Assembly (NCBI GenBank): GCA_947453625.1
Contig: CANGHK010000038.1
Coordinates: 1-48,534 of the forward strand
DNA length: 48,534 bases
Source: Burkholderiales bacterium
GTDB lineage: Bacteria > Pseudomonadota > Gammaproteobacteria > Burkholderiales > Burkholderiaceae_C
Direction of reading: 5' to 3'
Notes under the pieces: generated by a model
Databases searched by the model: none
The model's input: the letters and a program-made list of their open reading frames with translations, nothing else
What the model was told of the DNA's origin: nothing
Shown: piece after piece, positions 1 to 48,534 of the stretch
How positions within the stretch are numbered: the stretch's first letter is position 1
Layout of the letters: each line of letters opens with the position of its first letter
Made by a program: the position numbers and the translations under genes

Positions 1-168
1 CGGTGTCCGCTTCAAGCGCCGGTCAAGCCGGTGTCCGCTTCAAGCGCCGGTCAAGCCGGTGTCCGCTTCAAGCGCCGGTCAAGCCGGTGTCCGCTTCAAG
101 TGCCGGTCAAGCCGGTGTCCGCTTCAAGCGCCGGTCAAGCCGGTGTCCGCTTAAAGCGCCGGTCAAGC
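1..168. repeat. 28-bp tandem repeat (minisatellite), 6 copies visible
   Basis: Six head-to-tail copies of a 28-bp unit begin at base 1; the window edge cuts the array, so the true copy number is unknown. The unit begins CGGTGTCCGCTTCAAG and ends GGTCAAGC. Copy 4 has a C-to-T change (AAGTGCC) and copy 6 a C-to-A change (TTAAAG); the other four are identical. The period is not a multiple of three and there are no unique spacers. The last copy contains the stop codon of the membrane-protein gene read on the minus strand. Confidence 0.97.
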
Positions 169-696
169 CGGCGCGTGCCGGTCGGCCGCAGGGTCCGCCG
201 GCCGACCCGCCCCGGGCACCAGCCTGGGCTCGGCGCCCAGCCAGTACAGGCCGTTGGCCATGATGCAGAAGCCGGTGGCGGCGAACCAGACCATCGCGCC
301 GCCGACAAAGCCAGTGAAAGCCAGCCACCCCGGGCTGTGTGCCAGGCTCAGGCCGGCCGCCAGCGAGATGTTGATGCCCACGGCCAGGTAGATGCGCCGC
401 TCCAGGTACCAGCGGTCGGTCTGCAGCCGATAGAGCTGGCCGGGCTGCCAGCCGGGGCGGGCCAGCCTGGGGCGAAAACCCAGCTCGGCCAAGGCGTTGC
501 CGACGATGCAGAACCCGGTCAGCGCCACCGTGATCGAGGCCAGGCCGGTGGCCACGACCAGCAATACCCAGCGCGGATCGACCCACACCGCCAGCGCGGT
601 CGACAGCAGCAGCACCGCGCCGGCAATCAGCCAGACCGTGCGCTCGACATACCAGCGGTCGGTGGGCACGATGTAGAGGCTTGAACGCTTTGACAT
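163..696 (-). CDS. small inner-membrane protein with duplicated DUF2892-like unit
   Basis: The gene encodes a 177-residue integral membrane protein of unknown function. The ATG at 696 was chosen because AAGGAG lies about 7 bases upstream; a longer reading to 771 lacks such a site. The protein is an internal duplication: TDRWY at residues 12-16 and 93-97 each begin a unit with two hydrophobic segments ending in a GFCI motif (residues 61-64 and 142-145), followed by LG and PRL. The GFC-containing hydrophobic pair resembles the DUF2892/YgaP-type membrane domain, but without a rhodanese domain. It lies 111 bases downstream of hemY on the same strand and may be cotranscribed. Its stop codon is inside the last 28-bp repeat, so slippage in the array could change the C-terminus. 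Function cannot be assigned. Confidence 0.75.
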   Translation of the reverse strand: MSKRSSLYIVPTDRWYVERTVWLIAGAVLLLSTALAVWVDPRWVLLVVATGLASITVALTGFCIVGNALAELGFRPRLARPGWQPGQLYRLQTDRWYLERRIYLAVGINISLAAGLSLAHSPGWLAFTGFVGGAMVWFAATGFCIMANGLYWLGAEPRLVPGAGRPADPAADRHAPA

Positions 697-807
697 GGTC
701 AACTCCTTGCTGCGGCAGCGGGCCTGCAGAGCATGTCGCGCCGGTCCGGGCCGTGCGTTGACCCTGCGCAACCACGGCCGACAGCTGCTGCGCCGCGGTC
801 AAGCAGT

Positions 808-2253
808 TCAGGCCGGGTTGCGCAGCCAGGCAGCCACGGCCTCGGCCGCGAGGTGGCCGCTCTTGATGCAGTCGCCGACCGCCACCCCGCCCTTCCAGCT
901 GGCGCAGAAAAACAGCCCCGGCAGTTGCCGGACCGCGGCCTCGGCGCGGGCCACCCGGCCGCCATGGCCCAGCGTGTACTGCGGTATCGCCCGGGGCCAG
1001 CGCGTGACGTTCTGGAACAGCGGCGCCTGGCTGGCGCCCAGCAGCGCGCGGTGCTCGACCTGGACCCGCGCCGCAATCTCGTGCTCGGTCAGGCCGGGCA
1101 GCGCCGGGTCGCGCTGCCCGCCGGCAAAGGTCGTCAGCAAGACCTTGCCTTCGGGCGCACGGCCGGCGTACATGCTGCTCGAGAACAGCACGCCCAGCAC
1201 GCGCCTGGCCTCCTTGCGCGGCACCAGGCAGCCGAAACCGTCCAGCGGGTGGGCGATGGCCGAACGTACATAGGCTGATGCGACACTGGCCACTGGGGCA
1301 TAGACTATGGCCTCCAGCGCCGCGGCAGCGTCGGCTGCAGACTCGCGCAGCAGCGCCGCCGCCTGGTAGGCCGGCGTCGCCAGCACCAGGGCCCGGGCCC
1401 GGTAGCGCAGCGGCCGGCCCTGCGCCTCGGCCCAGAGCGTGAACCCGCCGTCGGCGTCGCGCGTCAGGCGGGTAGCACGCGTCTGCAGCGCCACCGGGCC
1501 AACGGCCGCCGCCAGCGCATCGGTCAGCACCTGCATGCCCCCGGCGAAGGAAAAACTCTTGGCGCTGTTTTTTGCCGTCTCGCGCTGGCGCCGTCGCTCG
1601 GCCGCGCCGAACAGCTGGCCGCGGATCAGGCTGCCCCAGCGCTGCTCGAGCGCGTGCAGCTTGGGAAACGCCGCCTGCACCGAGATCGTCTCGGGGTCGC
1701 CGGCGTAGATGCCGGCGACGAAGGGGTCGATCGCATAGTCGAGGAACTCGGGCCCGAGGCGGCGCCGGACGAAGTCGGCGATCGACTCCTCGCCCTGCGC
1801 CGGCGCGGCGGGCACGAAGGGCTCTCGCAGCAAGGCCAGCTTGGCCGGCAGCGAGAACAAGCGCGTGCCCAGGAAAGCCGCCGGCGTGGTCGGCAAGGCC
1901 ATGAGCCTGCCGCCGCGCACCACGTAGCGCTTGTCGGCCGCAGCCGCGGCCAGCCGCATCTCGCCGCCCAGGCCGAGCTGGTCCACCAACTGGCCGATCA
2001 GCTCGGTGGTGTCTAGCGCGCTGTTCGGCCCACGCTCGAACAGGCAGCCGTCGCGCCGCTGCGTGCCTATCACGCCACCCGGTTGGGCGCCGGCATCCAT
2101 CACCTGCACCGCCAGGCCGGCGCGCTTCAGGCCAAAAGCGGTGCTCAGGCCAGAGATGCCAGCGCCCACCACCAGCACATCGGCTGGCGCGCGTACAGGC
2201 CAGGCGCCGGCGTCTTGCGTCAGACTCTCCCAAGGCCGAAATTGACTGTCCAC
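808..2253 (-). CDS. hemY: protoporphyrinogen oxidase, HemY type
   Basis: This FAD-dependent enzyme family oxidises protoporphyrinogen IX (or coproporphyrinogen III) late in heme synthesis. The 481-residue product has the usual family length. The dinucleotide-binding fingerprint GAGISG is at residues 30-35 with an acidic residue near 53, followed by the FERGPNS segment typical of the family. The C-terminal FAD-contact region FFCASWKGGVAVGDCIKSG is also clear. The GTG start at 2253 is supported by GAGAGG five bases upstream. Oxygen is normally the electron acceptor of HemY enzymes, which contrasts with the possible FNR-type control of the divergent hemerythrin/ATPase block. Whether it is a protoporphyrin- or coproporphyrin-specific enzyme cannot be read from sequence alone. 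Confidence 0.92.
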   Translation of the reverse strand: MDSQFRPWESLTQDAGAWPVRAPADVLVVGAGISGLSTAFGLKRAGLAVQVMDAGAQPGGVIGTQRRDGCLFERGPNSALDTTELIGQLVDQLGLGGEMRLAAAAADKRYVVRGGRLMALPTTPAAFLGTRLFSLPAKLALLREPFVPAAPAQGEESIADFVRRRLGPEFLDYAIDPFVAGIYAGDPETISVQAAFPKLHALEQRWGSLIRGQLFGAAERRRQRETAKNSAKSFSFAGGMQVLTDALAAAVGPVALQTRATRLTRDADGGFTLWAEAQGRPLRYRARALVLATPAYQAAALLRESAADAAAALEAIVYAPVASVASAYVRSAIAHPLDGFGCLVPRKEARRVLGVLFSSSMYAGRAPEGKVLLTTFAGGQRDPALPGLTEHEIAARVQVEHRALLGASQAPLFQNVTRWPRAIPQYTLGHGGRVARAEAAVRQLPGLFFCASWKGGVAVGDCIKSGHLAAEAVAAWLRNPA

Positions 2254-2364
2254 GAGCGCCTCTCAGTTGCAAGCCAGGATAGCCGGGGCGACGGCATCGG
2301 GCCACGCGCTGACAACGGGTTCGGCCCTGTCGTTGCCGACGCCGACCGCATTTCCAGCGGCCAC

Positions 2365-2378
2365 TTGATATGAAGCAA
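2365..2378 (+). promoter_or_regulatory. FNR/Anr-like box upstream of hemerythrin gene
   Basis: The sequence TTGAT-ATGA-AGCAA matches the FNR/Anr/CRP-family consensus TTGAT-N4-ATCAA at nine of ten positions. It lies 53 bases before the hemerythrin start, in the hemY-hemerythrin intergenic region, a plausible place for activation. One mismatch and the lack of a clear -10 keep this tentative. Confidence 0.45.
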
Positions 2379-2430
2379 GTTGCGCAACGGGCCGATGCGA
2401 AGAATCAAGCCCATCACCGATGGAGAGACC

Positions 2431-2925
2431 ATGCCCAGTGCCAAGACCCGCCCCGCCCGTCCCGCCCGCGCCGCCGCCCCACCCCTGCCCTCGTTCGAGG
2501 CCCTGGATCAGACCCACCGCCAGGTCATGCTGACGCTGGCGCAGCTCGCAACCCTGGGGCAACACCTGGAAGCCGAAGGCGTCGACGACGCTGCGCGCCA
2601 GCTCGCGGCCGAGATCTGCGCTTTTTTCGACGGCAGTGCGCGCGCCCACCACGCCGCTGAAGAGCAGTTCGTTTTTCCGGCCCTGCTCAGCGGCAGCGAT
2701 ACCACGCTGATCCAGCATGTGCACCGGCTGCAGCAAGACCATGGCTGGCTGGAAGAAGACTGGCTCGAGCTGCAGCCGCAGCTCAAGGCGGTGTCCGAAG
2801 GCTACAGCTGGTACGACATCGACGCGCTGCGCGCCGCGATACCGATCTTCACCGAGCTCTACCGCGACCACATCGCGCTCGAGGAAGACATCGTCTACCC
2901 CGAAAGCCGGCGCCGGCAGTCCTGA
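2431..2925 (+). CDS. hemerythrin HHE domain protein
   Basis: The 164-residue product is a four-helix hemerythrin-like protein expected to bind a non-heme di-iron centre. Such proteins sense or store oxygen or handle reactive oxygen or nitrogen species. Metal-ligand histidines and carboxylates fall where the family expects them: DQTHRQ near the N-terminus, AHHAAEEQFVFP in the middle, HVHRLQQDH, and a C-terminal YRDHIALEEDIVYP. The first 22 residues are a basic, Ala/Pro-rich extension. The ATG at 2431 was chosen over 2380 because GGAGA is five bases upstream. It ends 61 bases before the ATPase operon in the same direction, so a shared transcript is possible. The FNR-like box upstream fits an oxygen-responsive role. 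The exact physiological function is not determined. Confidence 0.88.
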   Translation: MPSAKTRPARPARAAAPPLPSFEALDQTHRQVMLTLAQLATLGQHLEAEGVDDAARQLAAEICAFFDGSARAHHAAEEQFVFPALLSGSDTTLIQHVHRLQQDHGWLEEDWLELQPQLKAVSEGYSWYDIDALRAAIPIFTELYRDHIALEEDIVYPESRRRQS

Positions 2926-2986
2926 CCCGGCAGGTCTGAACCGGCGACAACAGCCCAGGACGCTCAGCCGGGGAACGCACCAGGTG

Positions 2987-3328
2987 ATGCCACCGAGCGC
3001 GCCCGACCTCGACCCGGTGGTGCCCGCCATCGCCCGCGTGCTGAGCGCCGAACTGCAGGCGCAGCAGGCGATCGCGCAGGCGCGGGCCGAGGCCGGCCAA
3101 ATCGCCGAACGCGCCCGCGCCGACGCCCGCGCGACGGCCGAGCGCACCGAGCGGCGCATCCGCCGGATCGCCGCCGCCTTCGAGCGCGAAACGGCACAGT
3201 GCTTAGCCGAGATCGCGGCCGAGGTGGCGGCCATCGCCCAGCCGCAGGCGCCCGACCATGAAGAGCTCGCTGCACTCGACCAGGCGGTTCGGGCGCTGGC
3301 AAGGCGCCTGACGGGCAAGCTGCCGTGA
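2987..3328 (+). CDS. V/A-type ATPase G/H-like peripheral stalk subunit
   Basis: The 113-residue product is almost entirely a charged, alanine-rich helix with long coiled-coil character: AQARAEAGQIAERARADA is followed by a run of Arg/Glu heptads. This fits the small peripheral-stalk subunit (G/H) that pairs with subunit E in V/A-type ATPases. Sequence similarity in such coiled coils is weak, so the call rests mainly on being the first gene of a complete V-type ATPase operon. ATG at 2987 is used; an in-frame GTG lies one codon upstream. The stop overlaps the GTG start of the next gene by four bases, implying translational coupling. Confidence 0.7.
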   Translation: MPPSAPDLDPVVPAIARVLSAELQAQQAIAQARAEAGQIAERARADARATAERTERRIRRIAAAFERETAQCLAEIAAEVAAIAQPQAPDHEELAALDQAVRALARRLTGKLP

Positions 3329-4137
3329 TCGATTGCGGCAGCCTGGACTACGCGCAGGCGCGCTTGCAGGCGCGCCATGGCCAGCGCGAAGGCGAGTCCA
3401 CCTGGCAGCGTCTGGCGACGGCGCGTCAATTTGCCGCGCTGGTCGAGATCGCGCGCCAAACCTCGCTGCGGCCCTGGCTGGTGGGCATCACCGCCCCGCC
3501 CAGCGCGCACCAGATCGAGGCGGTGATGCGCGGGCACTGGCGCCGGGCGGTCAGCGAGACCGTGGGCTGGATGCCGAGCGACTGGCATGCCGCGCTGGCC
3601 TGGTGCGCGCTGCTGCCCGACCTGCCCCTGTTGCAGCACCTGGCGCGCGGCGCAGAGGCCAGTCCCTGGATGCAGGACGACCCCGACTACCGCCGCCTGT
3701 GCGCGCTGGCGCCGGCCGAACGCTCCGGCGCGCTGGCGGCCGCCGGGCTGGGCGATCTGGCCGTCATATGGGGCGCGCCGCAGCCTTCTGGCGCGCTCTG
3801 GCGGCAGGCCTGGCACGCGGCGTGGCAAGCCCGGCTGCCGCGGGGTGCGGGCGCGGCCAGCGACAGCCTGCAGCCGCTGGTGGCCGCCGTGCGCGCCCAT
3901 GCGGCAGCCTTTGCCGCGGCCCCGCCCGGCCCGGACGCGGGCTTGCGCCGCTCGCTGCAGGACAGGCTGTCGCTGCTGCTGCGGCGCGCCGCGCTGACGC
4001 CGGCGGCGGCCTTCATCCACCTGGCGCTGGCCGCACTCGACCTGGAACGGCTGCGCGGCGAGTTGCTGCGGCGGGCCTTGTTCAACCCCGGCCCGACGCC
4101 GCGCCAGGCTGCGCCGGCCGGCCCGCGGGAGTCCTGA
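3325..4137 (+). CDS. V/A-type ATPase subunit C-like protein
   Basis: A 270-residue, largely helical Ala/Leu/Arg-rich protein with no strong motif. Its place between the G/H-like and I subunit genes, in an operon that otherwise lacks a C/d subunit, makes it the likely C subunit. That subunit caps the membrane ring and joins the central stalk to it. WLVGITAPPSAHQIEAVMRGHWRR near residues 50-75 resembles the N-terminal helical part of AC39/C-type subunits, but divergence is high. Translation starts at a GTG overlapping the previous stop, and its stop overlaps the next ATG by one base. Identity is inferred from synteny and size more than from sequence. Confidence 0.65.
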   Translation: MIDCGSLDYAQARLQARHGQREGESTWQRLATARQFAALVEIARQTSLRPWLVGITAPPSAHQIEAVMRGHWRRAVSETVGWMPSDWHAALAWCALLPDLPLLQHLARGAEASPWMQDDPDYRRLCALAPAERSGALAAAGLGDLAVIWGAPQPSGALWRQAWHAAWQARLPRGAGAASDSLQPLVAAVRAHAAAFAAAPPGPDAGLRRSLQDRLSLLLRRAALTPAAAFIHLALAALDLERLRGELLRRALFNPGPTPRQAAPAGPRES

Positions 4138-5996
4138 TGCTGCGCCCCCGCCCGGCCCGCTGGTTCGAGATCCTGGCCGCGCGCGACGACGCCACGCTGG
4201 TGCTCGAGGCGCTGGCCTGCACCGGCGAGGTCGAGCTCGAGCCCCGGTCGGGCGCCGGCGTGGCGGCCGACCTGGCCGAATTGAACCCGGCGCTGGCCCA
4301 GTTTGTCGAGTGGTCATCGCGCTACCGGGCCTACTGGCCTGCGCCCGAGTCGTGCCGGCCCTCGGCCTTCCCCGAGGCGCCGGCGGCCACCCTGCAGCGC
4401 TGCCTGGCAACGCTGCAGGCCTGGGCCCGCGACGCCGAGCCGGTGATCCGGACCCTGCAACGCGGTGAAGCCGAGCGCGCCGAGTTGCAGCGTTGGCAGC
4501 GGGTGCTGGCCGCGCTGGAGTTGGCCGGGATCGATCCCGGCCCACTGGCGCGCGCCGGTCCGCTGTTGCCGGTGCGCCTGTTCGTGCTGCCGTCCGGGCT
4601 GCCGGCCGAGGCGGACGGTCTCTCCGCAGCCGGCAGCGCCGGGCTGGAGACGCTGGCCAGCGCCCTGCTGATCAACAGCACGACCCACCTGCTGGTCACC
4701 GGGTCGCCCGACGCTTTGCAGGCGATGGCGAAGGTGATCGCGCAGAAAGGCAGCAGCCACGCCGTGCCGGCCTGGCTGCACAGCGATCCGCTGGCCAACC
4801 AGCGCGAGACAGCCCAGCGCTTGGCCGCGCTAGCCCTCACCCAGGCCGGGGCGACCTCCGCGCTGGCCGCGCTCAGCCAGCGCCATGACCTGCCCCGCGT
4901 GCTGGGCGACGCCCACCGCCTGCAGTGGCTGCTGCACAACGTGCAGGCGCTCGAATCGGGCGCGCTGCTGTGCTGGATCACCGGCTGGACCAGCGACGCC
5001 GGTGGCGCTGCCGAAAGCGCACTGGACCGCGCGCTGCAAGCCTGCCCGGCACGCGCGCTGCTGCGCTTCGCGCCCGCGCCGGCCGGCATGCGGGCGCCGC
5101 TGCTGCTGCGCAACCCGCCCTGGGCCAGGCCGTTCGAGGTCTTCAGCCGGGCGCTGGGCATGCCCTCGGCCAGCGAGGCCGACCCGACGCCGCTGCTGGC
5201 CGTCGTCGTGCCGCTGATGTTCGGCTATATGTTCGGCGATGTCGGCCAGGGTCTGCTGCTGGCAGGCGTGGCCGGGTGCTACCGCCAGCGCTTTCCCATC
5301 GCCCGGCTGCTGGTGGCCGGCGGCCTGTCGGCGGCGCTGTTCGGCTGGCTGTTCGGCAGCGTGTTCGGCCTGCACGGGCTGCTGCCGGCGCTGTGGCTGC
5401 ACCCGCTGGCCGCACCGCTGCCGGTGCTGCTGGCGCCGCTGGCGGGCGGCGCCTTGTTGCTGACCCTGGGCCTGGGCCTGGACGCGCTGGCCGCGAGGTG
5501 GCGCGCCGAGTGGCCTCGCTGGGCGCTGACCGACGCCTGGCTGGCCGTCGTCTACCTCGGCTTGCTGGCGGCTTTTTTTGCGCCGCCCGCGCTGTGGGTG
5601 GCGGCTGCCGGCGCGCTGGCCTTCTGCGTCGGCCACGCGCTGTCGGCCAAACGCCTGGGCGCGGGGCTGAGCGCCATCGGCGAACTGGTCGAGAAGACGC
5701 TGCAGATCCTGATCAATACCCTGTCCTTCGCCCGCGTCGGCGCGTTCGCGCTGGCCCATGCCGGCCTGTCGTCGGCCATCGTCGCGCTGATGGATGCGGC
5801 CGACAGCAGCGTGGCCCGGGCACTGGTGCTGGTGCTGGGCAACGCTGTCGTGATCGTGCTGGAGGCGATGGTGGTGTCGATACAGACCACCCGGCTGGTG
5901 TTGTTCGAGTTCTTCACCCGTTTCATGCAAGGCCAGGGCCGGGCTTTCCGCCCGCTGCCGGCACCGCCCTTCACTTACCAGGAGAAGCCCCCTTGA
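4137..5996 (+). CDS. V/A-type ATPase subunit I (membrane stator, a-type)
   Basis: The 619-residue membrane subunit provides the stator half-channels next to the proteolipid ring. Residues 1 to about 340 are cytoplasmic and helical; after that come seven or so hydrophobic segments. The stretch PLMFGYMFGDVGQGLLL near residue 360 is the characteristic entry into the membrane domain. SFARVGAFALAHAGLS near residue 535 carries Arg533, which aligns with the essential channel arginine of a/I subunits. The protein is near the usual 600-650-residue length. GGGAG-type ribosome-binding sequence precedes the ATG, and the stop overlaps the TTG start of subunit K. Confidence 0.9.
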   Translation: MLRPRPARWFEILAARDDATLVLEALACTGEVELEPRSGAGVAADLAELNPALAQFVEWSSRYRAYWPAPESCRPSAFPEAPAATLQRCLATLQAWARDAEPVIRTLQRGEAERAELQRWQRVLAALELAGIDPGPLARAGPLLPVRLFVLPSGLPAEADGLSAAGSAGLETLASALLINSTTHLLVTGSPDALQAMAKVIAQKGSSHAVPAWLHSDPLANQRETAQRLAALALTQAGATSALAALSQRHDLPRVLGDAHRLQWLLHNVQALESGALLCWITGWTSDAGGAAESALDRALQACPARALLRFAPAPAGMRAPLLLRNPPWARPFEVFSRALGMPSASEADPTPLLAVVVPLMFGYMFGDVGQGLLLAGVAGCYRQRFPIARLLVAGGLSAALFGWLFGSVFGLHGLLPALWLHPLAAPLPVLLAPLAGGALLLTLGLGLDALAARWRAEWPRWALTDAWLAVVYLGLLAAFFAPPALWVAAAGALAFCVGHALSAKRLGAGLSAIGELVEKTLQILINTLSFARVGAFALAHAGLSSAIVALMDAADSSVARALVLVLGNAVVIVLEAMVVSIQTTRLVLFEFFTRFMQGQGRAFRPLPAPPFTYQEKPP

Positions 5997-6382
5997 AGAC
6001 GACATTTGCCAAGACGCGCAAGCCGGCCCTGCCGGTCGCCTGGGTCGCATGGGTCGCCCTGACGCTGTTGCTCGGCCTGGCGGCCAGCGCCTTGCTGCTG
6101 GGGTCGCCGGGCGCCCACGCGGCCTCCGAGAGCGCGGCCGGCGCAGTCAAGAGCGCGGGACTGGACAGCCATTGGGTTTTCATCGGCGCCGCGTTGGCCA
6201 CCGGCATGTCCTCGCTGGGCGCCGGGCTGGCGGTGGCCAGGGTGGGCACCGCTGCGGTGGGCGCGCTGGCCGAGAATCCCGAGCTGTTCGGCCGCCTGCT
6301 GATCTTCATCGGCCTGGCCGAGGGCATCGCGATCTACGGCCTGATCGTGTCCATCCTGATGCTCAACCGGCTGGGCCCATGA
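5993..6382 (+). CDS. V/A-type ATPase subunit K (proteolipid, c-ring)
   Basis: The 129-residue proteolipid has a hydrophobic N-terminal segment (residues 13-43, ending GAHA-A, possibly a cleaved signal as in the Thermus subunit). A single helical hairpin follows, residues 57-127. Glu110 in GLAEGIAIYG is the ion-carrying carboxylate in the second helix of the hairpin. The loop contains R83 and the AENPE turn that faces subunits D/C. One hairpin per polypeptide, rather than the duplicated eukaryotic form, suggests a bacterial/archaeal ring. The TTG start at 5993 is preceded by CAGGAGAAG and overlaps the previous stop. I cannot tell H+ from Na+ specificity by eye. Confidence 0.9.
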   Translation: MKTTFAKTRKPALPVAWVAWVALTLLLGLAASALLLGSPGAHAASESAAGAVKSAGLDSHWVFIGAALATGMSSLGAGLAVARVGTAAVGALAENPELFGRLLIFIGLAEGIAIYGLIVSILMLNRLGP

Positions 6383-6675
6383 CGGCGCCCATCTACCTGG
6401 GCGACGAGGTGACGGCCAGCGGCTACCGGCTGGCCGGTGCGCGGGTGCGCACGCCACGGCCCGGCGAGGAGCCGGCCGCGCTGGCCTGGGCGCGGGCCCA
6501 GGCGCCGCTGGTACTGCTGTCGGCCAAGGTGGCGGCCGGCCTGGACGAGCCGCTCTTGCGCAGCGCGCTGTCGGCGCTGGCCCCGCTGGTGCTGGTCGTG
6601 CCCGACCTGCACGGCGAGGTGGCGCTGCCCGATCTGGCGGCACGGCTGCGCGGCCAACTGGGGCTGGAGGCATGA
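6379..6675 (+). CDS. V/A-type ATPase subunit F
   Basis: The 98-residue product fits the small Rossmann-like F subunit of the central stalk. It begins with a short strand IYLGDEVTASGYRLAGARV, as usual for the family (a GDE..GFRLAG pattern). A second strand, APLVLLSAKVAAGL, follows, then a C-terminal ALPDLAARLRGQLG helix that would insert alongside subunit D. Translation begins at an ATG overlapping the subunit K stop (ATGA). The start of the following subunit E is 55 bases after its stop. F subunits regulate hydrolysis and torque. Confidence 0.85.
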   Translation: MTAPIYLGDEVTASGYRLAGARVRTPRPGEEPAALAWARAQAPLVLLSAKVAAGLDEPLLRSALSALAPLVLVVPDLHGEVALPDLAARLRGQLGLEA

Positions 6676-6730
6676 GCGGAAATGCCCGCGCCAAGCCAGC
6701 GGCGAATTCCCGCTTGACGGAGCGTCCGCG

Positions 6731-7339
6731 ATGACGGTCGAACAACAGACCCAGGCTTTGCTGGCCCTGGTCGACGCCGACCGGGCGCGCCAGTGCCAGG
6801 CGATCCTGGGCGAGGCCGAGCGCCGGGCCGAGGGCCTGCGGCGGCAAGCCCGGGCCGAAGCCCTGGCGCGACTGCGCCAGGCCTTTGCCGAACAGCGGCT
6901 GCGCCGGCGTGAGCGCATCGCCGCCGCGCAGGCCAGGCTGGCCACCCAGCGCCGGCTGCAGGCCCAGCAGCACAGTGCCGGGCTGCTGCAACAGGCTTGG
7001 GCCCAACTGCCGGGCGAGCTGCAGGCCGCCTGGCAAGACTGTGCATCCCGCGCGGCCTGGGTGGCCCAGGTGGTGGCGGCGGCGCGGGACAGGCTGCCGC
7101 CGGGCGGCTGGCACATCGTGCATGCGCCCGACTGGCCAGCGGCGGAGCGTCAGGCCTTGTCCGACGCGCTGGCCGCCGAGGCGGGCATCGCGCCGGTCTT
7201 CAAAGCCGATCCGACGATCCGCGCCGGGCTGAAGGTCATCGCCCAGGGCAATGTGATCGACGGCACGCTGGCCGGCTTGCTGGACGACCGCGCCGACTTC
7301 GAAGCGCAGCTGCTGCGTCAGCTGGAGTTGGCGCGATGA
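6731..7339 (+). CDS. V/A-type ATPase subunit E (peripheral stalk)
   Basis: The 202-residue protein has a long N-terminal helix (residues 1-85) rich in Arg, Glu, Gln and Ala. It is followed by a globular C-terminal domain (about 100-202) with VFKADPTIRAGLKVIAQGNVID near residue 160. This helix-plus-head layout and the closing GLKV..G...D element are typical of subunit E, which links the catalytic head to the membrane stator. The ATG at 6731 was chosen because the homologous part starts there. A ribosome-binding site is not obvious (GGAGCGTCCGCG precedes it). It is separated from subunit A by 70 bases carrying a GC-palindromic element. Confidence 0.82.
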   Translation: MTVEQQTQALLALVDADRARQCQAILGEAERRAEGLRRQARAEALARLRQAFAEQRLRRRERIAAAQARLATQRRLQAQQHSAGLLQQAWAQLPGELQAAWQDCASRAAWVAQVVAAARDRLPPGGWHIVHAPDWPAAERQALSDALAAEAGIAPVFKADPTIRAGLKVIAQGNVIDGTLAGLLDDRADFEAQLLRQLELAR

Positions 7340-7360
7340 GCACCGCACGGCCGATCCGAA

Positions 7361-7405
7361 GGCGCTCACGCCCCCTCGGGGGGCCGGACCGCAGCGCCTG
7401 GGGGG
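7361..7405. repeat. REP-like GC palindromic element inside ATPase operon
   Basis: The only sizeable gap in the ATPase operon holds a GC-rich element with the inverted repeat CCCCC-TC-GGGGG (7371-7382) and a second G-run reaching the subunit A start. A related element with CCCCCCGGGGGG occurs at 44028-44039. Such elements recur between genes in Comamonadaceae-type genomes. The closing GGGGGGCGGC could act as the ribosome-binding site of the next gene. Confidence 0.6.
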
Positions 7406-7409
7406 CGGC

Positions 7410-9212
7410 ATGAGCCTGGCGAAGGTGCGCTGGATCGCCGGGCCGGTGCTGCATGCCGAAAAGCTTGGGCCGTTCTCGCTGCGCGAATCGGTGCGCGTCG
7501 GGCCCCAGGCGCTGCTGGGCGAGGTGGTGCGCATCCACGACGACGAGATCGTGGTCCAGGTCTACGAGGACACCACCGGCCTGCGCCCGGGCACCGAGGT
7601 ACACGGCGACGGTGCGCCGCTGGCCATCCGGCTCGGCCCCGGCCTGCTGGGCCATATCTTCGACGGCCTGCTGCGGCCGCTGTCGGACCAGGCGTCGGCC
7701 TTCGTGCAACCGGGCATGCGCAGCGCCGCCGCCAGCCGCCGGCACTTCGAGCCCGCCATCGTCGCCGGGGCGCGGCTGGCGCCGGGCGCGGTCATAGGCC
7801 AGGCCGGCGCGGTCGCGGGTGCCGCCGGGCCAAGCCAGCGCTGCCTGGCACCGCCCGACGCCGGCGGCGTGGTCGAATCGGTAGTGGCTGCCGGTGACTT
7901 GGCCGACGATGCGACCGTCTGCACCGTCCGCCAGGCAGACGGCAGCCTGCGCGCGCTGGCGATGAGCCATGTCTGGCCGGTGCGCCAGCCGCGGCCGGTG
8001 CGCAGGCGCCTGCCGGCCCACGCGCCGCTGGTCACCGGCCAGCGCATCCTCGACTGCCTGTTTCCCGTCGCCCAGGGCGGCAAGGCGGCGATCCCCGGCG
8101 GCTTCGGCACCGGCAAGACGGTGCTGCTGGAGGCGCTGGCCAAGGGCTGCAGCGCCGACGTCATCGTCTACCTGGGCTGCGGCGAGCGCGGCAACGAGAT
8201 GGCCGGCGTGCTCGACGAATTCCCGACGCTGGCCGATCCGCGCAGCGGCCGGCCACTGATGGAGCGCACGGTGATCATCGCCAACACCTCCAACATGCCG
8301 GTGGCCGCGCGCGAGGCCAGCATCTACTGCGCGATCACGGTGGCCGAATACTTCCGCGACCAGGGCCTGCAGGTGGCACTGATGGCCGACTCGACCAGCC
8401 GCTGGGCCGAGGCGCTGCGCGAGGTCTCGGGCCGCTTCGGCGAGCTGCCCGGCGAAGGCGGCTACCCGGCCTACCTGTCGAGCCGGCTGGCCGATTTCTA
8501 CGAGCGCGCCGCGCTGGTCGAGACCCTGGCCGGCGACCGCGGATCGGTGACCGTGATGGGCGCGATCAGCCCGCCCTCGGGCGACTTCTCCGAGCCGGTG
8601 ACCAGCCACACCAAGCGCTATGTCAAGGCCTTCTGGGCGCTCGATGTCAAGCGCGCGCAGGCGCGGTTCTACCCGGCCATCCACCCGCTGCAGAGCTATG
8701 CCGAGGACGCCCGCGAGTTCGCGCCCTGGTGGACGGGCCAGGGCAACCCGCAGTGGCTGGCGCTGCGCCGACGCTTCCTGACGCTGCTCGACGAGCAGGC
8801 CCAGCTCGAACGCATGGCGCGCATCATCGGCCGCGACGCGCTGCCGGCACGCCAGCAAATCACGCTGCTTTGCGCTGAACTGGTCAACGAGGCCTTTCTG
8901 CGCCAGTCGGCCTTCTCCGAGATCGACCGCGTCTGCAGCCCGGCGCGCCAGGGCGCGATGATGCGGCTGCTGGGCCGTTTCATCGATCTGACGGACGCGG
9001 CGCTGGCGGCCGGCGTGCCGCCGGAGCGCATGGCGGCGATGGCCTGTCTGCGACCGCTGCAACGCATGGGCGAGGAGATCGCCGACGACGCGCTGCCGCG
9101 CTTCGCCGAGCTCGAAGCGCGCATCGAGCGCGAGTTCGCGGCGCTGGCCCCGGCGCTGACCTCCCCACCCGCCAACCCTGTCATTGAGCGCGGCGATGCT
9201 GCTGACGGTTGA
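7410..9212 (+). CDS. V/A-type ATPase subunit A (catalytic)
   Basis: The 600-residue catalytic subunit of the rotary ATPase head. The P-loop GGFGTGKT occupies residues 230-237 with Lys236, and GERGNEM carries the catalytic Glu259. MADSTSRWAEALREVSGR and AISPPSGDFSEPV follow in the family order. The N-terminal beta-barrel plus the bulge domain (about 110-190) mark it as a V-type A subunit rather than F1 beta. Length matches the 580-600 residues usual for the family. Its 3' end overlaps the start of subunit B by 17 bases (29 if the upstream TTG is used). With B it forms the alternating hexamer. Confidence 0.97.
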   Translation: MSLAKVRWIAGPVLHAEKLGPFSLRESVRVGPQALLGEVVRIHDDEIVVQVYEDTTGLRPGTEVHGDGAPLAIRLGPGLLGHIFDGLLRPLSDQASAFVQPGMRSAAASRRHFEPAIVAGARLAPGAVIGQAGAVAGAAGPSQRCLAPPDAGGVVESVVAAGDLADDATVCTVRQADGSLRALAMSHVWPVRQPRPVRRRLPAHAPLVTGQRILDCLFPVAQGGKAAIPGGFGTGKTVLLEALAKGCSADVIVYLGCGERGNEMAGVLDEFPTLADPRSGRPLMERTVIIANTSNMPVAAREASIYCAITVAEYFRDQGLQVALMADSTSRWAEALREVSGRFGELPGEGGYPAYLSSRLADFYERAALVETLAGDRGSVTVMGAISPPSGDFSEPVTSHTKRYVKAFWALDVKRAQARFYPAIHPLQSYAEDAREFAPWWTGQGNPQWLALRRRFLTLLDEQAQLERMARIIGRDALPARQQITLLCAELVNEAFLRQSAFSEIDRVCSPARQGAMMRLLGRFIDLTDAALAAGVPPERMAAMACLRPLQRMGEEIADDALPRFAELEARIEREFAALAPALTSPPANPVIERGDAADG

Positions 9213-10593
9213 AGGCGCGGCCACGCGGCTGGAAGGCCCGCTGCTGTTCCTGCGGCGAACCCTGGACGTCGGCCTGCACGACGCGGTGGAAGTGCGCGGC
9301 ACCGACGGTCGGCTCCGGCTCGGCCGCATCGCGGCCATCGACGAGCAGTTCATGACGATAGAGGTGCTGGAGTCGACCGCCGGCCTGTCGCTGGAGGGCA
9401 CTGTGGTGCGCTTCCACGGCGAGGCGCTGAGCTTCGGCCTCGGGCCCGGCATCCTGGGCCGGGTCTTCAACGGCGTCGGCCAGGTGATGGACGGCGGCCC
9501 GCCGGTGGCCGCGCACCGCAGGGTGGCGATCGAGGGCCTGCCGATGAACCCGGTGGCGCGCGCGCTGCCGCGCGACTTCATCGAGACCGGCATCAGCACG
9601 CTGGACCTGATGAACAGCCTGGTGCGCGGCCAGAAGCTGCCGCTGTTCTCGGGCGGCGGCCTGCCGCACGACCGGCTGGCGGTGGAGATCGCCAGCCATG
9701 CCCGGCTGCGCGAGGATTCAGACCCCTTCGTCATCGTCTTCGCCGGCATAGGCGTGCCCTACGACAGCGCCGAGTACTTCCGCGCCAGCCTGGAGCGCAG
9801 CGGCGCACTGGAACGCACCGCGCTGTTCCTGAACCTGGCCAGCGACTCCAGCACCCAGCGCCTGCTGACACCGCGCTTCGCGCTCAGCGCGGCAGAGTAC
9901 CTGGCCTTCGACCAGGGCAAGCATGTGCTGGTGATCATGACCGACATGACCAACTACTGCGAGGCACTGCGCGAGGTGTCGTCGAGCAAGGGCGAGATCC
10001 CGGCGCGCAAGGGCTTTCCGGGCACCATGTACTCGGACCTGGCCACGCTGTTCGAGCGCGCGGGCTGCCTGCGCGGATGCGCGGGCACGCTGACCCAGCT
10101 GTCCATCCTGACGATGCCGGCCGACGACATCGGCCACCCCATCCCCGACCTGACCGGCTACATCACCGAGGGCCAGATCGTGTTGTCGCGCGACCTGGAC
10201 CGGCGCGGCGTCTACCCGCCGGTCAACGTGCTGCCCAGCCTGTCGCGGCTGATGAAGGACGGCACCGGCGCGAAGTACACCCACCCCGACCACCCGGCGC
10301 TGGCCAGCCAGCTCTATGCGGCCTATGCCCGCGCCGCCCAGGCCAGGGTGCTGGCCAGCGTGGTGGGCGTCGAAGGCCTGGCCGCGACCGACCAGAGCTA
10401 CCTGCGCTTCGGCACCGACTTCGAGACCACGCTGGTCAGCCAGACCGAGGCACGCACGCTGGCGCAGAGCATGGCGATAGGCTGGTCGCTGCTGGCCGGT
10501 CTGCCGCCGCGTGAACTGACGCGGCTGTCGGATGCGCAGATCGCCGCGCATCTCGACGGCGCCATCGCCGACCCTCGCGAGCGCAGCGCATGA
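9196..10593 (+). CDS. V/A-type ATPase subunit B (non-catalytic)
   Basis: The 465-residue regulatory partner of subunit A. Family landmarks include LEGPLLFL at the N-terminus, NPVARALPRDFIETGIST, and NSLVRGQKLPLFSGGGLPHD, where the true P-loop is absent as in all B subunits. VLVIMTDMTNYCEALREV and DLTGYITEGQIVLSRDL follow, with the arginine finger in LPSLSRLMKDG (Arg351). ATG at 9196 was preferred; an in-frame TTG at 9184 adds four residues. Both starts lie inside the 3' end of subunit A, so translation is coupled. The stop overlaps the next ATG by four bases. Confidence 0.96.
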   Translation: MLLTVEGAATRLEGPLLFLRRTLDVGLHDAVEVRGTDGRLRLGRIAAIDEQFMTIEVLESTAGLSLEGTVVRFHGEALSFGLGPGILGRVFNGVGQVMDGGPPVAAHRRVAIEGLPMNPVARALPRDFIETGISTLDLMNSLVRGQKLPLFSGGGLPHDRLAVEIASHARLREDSDPFVIVFAGIGVPYDSAEYFRASLERSGALERTALFLNLASDSSTQRLLTPRFALSAAEYLAFDQGKHVLVIMTDMTNYCEALREVSSSKGEIPARKGFPGTMYSDLATLFERAGCLRGCAGTLTQLSILTMPADDIGHPIPDLTGYITEGQIVLSRDLDRRGVYPPVNVLPSLSRLMKDGTGAKYTHPDHPALASQLYAAYARAAQARVLASVVGVEGLAATDQSYLRFGTDFETTLVSQTEARTLAQSMAIGWSLLAGLPPRELTRLSDAQIAAHLDGAIADPRERSA

Positions 10594-11213
10594 GCGATGC
10601 CAGCCCGACCCGCAGCGCCGTCATCGAGCTCAAGGACGAGCGCCGGGCGATGCACGAGGGCCATGTCTTTCTCGACGAGAAATGCCTGTTGCTGGCGGGC
10701 GAGATCCTGCGCGAGCTGCAACGATTCGATCAACTGCAGCGCGATTTCGGCCAGCAGCATGCGGCCGCGCTGGCCGCGCTGCAAGCCGCGGTGGCGCGCC
10801 ACGGGCTGCAGGGGCTGCAGGTCCAGCCTCCCGCAGACCTGGGCGACTGGCGCTTGCGCATCAGCGCGCGCTCGCTGATGGGGGTGGCGCTGCAGCAGGC
10901 CGAGCCGGCGGTGGCGGGGGGGGCGGGCCAGTCCGCTGCAGCCTTGGCGCAACTGGCCGTCCAACCCTCGCCCGAGGCCGCGGCCTGCAGGCTGGCCTTC
11001 GCCGCGGTGCTGGACCAGGCGGTGGTGCTGGCCGCGGTGTCGGGCAACCTCGAGCGCCTGTCGCTGGACTACCAGCGCGCGGTGCGCCGGGCAAGAGCCT
11101 TGCAGGACGTGATGCTGCCCGAACTGGACCGCTCCATCGGCGACATCGAGGGCCGGCTCGAGGAGTTGGAGCAGGAAGACGCGGTCTGGATGCGGCAACA
11201 GGCGAGGGTCTGA
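10590..11213 (+). CDS. V/A-type ATPase subunit D (central stalk)
   Basis: The 207-residue rotor shaft subunit, a long antiparallel coiled coil. The N-terminal helix (about 5-65) begins with SAVIELKDERRAMHEGHVFLDEKCLLL, a pattern shared with D subunits (L...L..A..G...L..KR..L). The C-terminal helix (about 150-205) ends with RALQDVMLPELDRSIGDIEGRLEELEQED. The middle is shorter and alanine-rich. It is the last gene of the operon. A short GC hairpin at 11225-11240 lies in the 43-base gap before the convergent stress-protein gene. Confidence 0.92.
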   Translation: MSDASPTRSAVIELKDERRAMHEGHVFLDEKCLLLAGEILRELQRFDQLQRDFGQQHAAALAALQAAVARHGLQGLQVQPPADLGDWRLRISARSLMGVALQQAEPAVAGGAGQSAAALAQLAVQPSPEAAACRLAFAAVLDQAVVLAAVSGNLERLSLDYQRAVRRARALQDVMLPELDRSIGDIEGRLEELEQEDAVWMRQQARV

Positions 11214-11224
11214 AGCCCGGTAAC

Positions 11225-11240
11225 GGGCGGAGCGCCGCCC
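11225..11240. terminator. GC hairpin between convergent genes
   Basis: GGGCGG-AGCG-CCGCCC forms a 6-bp stem with a 4-base loop between the ends of the ATPase operon and the universal stress protein gene. No T-run follows in either direction, so a canonical intrinsic terminator is not shown; placement suggests a transcriptional boundary. Confidence 0.35.
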
Positions 11241-11256
11241 GCGACTTCATTCAGCC

Positions 11257-11712
11257 TCATTCAGCCTCGGCAGGCTCCGCGGGCTCGGGCGTCGGCACCA
11301 CGGTCACCGGCACCGGGCTGTGCCTGAGCACGGCCAGCGCCACCGACCCGAGCGCGCCCAGCGCCGGCGCGCCCATGCCACGCGCGCCCATCACGATCGC
11401 GGCACAAGCGTATTGCTCGGCCAGTTCCAGCAGCGTGTGTTGCGGGTCACCGCCCACGGCCTCGCTCTCGTAGGACAGGCCGGCCTCGTCGAGCAAGGCC
11501 TCGGCCGGTGCCAACAGGTCGGCCCCGGCGGCCCGGCGCAGGCGTTCGATGGCCTCGGTGTCGTGCACCACCATCAACTCGTACAGCGAGACCGGCTCCT
11601 GCACGTTGACGAGCACGAAACTCGCCTTCAGACCTTGCAGCGCCAGGCTCGCGGCATGGCGAACGGCCTCCAGGGCCTGGGGGGATCCATCGACTGGCAG
11701 CAGGATCTTCAT
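11257..11712 (-). CDS. universal stress protein (UspA family)
   Basis: A single-domain 151-residue UspA-type protein. It starts with KILLPVDGSPQALEAVRHA (strand 1 and the nucleotide-binding Asp). The nucleotide-binding signature GARGMGAPALGALGSVA is near residues 109-125, followed by RHSPVPVTVVP. The full G-2X-G-9X-G-S/A pattern suggests the ATP-binding subclass. GGAGAA lies seven bases before the ATG. It converges on the ATPase operon, and the upstream region holds three 22-bp-spaced TGTGGATGR boxes. Family members accumulate under starvation, anoxia or respiratory stress, which fits the hemerythrin/ATPase neighbourhood, but no direct link is shown. Confidence 0.93.
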   Translation of the reverse strand: MKILLPVDGSPQALEAVRHAASLALQGLKASFVLVNVQEPVSLYELMVVHDTEAIERLRRAAGADLLAPAEALLDEAGLSYESEAVGGDPQHTLLELAEQYACAAIVMGARGMGAPALGALGSVALAVLRHSPVPVTVVPTPEPAEPAEAE

Positions 11713-11809
11713 CGTCGTTCTCCATGGGGGCTGGGAAGCGCGGGGGCGCAGGGCGGTTCAAAGTCCGACTGCCCTGGCGCCATCATCGCAGGCATCGTCG
11801 AAATAGGGG

Positions 11810-11864
11810 GCTGTGGATGAACGGTAGATGAGCTGTGGATGACCTGAGGACAAGTTGTGGATGG
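11810..11864. repeat. three TGTGGATGR boxes at exact 22-bp spacing
   Basis: TGTGGATGA at 11812-11820, TGTGGATGA at 11834-11842 and TGTGGATGG at 11856-11864 start exactly 22 bp apart. The first two share 11 identical bases (GCTGTGGATGA). The motif differs at one position from the DnaA box TGTGGATAA (reverse of TTATCCACA). The boxes lie about 100-150 bases upstream of the stress-protein start and just before repeat copy 1. They may be DnaA boxes, iterons or a regulator site. Confidence 0.7.
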
Positions 11865-11919
11865 GACACCGGCGGTTGGCGTGGCAGGCCTGGCCTCGGC
11901 AGCTGCCGGCATGGGGTCA

Positions 11920-12190
11920 TTGACGCCAAGCTTTTGCAGGCGGTCCATGCGGCAGTGATCCGAGCGGGCCGTACCAGGTCGCGTGTGGACAGGCGGCGAC
12001 TGTCAGTGACTGGGCCTGCCCTGGGTTCGCGTCGCGCTTGAGGCGGGATAGCCGAGTCCGCCAGGAACAACAGCTGAGCAACCCGCCCTCCAACGCGAGG
12101 CTGTGGTTTGCGGCGGGTATCGTCGATCATCATCATCATCTGCTTCCTGATGACAGCCTGCAGGTCAGGGCCGCGGCCAGATCCAAGCCA
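11920..12190. repeat. long direct repeat, copy 1 (upstream edge of sugar island)
   Basis: About 271 bp closely matching 15355-15619 in the same orientation, from TTGACGCC to GATCCAAGCCA. Most differences are single-base substitutions. The one clear length change is a run of ATC triplets (ATCATCATCATCATC here, ATCATC-CTC in copy 2), 6 bp longer here. A minus-strand frame is preserved between copies (starting MIDDTRRKPQPRVG), so it may be a degenerate end of a coding element. I do not recognise the family. Confidence 0.9.
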
Positions 12191-12553
12191 ATGGCAGGCA
12201 CATGTAAACTCGAATTGTCAATTTGACCATCCCATTGAAGAAGCACCTTCAAGCGACATGTTGCGACTGCCCGTTTTTGAAGCAAGGCTGAGGCGGGGAC
12301 CGCATGCCAGCATCGCGCGCGTCGATGAATGGAGGCGTCTGCTCAAGATCACCTGCGCACCGGACTGCTGCGCCGAACATCCCGCCCATGCGAGCAGCTT
12401 GCCCGACAAGAATCCTGCCAAGTCCGAGAAGGCCGGCAAGGTGGCGACATGGAAGGGCCACATGTCTATCGGGTACGAACCCGTGATGGGTCCGGCGGCC
12501 ATCGGGCGTTCTCAGTTCCCGACGAATGCAATCATTGTTGTACTGGTGGCGCA
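12191..12553. other. 363-bp spacer without a convincing gene
   Basis: Between repeat copy 1 and the glycosyltransferase start I see no recognisable protein, hairpin terminator or RNA. Open frames cross it in two registers but resemble nothing and differ in codon use from the genes downstream. The promoter of the three-gene island probably lies here. Confidence 0.5.
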
Positions 12554-13519
12554 GTGAAGATTGTGATTGTTGAACGGCCGGTCGGAGAAATCCTTGGCGA
12601 CAGTTTGGGCGACGCATTCAGAACGCTGGGGCATCAGGTTCAGCACTATGTCGACGACGTCAGGGATGCAGGGTCGGGAGAAGTACTGTTCTGCATCGGG
12701 AATATGCGTTGGTTTCCGATGCTTCGAAGGCGCCTCAAGAACACGGCGCCCGCCTTGCGGCCATTCGTGGCGGTTTGGCATTACGAACCTCTGCCACCAC
12801 CTCGGGCCGCCGGCCTGCCGCGACCGATGTTGACGGTACAGGAGATCGGCAAGATCCTGCTCCGCGATCCGCGGGCAACTGACGTCTACAGCAACTTCCT
12901 TCTTCTGCGGTCAATGCACAGACAGGGTTTGATCGACTGCCTGTTTGTCACGACGCAGGGGCGGCAGGAATTTCTCGCCGATTACAACATCCCGTCGCAT
13001 TATATTCCGCTCGGCTACGCGCCACACCATGGTCGGCCGCTGCGACTGGATAGGGATATTGATGTATTATTCCTCGGAATCATCAATGTGCCACGCAGAA
13101 AGGCGATGCTGCGGACCCTGGAGCGGCGCGGGGTCCGAGTTTCCGCCTTTGGCGATTGGCATGATCCCGCATATTGGGGCGAGCAGCGCACCAGTTTACT
13201 AAATCGAGCCAAGATACTACTGAATTTTCCGCGGACGGCAGGAGAAATGTCCGGACTGCGGTTCATACTGGGGATGGCGAACCACGCACTGGTCGTATCG
13301 GAGCCAGTCTACCGCCCCGCCCCTTATGAGCCGGGCGTGCATTTTCTCAGCGCCACGATGGATGAGCTTCCGGATGTGGTGAATAGGCATCTGCAGGACG
13401 AAGTGGCGCGCCGAAAAATTGTCAACAACGCTTATCAAAAAATTACGCAGAACGTGACGATGGAGCAGGTCTGCATGTCCATGGTCGAGCTGATTCAGCG
13501 CACCCACAAGAGAAAATGA
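12554..13519 (+). CDS. CgeB-like glycosyltransferase family protein
   Basis: A 321-residue protein resembling the CgeB/GT4-like glycosyltransferases. The N-terminal half starts with a Rossmann strand KIVIVERPVGEILGDSLGDAF. The C-terminal half has DVLFLGIINVPRRKAMLRTL, a tract of ALLNRAKILLNF character, MSGLRFILGMANHALVVSEP and YEPGVHFLSATMDELPDVV, in the same order as the CgeB C-terminal domain. The GTG at 12554 was chosen because the recognisable domain starts there; the ribosome-binding site (GGTGGC) is weak. GC content is lower and codon use less biased than in flanking operons. Its stop overlaps the aminotransferase ATG (ATGA). It probably transfers a sugar in surface-glycan or protein-glycan assembly; donor and acceptor are unknown. 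Confidence 0.72.
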   Translation: MKIVIVERPVGEILGDSLGDAFRTLGHQVQHYVDDVRDAGSGEVLFCIGNMRWFPMLRRRLKNTAPALRPFVAVWHYEPLPPPRAAGLPRPMLTVQEIGKILLRDPRATDVYSNFLLLRSMHRQGLIDCLFVTTQGRQEFLADYNIPSHYIPLGYAPHHGRPLRLDRDIDVLFLGIINVPRRKAMLRTLERRGVRVSAFGDWHDPAYWGEQRTSLLNRAKILLNFPRTAGEMSGLRFILGMANHALVVSEPVYRPAPYEPGVHFLSATMDELPDVVNRHLQDEVARRKIVNNAYQKITQNVTMEQVCMSMVELIQRTHKRK

Positions 13520-14658
13520 ACACCAGCCCTCAGTTGCCGATCCGCATCCCCGCCTTCCGGCCCACGCTGGGGGAGACCGAGTTGGAAGCCACGCGCCAGG
13601 TTTTTGAAAGCAATTGGTTGGGGGTCGGCAAGACCACGGACAAGTTTGAAGCCGAACTCCAGGAGTATCTGGGAGCGTCCCATGTGATCGCGGTTTCCTC
13701 CGGGACCGCCGCGCTCCATCTGGCGCTCCAGGTGCTGCACCTTTCGGCCGGCGATGAAGTGATTGTGCCGTCGATGACTTTTGTCGCGCCGGTGCAGATG
13801 ATTCTTGCGGCCGGAGCAAGACCGGTGTTTTGCGAAGTTGATCCTTTCACGCTGAATATGGATCCGGAAGACGTCGCGCGACGTCTCGGACCGCGCACGC
13901 GCGCGCTGCTGCCCGTCCATTACGGTGGCTATGCCTGCGACATGGGTCGACTGGGCCTCTTGGCTCGGGCGCACCGCCTGCCAATTATCGAAGATGCTGC
14001 ACATGCCTTTGGTTCTGAGAGTGCTGGCCGGAAAGTCGGAGCGACCGGAGAGTTGACCTGCTTCAGTTTTGATCCGATCAAGAACATTACCTGCGGCGAG
14101 GGTGGGGCGGTTGCGACATACAACGATGAACATGCGCGGGAAATTCGGTTGCGTCGTAATCTCGGAATCAGGAATGAATCCTGGAACAACCTTGAGATGG
14201 CGCGCTCTTGGATGTATTCCATTGAAGCGCCTGGCTACCGCTATGCGATGCCAAACCTCAACGCAGCGATCGGCATCGCGCAACTGCAGCGTGCCGAACT
14301 GTTCTTGCAGCGTAAGCGTCAGGTCACACGGCTATACGATGATTCCTTCCGAAATTTAGAAGGTACTGTTCTGATCAGGAAAAGTATTGACGAATCGTTC
14401 CCCTTTTCCTACGTTATTCGTGTGCTGGATGGGGAGCGGGATGCACTCATGGCGTACCTGCGAGTACGACAAATCGGAAGCATGGTGCAGTTCATCCCGA
14501 ACCATCTGCAGCCGCAGTTCGCGTGCGGAAACGTAAGGCTGCCACTGACTGAACAGTTGTATCGCGAGATCATCACACTGCCGCTGTTTGCCAGTATTAC
14601 CGATATGGAGGTGCAGGAAGTTATCGATGCCGTCATTGGATTTTTTGCGGCCGGTTGA
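13516..14658 (+). CDS. DegT/DnrJ/EryC1/StrS sugar aminotransferase
   Basis: A 380-residue PLP-dependent aminotransferase of the nucleotide-sugar family, which converts keto-sugars to amino-sugars. VSSGTAALHLALQVL (about 57-71) binds the cofactor phosphate. IIEDAAHAFGSES carries the PLP-ring Asp, and FSFDPIKNITCGEGGA contains the Schiff-base Lys189. PNLNAAIGIAQLQR near residue 250 is the usual substrate-site signature. Length and domain order match the family. Translationally coupled to the glycosyltransferase, and followed after 16 bases by the acyltransferase. Aminotransferase plus PglD-type acyltransferase suggests a 4-amino-4,6-dideoxy sugar that is then N-acylated, as in bacillosamine-type or viosamine-type pathways. 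The dehydratase supplying the keto-sugar is not in this window. Confidence 0.93.
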   Translation: MNTSPQLPIRIPAFRPTLGETELEATRQVFESNWLGVGKTTDKFEAELQEYLGASHVIAVSSGTAALHLALQVLHLSAGDEVIVPSMTFVAPVQMILAAGARPVFCEVDPFTLNMDPEDVARRLGPRTRALLPVHYGGYACDMGRLGLLARAHRLPIIEDAAHAFGSESAGRKVGATGELTCFSFDPIKNITCGEGGAVATYNDEHAREIRLRRNLGIRNESWNNLEMARSWMYSIEAPGYRYAMPNLNAAIGIAQLQRAELFLQRKRQVTRLYDDSFRNLEGTVLIRKSIDESFPFSYVIRVLDGERDALMAYLRVRQIGSMVQFIPNHLQPQFACGNVRLPLTEQLYREIITLPLFASITDMEVQEVIDAVIGFFAAG

Positions 14659-14674
14659 TTCGCCTGAATATTTT

Positions 14675-15322
14675 ATGCAAGAAACTGAACGAAAAATTAT
14701 TATTTTCGGCGCCAGGAGCTTTGCCGAAGAGGTCGCCGATCTGGCAAGCGAGATCCCGGGCGTCCGGGTCGCGGGCTTTGTCGAGAACCTCGATCGCAAC
14801 CATCCACCGAACTTGCACGGAATTCCGGTGCACTGGATTGACGATGTGGCGCCGTTGGCCGCCACACACCAGGCGGTCTGTGCGCTGGGAACGGTGCGCC
14901 GGCGCAGCCTGATCGAGCGGGCCAAGGCGATGGGATTCGTGTTCGTTGCGCTGATCCATCCCAGCGCCCGCGTGTCTCAGAAAAGCACCATCGGCGAGGG
15001 CTCGATGGTCAGCGCGGGATGCATCATTGCCGCCCACAGCGTGGTGGGCGCTCATGTGATCATCAATCGTGGCGCACTCGTGGGTCACCACCTGGAAATC
15101 GGCGACTACGCTAATGTAGGCCCCGGCGCCAACATCGGCGGCGGGAGCCGCATTGGGAGTGGCGCCTATATCGGGATCGGAGCCACCGTCATAGACCACA
15201 TCACCATTGGCGCCGAATCGGTGATAGGCGCAGGCGCCGTGGTGACGAAGAATATTCCCGCAAATGTGCTGGCCGTGGGGGCGCCGGCAAAGATAGTGAA
15301 AGAGGGCATCGAGGGAAAATAG
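14675..15322 (+). CDS. PglD/NeuD-type sugar O/N-acyltransferase
   Basis: A 215-residue protein with two parts. The N-terminal Rossmann-like domain (KIIIFGARSFAEEVADLA, residues 6-23) belongs to the PglD_N type and binds the nucleotide-sugar. A left-handed beta-helix of hexapeptide repeats follows from about residue 90 (IGEGSMVSAGCIIAAHSVVG, IGDYANVGPGANIGGG, then VIGAGAVVTKNIPANVLAVG). The VGHHLEIGDY stretch carries the likely catalytic histidine. ATG 14675 is used because the conserved domain starts just after it; an in-frame ATG at 14627 would overlap the previous gene. With the aminotransferase it probably acetylates or otherwise acylates an amino-sugar. Confidence 0.88.
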   Translation: MQETERKIIIFGARSFAEEVADLASEIPGVRVAGFVENLDRNHPPNLHGIPVHWIDDVAPLAATHQAVCALGTVRRRSLIERAKAMGFVFVALIHPSARVSQKSTIGEGSMVSAGCIIAAHSVVGAHVIINRGALVGHHLEIGDYANVGPGANIGGGSRIGSGAYIGIGATVIDHITIGAESVIGAGAVVTKNIPANVLAVGAPAKIVKEGIEGK

Positions 15323-15354
15323 TCAGGGCGTGATGCGCGGTGCCGTACCGCGGG

Positions 15355-15619
15355 TTGACGCCGATCTGCTCCAAGCGGTCCATGCGGCAGTGAACCGGGT
15401 GGGCCGCGCCAGGTCGCGAGTGGACAGGCGGCGACTGGCAGTGACTGGGCCTGCCCTGGGTTCGCGTCGCCCTTGCGGCGGGATTCCCGAGTCCGCCAGG
15501 AACAACTGCTGAGCCGCCCGCGCTCCAACGCGAGGCTGTGGTTTGCGGCGGGTATCGTCGATCATCCTCTGCTTCCTGATGACAGCCTGCAGGTCAGGGC
15601 CGCGGCCAGATCCAAGCCA
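15355..15619. repeat. long direct repeat, copy 2 (downstream edge of sugar island)
   Basis: The second copy of the roughly 270-bp repeat, starting 33 bases after the acyltransferase stop, in the same orientation as copy 1. Homology starts at TTGACGCC and stops after GATCCAAGCCA in both copies. The minus-strand frame beginning MIDDTRRKPQPRVG is kept here too. Confidence 0.9.
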
Positions 15620-15914
15620 GCAGCCGCCATAGGCTGACAGCCGCTCGACCGCGAGCCTCTTTGACCGCAATCGGTCACAGTCTCGCGGCCCTGGCCGACA
15701 ACCGATGCGGTCGTTGTGTTCGCAGTCCCATCAGCCGCACTGCCCGTGCAGACCCAAGCTAGCCGATGGGTTGCGAGCTCGCCGCCTAGAACGAGTCGCT
15801 AGAACGTGACGTGCCTCCACGGGCAATCGACGGGCGGCCAGTATCCAGAGGTTGCGGACCCGTCAGGCACCGGGCTTTGCTGGGAAGCCAAGCTGAGGGC
15901 CACCAGCGCGAGGA
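15620..15914. other. 295-bp spacer, no gene seen
   Basis: Between repeat copy 2 and the convergent LysR gene I find no coding pattern. A short GACCG-CAAT-CGGTC inverted repeat is present near 15663, without a T-run. Nothing else stands out. Confidence 0.5.
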
Positions 15915-16853
15915 TCAATCTATTCGCTTACGGCTTGCGGCTACAGGCGCTGCCGCCTCGCTCGCCACCGGCCGCCGCGCCATGATCCAGTCGCACAGGC
16001 TTTGCGCAGCCAGGGACAGGCTGCGGTCGCGGCGGCGCACCAGGTAGATGGCGCGTCGCAGTTGGGGCCACTTCAGCAGTCGCGTTGCGATGCCAGTCTG
16101 CTGGAAGTGAAAGAGCGCCAGTGCCGGAACCACACTGATGCCCAGTCCGGCTCGCACCATGCCCATCACGGTGGCCAGCTGGTCCACCTCCAAGAGGGTG
16201 CGCATCTGCAGCGGCAGCGTGGCCGCCTCCAGGTACTGGCGCACGCTGGTGTTGCGTGACAGGTGCACAAAGTCAAAAGGCAGCAGATCGCGCGGCTTGA
16301 CTTCGGGAAGCGCCAGCAGCGCATGGCCGCTGTGCGCCACCAGGTGGAATTCGTCGGTGTGGAAGGGTTCGGCACGCAGTTCGGGCGTTTCGGCACGGGT
16401 CGCGGCGATGGCGAAGTCGGCCTGCCCGTTGCGCACCCGCTCAATGCACGGCTCGGACAGGATGTCGAACACCTCCACTTCGATGCCCGGGTGCTGCGCA
16501 CGGTAGCCTGCCAGGACGGCTGGCAGCCAGCCGGCAGCCAGAGACGGCAACAGCGCCAGCGACGCCTTGCCGCGCTCCAGGGCCGCGCGCTCGCGCAGCT
16601 GTCCGAGTGCGGTGTCCATCTCCAGCAGCACGCGCTGCGCCGACAGGGCGAACTCGCGACCTTCCACCGTGAGGTCGACGTGTCGGGTGCTGCGGTCGAA
16701 CAGGCGCAGGCCCAGGTCGTCTTCCAGGGTGCGGATCAGGCTGCTGAACGCCGACTGCGACAGGTGGCAGGCCACGGCCGCCCGCGTGAAGTTGCGCAAC
16801 TCGGCCAGCGCGACGAAGGCGCGCAGTTGGCGGGTGGATAGATTCATCTGCAT
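15915..16853 (-). CDS. LysR-family transcriptional regulator
   Basis: A 312-residue LysR-type regulator. The N-terminal winged helix-turn-helix reads QLRAFVALAELRNFTRAA, then LSQSAFSSLIRTLEDDLG and LFDRSTRHVDLT within the first 65 residues. The rest is a periplasmic-binding-like effector domain with VRAGLGISVVPALALFHF near the C-terminus. Two close ATGs (16853 and 16847) could both serve; longer readings only extend into the divergent promoter region. It is divergent from the AtuA/ABC-importer cluster, 107 bases away, the classic arrangement for a LysR protein controlling the adjacent operon. The inducer is unknown; a ligand related to the imported or AtuA-processed compound is likely. Confidence 0.93.
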   Translation of the reverse strand: MQMNLSTRQLRAFVALAELRNFTRAAVACHLSQSAFSSLIRTLEDDLGLRLFDRSTRHVDLTVEGREFALSAQRVLLEMDTALGQLRERAALERGKASLALLPSLAAGWLPAVLAGYRAQHPGIEVEVFDILSEPCIERVRNGQADFAIAATRAETPELRAEPFHTDEFHLVAHSGHALLALPEVKPRDLLPFDFVHLSRNTSVRQYLEAATLPLQMRTLLEVDQLATVMGMVRAGLGISVVPALALFHFQQTGIATRLLKWPQLRRAIYLVRRRDRSLSLAAQSLCDWIMARRPVASEAAAPVAASRKRID

Positions 16854-16960
16854 TTTCGATGGATTCTCCCGAATTTTCAATTTCACAGGTTACCGGGCCT
16901 TCCCTAGAGTCGCGCTCCAGACCCGCCGGCCATGCCTCGGCGGGCCCTCGATCGGAGACC

Positions 16961-18334
16961 ATGACCCTGCCTGCCACCGCACCCCACCGGCCCGCCCTGC
17001 GCGTGGGTTGCGCGGCCGGCTTTTCCGGCGACCGGCTCGATGCCGCCGCGCCGGTGGTGGCCGCACTGATCGCCGCCGGCGGGCCGGCCGTGCTGATCTT
17101 CGAGACCCTGGCCGAACGCACACTGGCCCTGGCACAGCTGGCCCGCCGTGCCGACCCCGACGCTGGTTACGAGCCGCTGCTCGTGGATCTGTTGCAGCCG
17201 GTGCTGGCGGACTGCCTGGCCAACGGCATCCGCATCGTCAGCAACTTCGGGGCGGCCCATCCCACGGCCGCCGCACAGCGCATCCTGCGGCTGGCCGCCT
17301 CTCTGGGCCTGGCGCCGCCGCGCATCGCGGTGGTCAGCGGCGACGACGTGCTGCACGACAGCGCCCTGATGGCCGGGCTGGGCCTGCCCGCCGGCATCGT
17401 CGTCAGCGCCAACGCCTACCTGGGCGCCGGCGCCATCGCCGATGCGCTGCGCGAGGGTGCCGACATCGTCGTCTGCGGCCGGGTGGCCGATCCGGCCCTG
17501 ACCCTGGGCCCGGCGCTGGCCTATTTCGGCTGGGCGCTGGATGACTGGGACCGCTTGGCCGGCGCCACCATGGCCGGACACCTGCTGGAATGCGGCGCCC
17601 AGGTCAGCGGCGGCTACTACGCCGATCCGGGCTACAAGGACGTGCCGGGGTTGGCCCACCTCGGCTATCCGATTGCCGAAATCCATGAAGACGGACGTTG
17701 CGTGATCGGCAAGCCCGCCGGCACCGGTGGGCGCATCGATGTGCACAGCGTCAAGGAGCAGCTGCTGTACGAGTTGCACGACCCCGGCGCCTACCTCACG
17801 CCAGACGTGGTGGCCGACATCAGCCAGGCCACGGTGACCGAGCTGGGCCCCGACCGGGTGGAATTGGCCGGCGTGCGCGGCCATCCGCGCCCGGCCACGC
17901 TGAAGGCGAACGTGTGCCACGAGAACGGCTGGTTCGCCGAGGGCGAGATCTCCTACGCCGGGGCACGGGCCGAGGCCCGCGCCCGGCTGGCCGGTCAGGT
18001 GCTGCGCGAGCGGCTGGTCGGGCTGGGGCCGCTGCGGATCGACCTGATCGGCGTGGCCAGCGTGCTGGCCGACGATGCCGGCCGCTGGTTCGACGAGGTG
18101 GCCGGCACGCCCGACGAACGCGCGCAGGACGTGCGCCTGCGCGTGGCCCTGAGCCACCCGCAGCACGCCATGGCCGAGCGCCTGGTGCGCGAGGTCATCG
18201 CGCTGTACTGCTGCGGGCCTGCTGGCGGCGGCGGTGTGCGCACGGTGCTGCGGCCGCGCCTGGGCCTGGTCTCCTGCCAGCTGCCGCGAGAGCGGGTGCC
18301 GGTGCACCATCACTTCGTGGTCCAGGCGTCATGA
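16961..18334 (+). CDS. AtuA-family (DUF1446) protein
   Basis: A 457-residue member of the AtuA/DUF1446 family, named after a Pseudomonas protein needed for acyclic-terpene (citronellol) use whose biochemical activity is not established. Typical features are RVGCAAGFSGDRLDAAAPVV at the N-terminus, NFGAAHPTAAA near 85, VVSGDDV, and an internal ADIVVCGRVADPALTLGPAL. CGAQVSGGYYADPGYKDVP and KPAGTGGRIDVHSVKEQLLYE follow. ATG 16961 has GGAGA three bases upstream; earlier starts lie in the promoter region. In Pseudomonas-type AtuA the C-terminal domain is part of the same chain; here it is a separate gene overlapping by four bases. Substrate unknown. Confidence 0.9.
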   Translation: MTLPATAPHRPALRVGCAAGFSGDRLDAAAPVVAALIAAGGPAVLIFETLAERTLALAQLARRADPDAGYEPLLVDLLQPVLADCLANGIRIVSNFGAAHPTAAAQRILRLAASLGLAPPRIAVVSGDDVLHDSALMAGLGLPAGIVVSANAYLGAGAIADALREGADIVVCGRVADPALTLGPALAYFGWALDDWDRLAGATMAGHLLECGAQVSGGYYADPGYKDVPGLAHLGYPIAEIHEDGRCVIGKPAGTGGRIDVHSVKEQLLYELHDPGAYLTPDVVADISQATVTELGPDRVELAGVRGHPRPATLKANVCHENGWFAEGEISYAGARAEARARLAGQVLRERLVGLGPLRIDLIGVASVLADDAGRWFDEVAGTPDERAQDVRLRVALSHPQHAMAERLVREVIALYCCGPAGGGGVRTVLRPRLGLVSCQLPRERVPVHHHFVVQAS

Positions 18335-18738
18335 CGATGAGCAACCCCCATCTGCACACCGTGCCGCTGTACCGCCTGGCGCACGGCCGCACCGGCGACA
18401 AGGGCGACCGCTCCAACATCAGCGTGGTGGCCTGGAAGCCCGCGTTCTGGGACCTGCTGGTCGAGCAGATCACTGAGGCCAGCGTGGCCCGGTTTTTTGC
18501 CTACCGCCGCCCCACCGCCGTGCAGCGCTACCTGCTGCCGCGGCTGCAGGCGATGAACTTCGTGCTCGACGGCGTGCTCGACGGCGGCGTCAACAGCGCC
18601 CTCAACCTCGACAGCCACGGCAAGTGCCTGTCCTACCGGTTGCTCGACCACCCGGTGCAGGTGCCGGCTCAGCTGCTTGCGCAGCTGGCCGGCCCGGCTG
18701 ACCCGCGCTGGCCCGGCCTCGCCGGCGCCGGCCCATGA
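18331..18738 (+). CDS. AtuA C-terminal domain-like small protein
   Basis: The 135-residue protein corresponds to the C-terminal ferredoxin-fold-like domain of full-length AtuA proteins. YRLAHGRTGDKGDRSNISVVA (residues 14-34) is its most conserved part, followed by RRPTAVQRYLLPRLQAMNFVLDGVLDGGVNSALNLDSHGK. Coupled to the preceding gene by an ATGA overlap, so the two products probably work as one complex. A second ATG two codons later is also possible. Function follows that of AtuA and is unknown. Confidence 0.85.
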   Translation: MTMSNPHLHTVPLYRLAHGRTGDKGDRSNISVVAWKPAFWDLLVEQITEASVARFFAYRRPTAVQRYLLPRLQAMNFVLDGVLDGGVNSALNLDSHGKCLSYRLLDHPVQVPAQLLAQLAGPADPRWPGLAGAGP

Positions 18739-18788
18739 CCGCGCCGCCGCAGGCCGCTGCCCACCCACCACAACAGCAGGAGACATCG

Positions 18789-20354
18789 ATGAACCAGCCC
18801 ACTTCCACCGCCGTGCGCAGCACCGTGCTGGCCACCACCCTGGCCCTGGCCGCCATGGGCGCCGCGCTGGCGCAGACCCGCGGCGGCCAGTTGCGCGTGG
18901 CCGCGCCCCAGCTGCCGGCCAACCCCGACCCGGTTGTCAGCACCCTGGGCACCAACTGGATGGTGGCGCAGAACGCCTGCGAAGGCCTGTTCGCGCTGGA
19001 CGACAACTGGGCCCCGCAGCCGATGCTGGCCCGCTCGCACGCCTACAGCAATGGCGGCAAGACGCTGACCATCAAGCTGCGCAGCGGCATCAAGTTCCAC
19101 AGCGGTGCCACGATGACGGCCGACGATGTGGTGGCCTCGCTCAACCGCTTTGCCGGCAGCGCCGGCACCGGTGCGGTGCTCAAGGGCTTGGTCAGCGAGA
19201 TCAAGGCCGCCGACGCCGAGACCGTCGTGCTGAGCCTGCCCACCCCCAGCGGCATGCTGGTGGGCCTGCTCACGCTGGTTCCGGCCTCGGTGTTCAGCAA
19301 GGCCGCGCTCGAAGGCGCCACCGGCACCCAGCCGGTCAAGAGCCTGGACTGCACCGGGCCCTACAAGCTCAGCGAGTTCCAGCCCGACCGGCAGGCCGTG
19401 CTGACACGCTTCGACGCCTACCAGTCACGCACCGAGAAATCCAGCGGCCATGCCGGTGCCAAGCCCGCCTGGGCCGACCAGATCCTCTTCTACCCGCAGT
19501 CCGAGCCCTCGGTGCGGCGCGACAGCGTGCTCACCGGCAAGGCCGACATCGCGATGACGCTGCCGTTTGACTTTTTCAACCAGCTCAAGAACAACCCGGC
19601 CGCCACGCCGGTGATCGTGGCCGACGAGCGCTCGCTCACCGTGGTGTTCAACACCAAGCAGGGGCCGGCGGCCAATGCCAAGCTGCGCCAGGCGATCCAG
19701 TACGCGCTGACGATGGAGCCCATCATGCGGGTGGCCTCCACCAGCCCCGACTTCTACGAGGTCGACCCGAGCTGGGTGCCCGACCGCAAGAGCATGTGGC
19801 ACAGCACCGCCGGCATCGAGGGCTGGGGCAAGGCCGACCCGGAGCGGGTGAAAAAGCTGCTGGCCGAGGCCGGCTACAAGGGCGAGCCGCTGCGCTGGTT
19901 GACCAGCAAGGATTTCTACCAGAGCCAGTACCTGCCCACGTTGGCAGCGCAGCAGCAGCTGGAAAAGCTCGGCATCAAGATCGAGGTGCTGCAGATGCCC
20001 GCGGCCACCTATGTGAAGACACGCACCGAGCCGGGCGGCTTCGAGATGTTCTCCAGCTTCCTGCCCAGCTACGTGGACCCGGTGGTGATCCCCTACCTCA
20101 ACAGCAGCTTCCCCGGCTTCTGGGACAACGCGCAGAAGAACGACTTGGTCAAGCAACTGGCCGCCGCCACCGACCCGAAAGAGCGCGTGGCGATCTGGAA
20201 CAAGATCCATGCGCTGATCTACACCGAGGTGCCGTTCATGAAGTTCGGCACCGAGTCGCTGCTGTTCGCCGCGCGCAAGGGCGTCAGCGGCATGTCGTCC
20301 AGCCCGGCCAACCCGCAGTACTTCGCCAACGTGGTGCCGCCGGCGGCGCGCTGA
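18789..20354 (+). CDS. ABC importer substrate-binding protein (DppA/SBP_bac_5 family)
   Basis: A 521-residue periplasmic binding protein of the peptide/nickel/opine family. A Sec signal peptide is clear: a basic start, the hydrophobic run STVLATTLALAAMG, and a likely cleavage after ALA before QTRGG. The mature part has GLFALDDNWAPQPMLA, IKLRSGIKFHSGATMTADDVV, LRQAIQYALTMEPIM and the late PASVFSK and VPFMKFG segments, all in family order. AGGAGA precedes the ATG by about six bases. It is followed by two permeases and two ATPases, a full importer. Real ligands of this family include peptides, sugars, opines and other acids; the AtuA and esterase neighbours point to a non-peptide ester or terpenoid-like compound, as inference. 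Confidence 0.94.
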   Translation: MNQPTSTAVRSTVLATTLALAAMGAALAQTRGGQLRVAAPQLPANPDPVVSTLGTNWMVAQNACEGLFALDDNWAPQPMLARSHAYSNGGKTLTIKLRSGIKFHSGATMTADDVVASLNRFAGSAGTGAVLKGLVSEIKAADAETVVLSLPTPSGMLVGLLTLVPASVFSKAALEGATGTQPVKSLDCTGPYKLSEFQPDRQAVLTRFDAYQSRTEKSSGHAGAKPAWADQILFYPQSEPSVRRDSVLTGKADIAMTLPFDFFNQLKNNPAATPVIVADERSLTVVFNTKQGPAANAKLRQAIQYALTMEPIMRVASTSPDFYEVDPSWVPDRKSMWHSTAGIEGWGKADPERVKKLLAEAGYKGEPLRWLTSKDFYQSQYLPTLAAQQQLEKLGIKIEVLQMPAATYVKTRTEPGGFEMFSSFLPSYVDPVVIPYLNSSFPGFWDNAQKNDLVKQLAAATDPKERVAIWNKIHALIYTEVPFMKFGTESLLFAARKGVSGMSSSPANPQYFANVVPPAAR

Positions 20355-20422
20355 TGCGCTGAACCGGCCCCGCCACCCAGCCCCTGTCCGCCCATCCACC
20401 CCTCTGCCCGCGTCCTGCCACG

Positions 20423-21268
20423 ATGTCCAGCCCGATTGCCCAAAGCTTCGTCCAGCGCCTGCTGCGCAGCGGCGTGGCCCTGTTCGCGCTGGCCATCCTG
20501 ACTTCCATGGTGGTGCTGACGCTGGCGGCCGGGCCACTGGCCGGTGCCCAGGCGCTGGAGATCGACCCGATCAACCGCCTGACGGCCCCCTCGGCCGCGC
20601 ACTGGTTCGGCACCGACCACCTGGGCCGCGACATGCTGGGCCTGGTGCTGCACGGCGGGCGCACCACCTTGGCGGTGGGCCTGGTGGTCACCACGCTGGC
20701 GATGGCCGTGGCGGTGCTGCTGGGCCTGGTGGCGGGTTTCTTCCGCCGGGTGGATGCGGTGCTGATGCGGGTGGTCGACGGCGTGATGTCGTTTCCCGGC
20801 ATCGTGCTGGCCACCGCAGCGGCGGGCTACATGGGCCCCAGCGTGCGCACCGTGATCCTCGCGCTGACCCTGGTGCTGATCGCCCCGGCGCTGCGCGTGG
20901 TGCGCGGCCAGGTGCTGGTGGTGCGGGAGCTGCCGATGATCGAATCGGCACGCGCCGTCGGCGTGCCCGCCACGCGCCTGCTGGCGCACTACGTGTTCCC
21001 GGCGGTGCTGTCGCCGGTGCTGGTGCAGGCCTCGTTCGTGTTCTCGGCGGCGGTGCTGGGCGAGGCCGCGCTCAGCTTCATCGGCCTGGGCATCGGCGCG
21101 CGCGATGTGTCCTGGGGCAGCGCGCTGGCCGAGGCCCGCAACTACATCCACGATGCCTGGTGGATCGTCGTCTTCCCCGGCCTGGCGCTGGTGCTCACCA
21201 TCCTGGCGCTGAACCTGCTGGGCGATGCGCTGCGCGACCTGCTCGACCCCAAGCTGCGCGCGCGCTGA
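20423..21268 (+). CDS. ABC importer permease (DppC type)
   Basis: A 281-residue inner-membrane permease with about six transmembrane segments. The N-terminal WFGTDHLGRDMLGLVLHGGRTTL is the DppC/OppC signature. The EAA loop reads ESARAVGVPATRLLAHYVFPAVLSPVLVQ, followed by EAALSFIGLGIGARDVSWGSAL. In most operons the DppB-type permease precedes DppC; here the order is reversed. The gene starts 68 bases after the binding protein. Confidence 0.94.
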   Translation: MSSPIAQSFVQRLLRSGVALFALAILTSMVVLTLAAGPLAGAQALEIDPINRLTAPSAAHWFGTDHLGRDMLGLVLHGGRTTLAVGLVVTTLAMAVAVLLGLVAGFFRRVDAVLMRVVDGVMSFPGIVLATAAAGYMGPSVRTVILALTLVLIAPALRVVRGQVLVVRELPMIESARAVGVPATRLLAHYVFPAVLSPVLVQASFVFSAAVLGEAALSFIGLGIGARDVSWGSALAEARNYIHDAWWIVVFPGLALVLTILALNLLGDALRDLLDPKLRAR

Positions 21269-21283
21269 CACGAGACCGCCTCC

Positions 21284-22228
21284 ATGTCCCGCTACCTGGC
21301 GCAACGCCTGTTGATGATGCTGCCCACCATCGTGGTGCCGATGGTGCTGGTGTTCCTGCTGCTGCGGCTGTCACCCGGCGATCCGGCGGCGATGATCCTG
21401 GGCGACCAGGCCACCACCACGCAGATCGCCGCGCTGCGCACCCAGCTGGGCCTGGACAGGTCGCTGCCGGTGCAGTTTGTCGCCTGGGCCCAGGGCGTGC
21501 TGACGCTGCAACTGGGCGAATCGCTGTTCTTCCACAAGCCGGTGACGGCGCTGCTGGCCGAGTATTCGGTGGTCACGCTGCACGTGGCGCTGCTGGCGCT
21601 GGTGGTGGCGGTGCTGCTGGGCGTGGGCCTGGGCATGCTGGCGGCGCTCAAGCGCGACACCTGGGTCGACCGCGGCGTGGTCGGCGCGGCGGTGCTGGGC
21701 ATCTCGCTGCCCGAGTTCTGGTTCGCGCTGCTGCTGATCTTCCTGTTCGCCGTCACCTGGCCGCTGTTCCCGGTGGCCGGTTACGTGGACATGAAGGACG
21801 GCCTGTGGGCCTCGGCGCTGAGCGTGGCGCTGCCGGCACTGGCGCTGGGAATCCGCCAGTCGGCGCTGATGACGCGCATGGCCCGCTCGGCCATGGTCGA
21901 CGTGCTGGGCGAGGGCTACATCGTCACCGCCCGCGCCCAGGGCCTGCCCGAGCGCACGGTGATCGGGCGTTACGCGCTGCGCATGGCAGCGATCCCGGTG
22001 GTGACGGTGGCGGGGTTGTCGGCCAGCTACCTGCTGTCGGGCGCGGTGGCCATCGAGATGATCTTCTCGCTGCCCGGGCTGGGCAAGCTGCTGATCGACG
22101 CCGTGTCGCGCCGCGACTATCCCGTCGTCGAAGGCGTGGTGCTGGTGATCGCGGTGATGCTGGCGCTGCTGAACCTGCTGGTCGACCTGCTCTATGCGTG
22201 GCTCGACCCCCGCATCCGCTTGGGATGA
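21284..22228 (+). CDS. ABC importer permease (DppB type)
   Basis: A 314-residue permease with the DppB N-terminal pattern (YLAQRLLMMLPTIVVPMVLVF, then LSPGDPAAMILG and QLGLDRSLPVQF). The EAA loop is YIVTARAQGLPERTVIGRYALRMAAIPVVT, followed by GAVAIEMIFSLPGLGKLLIDAVSRRDYPVVEG. It pairs with the DppC-type protein to form the channel. It starts 15 bases after that gene, and its stop overlaps the ATPase ATG. Confidence 0.94.
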   Translation: MSRYLAQRLLMMLPTIVVPMVLVFLLLRLSPGDPAAMILGDQATTTQIAALRTQLGLDRSLPVQFVAWAQGVLTLQLGESLFFHKPVTALLAEYSVVTLHVALLALVVAVLLGVGLGMLAALKRDTWVDRGVVGAAVLGISLPEFWFALLLIFLFAVTWPLFPVAGYVDMKDGLWASALSVALPALALGIRQSALMTRMARSAMVDVLGEGYIVTARAQGLPERTVIGRYALRMAAIPVVTVAGLSASYLLSGAVAIEMIFSLPGLGKLLIDAVSRRDYPVVEGVVLVIAVMLALLNLLVDLLYAWLDPRIRLG

Positions 22229-23186
22229 ACACCATCGCCCCCACTCCCGTGCTCGACGTGCAAGGCCTCAGCGTGCATCTGCCGCTGGGCGGCCGCCTGG
22301 TGCCGGTCGTCACCGAGATGAGCTTCTCGGTGCAGGCCGGCGAGGCGGTCGCGCTGGTGGGCGAATCGGGCTGCGGCAAGAGCATGACGGCGCGCGCGCT
22401 GATCGGCCTGTCGCCGCCCGGCGCGCAGGTGGGCGGGCGCATCCTGCTCGACGGTGTGGACGTGGCCAGCCTGAGCGCCGCCCACCGTCGCCGCCTGGGT
22501 GGCGGGCGCATCGGCTTCATCTTCCAGGAGCCGATGACCGCGCTGCACCCCACGCTGGCCATCGGTACTCAGATGACCGACACGCTGCGCTTGCACCTCA
22601 AGTTCAGCGCAGCCCAGGCCCGAGAGCGTGCCGCCGAGTTGCTCGACAGGGTGGGCATCCCGCGCGCCCGCGGCGTGCTGGACCTCTATGTGCACCAGCT
22701 CTCGGGCGGCATGCGTCAGCGGGTGATGATCGCGATGGCGCTGTCGTGCAAGCCGGCGCTGGTGATCGCCGACGAACCCACCACCGCGCTGGACGTCACC
22801 ATCCAGGCCCAGGTGCTGCACCTGCTGGGCGAGATGCGCCGCGAGATGGGCCTGGCCATGCTCTACATCACCCACGATCTGGAGGTGGTGGCCGACTTCT
22901 GCGACCGTGCCATCGTGATGTACGCCGGTGACCGGGTGGAGACCGGCCCGGCCCGGCACCTGCTGCAGTCGCCCCGACACCCCTACACCCACGGCCTGGT
23001 GGCTGCCATCCCTGGCCATGGCCAGGTGCGGCGCCTGCCCGCCATCCCTGGCCAGGTGCCGGCGCTGGGCGACTGGCCCGATGGCTGCCGCTTCGTACCC
23101 CGCTGCGCGCAGGCCACGACAAAGTGCCAGACGCGACCGGCCTTTGATTCCGCCCTGCGCTGCTGGCACCCGCTGGAGGCCGTGGC

Positions 23187-23190
<4 letters not shown>
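22225..23190 (+). CDS. ABC importer ATPase (DppD type)
   Basis: A 321-residue ATPase. The Walker A is GESGCGKS, the Q-loop [11 protein letters not shown], the signature [15 protein letters not shown], the Walker [13 protein letters not shown], and the H-loop ITHDL. The C-terminal oligopeptide-transporter domain has HPYTHGLVAAIPG and a cysteine cluster (CRFVPRCAQATTKC plus CWHP). This cluster fits the [4Fe-4S]-type site found in Dpp/Opp ATPases. The start overlaps the permease stop and the stop overlaps the DppF-type ATG, so translation is coupled. Energises the importer from the cytoplasmic face with the DppF-type subunit. Confidence 0.95.
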
Positions 23191-24136
<946 letters not shown>

Positions 24137-24137
<1 letters not shown>

Positions 24138-25621
24138 TGGCCAAGGCCCGGCTCGGCATCCGCTACGCTTTGCCTCCCACGGGCATGCACCGCTTCGCCT
24201 CGCCGCGCCCGCTGCCAGCCGGCACGGCGCCACAACCCCTGGGCCACCCCGCGCCGGACGCCTGGCAACAGCAGGCGCCCGATGCGCTGTTTGACGGCGG
24301 CCCACCCCGGGCCATGGACGAAGACTGCCTGTTCTTGAACCTGTGGATGCCGGAAGGCCGCAGCGCCAAACAGCCCCGGCCCGTGCTGGTGCATCTATTC
24401 GGCGGCGGCTTCCAAGGAGGCAGCCCCAGCGACCTGGCGCATGATGGCGCGGCGCTGGCAGATGCCACCGGCTGCGTGGTGGTGCGCATCGGCTTCCGCC
24501 TGGGTGCCCTGGGCTTCCTGTACCTGGGCGCTGCGGCACCGGCCAACCTGGCCCTGCTGGACGCGACGTTGGCCCTGCAGTGGGTGCAGCAGCACATCGC
24601 CACCTTCGACGGCGACCCGGCGCAGGTAACGGTTTTCGGCCTGTCATCGGGCGCCTTCATGATCGGCGCGCTGTTGGCCATGCCGGACGCGCGCGCGTGC
24701 TTCCGTGGCGCCTGGATGCAGAGCGGCTCTGCCTCGCGCATCCTCACCCCGGCGCAAGCCGCGACGGTCACCGCAGACCTGTGTCATCGACTGGGTCTGG
24801 CAGACGGTGATCTGGCCGGCCTGCAGCGGATGCCGGCAGCCGACATCGTGGCTTTGCAACAGCAGGTGCTATCGGCGGATGTGGGCGACCGCAACGGGCC
24901 GGGCGGGCACACGTTCGGTGTTGTGCTCGATGGCCGTACGCTGCCGCTGCACCCGCTGCAAGCGGTGGCGCAAGGGGATTTGTGCGGCCATGGCCTGCTG
25001 CTGATGAGCACGCACGACGAAACCCGGCTGTGGTTTCGCAATGGCGCCATGCGCCCGCTGGCCGATGCCGCGGCCTGGCAGGCCGAGGTGGCGCGCTACA
25101 CCACGCCACAAGCCGCGCCAGCGCTCTGCGCCTCCTACATGGCAGGCGTGGCGGCACAACCAGCAGATCGCAACCGACTGGCTGCGCTGCGTGAGCGCTT
25201 TCTCACCCACGCGATCTACCGTGTCCCGGCGCTGCGCACCGCCCTGGCGCAGGCCCGCGCCGGCGGCCGCGCCTGGCTGGCACGCTTCGATTGGGCGCCT
25301 GGCGGCGCGGCAGGCGATTGGGCCGACCACGGCAGCGCCCATGCCTTCGACGAACCCTTCGTTTGGGGACGACCTGATCCGGCGCACCACCGATTTGTCA
25401 CCGGCGCGGCCGACGAATTGGCGCTGGCCGAGAAACTTGTAAAGGCGCTGGGCGACTTTGCCCATGGCAGGGGCCCGGGCTGGCCCGCGCTCGATGGGAT
25501 TGAAGCCGGTGCACATCGGCTCGCTGCCAGTCATGCGGATGATGACGAAGCCGACGCTATGGCCGTCTGGTCGCGGCTCGGCTTGCTGCAGCCGGAAGCG
25601 GTTCTGCTGCCAGGCAGGTGA
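24137..25621 (+). CDS. type B carboxylesterase
   Basis: A 494-residue alpha/beta hydrolase of the carboxylesterase B family. The N-terminal GIRYALPPTGMHRFASP and DEDCLFLNLWMP are family hallmarks. The nucleophile is Ser170 in GLSSG. The acid lies in THDETRLWF and the catalytic His in SAHAFDEPFVWG. The oxyanion motif usually HGGG reads FGGG here (LVHLFGGGFQGG), an unusual change at the first position. No signal peptide is visible, so it probably acts in the cytoplasm after import. It is the last gene of the LysR-linked importer operon, which suggests the imported compound is an ester hydrolysed here (inference). Confidence 0.88.
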
Positions 25622-25767
25622 CAGTGCCGCCAGAACATACCGCGAGATTCTGTGCAGGCCCTCGGTGCGGAACCCACGAGGCCAGGCGCCGTGTGTGCCT
25701 GACGCGCACCGCCAGCGCCTTCAGTAGGGGTCCGGTCCAACCAGCCTGGCCGATGCCCAACTCGGCT

Positions 25768-26080
25768 TCAGACCCGCTGTGGCGGCAGCCGGTCGTCGAA
25801 GATCGCCGCCGCCCGAGTCCAGCCAGCTGATGCCCCGCGTATCTTGTGCTGGAAGCAGCTGATGAAGAAGCCGTCACCGGGCAACGCCTCCAGGTTGTGC
25901 AGCTTCTCCAGGTGGCAATAGCCGATGTCGCGGCCGGCCTTGTGGCCCTCCCAGATCAGACCGGCGTCGCCCGATTCGGCGTACTTCTTCGCGGTGTGCA
26001 CGAAGGGTGCATCCCAGTTCCAGGCGTCGGTGCCGGTCAGGCGCACACCCTGCTCCAGCAGCCAGCGGGTGGCCGTCGGC
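25768..26080 (-). pseudogene. truncated cyclase-family (kynurenine formamidase-like) gene
   Basis: On the minus strand about 100 residues match the C-terminal half of cyclase family proteins (PF04199): [44 protein letters not shown] and GASAGWTRAAAIFDD, ending at a stop at 25768. The N-terminal half is missing. Upstream, the reading runs into the opposite-strand MalK-like fragment at about 26063-26080, marking a rearrangement point. No start codon belongs to the family part, so it is probably not functional. Confidence 0.82.
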
Positions 26081-26686
26081 CGCGCGATCGTGCGCACGGC
26101 CAAGGTCTTCCTGTTCGACGAGCCACTGTCGAACCTGGTTGCCACACTGCGTGGCCAGACGCAGGTCGAGAGCGCCAAGTTGCACCGGGAATTGGGTGCG
26201 ACCACAATTCATGTCATCCACGACCAGGGCGAGGCGATGACGCTGGCCGACCGCGTGGTGGTGCTGCGCGATGGCCGCATCGAGCAGGTGGGGTTGCCAC
26301 TGGTGCACACGACTGGCCGGCCAACCAGTTCGTCGCGCAGTTCATCGGCACGCCGCAGATGAGCCTGATCGACACCGCGGCATTGCCGGCAGTCAGCGCC
26401 CTGATGCAGCGGCCCGCGCCGCAGGACGCCGTCATCGGCGTGCGGCCCGAGGACGTCGTGGTCCGGTCGGCCGGTGAAGGACGCCTGACCGGCCAGGTCG
26501 AACTGGTCGAGTCGCTGGGCGCCAACACGCTGGTCTACGCCAGCGTACCGGGAGCCAGGGCCGGCGTGCAGATCGTTGCGGCACGGAACACCCACACCGC
26601 GCCGCGCAGGCGATCCGGCCGGGCTGAATCTGCAGCAGGTCGCCTTCCATTTCTGCGAGCACCGGGTCCAGGTCGTCGCGGCCTGA
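26063..26686 (+). pseudogene. truncated, frameshifted sugar ABC transporter ATPase (MalK/UgpC type)
   Basis: Starting within the cyclase junction, the plus strand reads [22 protein letters not shown] (Walker B) and [20 protein letters not shown]-like sequence, i.e. the C-terminal part of a MalK/UgpC-type ATPase. Walker A and the signature start are absent. Near 26300 the frame shifts to [17 protein letters not shown] and VIGVRPEDVVV, and after about 26580 shifts again to GLNLQQVAFHF and a stop at 26684-26686. With two frameshifts and no N-terminus it is a pseudogene. It probably once energised a polyol/sugar importer for the dehydrogenases downstream. Confidence 0.9.
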
Positions 26687-26717
26687 GACCCGGTCGTTCA
26701 TCTCCCGGAGCCCTCGC

Positions 26718-27446
26718 ATGACAACCCCTCTTCATGGCCAGGTTGCCGCCGTCACCGGCGCCGCCTCGGGCATCGGCCGCGCCAGCGCCGAGGCGATGCT
26801 GGCCGCCGGCGCCCGCGTGGTGCTGGTCGACCGCGACGCCGCCGCACTGGATGCCCTGTGCGTACAGCGTGGCGATGCCGCCATCCCGCTGGTGCTGGAC
26901 CTGCTCGACCCCACCGCCTGCGCCACGCTGATGCCTCGCATCCTGGATGCGACCGGACGGCTCGACATCTTCCATGCCAACGCGGGCAGCCACATCGGCG
27001 GCGACCTGGTCGACGCCGACACCACGGCGATCGACCGCATGCTGAACCTGAACATCAACGTGGTGATGAAGAACGTGCACGACGTGCTGCCGCACATGAT
27101 CGCGCGGCGCTCGGGCGACATCCTCGTCACCGGTGCGCTGGCGGCGCACTACCCCACGCCATGGGAGCCGGTGTATGCCGCTTCGAAGTGGGCGATCGAC
27201 TGTTTTGTGCAGACGGTGCGGCGCCAGGTGTTCAAGCATGGCCTGCGGGTTGGTGCGGTCTCACCCGGGCCGGTGGCCACCGGCCTGCTGGCCGACTGGC
27301 CGGCCGAGAAGCTAGCTGAGGCGCGCGCCGCCGGCAGCCTGGTAGAGCCGGCCGAGGTGGCCGAGGTGATCCTCTTCATGCTGACCCGCCCCCGCCACAT
27401 GACGATCCGCGATGTGGTGCTGATGCCCACGAACTTCGATCTCTGA
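26718..27446 (+). CDS. SDR-family polyol dehydrogenase-like protein (catalytic Ser replaced)
   Basis: A 242-residue short-chain dehydrogenase/reductase resembling ribitol-type dehydrogenases. The cofactor motif TGAASGIGRA is near residues 13-22, and VDRD near 36 suggests NAD preference. NAG is near residue 92. The active-site Tyr153 and Lys157 are in YAASK. The usual catalytic Ser, 13 residues before the Tyr, is Ala140 (VTGALAAHY), so activity may be lost or altered. WEPVYAASKWAIDCFVQTVRRQVF matches ribitol-dehydrogenase-type proteins. GGAG precedes the ATG by nine bases. It is 18 bases upstream of the arabinitol dehydrogenase and just after a broken transporter ATPase, i.e. part of a polyol catabolic cluster. 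Confidence 0.87.
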   Translation: MTTPLHGQVAAVTGAASGIGRASAEAMLAAGARVVLVDRDAAALDALCVQRGDAAIPLVLDLLDPTACATLMPRILDATGRLDIFHANAGSHIGGDLVDADTTAIDRMLNLNINVVMKNVHDVLPHMIARRSGDILVTGALAAHYPTPWEPVYAASKWAIDCFVQTVRRQVFKHGLRVGAVSPGPVATGLLADWPAEKLAEARAAGSLVEPAEVAEVILFMLTRPRHMTIRDVVLMPTNFDL

Positions 27447-27464
27447 ACGCCCGCGCCGCCAGCC

Positions 27465-28865
27465 ATGCCAACCATCCTCCACATCGGCCTGGGCTCCTTC
27501 CACCGCGCCCACCAGGCCGTCTACCTGCAGCGCCTGCACGATGCCGGCGACACCACTTGGACGATCACCGCCGGCAACACCCGGCCCGACATGGCCGACA
27601 CCATCGCCGCGCTGGTGGCCCAGGGCGGCCGCTACACGCTGGAGACGGTGACGCCGGCCGGATTGCGCCTCTACGAGACGATCCGGGCGATCACCCGCGT
27701 CATCCCGTTCGCGCCGGGCCTGCCCGACCTGGTGGCCGCCGGTACTGACGCCGACACGCGCATCGTCTCCTTCACCGTCACCGAGGCGGGCTATGCGCTG
27801 GACGCCCAGGACCGGCTGGACCTGCTCGCGCTCGACATCGTCCGCGACCTGGCCGCCGCACGCGCCGGCCAGCCGGGCAGCACCGTCTACGGCGTGCTCA
27901 CCGCCATCCTGCGCGCCCGCCGCGCCGCCGGCGCCGGCCCGGTCACGCTGCTGAACTGCGACAACCTGCGCCACAACGGCGACCGCGCCCGCAGCGGCCT
28001 GCTGCAGTTCATCGCCGCGCTGGACGATGACGCGCTGGCTGGCTGGGTGCAGCAGCACACTACCAGCCCCAACGCGATGGTCGACCGCATCACGCCGCGG
28101 CCCACGCCCGACGTGGCGCAGCGTTTGCTCGCCGCCACCGGCGTGACCGACGGCGCCGCGTTGATGGGTGAGAGCTTCATCCAGTGGGTGATCGAAGACC
28201 GCTTCGCCGCCGGCCGGCCGGCCTGGGAACGCGTGGGCGTGGAACTGGTGGCCGACGTGCAGCCCTACGAGGAGGCCAAGATCCGCCTGCTCAACGCCAC
28301 GCACAGCTGCATCGCCTGGGCCGGCACCCTGGCCGGCATGGCCTACATCCACGAGGGCACGCACCAGCCGACCATCCGCGCCTGGGCCTACGCCTACGTC
28401 ACAGACGACGTGATCCCCTGCCTGCACCGGCCCGATGCGCCCAGCCCGGTCGACCTGGCCGCCTATCGCGACGTGGTGCTCGACCGCTTCGGCAACCCCG
28501 CGATCCAGGACACCAACCAGCGCGTGGCGATGGACGGCTTCTCGAAGATCCCCGGCTTCATCCGCCCGACGATCGCCGAGCGGCTGGCGCGCAACGAGAC
28601 CATCGACAGCGTGGCGATGCTGCCCGCGTTGTTCCTCGCGTTCCTGCAGCGCTGGCATCGCGGTCAGATCGCCTACACGTACCAAGACCAGGCGATGGAC
28701 CAGGCGCTGGCCCACGCCCTTTGCGCGGCGGCCGATCCGGCGGCCGCGTTCTGCGTGAACACCCAGCTCTGGGGTCCGGTGGCCGGTGACGCCAGGCTGG
28801 TGGCGGCCGTGCGTGCTGCCGGCATGCGTGTCGATGCCTTTGTGGCCGGCCTGCCAGGTGCCTGA
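27465..28865 (+). CDS. dalD: D-arabinitol 4-dehydrogenase (mannitol dehydrogenase family)
   Basis: A 466-residue NAD-dependent polyol dehydrogenase. It opens with HIGLGSFHRAHQAVYLQRL and GNTRPDM, as in bacterial DalD, which oxidises D-arabinitol to D-xylulose. The family motifs TLLNCDNLRHNG, TSPNAMVDRITPRPT, GESFIQWVIEDRFAAGRP and PYEEAKIRLLNATHSCIAWAG are all in order. QDTNQRVAMDGFSKIP carries the catalytic Lys. Full length compared with about 455-465 residues for DalD; mannitol dehydrogenases are slightly longer and differ in these segments. The stop is directly followed by an IS1182-family remnant. D-arabinitol is the most likely substrate, though related polyols are possible. Confidence 0.9.
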   Translation: MPTILHIGLGSFHRAHQAVYLQRLHDAGDTTWTITAGNTRPDMADTIAALVAQGGRYTLETVTPAGLRLYETIRAITRVIPFAPGLPDLVAAGTDADTRIVSFTVTEAGYALDAQDRLDLLALDIVRDLAAARAGQPGSTVYGVLTAILRARRAAGAGPVTLLNCDNLRHNGDRARSGLLQFIAALDDDALAGWVQQHTTSPNAMVDRITPRPTPDVAQRLLAATGVTDGAALMGESFIQWVIEDRFAAGRPAWERVGVELVADVQPYEEAKIRLLNATHSCIAWAGTLAGMAYIHEGTHQPTIRAWAYAYVTDDVIPCLHRPDAPSPVDLAAYRDVVLDRFGNPAIQDTNQRVAMDGFSKIPGFIRPTIAERLARNETIDSVAMLPALFLAFLQRWHRGQIAYTYQDQAMDQALAHALCAAADPAAAFCVNTQLWGPVAGDARLVAAVRAAGMRVDAFVAGLPGA

Positions 28866-29331
28866 GTGGCTGCATGTCGCAGGACGTCCAGGGGTCTTCG
28901 GTCGTCATGCGGTGGATGGCAACGCTACCCGCCGGACACCGGTACTGGTCAGCCTTGTTGTCGTAGACGAAGTCACGCTTGTCGAACAGCCTCTTCTCGG
29001 CGTTGTTCGATGTCATCGGCTTGGGCAGCACCACGGCAACACCCGCAGGCTCCGATTCCTGGATCTCGTAGCCCTCGCAGTAGCTCCGATCCGCCAGTGC
29101 AATGAGATCGTCCTGCCCGGTCGCAGCCTTCGCGAGCTTCGCCATTTGCGCCAATTGGTTGCGATCGTGGCCGACGTTGGTGACCTCATGGACCACGATA
29201 AAGTGGTGCTTGGCATCAACTGCGGCTTGCACTTTGTATCCCACGATGCCGGTGCCCCGAAAGCGCCCAGCGAATACATTTTGACCACCGGTCGCGCCCG
29301 AATGACCGCTGTCGCCGTCTCCGGGTTGCTA
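28866..29331 (-). mobile_element. IS1182-family transposase remnant
   Basis: On the minus strand RGTGIVGYKVQAAVDAKHHF, HEVTNVGHDRNQLAQMAKLA, ALADRSYCEG, VVLPKPMTSN, KRDFVYD and DQYRCPAGS follow each other as in the central part of IS1182-type transposases. The N-terminus is missing beyond an in-frame stop at 29329-29331, and the C-terminus is cut at 28866, immediately after the dalD stop. No terminal inverted repeats were found. It is a decayed fragment. Confidence 0.88.
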
Positions 29332-29538
29332 GGCGGTGTCTGCCAAGGTCAAGTTCCAAAGTGGACCGGTCGCTTGCTCCGAAATCGGCCGCGGGCAGCA
29401 ATGGGTCGTCCGCTGCCGACCGCGGAAGTCGGCTATCGGGCACCTCAGTTTGAGGGTCAGCTTTCCGGCGTCGAGATCGCGCGCCCGACCGGCACAAGCC
29501 GACCGGCGCATGGTGCAACCATTGCACTACAATGCCGT

Positions 29539-29769
29539 ATGGCAACTCTGGTTCGCCTCCCGAAGTCCAAGCTCACCATGTACGCCGGCAACCACAACCC
29601 ACCGCACTTCCATGTTCTGGCCAACGACGGTTCCGAAGCGCTGGTCGACCTGGCATCCCTGCTGGTGATTGACGGCTCGGTGCGACCGGCTGTGTTGAAG
29701 GAGGCGCTGGCTTGGGCCGGCCAGAACGTGGCTCTGTTGACTACCAAGTGGAAGGAACTGAACCGATGA
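29539..29769 (+). CDS. DUF4160 protein (putative toxin-antitoxin partner)
   Basis: A 76-residue protein with the DUF4160 pattern: MYAGNHNPPHFHVLANDGSE near residues 14-33 (the conserved HxPPHFHV core) followed by a short helix-strand tail ending LLTTKWKELNR. The ATG at 29539 is chosen because the domain begins right after it; no ribosome-binding site is obvious. Its stop overlaps the ATG of a DUF2442-containing gene. DUF4160-DUF2442 pairs are widespread and often annotated as putative toxin-antitoxin modules, though activity is not proven for this family member. Confidence 0.82.
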   Translation: MATLVRLPKSKLTMYAGNHNPPHFHVLANDGSEALVDLASLLVIDGSVRPAVLKEALAWAGQNVALLTTKWKELNR

Positions 29770-30287
29770 GGCCAAAACAATTCACGCTGGCTAGCGTCAA
29801 GACAACGCCAACGGCCAGCTTGCTGCTGAGCTATGTTGATGGCGGACAGTTCGAAGTCAGTCTGGTAGACACGATCCTGAAGCACCCCACCCTGGAGCGG
29901 CTGAAAGATCCCGAGGTATTCAGTTCGGCGAAGGTCGGTGACCATGGCGCCTCGGTGATCTGGGCTAACGACGACGACTTGGAGTTGGCTGCCGACAATC
30001 TTCGCGCGCGAGCCATTGAGCAGGCAGGCGGCGTATCGCATGAGTTCATTTGGAATTGGATGGCCAGGAACGACCTAACCATTGACGCGGCGGCGGTCGC
30101 GCTGGGCGTTTCCCGCCGCATGCTCGCCTACTACCGCAGCGGCTCCAAGCCAGTGCCGCGCACCGTCGCGCTGGCCTGCCTTGGCTGGGAAGAAGTGATC
30201 AAGAACGATCTCAGTTGCGCATTGGCCGCTGACATCATTGGCAAGTTCGAATCAGTATTGGCGTCGGGGTCAAATCACAGGCGGTGA
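29766..30287 (+). CDS. DUF2442 domain-HTH fusion protein (putative antitoxin)
   Basis: A 173-residue protein. The N-terminal part (residues 1-80) has the DUF2442 layout, with LLLSYVDGGQFEVSLVDTIL and PEVFSSAKVGDHGASVIWANDDDLELAADNLR. The C-terminal part (about 95-135) is a helix-turn-helix: FIWNWMARNDLTIDAAAVALGVSRRMLAYYRSGSKPVPRTVALAC. Overlaps the DUF4160 gene by four bases. The fusion suggests a protein that binds its partner and also represses the pair's promoter. It follows IS debris, a common site for such modules. Confidence 0.8.
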   Translation: MRPKQFTLASVKTTPTASLLLSYVDGGQFEVSLVDTILKHPTLERLKDPEVFSSAKVGDHGASVIWANDDDLELAADNLRARAIEQAGGVSHEFIWNWMARNDLTIDAAAVALGVSRRMLAYYRSGSKPVPRTVALACLGWEEVIKNDLSCALAADIIGKFESVLASGSNHRR

Positions 30288-30914
30288 TCGGCTGGGCAAC
30301 ACCTCGCAGGCGTCGTGAGTTCGGGAAAGGCATTTGCCGATCGGACGCAGCCAATGCGTTGCGGCGTGCGTGCCAAGACGATGTCCTAGCCCGCAGCTGG
30401 CGACGCGATGGTGGGCCGGATCGACGGGCCAGTCTCTGTTTTTTGTTGCCGCAGACCCTGCGGAAGAATTGGACTCGTCTGCACTATGGCGAAATGGCGG
30501 CAATTGCGCCTCAGAGACGCCATGTGACTCCCGAAATGCCACAGTCAGTGTTGCGTCTGCGTCATTGCGACTGAGTCAGCAGGATGGATCGCTCAAAAAG
30601 CGGGGTTTTCGGCCTGGCACTACCTACCAGCCTCGGCGCAGACAGCGGTAGGGAATAGCGGTCTGAAGACGGCATCGGCTCGATCAGGCCAACCCTGCCG
30701 GCTTGACACAACACAAGCGAAGCAATTCGACTATACCCGAACATCGGTGGGCATCGTAACGCAGTGCAGGGAGTGTCCGGCACCGGCTTCAGACCCGGAC
30801 GACTGCATCGCGGGGTCGGGGGGACTGACATCGCGACCAGACACCGGTTCCGGCCGCAGGCACAGGCCCTTGGGCCGGCCCCCAGTAGACCCCTCAGGAC
30901 CTTCAACGCCCGCC
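30288..30914. other. 627-bp region without a recognisable gene
   Basis: I see no convincing coding region, RNA or repeat. Several open frames cross it but match nothing and lack family motifs. TTGACA near 30704 followed by TATACC at 23 bases has poor spacing for a sigma-70 promoter. The acyl-CoA synthetase/GNAT gene begins at its right edge. Confidence 0.5.
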
Positions 30915-33668
30915 ATGAGCATTCGCCACCTCGACTCGATGTTCGACCCGCATTCGGTGGCCGTGATCGGCGCCAGCCAGCGCCCGGCCAGCGTCGGCGC
31001 GACGGTCTGGCGCAACTTGCGCCAGGGCGGTTTCGCGGGCGCGCGCTACGCCGTCAACCCCAAGTACGCCGCGCTCGACGGCGAACCGGTCTGGGCCGAC
31101 GTGGCGCGGCTACCGGCCGCACCCGATCTGGCGCTGATCTGCACCCCGCCGGCCAGCGTGCCGGGGCTGATCAGCGCGCTGGCCGCCCGCGGTACGCGCG
31201 CCGCGATCGTGCTGACCGCCGGGCTGGATGCGGCGCAGAAGCAGGCCATGCTGGACGCCGCCCGCCCTCACCTGCTGCGCATCCTGGGGCCCAACGGCCT
31301 GGGCCTGCTGGCGCCGCACATCGGCTTGAACGCGAGTTTTGCGCAGGCCGCGGCACGAGCCGGCAGGCTGGCCTTCGTCTCGCAGTCGGGCGCGCTGGTG
31401 ACCGCGATGCTGGACTGGGCGCAGGGCCGCGGCATCGGCTTCTCGCAAGTGGTGTCCCTGGGCGAGCATGCCGACGTCGACTTCGGCGACTTGCTGGACT
31501 ACCTGGCCAACGACGCCGCCACCCGCGCGATCCTGCTCTACATCGAGAGCATCGAGGCGCCGCGCAAGTTCATGTCGGCAGCCCGCGCGGCGGCGCGCAA
31601 CAAGCCGGTGATCGTCGTCAAGGCCGGCCGCACCAGCGCGGGCCAGCGCGCCGCGGCCTCACACACCGGCGCGCTGGCCGGCAACGACATCGTCTTCGAC
31701 GCCGCGATCCGCCGCGCCGGCATGCTGCGGGTGGCCAGCCTGGCCGACCTGTTCACCGCTGCCGAGACCCTGACCCACTTCCGCGGCCGGGCCGCCGGCA
31801 GTGGGTCAGGCGAGGACGGCAGCGAGTTCGACAGCCTGACCCTGGTGACCAACGGCGGCGGCGCCGGCGTGATGGCGGCCGACGCGGCGGCCGAGGCCGG
31901 CATACGCCTGACCACACTGTCGCCAGCCACGCTGGCGGCACTGGACGCCGGTCTGCCGCCGAACTGGTCGCACGCCAACCCGGTCGACATCATCGGCGAC
32001 GCGCCGGTGCAGCGCTACGCGCACACGCTGCGCACGCTGCTGACCGAACCGGCCACCGGCACGCTGCTGTTCATGCACGCACCCACGGCGATCGTGCCCA
32101 GCACCGAGATCGCCAGCGCGCTGCTGCCGGTGATCGCGGCCCAGCCCGGCGCGGCCGATCGCCTGCTCGGCTGCTGGCTGGGCGACGCCGCGGTGCGCCA
32201 GGCCCGCAGCCTGTTCCACGATGCCGGCATCGCCTGCCACGACACGCCGGAAGAAGCGGTGCACGCCTTCGGCATGCTGCTCGACTACCGGCGCAACCAG
32301 GCCCAGTTGCTGGAGGCGCCGCCGGCGCGGACCGCGACGTCACCGGCCGGTCCGACACCCGATCTGGCCCGCGCCCAGGCCGTGATCGCCGGCGCGCTGG
32401 CGCAGGGCCGCGAATGGCTCAGCGAGCCCGAGGCCAAGGCCTTGCTCGAGGCCTGCGGCGTACCGGTGGTCGGCACCCGGGTCGTCGCCGCCACCGCCGA
32501 CGCCGCCGCCCAGGCCGCGCTGGCGCTGGGCTACCCGGTGGTGCTGAAGATCCTGTCACCGCAGATCAGCCACAAGAGCGACGTCGGCGGCGTCGCGCTC
32601 GACCTCGACGACGACGCGGCGGTGCGGGCGGCCGCCACGGCGATGCTGGCGCGGGTGCGCGCGAGGCGGCCAGCCGCACGCATCGACGGCTTCACGGTCC
32701 AGGCCATGGTGCACCGGCCGGGCGCGCTGGAGTTGATCGTCGGCGCCCACCTCGACCCGCTGTTCGGCCCGGTGATCCTGTTCGGACAGGGCGGCACCGC
32801 GGTCGAGGTGGTGGCCGACCGGGCGGTGGCGCTGCCGCCGCTGAACATCCCGCTGGCCCGCGCGCTGGTGGCGCGGACAAGGGTGGCGCGGCTGCTGGCC
32901 GGCTGGCGCGACGTGCCGCCGGCCGACTCGGCCGCGCTGCACGGCGTGCTCTGCGCGGTGTCGCAGTTGCTGGCCGACCTGCCGCAGATCACCGAGCTCG
33001 ACATCAACCCGCTGCTGGCCGACGCCGGCGGCGTGCTGGCGCTGGACGCGCGCATCCGTGTCAGCGCCGCGGCGCCGGGCGGGGCCAGGGCCTTCGCGAT
33101 CCGGCCCTACCCGAGCGAACTGATCGAGACGCTGGCCTGGCAGGGCCGGACGCTGACACTGCGCCCGATACGGCCCGAGGACGAGGCACAGCACCTGGCC
33201 TTTCTGGCCCAGCTCGACCCGATGGACATCCGGATGCGGGTGTTCTACAGCCGCAAGAGCATCGCCCGCACCGAGCTGGCGCGCCTGACCCAGATCGACT
33301 ACGAGCGCGAGATGGCCTTCGTCGCCACCGCGCCGCTGGCCGAAGGGCTGGCGGGCCCCGAGGAGACGCTGGGCGTGGTGCGCGCGATGACCGACCCGAA
33401 CAACATCGGCGCTGAGATCGGCATCGTGATCCGCTCCGACCTGAAGGGCAGTGGGCTGGGCCAGCGACTGATGGGCAAGATGATCGACTACCTGCGCGGG
33501 CGCGGCACGCAGTGGCTGCACGCCACGGTGCTCAGGCAGAACAGCCGGATGCTGGCGCTGGCCAGGGACCTGGGCTTGACGCCCGACGCCGACCAGCACG
33601 AGGACGACAGCCTGTCCCTGAGCCTGGCGCTGACCTTGCCATCGACCGCGCCTGTGGAAGGGCGCTGA
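30915..33668 (+). CDS. ADP-forming acyl-CoA synthetase fused to GNAT acetyltransferase (Pat/YfiQ type)
   Basis: A 917-residue four-part protein. A CoA-binding domain comes first (PHSVAVIGASQRPASVGATV, residues 12-31). The succinyl-CoA-ligase-like section has the phospho-acceptor His250 in SHTGALAGND. The ATP-grasp region is about 510-735 (GYPVVLKILSPQISHKSDVGGV, ITELDINPLLAD). A C-terminal GNAT domain runs from about 755 to 905 (LRPIRPEDEAQHLAFLAQLDPMDIRMRVFY, SDLKGSGLGQRLMGKMIDY). This matches Pat/YfiQ proteins, which acetylate acyl-CoA synthetases on an active-site lysine; several keep no synthetase activity. His250 is retained here, so activity is possible. The ATG was chosen at the first homologous residue. 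It may regulate the acyl-CoA ligase downstream (inference). Confidence 0.88.
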   Translation: MSIRHLDSMFDPHSVAVIGASQRPASVGATVWRNLRQGGFAGARYAVNPKYAALDGEPVWADVARLPAAPDLALICTPPASVPGLISALAARGTRAAIVLTAGLDAAQKQAMLDAARPHLLRILGPNGLGLLAPHIGLNASFAQAAARAGRLAFVSQSGALVTAMLDWAQGRGIGFSQVVSLGEHADVDFGDLLDYLANDAATRAILLYIESIEAPRKFMSAARAAARNKPVIVVKAGRTSAGQRAAASHTGALAGNDIVFDAAIRRAGMLRVASLADLFTAAETLTHFRGRAAGSGSGEDGSEFDSLTLVTNGGGAGVMAADAAAEAGIRLTTLSPATLAALDAGLPPNWSHANPVDIIGDAPVQRYAHTLRTLLTEPATGTLLFMHAPTAIVPSTEIASALLPVIAAQPGAADRLLGCWLGDAAVRQARSLFHDAGIACHDTPEEAVHAFGMLLDYRRNQAQLLEAPPARTATSPAGPTPDLARAQAVIAGALAQGREWLSEPEAKALLEACGVPVVGTRVVAATADAAAQAALALGYPVVLKILSPQISHKSDVGGVALDLDDDAAVRAAATAMLARVRARRPAARIDGFTVQAMVHRPGALELIVGAHLDPLFGPVILFGQGGTAVEVVADRAVALPPLNIPLARALVARTRVARLLAGWRDVPPADSAALHGVLCAVSQLLADLPQITELDINPLLADAGGVLALDARIRVSAAAPGGARAFAIRPYPSELIETLAWQGRTLTLRPIRPEDEAQHLAFLAQLDPMDIRMRVFYSRKSIARTELARLTQIDYEREMAFVATAPLAEGLAGPEETLGVVRAMTDPNNIGAEIGIVIRSDLKGSGLGQRLMGKMIDYLRGRGTQWLHATVLRQNSRMLALARDLGLTPDADQHEDDSLSLSLALTLPSTAPVEGR

Positions 33669-33679
33669 AGGCGCAAGCT

Positions 33680-33830
33680 GGACTCGCCGCTGCCCGAGGG
33701 CCCGAGCAGGACGACGATTCCGCCGCGCGCGATGTCCAGCGACACCCCGGTCAGCGCCACCAAATCGACCTCGCCGCTGCGCTAGATCTCGCTCAGGTCG
33801 CGGGCGACGAAGACAGGCAAGGCCCCGGCG
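33680..33830 (-). pseudogene. fragment of LolD/MacB-type ABC transporter ATPase
   Basis: On the minus strand about 48 residues match the N-terminus of a LolD/MacB-type ATPase: FVARDLSEI, stop, RSGEVDLVALTGVSLDIARGG and VVLLGPSGSGES. The stop (TAG at 33782-33784) replaces a usual Tyr, and the Walker A Lys is Glu (GSGES for GSGKS). After that the match ends at the 3' end of the preceding gene. A dead fragment. Confidence 0.8.
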
Positions 33831-33921
33831 GCGACGCGGTCTCGGCACTGTGCTGCACGCCGAGGTCACCCGGGTCCATGGCCCTGGCATTGTCGGCGCC
33901 GGCCCGGGCACCGCCTGAGTG

Positions 33922-34146
33922 TCAGCCCTGGAACAGCAGCGCCAGCAACTGGCCTTCGTCGACGCTCTCGCCCTCGATCACCCGCATTTCCCTCAGCACG
34001 CCGGACGCCGGTGCTTCGATGGGGATCTCCATCTTCATCGACTCGAGGATCAGGACGGTGTCGCCGGCGGCGACCTGGTCGCCGACCTGGCGTTCGACTT
34101 TCCAGACCGTGCCGGTCACCAGCGATTCGAGTCGGTGCAGCGCCAT
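33922..34146 (-). CDS. stand-alone biotin/lipoyl carrier protein
   Basis: A 74-residue biotin/lipoyl domain. ESMKM with Lys38 is the attachment site, flanked by VGDQVAAGDTVLILE and EIPIEAPASGVL, with EGESVDEGQLLALL closing the barrel. The methionines around the Lys favour biotin rather than lipoate. The ATG at 34146 has GGAG six bases upstream; an ATG four codons earlier is also possible. It is divergent from the GntR regulator across a 209-base region containing an operator-like palindrome. A carboxyltransferase subunit lies 8 kb downstream, but no biotin carboxylase is present in the window. Confidence 0.87.
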   Translation of the reverse strand: MALHRLESLVTGTVWKVERQVGDQVAAGDTVLILESMKMEIPIEAPASGVLREMRVIEGESVDEGQLLALLFQG

Positions 34147-34311
34147 CGTGTTCTCCATCAAGAAAAGGGGGTTGGCCGCCGCCTGGCGGCGCACCCGGTC
34201 AGCGGCGCCGCGCCAGGCAACAGCGTGCGAGGGCAGCGTGCAGGCACGGCAGCCGTGGCGCTAAGGTACCCGCCAATGGCCTGCAGCGGGCTACGGGAAA
34301 GCCCCCGTAAA

Positions 34312-34321
34312 TTGTTAACAA
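34312..34321. promoter_or_regulatory. candidate GntR operator palindrome
   Basis: TTGTTAACAA is a perfect 10-bp palindrome within a short AT-rich patch in an otherwise GC-rich divergent region. It lies 34 bases before the GntR start. GntR/FCD regulators often bind palindromes of this size and type (GT...AC cores), so autoregulation and control of the divergent biotin carrier are plausible. Confidence 0.5.
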
Positions 34322-34355
34322 ATGACAGACCCAGAGCGCCCGTCGCCTTTCTAGA

Positions 34356-35156
34356 ATGGACCGACAAGCCACCCCAGCCCCCATGACACGCCCCGCCAGC
34401 GCCCCCCCGACCGCAGCCGCCAAGGCCGTGCGCAGCAGTCGCAAACTGAGCACGGCGACCACTGGCGAGCAGATCGCCAAGCAGTTGGGACAGGCCATCC
34501 TGCAGGGCCGCTACGCGCCCGGCGAGCGCATCGGTGAGCAGGCGGTGGCCGAGCAGTATTCGCTCAGCCGCGGCCCGGTGCGCGATGCGCTGCGCATCCT
34601 GGAACGTCAAGGCCTGGTCGAGATCCGGCCGCGTCGTGGCGCCTACGTGATCGAGCTGGCACTCAACGACGTGGCCGACATTTTCAACGTCCGCTGTGCG
34701 CTGCTGTCGCTGGCGGTGCGCTACCTGGCCCACAACCCGGACAAGTCCGGCTTGGTCAGTGTCGATCCGCGCCTGGACCAGTTGCGCCGTCTGGCCGCGC
34801 AGGACCAGCCATCGCTGCTCGACTTCGCCCAGGCCACCGGCCGTGTCGCGATCGGCCTGCTGCAGGCCTGCGCCAGCGTCAAGGTGATACAGGCGACTTA
34901 CCGCGACCTGCCGCACGATGCGCTGTGGCGCATGCTGTGGGTCACGCCGCAGCCGCCTGACTATGTGCGCCCGGTTAGGCGCGCCGACACCTTCCACGCC
35001 TACGAGGACTTGCTGGTCGCGATCCGCGCCGGCCAGGCCGATGCCGCCGAGGCCTTGATGCGCAGGATCATGACCGAGACGCGGGACGAGGTGCTGCACT
35101 ACATGGCGCGCCCGGGCACCGACCCGATCGACCCCTTTCGACAGCAGGTGTACTGA
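34356..35156 (+). CDS. GntR-family transcriptional regulator
   Basis: A 266-residue regulator. The winged HTH covers about residues 36-100, with AILQGRYAPGERIGEQAVAE, SLSRGPVRDALRILERQGLVE and RRGAYV. The C-terminal helical domain (about 105-250) fits the FCD-type ligand domain (VADIFNVRCALLSLAV, AIRAGQADAAEALMRRIM). ATG 34356 was taken; ATG 34383 is an alternative, and neither has a strong ribosome-binding site. It lies 75 bases upstream of the second Dpp/Opp importer and divergent from the biotin carrier, so it probably controls this acyl-CoA catabolic cluster, with an organic acid or its CoA ester as effector (inference). Confidence 0.88.
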   Translation: MDRQATPAPMTRPASAPPTAAAKAVRSSRKLSTATTGEQIAKQLGQAILQGRYAPGERIGEQAVAEQYSLSRGPVRDALRILERQGLVEIRPRRGAYVIELALNDVADIFNVRCALLSLAVRYLAHNPDKSGLVSVDPRLDQLRRLAAQDQPSLLDFAQATGRVAIGLLQACASVKVIQATYRDLPHDALWRMLWVTPQPPDYVRPVRRADTFHAYEDLLVAIRAGQADAAEALMRRIMTETRDEVLHYMARPGTDPIDPFRQQVY

Positions 35157-35231
35157 TGTCGCGGGCAGCGAACCGTCGCGATGCACCGGGTTGGCCCAGC
35201 CGCGCCGTGATCGCCCTGGGGGACGCCGCCC

Positions 35232-36209
35232 ATGCTTGAGGTGCGCGACCTGTCGATCTCGTTTCACACCAGCGCGGGTCGGCTGGCGGTCACGCGCAAG
35301 CTCAACTTTTCCATTGCGCCCGGCGAGCGGCTGGGCGTGGTGGGCGAGAGCGGCTGCGGCAAGACGGTGACCGGCCTGGCCGTGCTGCGCCTGCTGCCCG
35401 AGCGGCACAGCCATATCGACGGCCAGATCCTGTTCGAGGGCCAGGACCTGGCCCGCCTGGCCGAGCCGCGGATGCGGGCGATACGCGGCCGCGATATCGC
35501 GATGATCTTCCAGGAGCCGATGACCGCGCTCGACCCGGTGTTCAGCGTTGGCGAGCAGATTGCCGAGGCCTACCGGACGCATTTTCCGGTCAGCCGCGCC
35601 GAGGCGCGCGAGCGCGCCATCGATGCGCTGGCGCGGGTGGGCATCCCGCTGCCGGCGCGTCGCCACGACGAGTACCCGCACCAGTTCTCTGGCGGCATGC
35701 GCCAGCGCGTGATGATCGCGATGGCGCTGATCTGCGAGCCCAAGCTGCTGATCGCCGACGAACCGACCACCGCGCTCGATGTCACCGTGCAGGCCCAGAT
35801 CACCGACCTGCTGCGTGAGCTGAGCGAGCGCGCCGGCACGGCACTGATGTTCATCACCCATGACCTGGGCGTGGTGGCCGAGGTCTGCACCCGGATGCTG
35901 ACGATGTACGCCGGCGAGATCGTCGAAGACGCGCCGGTCGACGCCGCGCTGATGCGCCCGCGCCACCCCTACACATCAGGACTGCTGCGCTCCTTGCCGC
36001 GGCTGGCCCGCCACCGCGAGGCGCTGCCGTCGATACGCGGCCGCGTGCCGTCGCCCAGCGAGATGCCGGCAGGCTGCCGCTTCCGCGCCCGCTGCGACCA
36101 TGCTGTTGCGGCCTGCAGCCGCGAGCAAGTGGCCGCCGAGGTGACGCCTGGCCATCTGGCGCGCTGCGGCCGCGCCGCCGAACTCGATCTGCCGGGCGCA
36201 GTGGCATGA
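35232..36209 (+). CDS. ABC importer ATPase (DppD type), second system
   Basis: A 325-residue ATPase. Walker [10 protein letters not shown]-loop [18 protein letters not shown], signature [15 protein letters not shown], Walker [19 protein letters not shown] and H-loop [12 protein letters not shown] are all present. The C-terminal oligopeptide domain has [12 protein letters not shown] and cysteines in [14 protein letters not shown]. In contrast to the first system, the ATPase genes lead the operon here. Stop overlaps the DppF-type ATG. Confidence 0.95.
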
Positions 36210-37219
36210 GCAGCCCGGCACAGCCGCTCGTCAGCGTGCGCGACCTGCACATCCGCTTCGCCACGCAGGACCGGGCTGAGACCGTCAAGGCGGTCGACGG
36301 CATCAGCTTCGACGTGATGCCTGGCGAGACCTTCGGCATCATCGGCGAATCGGGCTCGGGCAAGACCACGCTGGGCCGCGCGCTGGTCTCGTTGCTGGCG
36401 CCCAGCCAGGGCCAGATCCTGCACGACGGGGTCGACCCGCGTGGCCTGGGCGCGGGCGCGCTGCGCCAGCACCGGCGCGACTACCAGATCGTGTTCCAGG
36501 ACCCGCATGCCGCGCTCAATCCGCGCCAGCGCGTGCTGGCCAGCGTCTGCGAGCCCTTGGAGATCGCCGGCGGCATGGACCGCGCCGAACGCGAGCAGCG
36601 CGCTCTGGACGCCCTGGCCCGCGTGGGCATCGCGCCCGAATACGCCCAGCGCTACCCGCACATGCTGTCGGGCGGGCAGAAGCAGCGCATCAACATCGCC
36701 CGCGTGCTGACGCTGCGGCCCAAGCTGATCGTCTGCGACGAGGTGGTGGCCGCGCTCGACGTGTCGATACGCGGCGACGTGCTCAACCTGTTTGCCGACC
36801 TGCAGCGCGAGTTCGGCCTGACCTATGTCTTCATCACCCACGACCTGTCGGTGGTGGCGCATGTCAGCGACCGCATCGCCGTCACCTACCTGGGGCGGTT
36901 GATGGAGCTGGGCCCCACCCGCGAGGTGGGCGAGCGTCCGCTGCACCCCTACACCGAAGCGCTGATGTCGGCCGACCCGCTGCCGCTGCCGTCGCACCTG
37001 CGCGCCCAGCGCCAGCGCATCGTGCTGGAAGGCGAAATCCCCAGCCCGATCAACCCACCCTCGGGTTGCCGATTCCGCACCCGCTGCGCCAGCGCGCAGC
37101 CGCGCTGCGCGGCGGAAGTGCCCGAATGGCGCGAGCTGCGACCGGCGCATTGGGTGGCTTGCCACTTTTCGACTCGCGACGGCCCGCCACCTCGCCCGCT
37201 GAAACAGCACCCCGCCTGA
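36206..37219 (+). CDS. ABC importer ATPase (DppF type), second system
   Basis: A 337-residue partner ATPase with Walker A GESGSGKTT, Q-loop VFQDPHAALNPRQRV, signature LSGGQKQRINIARVL, Walker B LIVCDEVVAALDVSIRGD and H-loop ITHDLSVVAHV. The Walker B reads CDEVV rather than the usual ADEPV/CDEPV. The C-terminal part has HPYTEALMSADPLP and CRFRTRCASAQPRC. Coupled by overlap to the DppD-type gene and followed after 44 bases by the binding protein. Confidence 0.94.
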   Translation: MSSPAQPLVSVRDLHIRFATQDRAETVKAVDGISFDVMPGETFGIIGESGSGKTTLGRALVSLLAPSQGQILHDGVDPRGLGAGALRQHRRDYQIVFQDPHAALNPRQRVLASVCEPLEIAGGMDRAEREQRALDALARVGIAPEYAQRYPHMLSGGQKQRINIARVLTLRPKLIVCDEVVAALDVSIRGDVLNLFADLQREFGLTYVFITHDLSVVAHVSDRIAVTYLGRLMELGPTREVGERPLHPYTEALMSADPLPLPSHLRAQRQRIVLEGEIPSPINPPSGCRFRTRCASAQPRCAAEVPEWRELRPAHWVACHFSTRDGPPPRPLKQHPA

Positions 37220-37263
37220 GACGGACTGGCTGTCCATCCACCCCCCCCCAGAAGGAGACAACG

Positions 37264-38847
37264 ATGACCGACGCACAAGACGAACGCGACGCGCACCTGC
37301 CCACGACCGGCCTGACGCGGCGCGACCTGATGGTGATGGCGGGTGCCGCCGCCGGCACGCTGGCCACCGGCGGCGCTGCCTGGGCGCAAGCCACCGCAGC
37401 CAAGCGCGGCGGCGTGCTCAAGGTCTCGGCCAGCGCCAACCCGTCCAGCCTGGACCCGGCCACCGGTGGCGCCGGCACCGACCACAGTTTCCTGTGGACG
37501 ATCTACGACACGCTGGTCGAATGGGACTACGACACGCTCAAGACCAAACCCGGACTGGCCAGCTTCAACTTCCCCGACCCGCGCACCATGGTGCTCGACA
37601 TCAAGCCCGGCATCAGCTTCCACGACGGCACGCCGCTGGACGCCGCGGCAGTGAAGTTCAACCTGGACCGCGGCCGGCAGGACGCCCGCTCCAACATCAA
37701 GGCCGACCTGCAGAACGTGGCGCAGGTCGACGTCAGCGGCCCGCTGCAGGTCACCATCAAGCTGGCGCGGCCCGACACCGCCCTGCCCGCCATCCTGTCC
37801 GACCGCGCCGGCATGATGGCCTCGCCCAAGGCAGTGCAGGCGCTGGGCGCCGAGCATGACCGCAAGCCGGTGGGCGCTGGGCCGTGGAAGTTCGTCAGTT
37901 GGTCGGCCAACGAGAAGATCGTCGTCACCCGGGCCGACAAGTACTGGCGCGCCGACCGCGGCTTCGTCGACGGCATCGAGTTCTCCATCATCCCGGAGCT
38001 GGCCACCGGCCTGCGCGCGGTGGTGGCCGGGCAGAACGACTTTGCCTACCAGGTGCCGCCGCGGCTGATGCCGCTGATCGACAAGGCGAAGAACCTGCAA
38101 AAGGTGACCGGCCCGACGCTGTACTGCCTGCAGCTCTACTTCAACCTGGCCAGGAAGCCGCTGGACAACCTGAAAGTGCGCCAGGCGATCAACTTCGCGC
38201 TCGACCGCAACGCCTTCGTCAAGGCCTCGCTGGCGGGCGTGGGCGAGCCCGCCTACATGAACCTGCCCAAGACCCACTGGGCTTTTGATGAAACCCTGGT
38301 CGGCCTCTACCCGCACAACCTCGACAAGGCGCGCGCGCTGCTGGCCGAGGCTGGCTTCAAAGACGGCATCGATTTGACGGTGGGCAGCTACACCGACCAG
38401 GACTCGGTGCGCCGCAGCGAGATCGTCGGCGAGCAGCTGCGCAAGGTGGGCATCCGGCTGAAGTTCATCACCGGCACCATCCCCGAGATCAGCGGCCAGT
38501 TCTTCGGCACCGAGAAGAAGTTCGACATGCTGCTGTCGGCCTGGACCGGACGGCCCGACCCCAGCATGACCTACAGCCTGATGTACAGCAAGGACGCCTA
38601 CTTCAACGCCGGCCGGGTGGACACCGGCAAGGAGCTGGCCGACCTGCTGGCCGAAAGCCGGGTGGCCGAGCGCATCGAAGGCCGCAAGCTGATCTTCTGG
38701 CGCCTGCAGCGCATCGTGATGGAGCAGGCCCTGGTGGCGCCGCTGGCCTTCCAGTACGAGCTGGACGCGGCGTCGCAGAAGGTCAAGGGCTACAAGCCCA
38801 ACCTGCTGGGCAAGCCGAAATACGAATTCATTTCCTTGCAGGGCTGA
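37264..38847 (+). CDS. ABC importer substrate-binding protein, second system (Tat-type signal)
   Basis: A 527-residue SBP_bac_5 protein. The signal peptide has a twin-arginine motif TRRDLMVMAG before a weakly hydrophobic Ala-rich run ending GGAAWAQ, which points to Tat rather than Sec export. The mature part has GGVLKVSASANPSSLDPATGG, IKPGISFHDGTPLDAAAVKFNLDRG and VRQAINFALDRNAFVKA in family order. AGAAGGAGA precedes the ATG. It is larger and clearly different from the first binding protein, so the two systems probably take different ligands. Neighbouring acyl-CoA genes suggest an organic acid or amide (inference). Confidence 0.94.
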   Translation: MTDAQDERDAHLPTTGLTRRDLMVMAGAAAGTLATGGAAWAQATAAKRGGVLKVSASANPSSLDPATGGAGTDHSFLWTIYDTLVEWDYDTLKTKPGLASFNFPDPRTMVLDIKPGISFHDGTPLDAAAVKFNLDRGRQDARSNIKADLQNVAQVDVSGPLQVTIKLARPDTALPAILSDRAGMMASPKAVQALGAEHDRKPVGAGPWKFVSWSANEKIVVTRADKYWRADRGFVDGIEFSIIPELATGLRAVVAGQNDFAYQVPPRLMPLIDKAKNLQKVTGPTLYCLQLYFNLARKPLDNLKVRQAINFALDRNAFVKASLAGVGEPAYMNLPKTHWAFDETLVGLYPHNLDKARALLAEAGFKDGIDLTVGSYTDQDSVRRSEIVGEQLRKVGIRLKFITGTIPEISGQFFGTEKKFDMLLSAWTGRPDPSMTYSLMYSKDAYFNAGRVDTGKELADLLAESRVAERIEGRKLIFWRLQRIVMEQALVAPLAFQYELDAASQKVKGYKPNLLGKPKYEFISLQG

Positions 38848-38854
38848 TTAAGCG

Positions 38855-39808
38855 ATGCTCGCGTCCGCCCGCCTGCGCGTGATCCGGCGCCGCCTGCTGC
38901 AGGCGTTGCCGGTGCTGGTGCTGGCCACCTTCGTGGTGTTCGGCCTGCTCAAGCTGATGCCGGGCGACATCGCGATCACGCTGGCCGGCGAGAACGCCAC
39001 CGAGCAGCGCATCACCGAGATCCGCGCGCTGTACGGCCTGGACCGGCCCTTTCTGGTGCAGTACGGCAGCTGGCTGGCGCACGCGGTGCAGGGCGATCTG
39101 TCCAAGTCGCTGGCCAACGGCGAGCCGGTGGCCACCTCGATCGCCCGGGCCTTTCCCAACACCCTGCTGATCGTCGTGCTGGCGATGGGCGTGGCGCTGG
39201 GCCTGGGCGTGCCGCTGGGCCTGCTGGCCGCCAGCCGGCCCGACGGTCTGCGCGACCGGGTGGTCACCTCGGTGGCCTCGCTGGGCATCGCGGTGCCCAA
39301 CTTCTGGCTGGCGATGATCCTGGTGGCTTGGGGCGCGCTGCACTTCGGCTGGTTCCCGGCCACCGGTGCGGTGGCGCTGCAGGAGAGTATTCCGCGCGCG
39401 CTGCACCATGCCATCCTGCCGGCGCTGGCGCTGGCCGCCGGCGGCGTGGCTGAGGTCTCGCGCCAACTGCGCAGCTCGCTGGTGGAGATCCTGGCGTCGC
39501 CGCAGGTGCGCACGCTGCGCGCCAAAGGCCTGAGCGCCGGCGTCATCCTGTGGAAACACGGCCTGAAAAACGCCGGCGTCAACCTGCTGACGGTGGCCAC
39601 GCTGCTGTTCAACCGCATGCTGGCCGCCACCGTGGTGGTCGAGGCGGTGTTCGCCATCCCCGGCATGGGCAACCTGATCGTCAACGCCGCGCTGACCCGT
39701 GACCTGCCTGTCGTCCAAGGCGTGGTGTTCGTGATGGTGCTGGTGGTGATCACGGTCAACCTGGCCGCCGACCTGCTCTACAGCGTCCTCGACCCGCGCA
39801 TCACATGA
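38855..39808 (+). CDS. ABC importer permease (DppB type), second system
   Basis: A 317-residue permease. The N-terminal RRLLQALPVLVLATFVVFGLLKLMPGDIA and YGLDRPFLVQYGSWL are DppB hallmarks. Its EAA loop is VRTLRAKGLSAGVILWKHGLKNAGVN, followed by VVVEAVFAIPGMGNLIVNAALTRDLPVVQG. It starts seven bases after the binding-protein stop, and its own stop overlaps the next ATG (ATGA). Confidence 0.94.
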   Translation: MLASARLRVIRRRLLQALPVLVLATFVVFGLLKLMPGDIAITLAGENATEQRITEIRALYGLDRPFLVQYGSWLAHAVQGDLSKSLANGEPVATSIARAFPNTLLIVVLAMGVALGLGVPLGLLAASRPDGLRDRVVTSVASLGIAVPNFWLAMILVAWGALHFGWFPATGAVALQESIPRALHHAILPALALAAGGVAEVSRQLRSSLVEILASPQVRTLRAKGLSAGVILWKHGLKNAGVNLLTVATLLFNRMLAATVVVEAVFAIPGMGNLIVNAALTRDLPVVQGVVFVMVLVVITVNLAADLLYSVLDPRIT

Positions 39809-40641
39809 CGAGATCACGACTGTTCGCCTGGCTGCGCCGCGACTTGCGCGCCGCCATCAGCCTGGCCTTCCTGCTCGCGCTGGTGCTGCTGGCCTTGTGC
39901 GCGCCCTGGCTGGCCCCCTACCCGGTCACCGCGCAAGACGTCGACAACACCCTGGCCAGCCCGTCGGCACTGCACCTGATGGGCACCGACGACCTGGGCC
40001 GCGACGTGTTCAGCCGCATGGTGCACGGCGCGGCGGCCACGCTCTACGCCAGCGCGCTGGCGGTGGGCATCGCCATCTTGCTGGGCCTGCCGGTGGGCCT
40101 GCTGGCGGGCTTCCTGGGCGGCTGGGTAGACGACGCGATCAGCCGATTCATCGACGCGTTGCTGTCCTTCCCGTCCATCGTGCTGGCGATCGCCGTCACC
40201 GGGGCGCTGGGCATAGGCCTGACCAACGGCATGATCGCGGTCGGCATCGTGTTCTCGCCGCAGCTCGCGCGCCTGGTGCGCGCAAGAGCGCTGGTGGTGC
40301 GCCAGGAGCTGTACGTCGATGCCTCGCGCTGCTTTGGCGCGTCCACCGCGCGCATCCTGTGGCGCCATGTGCTGCCCAACACCGTGCAGCCGGTGATCGT
40401 GCAGGTCACGCTGCTGCTGGCCGCCGCGCTGCTGGCCGAGGCGTCCTTGAGCTTCCTGGGCCTGGGCATACAGCCGCCCGATCCCAGCTGGGGCTCGATG
40501 CTGGCGCGCGCCTACCAGAACATGGAGCTGGCGCCCGAGCAGATGGTCGCCCCCGGGCTGGCCATCTTGCTGACCGCGCTGGCCTTCAACACGCTGGGCG
40601 AGTCGCTGCGCGTGGCGCTGGAACCCACGACGAAACGCTGA
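39805..40641 (+). CDS. ABC importer permease (DppC type), second system
   Basis: A 278-residue permease with HLMGTDDLGRDVFSRMVHGAAATLYA near residue 50. The EAA loop is YVDASRCFGASTARILWRHVLPNTVQPVIVQ, followed by LAEASLSFLGLGIQPPDPSWGSMLARA, all as in DppC/OppC. Completes the second importer; the AMP-binding ligase gene follows after 13 bases, so import and CoA activation are in one operon. Confidence 0.94.
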   Translation: MTRSRLFAWLRRDLRAAISLAFLLALVLLALCAPWLAPYPVTAQDVDNTLASPSALHLMGTDDLGRDVFSRMVHGAAATLYASALAVGIAILLGLPVGLLAGFLGGWVDDAISRFIDALLSFPSIVLAIAVTGALGIGLTNGMIAVGIVFSPQLARLVRARALVVRQELYVDASRCFGASTARILWRHVLPNTVQPVIVQVTLLLAAALLAEASLSFLGLGIQPPDPSWGSMLARAYQNMELAPEQMVAPGLAILLTALAFNTLGESLRVALEPTTKR

Positions 40642-40654
40642 GAGGTTCTTGCCC

Positions 40655-42376
40655 ATGACCGAACAAGCCGACAAGCCCACCGACGAATCCACCTACCTCG
40701 CCACGCTGCACAGCCTGTGGAACAAGGCCTGGCCGGCCGGCGCCAACACCGCGCCGCACTACCCGCACGGCGAACAGTCGGTGACCGAATACCTGCGCAC
40801 CTGGGCCCGCTTGCAGCCGGACAAACCAGCGGTGATCCACTACGGCCACACGCTGAGCTACGCCGAACTCGACGCCGCCAGCGACCGCTTCGCCGCGCTG
40901 CTGGCCGCCCACGGCATAGGCCCCGGCGACCGGGTGGCGGTGTTCCTGCCCAACCTGCCGCAATACCACCTCGTCTTCTTCGGCATCCTCAAGCTGGGCG
41001 CGGTGCATGTGCCGGTCAGCCCGATGTCGCGCGCCTTCGAGCTGGCCCATGAGCTGACCGACACCGGCGCGCTGGCCCTGGTGGCGCTGGACGAGTTGAT
41101 GCCAGTGGTGCGCGAGGTGCGCGCCGAGTCCTCGCTGCGGCAGGTCTTCGTCACCGGATTCGCCGACCTGCTGCCGGCAGAGCCCACCGTGCCGCTGCCC
41201 GAGGCGATGCGCGCGCCCCGCATCGCCTGCCCCGACGCGATCGAGCTGATGCCCGCGCTGGCCGCACAGACAGCGCCCGCGCCCGCCCACCGGCCCGGCC
41301 TGGACGACATCGCCGCGCTGAACTACACCGGCGGCACCACCGGCCTGCCCAAGGGCTGCATCCACACCCAGCGCGACATGCTCTACACCGCGGCGTCGAA
41401 CTTCGGCATCGCGCTGGAGCGGGCTGACGACACGGTGTTCCTCAGCTTCTTCCCGCAGTTCTGGATCGCCGGCGAGAACCTGGGCCTGGTCTTCCCGGTG
41501 TTTTGCGGCGCGACGCTGGTGTTGCTGACGCGCTGGGACCCGGTGGCGGTGATGACGGCGGTGCAGCGCTACCGCGTCACCTGCATGGCGATGCCGGTGG
41601 ACGGCGCGGTCGAGATGATGGATCACCCGCGCTTCGGCGAGTTCGACTTGAGCAGCCTGCGCCAGGTGCGGGTGGTGTCCTTCGTCAAGAAGCTCAACCT
41701 CGATTACCGCCGGCGCTGGCAACAGCTGACCGGCGGCATCCTGGCCGAAGCGGCCTGGGGCATGACCGAGACCCACACCTCCGACACCTTCACCACCGGC
41801 TTCCAGGACGGCGACTTCGACCTGCACGCCCAGCCGGTGTTCGTCGGCCTGCCGGTGCCGGGCACCGAATTCAAGATCTGCGATTTCGAGACCGGCGGCT
41901 TGAAGCCGCTGGGCGAGGACGGCGAGATCCTGGTGCGCACGCCCTCGCTGCTCAAGGGCTACTGGAACAAGCCCGAAGCCACGGCCGAGGCGCTGGTGGA
42001 CGGCTGGCTGCGCACCGGCGACATCGGGCTGATCGACGAGCAAGGCTTTCTGCACTTCCTGGGCCGGCGCAAGGAGATGCTCAAGGTCAAGGGCATGAGC
42101 GTGTTCCCGCCCGAGATCGAGGCCGTGCTGGGCCAGCACCCCGCCGTGCTGGGCTCTGGCGTGGTCGGGCGTGTCGACGCGCAGCGCGGCGAGGTGCCGG
42201 TGGCCTTCGTGCAGCTGAAACCCGAGGCCGATGCCGCCACCGCGGTGCAGAGCCTGATCGATTGGTGCCAGCACCGCATGGCGGGCTACAAGCTGCCCGA
42301 GATCCGCCTGGTCGCGAGCCTGCCGATGACGGCCACCGGCAAGGTCAAGAAGCAGGACTTGAGCGCCCTGCTCTGA
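40655..42376 (+). CDS. AMP-forming acyl-CoA synthetase
   Basis: A 573-residue adenylate-forming ligase. The phosphate-binding loop YTGGTTGLPKGCIHT is near residues 228-242, and WGMTETHTSDTF is the A5 motif. GWLRTGDIGLIDEQGFLHFLGR and the hinge RRKEMLKVKGMSVFPPEIE precede the catalytic-lysine motif TGKVKKQDL. The ATG at 40655 follows AGAGG by about nine bases. Placed directly behind the importer, it probably activates the imported carboxylic acid to its CoA ester. The GNAT fusion upstream could be its regulator by lysine acetylation. Substrate chain length cannot be judged from sequence. Confidence 0.93.
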   Translation: MTEQADKPTDESTYLATLHSLWNKAWPAGANTAPHYPHGEQSVTEYLRTWARLQPDKPAVIHYGHTLSYAELDAASDRFAALLAAHGIGPGDRVAVFLPNLPQYHLVFFGILKLGAVHVPVSPMSRAFELAHELTDTGALALVALDELMPVVREVRAESSLRQVFVTGFADLLPAEPTVPLPEAMRAPRIACPDAIELMPALAAQTAPAPAHRPGLDDIAALNYTGGTTGLPKGCIHTQRDMLYTAASNFGIALERADDTVFLSFFPQFWIAGENLGLVFPVFCGATLVLLTRWDPVAVMTAVQRYRVTCMAMPVDGAVEMMDHPRFGEFDLSSLRQVRVVSFVKKLNLDYRRRWQQLTGGILAEAAWGMTETHTSDTFTTGFQDGDFDLHAQPVFVGLPVPGTEFKICDFETGGLKPLGEDGEILVRTPSLLKGYWNKPEATAEALVDGWLRTGDIGLIDEQGFLHFLGRRKEMLKVKGMSVFPPEIEAVLGQHPAVLGSGVVGRVDAQRGEVPVAFVQLKPEADAATAVQSLIDWCQHRMAGYKLPEIRLVASLPMTATGKVKKQDLSALL

Positions 42377-42440
42377 CGCCCCCGCGCGGCGGCCCACCCG
42401 GGCGCCGCGCCCACCGAACACCCCCACAAGGACCCACCCC

Positions 42441-44000
42441 ATGACCTGGCAACCCGAACTCGACGAACTGGCCAAACGCACCGCGATGGCGCATCAGATG
42501 GGCGGGGCCGACAAGGTCAAGCGCCAGCACGACGCCGGGCGGTTGACCGTGCGCGAGCGCATCACCAAGCTGCTCGACGACGGCAGCTTCCACGAGGTGG
42601 GCGCGCTGTCGGGCATAGGCGAGTACGACGCCGAGGGTCAGATTGCGCAGGTCACGCCGGCCAACTGCGTGTTCGGCCGCGGCAAGATCGCCGGCCGACC
42701 GGTGGTGGTGGTGGGCGACGACTTCACCGTGCGCGGCGGCTCGGCCGACGCCTCCATCGCCGCCAAGCCGCTGATGGCCGAGGACATGGCCAGCGACTTG
42801 CGCTTGCCCATACTGCGCATCATCGAAGGCTCGGGCGGCGGCGGCTCGGTCAAGACCATAGAGACCAAGGGCGCTTCCAACCTGCCCGGCGGCATCGGTG
42901 AGAGCTCGCGCGGCTTCTACAAGATGACGGCCAACCTGGCCGAGGTGCCGGTGGTCGGCCTGGGGCTGGGCTCGGTGGCCGGGCTGGGCGCGGCCAGGCT
43001 GGCCGCCAGCCACTTCTCGGTGATGACGCGCAACTCGGCGATGTTCGTCGCCGGGCCGCCGCTGGTGGCGCGGCTGGGCCAGGCGCTGAGCAAGCAGGAA
43101 CTGGGCGGCGCCGACATCCAGACCAAGAGCGGCGCCATCGACAACATGGTCGAGACCGAGGAACAGGCCTTCGAGCAGGCCCGGCGCTTCCTGTCCTACC
43201 TGCCGCAGTCGGTGCACGGCGTGCCGCCGGTGCTGCCCCGCAGCGACGACCCCGAGCGCGCCGACGAGTTCCTGATGAAGGCCGTGCCGCGCAACCGGCG
43301 CAGCGTCTACAAGATGCGGCCCATCATCGAGTCTGTGGTCGACGCCGGCAGCTTCTTCGAGATGGGCGCCCACTTCGGCCGCAGCATCATCGCCGGCCTG
43401 GCCCGCATCGACGGCCACCCGGTGCTGCTGCTGGCCAGCGACCCCTACCACTACGGTGGCGCCTGGAGTTCAGACACCTGCCAGAAAGTGATCCGCTTCG
43501 TCGACCTGGCCGAGACCTTCCACCTGCCTGTGGTCTACCTGATGGACTGCCCGGGCTTCATGATCGGCCTGGAGGCCGAGCGCAGCGCCACCATCCGGCT
43601 GGGCGTGCGGGCGATGGCGGCGATGAGCCAGACCACCGTGCCCTGGTGCACGGTGATCGTGCGCAACGCCTTCGGCGTGGCCGGCGCCGCGCACAAGCCC
43701 TTCAACCGGCTGTCGCTGCGCTATGCCTGGCTGTCGGCCTACTGGGGCAGCCTGCCGCTGGAAGGCGGCATCGAAGCCGCCTACCGCGCCGACATCGAGG
43801 CCGCGGACGACCCCAAGGCCGAGTTGCTGCAGATCGAAGCCCGCTTGAACGCGCTGCGCTCGCCGTTTCGCAGCGCCGAGAAGTTCTGGGTCGAGGAGAT
43901 CATCGACCCGCGCCAGACCCGCCGCCTGCTGGTCGACTTTGCCCACCTGGCCGAGCCCTTGCGCACCCCGGGCAAGGCCAGTTTCTCGATGAGACCCTGA
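42441..44000 (+). CDS. acyl-CoA carboxylase carboxyltransferase (beta) subunit
   Basis: A 519-residue biotin-dependent carboxyltransferase of the propionyl/methylcrotonyl/geranyl-CoA carboxylase beta type. The N-terminal ADKVKRQHDAGRLTVRERI, VGDDFTVRGGSADASIAAK, IEGSGGGGSVKTIETKG, and the C-terminal VYLMDCPGFMIGLEAERSATIR and RNAFGVAGAAHKPFN fit the two ClpP/crotonase-fold halves and their oxyanion loops. AAGGA lies upstream of the ATG. Only this subunit is present with a separate biotin carrier at 33922-34146; no biotin carboxylase was found. It may borrow a carboxylase from elsewhere or act as a transcarboxylase/decarboxylase. The acyl-CoA substrate is not clear. Confidence 0.92.
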   Translation: MTWQPELDELAKRTAMAHQMGGADKVKRQHDAGRLTVRERITKLLDDGSFHEVGALSGIGEYDAEGQIAQVTPANCVFGRGKIAGRPVVVVGDDFTVRGGSADASIAAKPLMAEDMASDLRLPILRIIEGSGGGGSVKTIETKGASNLPGGIGESSRGFYKMTANLAEVPVVGLGLGSVAGLGAARLAASHFSVMTRNSAMFVAGPPLVARLGQALSKQELGGADIQTKSGAIDNMVETEEQAFEQARRFLSYLPQSVHGVPPVLPRSDDPERADEFLMKAVPRNRRSVYKMRPIIESVVDAGSFFEMGAHFGRSIIAGLARIDGHPVLLLASDPYHYGGAWSSDTCQKVIRFVDLAETFHLPVVYLMDCPGFMIGLEAERSATIRLGVRAMAAMSQTTVPWCTVIVRNAFGVAGAAHKPFNRLSLRYAWLSAYWGSLPLEGGIEAAYRADIEAADDPKAELLQIEARLNALRSPFRSAEKFWVEEIIDPRQTRRLLVDFAHLAEPLRTPGKASFSMRP

Positions 44001-44107
44001 ATCCCCCCCGAAGCGCCTTCGGCGCCGCCCCCCGGGGGGCCGAGCCCGGACAGACAAGGTCCAGTGGACCTTGTCTGCCTGGCGAGGAGTCGGGCTGCCA
44101 AGCCCGA
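44001..44107. repeat. cluster of palindromes (mosaic intergenic element)
   Basis: Three inverted repeats follow each other. CCCCCCGGGGGG (44028-44039) lies beside CGAAGCGCCTTCG. A palindrome with 13-bp arms CAGACAAGGTCCA/TGGACCTTGTCTG and a single central G spans 44051-44077. TCGGGCT-GCCA-AGCCCGA spans 44090-44107. No T-run follows any of them, so these are more like REP/mosaic elements than terminators. Confidence 0.75.
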
Positions 44108-44204
44108 CGCGGCCTGCAAGGCACGCAAGCGGCCCGGCAAAGCCGGTTCCGTGGCGGCTGCTTGAGGGAACAGCCCGCTACGCCGAATTGAATGGAGTGA
44201 CCCC

Positions 44205-45035
44205 ATGAGCGACACCGACGTTCTCTACGAAGTCTCCCAGCGCATCGCCACGATCACGCTGAACCGGCCCGACCGGCTCAACGCCTACACCGCCGGGCTG
44301 GGCGACGCGCTGCGCGCGGCCGTGCGCCGGGCCACCGACGATGCCGGCGTGCGGGTGATCGTGCTGACCGGCGCCGGCCGGGGGTTTTGCGCCGGTGCCG
44401 ACATGGACAACCTGAGCGCCGGCACGGCCAGCGGCGGCGCGTCGCTGGCGGCCGAGAACCCCAAGGCCGAGCCCGCGCCGTTCGACCCGGACAGCAGCCT
44501 CGACTACCAGACCCCGCACTCCTACTTTCCGGCCGTTCCAAAACCCATCATCGCGGCGATCAACGGCGCCTGTGCCGGCCTGGGTCTGGTCTACGCGCTG
44601 TACTGCGATCAGCGCTTCGCGGCGGCCGGCGCCAAGTTCACCACCGCTTTTGCGCGCCGCGGCCTGATCGCCGAGCATGGCATCAGCCACACGCTGCCGC
44701 GCCTGGTGGGCCTGGCCAAGGCGCTGGACCTGCTGCTGTCGGCGCGCAAGTTCGACGCCGACGAGGCCCTGCGCCTGGGCCTCGTCGACCGGGTGCTGCC
44801 GGCCGCTGAACTGATGTCCGCGGTGCGCGCCTACGCGCTGGACCTGGCCGACAACGTTTCGCCCAGGGCCATGGCGGTGATCAAGCGCCAGCTGTGGGCG
44901 GTGGATCAGCAGTCCTTGCGCGAGGCGATAGCGGTCGGCAACCGCGAGATGCTGGCCAGCTTCGCCACCGAGGACTTCAAGGAAGGCGTGGCCCACTTTG
45001 TCGAGAAGCGTCCCGCGGCCTTCACCGGACGCTGA
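44205..45035 (+). CDS. enoyl-CoA hydratase/isomerase family protein
   Basis: A 276-residue crotonase-fold protein. The oxyanion-hole segment GAGRGFCAGADM is near residues 61-72, and INGACAGLGLVYALYCD follows near 120. The second catalytic-Glu position is present in IAEHGISHTLPRLVG, but the first Glu (normally in the GGG.E helix) is not seen. So hydratase activity is less sure than for a standard EchA; isomerase or hydrolase activity is possible. GGAG precedes the ATG. The stretch between the two conserved regions (about 73-105) is longer than usual. Part of the same catabolic cluster. Confidence 0.88.
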   Translation: MSDTDVLYEVSQRIATITLNRPDRLNAYTAGLGDALRAAVRRATDDAGVRVIVLTGAGRGFCAGADMDNLSAGTASGGASLAAENPKAEPAPFDPDSSLDYQTPHSYFPAVPKPIIAAINGACAGLGLVYALYCDQRFAAAGAKFTTAFARRGLIAEHGISHTLPRLVGLAKALDLLLSARKFDADEALRLGLVDRVLPAAELMSAVRAYALDLADNVSPRAMAVIKRQLWAVDQQSLREAIAVGNREMLASFATEDFKEGVAHFVEKRPAAFTGR

Positions 45036-45107
45036 AACCGGACGCTGAAGACCGATGAACCGGCCCCCTCCAACCCATGACGCTGCACAGCGCACCCAGG
45101 CCACACG

Positions 45108-47561
45108 ATGAGCACTGACACCCCCCTGCCGCTGGCCGGCATCCAGGTGCTGGAGATAGGCGGCGGCGCTGCCGGCGCCTATTGCGGCCGGCTGCTGGCC
45201 GACGCCGGCGCCACCGTGCGCGTCACCGCGCTGGACGATCGCCACAGGCTGGCCGGCATCGTTCGCGCCGACACGCCCGCCGAACAGGCCTATGCGGACT
45301 ACCTGGGCGCTGGCAAGCTGCAGTTGCCGGCGCTGGCGGACCTGGCAGCACTGCAGGCCTCGAGCCGGCAAGCCGACCTGGTGATCCTGGGCGAGGCCGT
45401 GGACGGGTCGGCTGGCGGAGAAGCCGGCGCCACGGCGCTGCTGACAACGCCCCGGCTGGCCAGCATAGACCTGTCGTGGTTCGGCCCGCGGGGCGACTAC
45501 CGGCACTGGCGCGGCAGCGACCTGGTCGTCCAGGCCCTGACCGGCATGCCGCAGATGGCCGGCGCGGTGGACGGGCCCCCGCTGGCCGCCGGCGACCGCC
45601 AGGCCACCACGCTGGGCGGCGTCACCGCCTATATCGCCGCCTGCGCGGCCTTGCTGGGCGCGTCACGCCAGCCCGCCAACTCGCCGCGCCGACTGGCCGT
45701 CTCCATACTCGAAGCCAACCTGGTGATGGCCGAGATGCACATGTACTTCTTCGACAAGGATGGCTTGCCGATGAAGCGCTGCGGAATCAACCGCTTCGCG
45801 CCCAACAGCCCGGTAGGCATCTACCCCTGCCAGTCGGGTTGGGTCGGCATCACCGTGGCCACGCCCGACCAGTGGCGCGGCCTGTGCCGGGCCTTGGGGC
45901 TGGAGGCGCAGTCAAGGGACGAAGGCCTGGCCACGCGCGAGCTTCGCTTCGGACGGCTGGACGAGGTGGAGGCGGTGCTGTGCCAGGCCCTGGCGGCCAG
46001 GACCGCCGACGAATGGGCAGCCATAGGCCGGCAGCACCGGGTGCCCATCGTGGTGGTGCCCGACGCGGCCGGCATCCTGTCGCACCCGATATTCGAGGAC
46101 CGCCAGTCGCTGGCCGAGTTGCGCAGCGGGGGCCAGCGGGTGCTGGTGCCGCGCACGCCGTTCGGCCTGACCGCCACGCCGATACGCACCCGGCTGGAGC
46201 CGCCCCTGGCAACTGCGCCGGCGCCCGAACCGGACACCAGCCTGGCGGCTGCGGCGCCGCGCGCCACCGACGCTGCGGCCTCGCCCACCGCCACCGAGCC
46301 CCCGCTGCAAGGCATCGTGCTGGTCGATTTCGCCATGGGCTGGGCCGGTCCGCTGGCCAGCCGGCTGATGGCCGACCTGGGCGCCGAGGTGTTGAAGATC
46401 GAGGCCGGACGCTACCCCGACTGGTGGCGCGGCATGAACTGGACGCCCGAGTTCATCGAGGGCCGACAATTTGAACTGGCCACCATCTTCTGCGGCCTCA
46501 ACCGGGGCAAGCGCGGCGTCAGCCTCGACCTGACCACGCCGGCCGGCCGCGACCTGGCGCTGCGCCTGGTGGCCGGCGCCGACGCGGTGGTCGAGAACCA
46601 GGCCGCCGGCGTGATGGCCAAGTTCGGTCTCGATTTCGCGCAACTGGTGCAGGCCCGTCCCGACCTGGTGATGGTCTCGATGTCGGCCTTCGGCACCGGC
46701 AACGCCTGGTCGGACACCCGTGCCTACGGCTCCACGCTGGAGCAGGGCTGCGGCCTGCCCAGCATGACCGGCGTGGCCGGCACGGCGCCGACGATGACCC
46801 ACCTGGCCCATGGCGACCCGGTGGGCGGGCTCTACGGCTGCGCGGCGCTGTTGACGGCGCTGGTGCACCGCAAGCGCAGCGGCGCCGGCCAGTACGTCAA
46901 CCTCAGCATGGTCGAGGCCATGCTGCAGCTGACGACACCCGGCCTGCTGGCCCACCAGGTGGCGCCGGACGCGCCGCTGCGCAACGCCAACCGCCGCGCC
47001 AGCCTGGCGCCGCATGGCCTGTACCCGGCCGCCGGCGTCGACCAGTGGCTGGCGCTGGCCGTCGACAGCGCCGAGGCCTTTGCCGCGCTGGCCCAGGTGC
47101 TGGGCCGCCCCGAATGGGCACATGATGCGGCGCTGGGCAGCCTGGCAGGCCGCCAGGCCCGCGAAGACGAGATCGACGCGGCCATCTCGGCCTGGAGCCG
47201 CCAGCACCCGCCCGAACAGGCCGCCGCAAGGCTGCAGGCTGCGGGCGTGATGGCCGCGGGCCTGCAGCATGCGCAGCACCTGGCGGCCAACGCCCACCTG
47301 GCCAGCGCCGACTTCTACATCGACCTGGACCGCGCGCTGTCCGGCCCGCAGCGCCAGGCCGGCGTGGCCATCCTGCAGAGCGACCAGCGCCTGGGCGCCC
47401 GCCAGCCCGCGCCGCTGCTGGGCGAGCACAGCTGGCAGGTGCTGCAGCGCCATGCCGGGCTGTCGCAGGCGCAGTTCGACGCGCTGGTCCATGACGGCGT
47501 GATCAGCCTGTCGCCCAAGCCCGAGCGCAACCTGGTGACGGCACCGATCCCGGGCGGCTGA
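45108..47561 (+). CDS. tandem-fused class III CoA-transferase (CaiB/Frc family)
   Basis: An 817-residue protein made of two CaiB/Frc-type halves. The first (residues 1 to about 395) begins LAGIQVLEIGGGAAGAYCGRLLADAGATV. The second (about 400-817) begins LQGIVLVDFAMGWAGPLASRLMADLGAEVLKIE and is closer to the family, with LNRGKRGVSLDLTTPAGRDL and HRKRSGAGQYVNLSMVEAM. The GD positions that align with the catalytic Asp are near residue 163 (AAGDRQA) and near 569 (HGDPVGG). Single-domain enzymes are about 400 residues and act as interlocked dimers, so one chain could form the whole dimer. It probably moves CoA between carboxylic acids of the pathway. Confidence 0.9.
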   Translation: MSTDTPLPLAGIQVLEIGGGAAGAYCGRLLADAGATVRVTALDDRHRLAGIVRADTPAEQAYADYLGAGKLQLPALADLAALQASSRQADLVILGEAVDGSAGGEAGATALLTTPRLASIDLSWFGPRGDYRHWRGSDLVVQALTGMPQMAGAVDGPPLAAGDRQATTLGGVTAYIAACAALLGASRQPANSPRRLAVSILEANLVMAEMHMYFFDKDGLPMKRCGINRFAPNSPVGIYPCQSGWVGITVATPDQWRGLCRALGLEAQSRDEGLATRELRFGRLDEVEAVLCQALAARTADEWAAIGRQHRVPIVVVPDAAGILSHPIFEDRQSLAELRSGGQRVLVPRTPFGLTATPIRTRLEPPLATAPAPEPDTSLAAAAPRATDAAASPTATEPPLQGIVLVDFAMGWAGPLASRLMADLGAEVLKIEAGRYPDWWRGMNWTPEFIEGRQFELATIFCGLNRGKRGVSLDLTTPAGRDLALRLVAGADAVVENQAAGVMAKFGLDFAQLVQARPDLVMVSMSAFGTGNAWSDTRAYGSTLEQGCGLPSMTGVAGTAPTMTHLAHGDPVGGLYGCAALLTALVHRKRSGAGQYVNLSMVEAMLQLTTPGLLAHQVAPDAPLRNANRRASLAPHGLYPAAGVDQWLALAVDSAEAFAALAQVLGRPEWAHDAALGSLAGRQAREDEIDAAISAWSRQHPPEQAAARLQAAGVMAAGLQHAQHLAANAHLASADFYIDLDRALSGPQRQAGVAILQSDQRLGARQPAPLLGEHSWQVLQRHAGLSQAQFDALVHDGVISLSPKPERNLVTAPIPGG

Positions 47562-47754
47562 GCCGGCGCCGCTGGGCGCTAGACCGAGGTCGGGGCATTG
47601 CTGCAGGCCGTTGGCGTCGATGCGCGGGCGGCGCTGCCGGCCCAAGAACGCGGCGCCGTCAGCCATTTCTCCAGGAATGGAGTATCGAACGCCGGGCCGA
47701 CCCAGGACCTGAGTTCGGCGGCGTCAAGCTGCAAGGCCCGGGCTGTGCAGTCGC

Positions 47755-48039
47755 TCAGCGTCGCCAGCTCTGCCGATCTGAAATGGCCAGGCTGCGCCGG
47801 CCGAGTTCGCGTCCCAGCGCGGCATGTCGCTCGGCATTGGCGCTGTCGTCGAGAGCCTGGCTGAAGGTATTGCAGGCGATGATGCAGGCGCTGCAGTCCA
47901 CCCGGTGGCACCGGTGGGCGGCGGCCAGCGCGGGGCTGACCTGGCCCACCCGCAGCGTGAACGGCGCGTCGCCGAGCACCCGGTACCCGGTCTCGCGGTA
48001 GGCCTGCGCGGTGCCGGGGTCGATGCTCGATTCAGACAA
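47755..48039 (-). CDS. DUF3293 protein, C-terminally truncated
   Basis: A 94-residue product whose residues 5-85 match DUF3293: AYRETGYRVLGDAPFTLRVGQVS, then CSACIIACNTFSQALDDSANAERHAALGREL. Usual members are about 130-150 residues and continue with a GEDP..W region and a Q-N-A strand; here the frame ends early (DRQSWRR, stop) and the missing part is not visible in other frames. So it may be a truncated or dying gene. Translation starts at a TTG at 48039, with the Shine-Dalgarno-like GGAGGG sitting inside a terminator hairpin just upstream. Function of the family is unknown. Confidence 0.7.
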   Translation of the reverse strand: MSESSIDPGTAQAYRETGYRVLGDAPFTLRVGQVSPALAAAHRCHRVDCSACIIACNTFSQALDDSANAERHAALGRELGRRSLAISDRQSWRR

Positions 48040-48040
48040 G

Positions 48041-48065
48041 AAAAAGCCCTCCTATCTGGGAGGGC
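48041..48065 (-). terminator. intrinsic terminator overlapping the ribosome-binding site
   Basis: Minus strand: GCCCTCC-CAGATA-GGAGGGC followed by TTTTTC. The 7-bp perfect stem and T-run fit rho-independent termination. The 3' arm contains GGAGGG, 7 bases before the TTG start, so the same hairpin could also hide the ribosome-binding site. Confidence 0.75.
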
Positions 48066-48159
48066 CGACGCTGCTCCCGCTGGATTGCCCTTGAAGGGCC
48101 GCATCCGCTGTCGCGTGTCCACCTTGCCCGGGAGGGCAGGTTGGCGTGGGCGTCGGCCC
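48041..48159 (-). ncRNA. candidate structured leader RNA upstream of the DUF3293 gene
   Basis: On the minus strand a 10-bp closing stem pairs 48150-48159 with 48062-48071 (GGGCCGACGC with GCGTCGGCCC, no mismatch). Inside are two hairpins: one at about 48121-48143 (CCT.GCCC-GGGC.AGG stem) and one at 48082-48106 with a GCCCTT-C-AAGGGC core closed by a GGAT/ATCC stem. An intrinsic terminator follows that shares four bases with the closing stem. This three-way layout with a competing terminator is what a riboswitch or attenuator looks like. I could not match it to TPP, FMN, SAM, cobalamin, yybP-ykoY, glycine, guanidine, ZTP, fluoride or GEMM consensus cores. A terminated small RNA is the alternative. 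Confidence 0.55.
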
Positions 48160-48318
48160 CACTCTGGATGCTGGCGGCATGGCAACTGAAGTGACTGTGC
48201 ACCCAGGCTCACCAGGTGAGTTCGTCGCACAAGATGGCCTGGCAAGGCCGTTCCTGCTGGGCGGTGTTGCCGTGGATGCTTGCAGGCTGCAGGCGTCGGG
48301 ACCATGCCAAGGCCGTGC

Positions 48319-48534
48319 CTACGCGGGATGTCGGCTGTTGGCGCCGAACTGGAAGACCGCCTGCACGCAACAACGCCCGATCTGCGCGGCGACCTCGCCG
48401 AAATTCGGCAGTGGCGCCGACGTGGACTCGTCCATGTACAGAGCCCGGTTCACCTCCACCATCACCGCTGCCACGCGGGAGTCGGTCTCGAAATGGGCGC
48501 TCGGGACGAGCGCCCCCGCAAACGGGCTGTCGAC
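48319..48534 (-). CDS. N-formylglutamate amidohydrolase, C-terminal part (partial)
   Basis: Reading from the window edge on the minus strand, 71 residues end at a TAG at 48319-48321. DSPFAGALVPSAHF, then VAAVMVEVNRALYMDE, are the C-terminal hallmarks of N-formylglutamate amidohydrolases (HutG-type). These enzymes release formate and glutamate in one branch of histidine catabolism. The start and N-terminal two-thirds lie beyond the window, and no histidine-utilisation neighbours are visible, so a related amidohydrolase role is possible. Confidence 0.85.
   Translation of the reverse strand, partial: VDSPFAGALVPSAHFETDSRVAAVMVEVNRALYMDESTSAPLPNFGEVAAQIGRCCVQAVFQFGANSRHPA

What the first reader, a model, noticed from the sequence alone, without database searches (positions are those of the whole stretch)
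48041..48159. Possible new cis-regulatory RNA in front of a DUF3293 gene
The minus strand shows a perfect 10-bp closing stem, two internal hairpins, and a classic intrinsic terminator that shares bases with the closing stem and contains the Shine-Dalgarno sequence. The two states are mutually exclusive over four base pairs, the logic of a transcriptional/translational switch. No known riboswitch core was recognised. The downstream family has no known function, so the ligand could reveal its role. The geometry is seen in the sequence; the switching is inferred.
Basis: partly seen in the sequence, partly recalled or inferred. Interest (0 to 1): 0.8.

Follow-up and report, generated by a model that had tools for sequence, protein, structure and literature searches.

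The report
SAM-I/IV riboswitch before truncated DUF3293 gene
The RNA switch that looked new is a member of a known class that senses the methyl donor S-adenosylmethionine (SAM); related bacteria use the same switch to control a gene of unknown function and sometimes a spare SAM synthetase, so the unknown gene probably belongs to SAM metabolism.

Summary
Window 48176-48071 (-) matches Rfam RF01725, the SAM-I/IV riboswitch (55.4 bits, cut-off 41.1, E 1.5e-8). Its "closing stem" is the antiterminator. In 29 aligned homologues, aptamer, antiterminator and terminator each covary, and a base shared by the last two changes with both partners in 4 of 29. Inferred: SAM folds the aptamer, the antiterminator cannot form, and a terminator holding the Shine-Dalgarno shuts the gene off. 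DUF3293 is truncated here (94 of about 142 aa). The arrangement recurs: 39 of the 80 best-matching DUF3293 loci have this aptamer 25-60 nt before the first aligned codon. Of 40 aptamer-bearing loci, 10 have metK downstream, a second copy in 5 of 5 genomes checked. Side leads: a SAM-II/V-like pseudoknot in relatives, and a PII-like DUF3293 fold whose best PDB matches are SAM lyases, statistically weak.

The parts
48071..48176 (-). SAM-I/IV riboswitch aptamer (whole model, positions 1-99)
   Evidence: Rfam RF01725, 55.4 bits, E 1.5e-8; own model R1 99.2 bits, the only hit in the window (the window is one of the 28 rows R1 was built from)
48101..48171 (-). P1 helix, GCATC 48171-48167 with GATGC 48105-48101; J1/2 at 48166-48163
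   Evidence: Rfam alignment; 92.4% of cells paired in 29 homologues, 2 of 5 pairs with changes on both sides
48146..48162 (-). P2 hairpin; its 5' half and loop double as the antiterminator 5' arm
   Evidence: 4 of 6 pairs with changes on both sides
48119..48144 (-). P3 hairpin with the CCAACC / AAGGTGG strands
   Evidence: all 8 pairs invariant in 29 of 29, so no covariation to judge it by
48106..48115 (-). P4 mini-hairpin
   Evidence: 3 of 3 pairs in the window by sequence; 75.6% of cells paired in homologues
48087..48099 (-). P5 hairpin
   Evidence: 93.9% of cells paired, 2 of 4 pairs with changes on both sides
48075..48133 (-). Pseudoknot between the P3 loop (48133-48129) and the 3' tail (48079-48075)
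   Evidence: 5 of 5 pairs in the window; 88.3% of cells paired, 3 of 5 pairs with changes on both sides
48062..48159 (-).
   Evidence: 96.5% of cells paired in 29 homologues, 3 of 10 pairs with changes on both sides, slid controls at most 57.3%
48041..48065 (-). Intrinsic terminator: stem 48065-48059 / 48052-48046, then T5
   Evidence: 96.6% of cells paired in 29 homologues, 2 of 7 pairs with changes on both sides
48048..48052 (-). Shine-Dalgarno GGAGG inside the terminator 3' arm, 8 nt before the TTG start
   Evidence: sequence
47755..48039 (-). Truncated DUF3293 gene (TTG start, 94 aa); homology to intact proteins ends near 47776-47788
   Evidence: Pfam PF11697 20.8 bits, profile 3-34/73; intact SAM-linked relatives 141-152 aa; tblastn finds no convincing match to the C-terminal third in 40001-48534

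Best explanation
The element is a SAM-I/IV riboswitch (RF01725) with a transcription-terminator expression platform. With little SAM, the 5' half of P2 (48159-48150) pairs with 48071-48062, the antiterminator; this takes four bases from the terminator, so RNA polymerase reads into the gene and the Shine-Dalgarno is not held in the terminator. With SAM bound, P1, P2, P3 and the P3-loop pseudoknot fold, the P2 strand is no longer available, the terminator forms, transcription stops, and any transcript that escapes has its Shine-Dalgarno in the stem. It is thus an OFF switch for a DUF3293 gene, which makes DUF3293 a SAM-repressed gene in a number of Burkholderiales. In this genome the gene has lost its C-terminal third, so the switch here stands before a remnant. 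Shown: class membership, architecture, covariation of both states, recurrence before DUF3293. Inferred: SAM binding, the direction of the switch, use in vivo.
For: RF01725 over the gathering score, full length. In 29 aligned homologues 93.0, 96.5 and 96.6% of aptamer, antiterminator and terminator cells are paired; slid controls give 31-46, 27-57 and 31-67%, and the covariation score beats 500 of 500 shuffles in each. At the position shared by antiterminator and terminator, C-G-C becomes T-A-T in 4 of 29. Nucleotides that I align with the SAM pocket are invariant in 29 of 29: G13, A14, C34, A35, A36, C37, T56, G57, G58 (SAM-I residue numbers from passages of PMC6890682; the correspondence is mine). 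The same aptamer ends 25-60 nt before the first aligned DUF3293 codon in 39 of 80 best-matching named loci, is adjacent in 13 sites of the genome samples, partly the same genomes, and lies before 7 of 11 plasmid-borne DUF3293 genes. metK is downstream in 10 of 40 aptamer-bearing loci; four other SAM-I/IV sites of the order stand before an ORF that reads by eye as MetK.
Against: No binding or expression data. The whole-segment minimum-energy fold does not show the terminator; whole-segment and aptamer z are modest (-2.01, -1.61). Some shuffle measures are unimpressive: further pair types 105/500 (aptamer) and 370/500 (antiterminator), pairs with both-side change 59/500 (terminator). The structures were taken from the window and Rfam, which favours them over slid versions. 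The 29 rows are a selection from 53 sites; the 24 left out include divergent ones whose platforms I did not test. Two rows (L017, L076) break two antiterminator pairs; 8 of 29 lack a standard outermost P1 pair. The gene is truncated here. No sigma-70-type promoter found by the simple scan.
Confidence: 0.93

Rival explanations
1. A relic: the riboswitch sequence is intact by descent but no longer matters, because the DUF3293 gene behind it is truncated.
For: The protein ends at 94 aa and lacks the C-terminal third, including positions E102 and Q124, which are invariant in the 54 PF11697 domains examined. A near-identical copy (93.6% over 377 nt) sits at the end of contig C11, its gene cut by the contig end.
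Against: P1, pseudoknot and antiterminator pairs are all standard in the window. Six differences from the C11 copy fall in the aptamer, yet the checked P1, pseudoknot and antiterminator pairs are standard in both copies.
Confidence: 0.4
2. A SAM-I/IV-like fold whose ligand is not SAM but a related compound.
For: DUF3293 and several other downstream genes have no known link to methionine metabolism: four small or mid-sized neighbours tested had no Pfam match beyond none at E 0.1 (L181, L237, L171, L177; also L191).
Against: Pocket nucleotides are invariant in 29 of 29, and metK stands in the DUF3293 operons of 10 of 40 aptamer-bearing loci.
Confidence: 0.04
3. A new riboswitch class.
For: None left once the full element is searched.
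Against: RF01725 at E 1.5e-8, full length.
Confidence: 0.01
4. A plain terminator of the upstream gene (FGase-like fragment 48319-48534) with no switching.
For: The terminator folds well on its own.
Against: Covarying antiterminator and aptamer; in the 15 DUF3293-linked rows an open DUF3293 frame starts 26-39 nt behind the aptamer end, right after the terminator (starts were sought in that interval).
Confidence: 0.02

Closest known systems
SAM-I/IV riboswitch, Rfam RF01725 (SAM-I-IV-variant of Weinberg et al. 2010, PMC2864571, passages seen)
   Same: Full-length covariance-model match; uninterrupted P2, P4, P5 and a P3-loop to 3'-tail pseudoknot, as passages of PMC6890682 describe for SAM-I/IV
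   Different: Here the antiterminator is made from the P2 5' half, the start codon follows the terminator directly, and the target is DUF3293; I did not survey the platforms of other RF01725 members
SAM-I (S-box) terminator riboswitches
   Same: SAM OFF logic by antiterminator/terminator exchange (PMC4239095 passages); common ligand core (PMC6890682 passages)
   Different: SAM-I has an internal loop in P2 (PMC2864571 passages) and lacks PK-2 (PMC6890682 passages)
SAM-IV riboswitch
   Same: PK-2 and P5
   Different: SAM-IV has split P2a/P2b and PK-1 and lacks P4 (PMC6890682 passages)
SAM-II / SAM-V riboswitches and the Pelagibacter SAM-II/SAM-V tandem (side element in relatives, not in the window)
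   Same: The second element has an H-type pseudoknot (as SAM-V, abstract of PMC6061858) and GAUUU, UUGC, GCUAAA segments next to a Shine-Dalgarno; the likeness of these segments to SAM-II is recalled
   Different: Below Rfam thresholds (best SAM_V 34.6 of 41, best SAM_alpha 19.3 of 36; nothing at E up to 3 when longer loci were searched); stands behind a SAM-I/IV terminator or between genes
Phage SAM lyases (T3 SAMase PF23780, Svi3-3), for intact DUF3293 proteins of relatives
   Same: PII-like fold; among the best PDB matches; an invariant Glu at the end of the loop corresponding to the T-loop and Gln in that corresponding to the B-loop
   Different: No sequence-level match; Foldseek E at best 3.1e-3 and only 0.36 with a second model

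Membership tests
SAM-I/IV riboswitch (RF01725) | Covariance-model score above the gathering score | tested here: met
   55.4 vs 41.1 bits, model 1-99/99
SAM-I/IV riboswitch (RF01725) | Uninterrupted P2, P4 present, P5 and PK-2 present | tested here: met
   All present in the window apart from one G-A position in P2 and one in P3; P2, P5 and PK-2 covary, P4 is weaker (75.6% of cells); definition from passages of PMC6890682
SAM-I/IV riboswitch (RF01725) | No PK-1 (P2 loop to J3/4) | not tested
   -
SAM-I/IV riboswitch (RF01725) | Conserved SAM-pocket nucleotides | tested here: met
   Invariant in 29 of 29 aligned elements; mapping to SAM-I residues is mine
SAM-I/IV riboswitch (RF01725) | Binds SAM and discriminates against SAH | not testable with these tools
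   needs in-line probing
New riboswitch class | No match to any known RNA family | tested here: not met
   RF01725 match
DUF3293 (PF11697) | Pfam gathering score, full domain | tested here: not met
   Window protein 20.8 of 25 bits, profile 3-34/73: a truncated relative. Intact relative L178 scores 83.9 bits
SAM lyase (PF23780) for intact DUF3293 proteins | Sequence match to the family | tested here: not met
   No PF23780 match at E up to 0.1 for intact DUF3293 L178; T3 SAMase hits PF23780; hhalign against T3 SAMase, probability 2%
SAM lyase (PF23780) for intact DUF3293 proteins | PII-like fold closest to SAM lyases | tested here: inconclusive
   Model 1: PDB ranks 1-5 are SAM or SAM-AMP lyases (7ock chains of 149 and 152 residues taken as its SAMase), best E 3.1e-3, none at 1e-3. 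Model 2: rank 1 is a 7ock SAMase chain at E 0.36, with PstA and ribosomal proteins interleaved; 6zm9 not in the top 50. Viral library: annotated SAM hydrolases at E 5.0e-4 and 2.9e-3
SAM lyase (PF23780) for intact DUF3293 proteins | Catalytic Glu at the T-loop C-terminus and Gln in the B-loop | tested here: inconclusive
   E102 and Q124 are 54 of 54 in the PF11697 domains examined (24 of 24 loci and the 30 best) and lie in loops of matching topology; roles from passages of PMC7877911 and PMC12255297. Spacing differs (22 residues here; 35 and 37 there). No superposition was possible

The most novel reading that the evidence does not exclude
In a number of Burkholderiales this riboswitch heads a SAM-starvation operon of DUF3293, a second SAM-II/V-like switch, and in some a spare SAM synthetase (metK). 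DUF3293 is a cellular member of the SAM-lyase branch of the PII-like fold: either a lyase acting on SAM or a related sulfonium compound, or a SAM-binding partner of the spare MetK, as T3 SAMase binds MetK. Because the switch would turn the operon on when SAM falls, and T3 SAMase destroys SAM and traps MetK (abstract of PMC8406200), the operon could be a rescue or counter-measure against SAM depletion. The lyase and phage steps are conjecture.
Probability: 0.25. Interest if true: 0.78.

Novelty: new member of a known kind. Interest (0 to 1): 0.5.

Why it matters
The switch class is known, so the RNA itself is not a discovery. What it adds is a place in metabolism for a protein family described as of unknown function: DUF3293 is repeatedly the first gene behind a SAM-sensing switch and sometimes sits beside an extra SAM synthetase, and its model resembles SAM-degrading or PII-like SAM-binding proteins. 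That makes its role directly testable with simple assays. The pairing of SAM-I/IV with a SAM-II/V-like element in relatives would be a riboswitch combination that I did not find in the passages seen, if SAM binding is confirmed.

Tried and rejected
New riboswitch class: rejected by the RF01725 match. Clan relatives SAM-I and SAM-IV: RF01725 was the only family reported for 47900-48350 at E up to 1; the tool hides lower-scoring overlapping clan matches. Intact DUF3293 elsewhere: no PF11697 match at E up to 0.001 in G000; in window 40001-48534 tblastn finds residues 1 to 82-89 and nothing convincing of the rest. SAM-II/V-like element in this window: none; a whole-genome search with R2 was empty, though that search has no control; a variant by pattern stands behind the C102 site (L003). 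Integron attC origin of the repeated 60-nt downstream motif: considered because it recurs before successive genes, dropped when it proved to be a covarying H-type pseudoknot beside a Shine-Dalgarno. Phage origin of DUF3293: no match in 50,697 phage records, although the best viral structure match is a DUF3293 protein of an uncultured phage. Defence annotation: no PADLOC match at E up to 0.01 for DUF3293 or for three of four neighbours tested; one SNF2 helicase neighbour (L172) matches defence helicase models. DUF3293 profile against PDB sequences: nothing below E 0.26. PHROGs and NCBIfam: no match for DUF3293.

Full report
What is there. On the minus strand, 48176-48071 is a full-length match to Rfam RF01725, the SAM-I/IV riboswitch (55.4 bits, gathering score 41.1, E 1.5e-8). 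It is the only Rfam family over threshold in the 48.5-kb window.

Anatomy. P1 48171-48167/48105-48101; P2 within 48162-48146; P3 48144-48119; P4 48115-48106; P5 48099-48087; pseudoknot 48133-48129 with 48079-48075. This is the architecture that passages of PMC6890682 give for SAM-I/IV (unsplit P2, P4; PK-2 with P5). Antiterminator: 48159-48150 with 48071-48062. Terminator: 48065-48059 with 48052-48046, then T5. GGAGG at 48052-48048, TTG start at 48039.

Is it conserved? I aligned 29 elements (15 before DUF3293, 14 before other genes), 29 of the 53 sites, chosen by me; divergent and contig-edge sites were left out. The aptamer has 93.0% of cells paired, 12 of 31 pairs with changes on both sides, and slid controls at 31-46%. 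The antiterminator has 96.5%, 3 of 10 pairs with both-side changes, slid 27-57%. The terminator has 96.6%, 2 of 7, slid 31-67%. In each, no shuffle of 500 reached the observed covariation score or percentage paired; other measures are weaker (further pair types 105/500 for the aptamer and 370/500 for the antiterminator; pairs with both-side change 2/500, 7/500 and 59/500). The structures were taken from the window and Rfam, which favours them over slid versions. The position shared by antiterminator and terminator reads C-G-C in 15, C-G-T in 4, T-A-T in 4 and other combinations in 6 of 29. That a base changes together with both of its alternative partners is what a switch between two structures predicts. 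Against: two rows (L017, L076) lose two antiterminator pairs while keeping P2, and 8 of 29 rows lack a standard outermost P1 pair.

The gene. The ORF 48039-47755 is a truncated DUF3293 (20.8 bits, cut-off 25, profile 3-34 of 73). Intact SAM-linked relatives have 141-152 aa; homology ends at residue 82-89. The genome has two more RF01725 sites: a copy at the end of contig C11, 93.6% identical over 377 nt and cut by the contig end within DUF3293, and a divergent one on C102 before an ORF that by eye resembles a MoxR-type AAA ATPase of a relative (L194, PF07728). No PF11697 match at E up to 0.001 occurs in the genome. Only this genome of 21 searched in the genus has RF01725.

The arrangement in other bacteria. 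In a sample of 299 family genomes, 16 have RF01725 (21 sites) and 22 have PF11697; 7 sites in 5 genomes have a PF11697 match directly behind the aptamer, besides the two own copies whose genes are truncated or cut. In 399 order genomes, 28 including the own one have RF01725 and 100 have PF11697; 6 of 32 sites outside the own genome are adjacent. Of 43 PF11697 loci without an adjacent RF01725 hit that I checked with a core pattern, one had the core, and it lay downstream; so DUF3293 genes without this switch are the commoner case in the samples. Among 80 named loci, the best of 256 relatives of SAM-linked DUF3293 (so not an unbiased sample), 40 have the aptamer; in 39 it ends 25-60 nt before the first aligned codon (one of them, L230, a weak 32.9-bit match) and in L203 it is downstream. 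They include Paucibacter, Tepidicella xavieri, Variovorax, Limnohabitans, Cupriavidus, Paraburkholderia, Pararobbsia and Caballeronia, plus MAG contigs labelled as other groups whose binning I cannot judge. Several of these are the same genomes as in the samples. Of 11 plasmid records with DUF3293, 7 have the element just upstream; the two I fetched (Polaromonas naphthalenivorans pPNAP04, Paraburkholderia sp. PGU19) are confirmed by model R1.

Link to SAM synthesis. A MetK homologue lies downstream on the same strand in 10 of 40 aptamer-bearing loci (L163 and L164 are near-identical). Of the 40 others, 3 have one in the locus: in L201 directly downstream, in L202 and L235 a 29%-identical match on the other side of DUF3293. 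One of the downstream proteins, L180, is a full MetK by Pfam. Five of the genomes with metK in such an operon were checked and each has two metK genes; of five other genomes, four have one and one (G264) none. In L085-L087 and L091 the ORF behind the aptamer reads by eye as MetK. These loci are related by descent, so the counts are not independent.

A second switch in the relatives. Behind many SAM-I/IV terminators, or between DUF3293 and the next gene, there is a pseudoknot of about 63 nt with GAUUU, UUGC and GCUAAA segments and a Shine-Dalgarno at its end. In 27 selected rows it covaries strongly (94.9% of cells paired, 6 of 11 pairs with both-side changes, slid at most 56.9%). Rfam sees it only weakly (SAM_V 34.6 of 41, SAM_alpha 19.3 of 36 at best in 19 short loci; neither at E up to 3 in six longer loci). 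Model R2 finds it in 29 of 40 aptamer-bearing and 2 of 40 other DUF3293 loci and not in the window. I read it as a SAM-II/V-like translational switch; SAM binding is inference. Twelve passages of PMC12452182 (contiguous riboswitches) showed no SAM-I/IV plus SAM-V pair, and passages of PMC2704228 list a SAM-II/SAM-V element of Pelagibacter.

What DUF3293 might be. AlphaFold models of two intact proteins (pLDDT 93.8 and 93.7) have a core that I read as PII-like. For the first, the five best PDB matches are SAM or SAM-AMP lyases, led by 6zm9 at E 3.1e-3, and none reaches 1e-3. For the second, the best match is a SAMase chain of 7ock (in complex with MetK) at E 0.36, mixed with PstA and ribosomal proteins, and 6zm9 is not among the 50 listed. 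In the viral library the first match is a phage DUF3293 protein (E 5.4e-11); annotated SAM hydrolases appear at E 5.0e-4 and 2.9e-3 among unnamed proteins. Passages of PMC7877911 and PMC12255297 name a Glu at the end of the T-loop and a Gln in the B-loop as the structurally shared active-site residues. In DUF3293, E102 and Q124, at topologically matching places, are 54 of 54 in the domains examined, but their spacing is 22 residues against 35 and 37. Sequence gives no link. I therefore treat the lyase reading as a lead, not a result. It also raises a puzzle: an OFF switch would make a SAM-degrading enzyme when SAM is scarce. A different substrate, a sensor role or a MetK partner (T3 SAMase binds MetK; abstract of PMC8406200) would fit better. 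The window copy lacks both residues.

Literature. DUF3293 occurs in 0 papers of the library; SAM-I-IV in 3, of which I saw passages of two (PMC2864571; PMC12452182) and the listing of the third. Passages of PMC4239095 reconstruct methionine regulons of Comamonadaceae, Burkholderia and others with other motifs; SAM-I/IV was not mentioned in the passages seen. Searches for SAM lyase with PII-like and DUF, and for riboswitch, SAM, metK and Paraburkholderia together, found nothing. Supplementary files were not searchable, so an earlier mention of this gene context in the 2010 supplement cannot be excluded.

Verdict. A real, conserved SAM-I/IV riboswitch in front of a decayed DUF3293 gene: a new member of a known kind. 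The interest lies in what the relatives say about DUF3293.

Noticed in passing
L141 17-84 (+), L140 12-81 (+), L073 941-1004 (-), L077 1401-1463 (-) and others; not in the window: A covarying SAM-II/V-like pseudoknot behind SAM-I/IV terminators or between genes in Burkholderiales, below Rfam thresholds: a possible new tandem riboswitch combination (SAM-I/IV plus SAM-II/V-like).
   Followed up: partly
L073 and L163-L165, L168, L180, L182, L184, L200, L216, L229: metK downstream of riboswitch-controlled DUF3293; the five such genomes checked have two metK genes each.
   Followed up: partly
L003 1408-1470 (-), L088 1408-1470 (-), L009 1028-1091 (-): A second sub-type of the pseudoknot (GAGTT...ACTTGC...GCTAAAGCG) before MoxR-like AAA ATPase genes (by eye), including one in the window's own genome (contig C102).
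   Followed up: no
L077 about +107 nt, L082/L084 about +87 nt after the SAM-I/IV aptamer: Other genes behind SAM-I/IV in the order look like an O-acetylhomoserine sulfhydrylase (L077) and a beta-carbonic anhydrase (L082, L084); names by eye from the sequence, not tested.
   Followed up: no
G000 contig C11 103888-103993 (L046 11889-11994): Second near-identical copy of the riboswitch and DUF3293 start at a contig end; Paucibacter sp. B2R-40 has three full copies (L174-L176), so the unit occurs in several copies in some genomes.
   Followed up: partly
L241 444-869: DUF3293 behind a SAM-I/IV aptamer in Caballeronia terrestris has an in-frame stop, another decayed copy.
   Followed up: no
window 15326-15418 (-): ARAGORN reports a tRNA with a four-base anticodon (gccg) and no amino acid; the Rfam scan of the window reported no tRNA, so it is probably spurious.
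   Followed up: no
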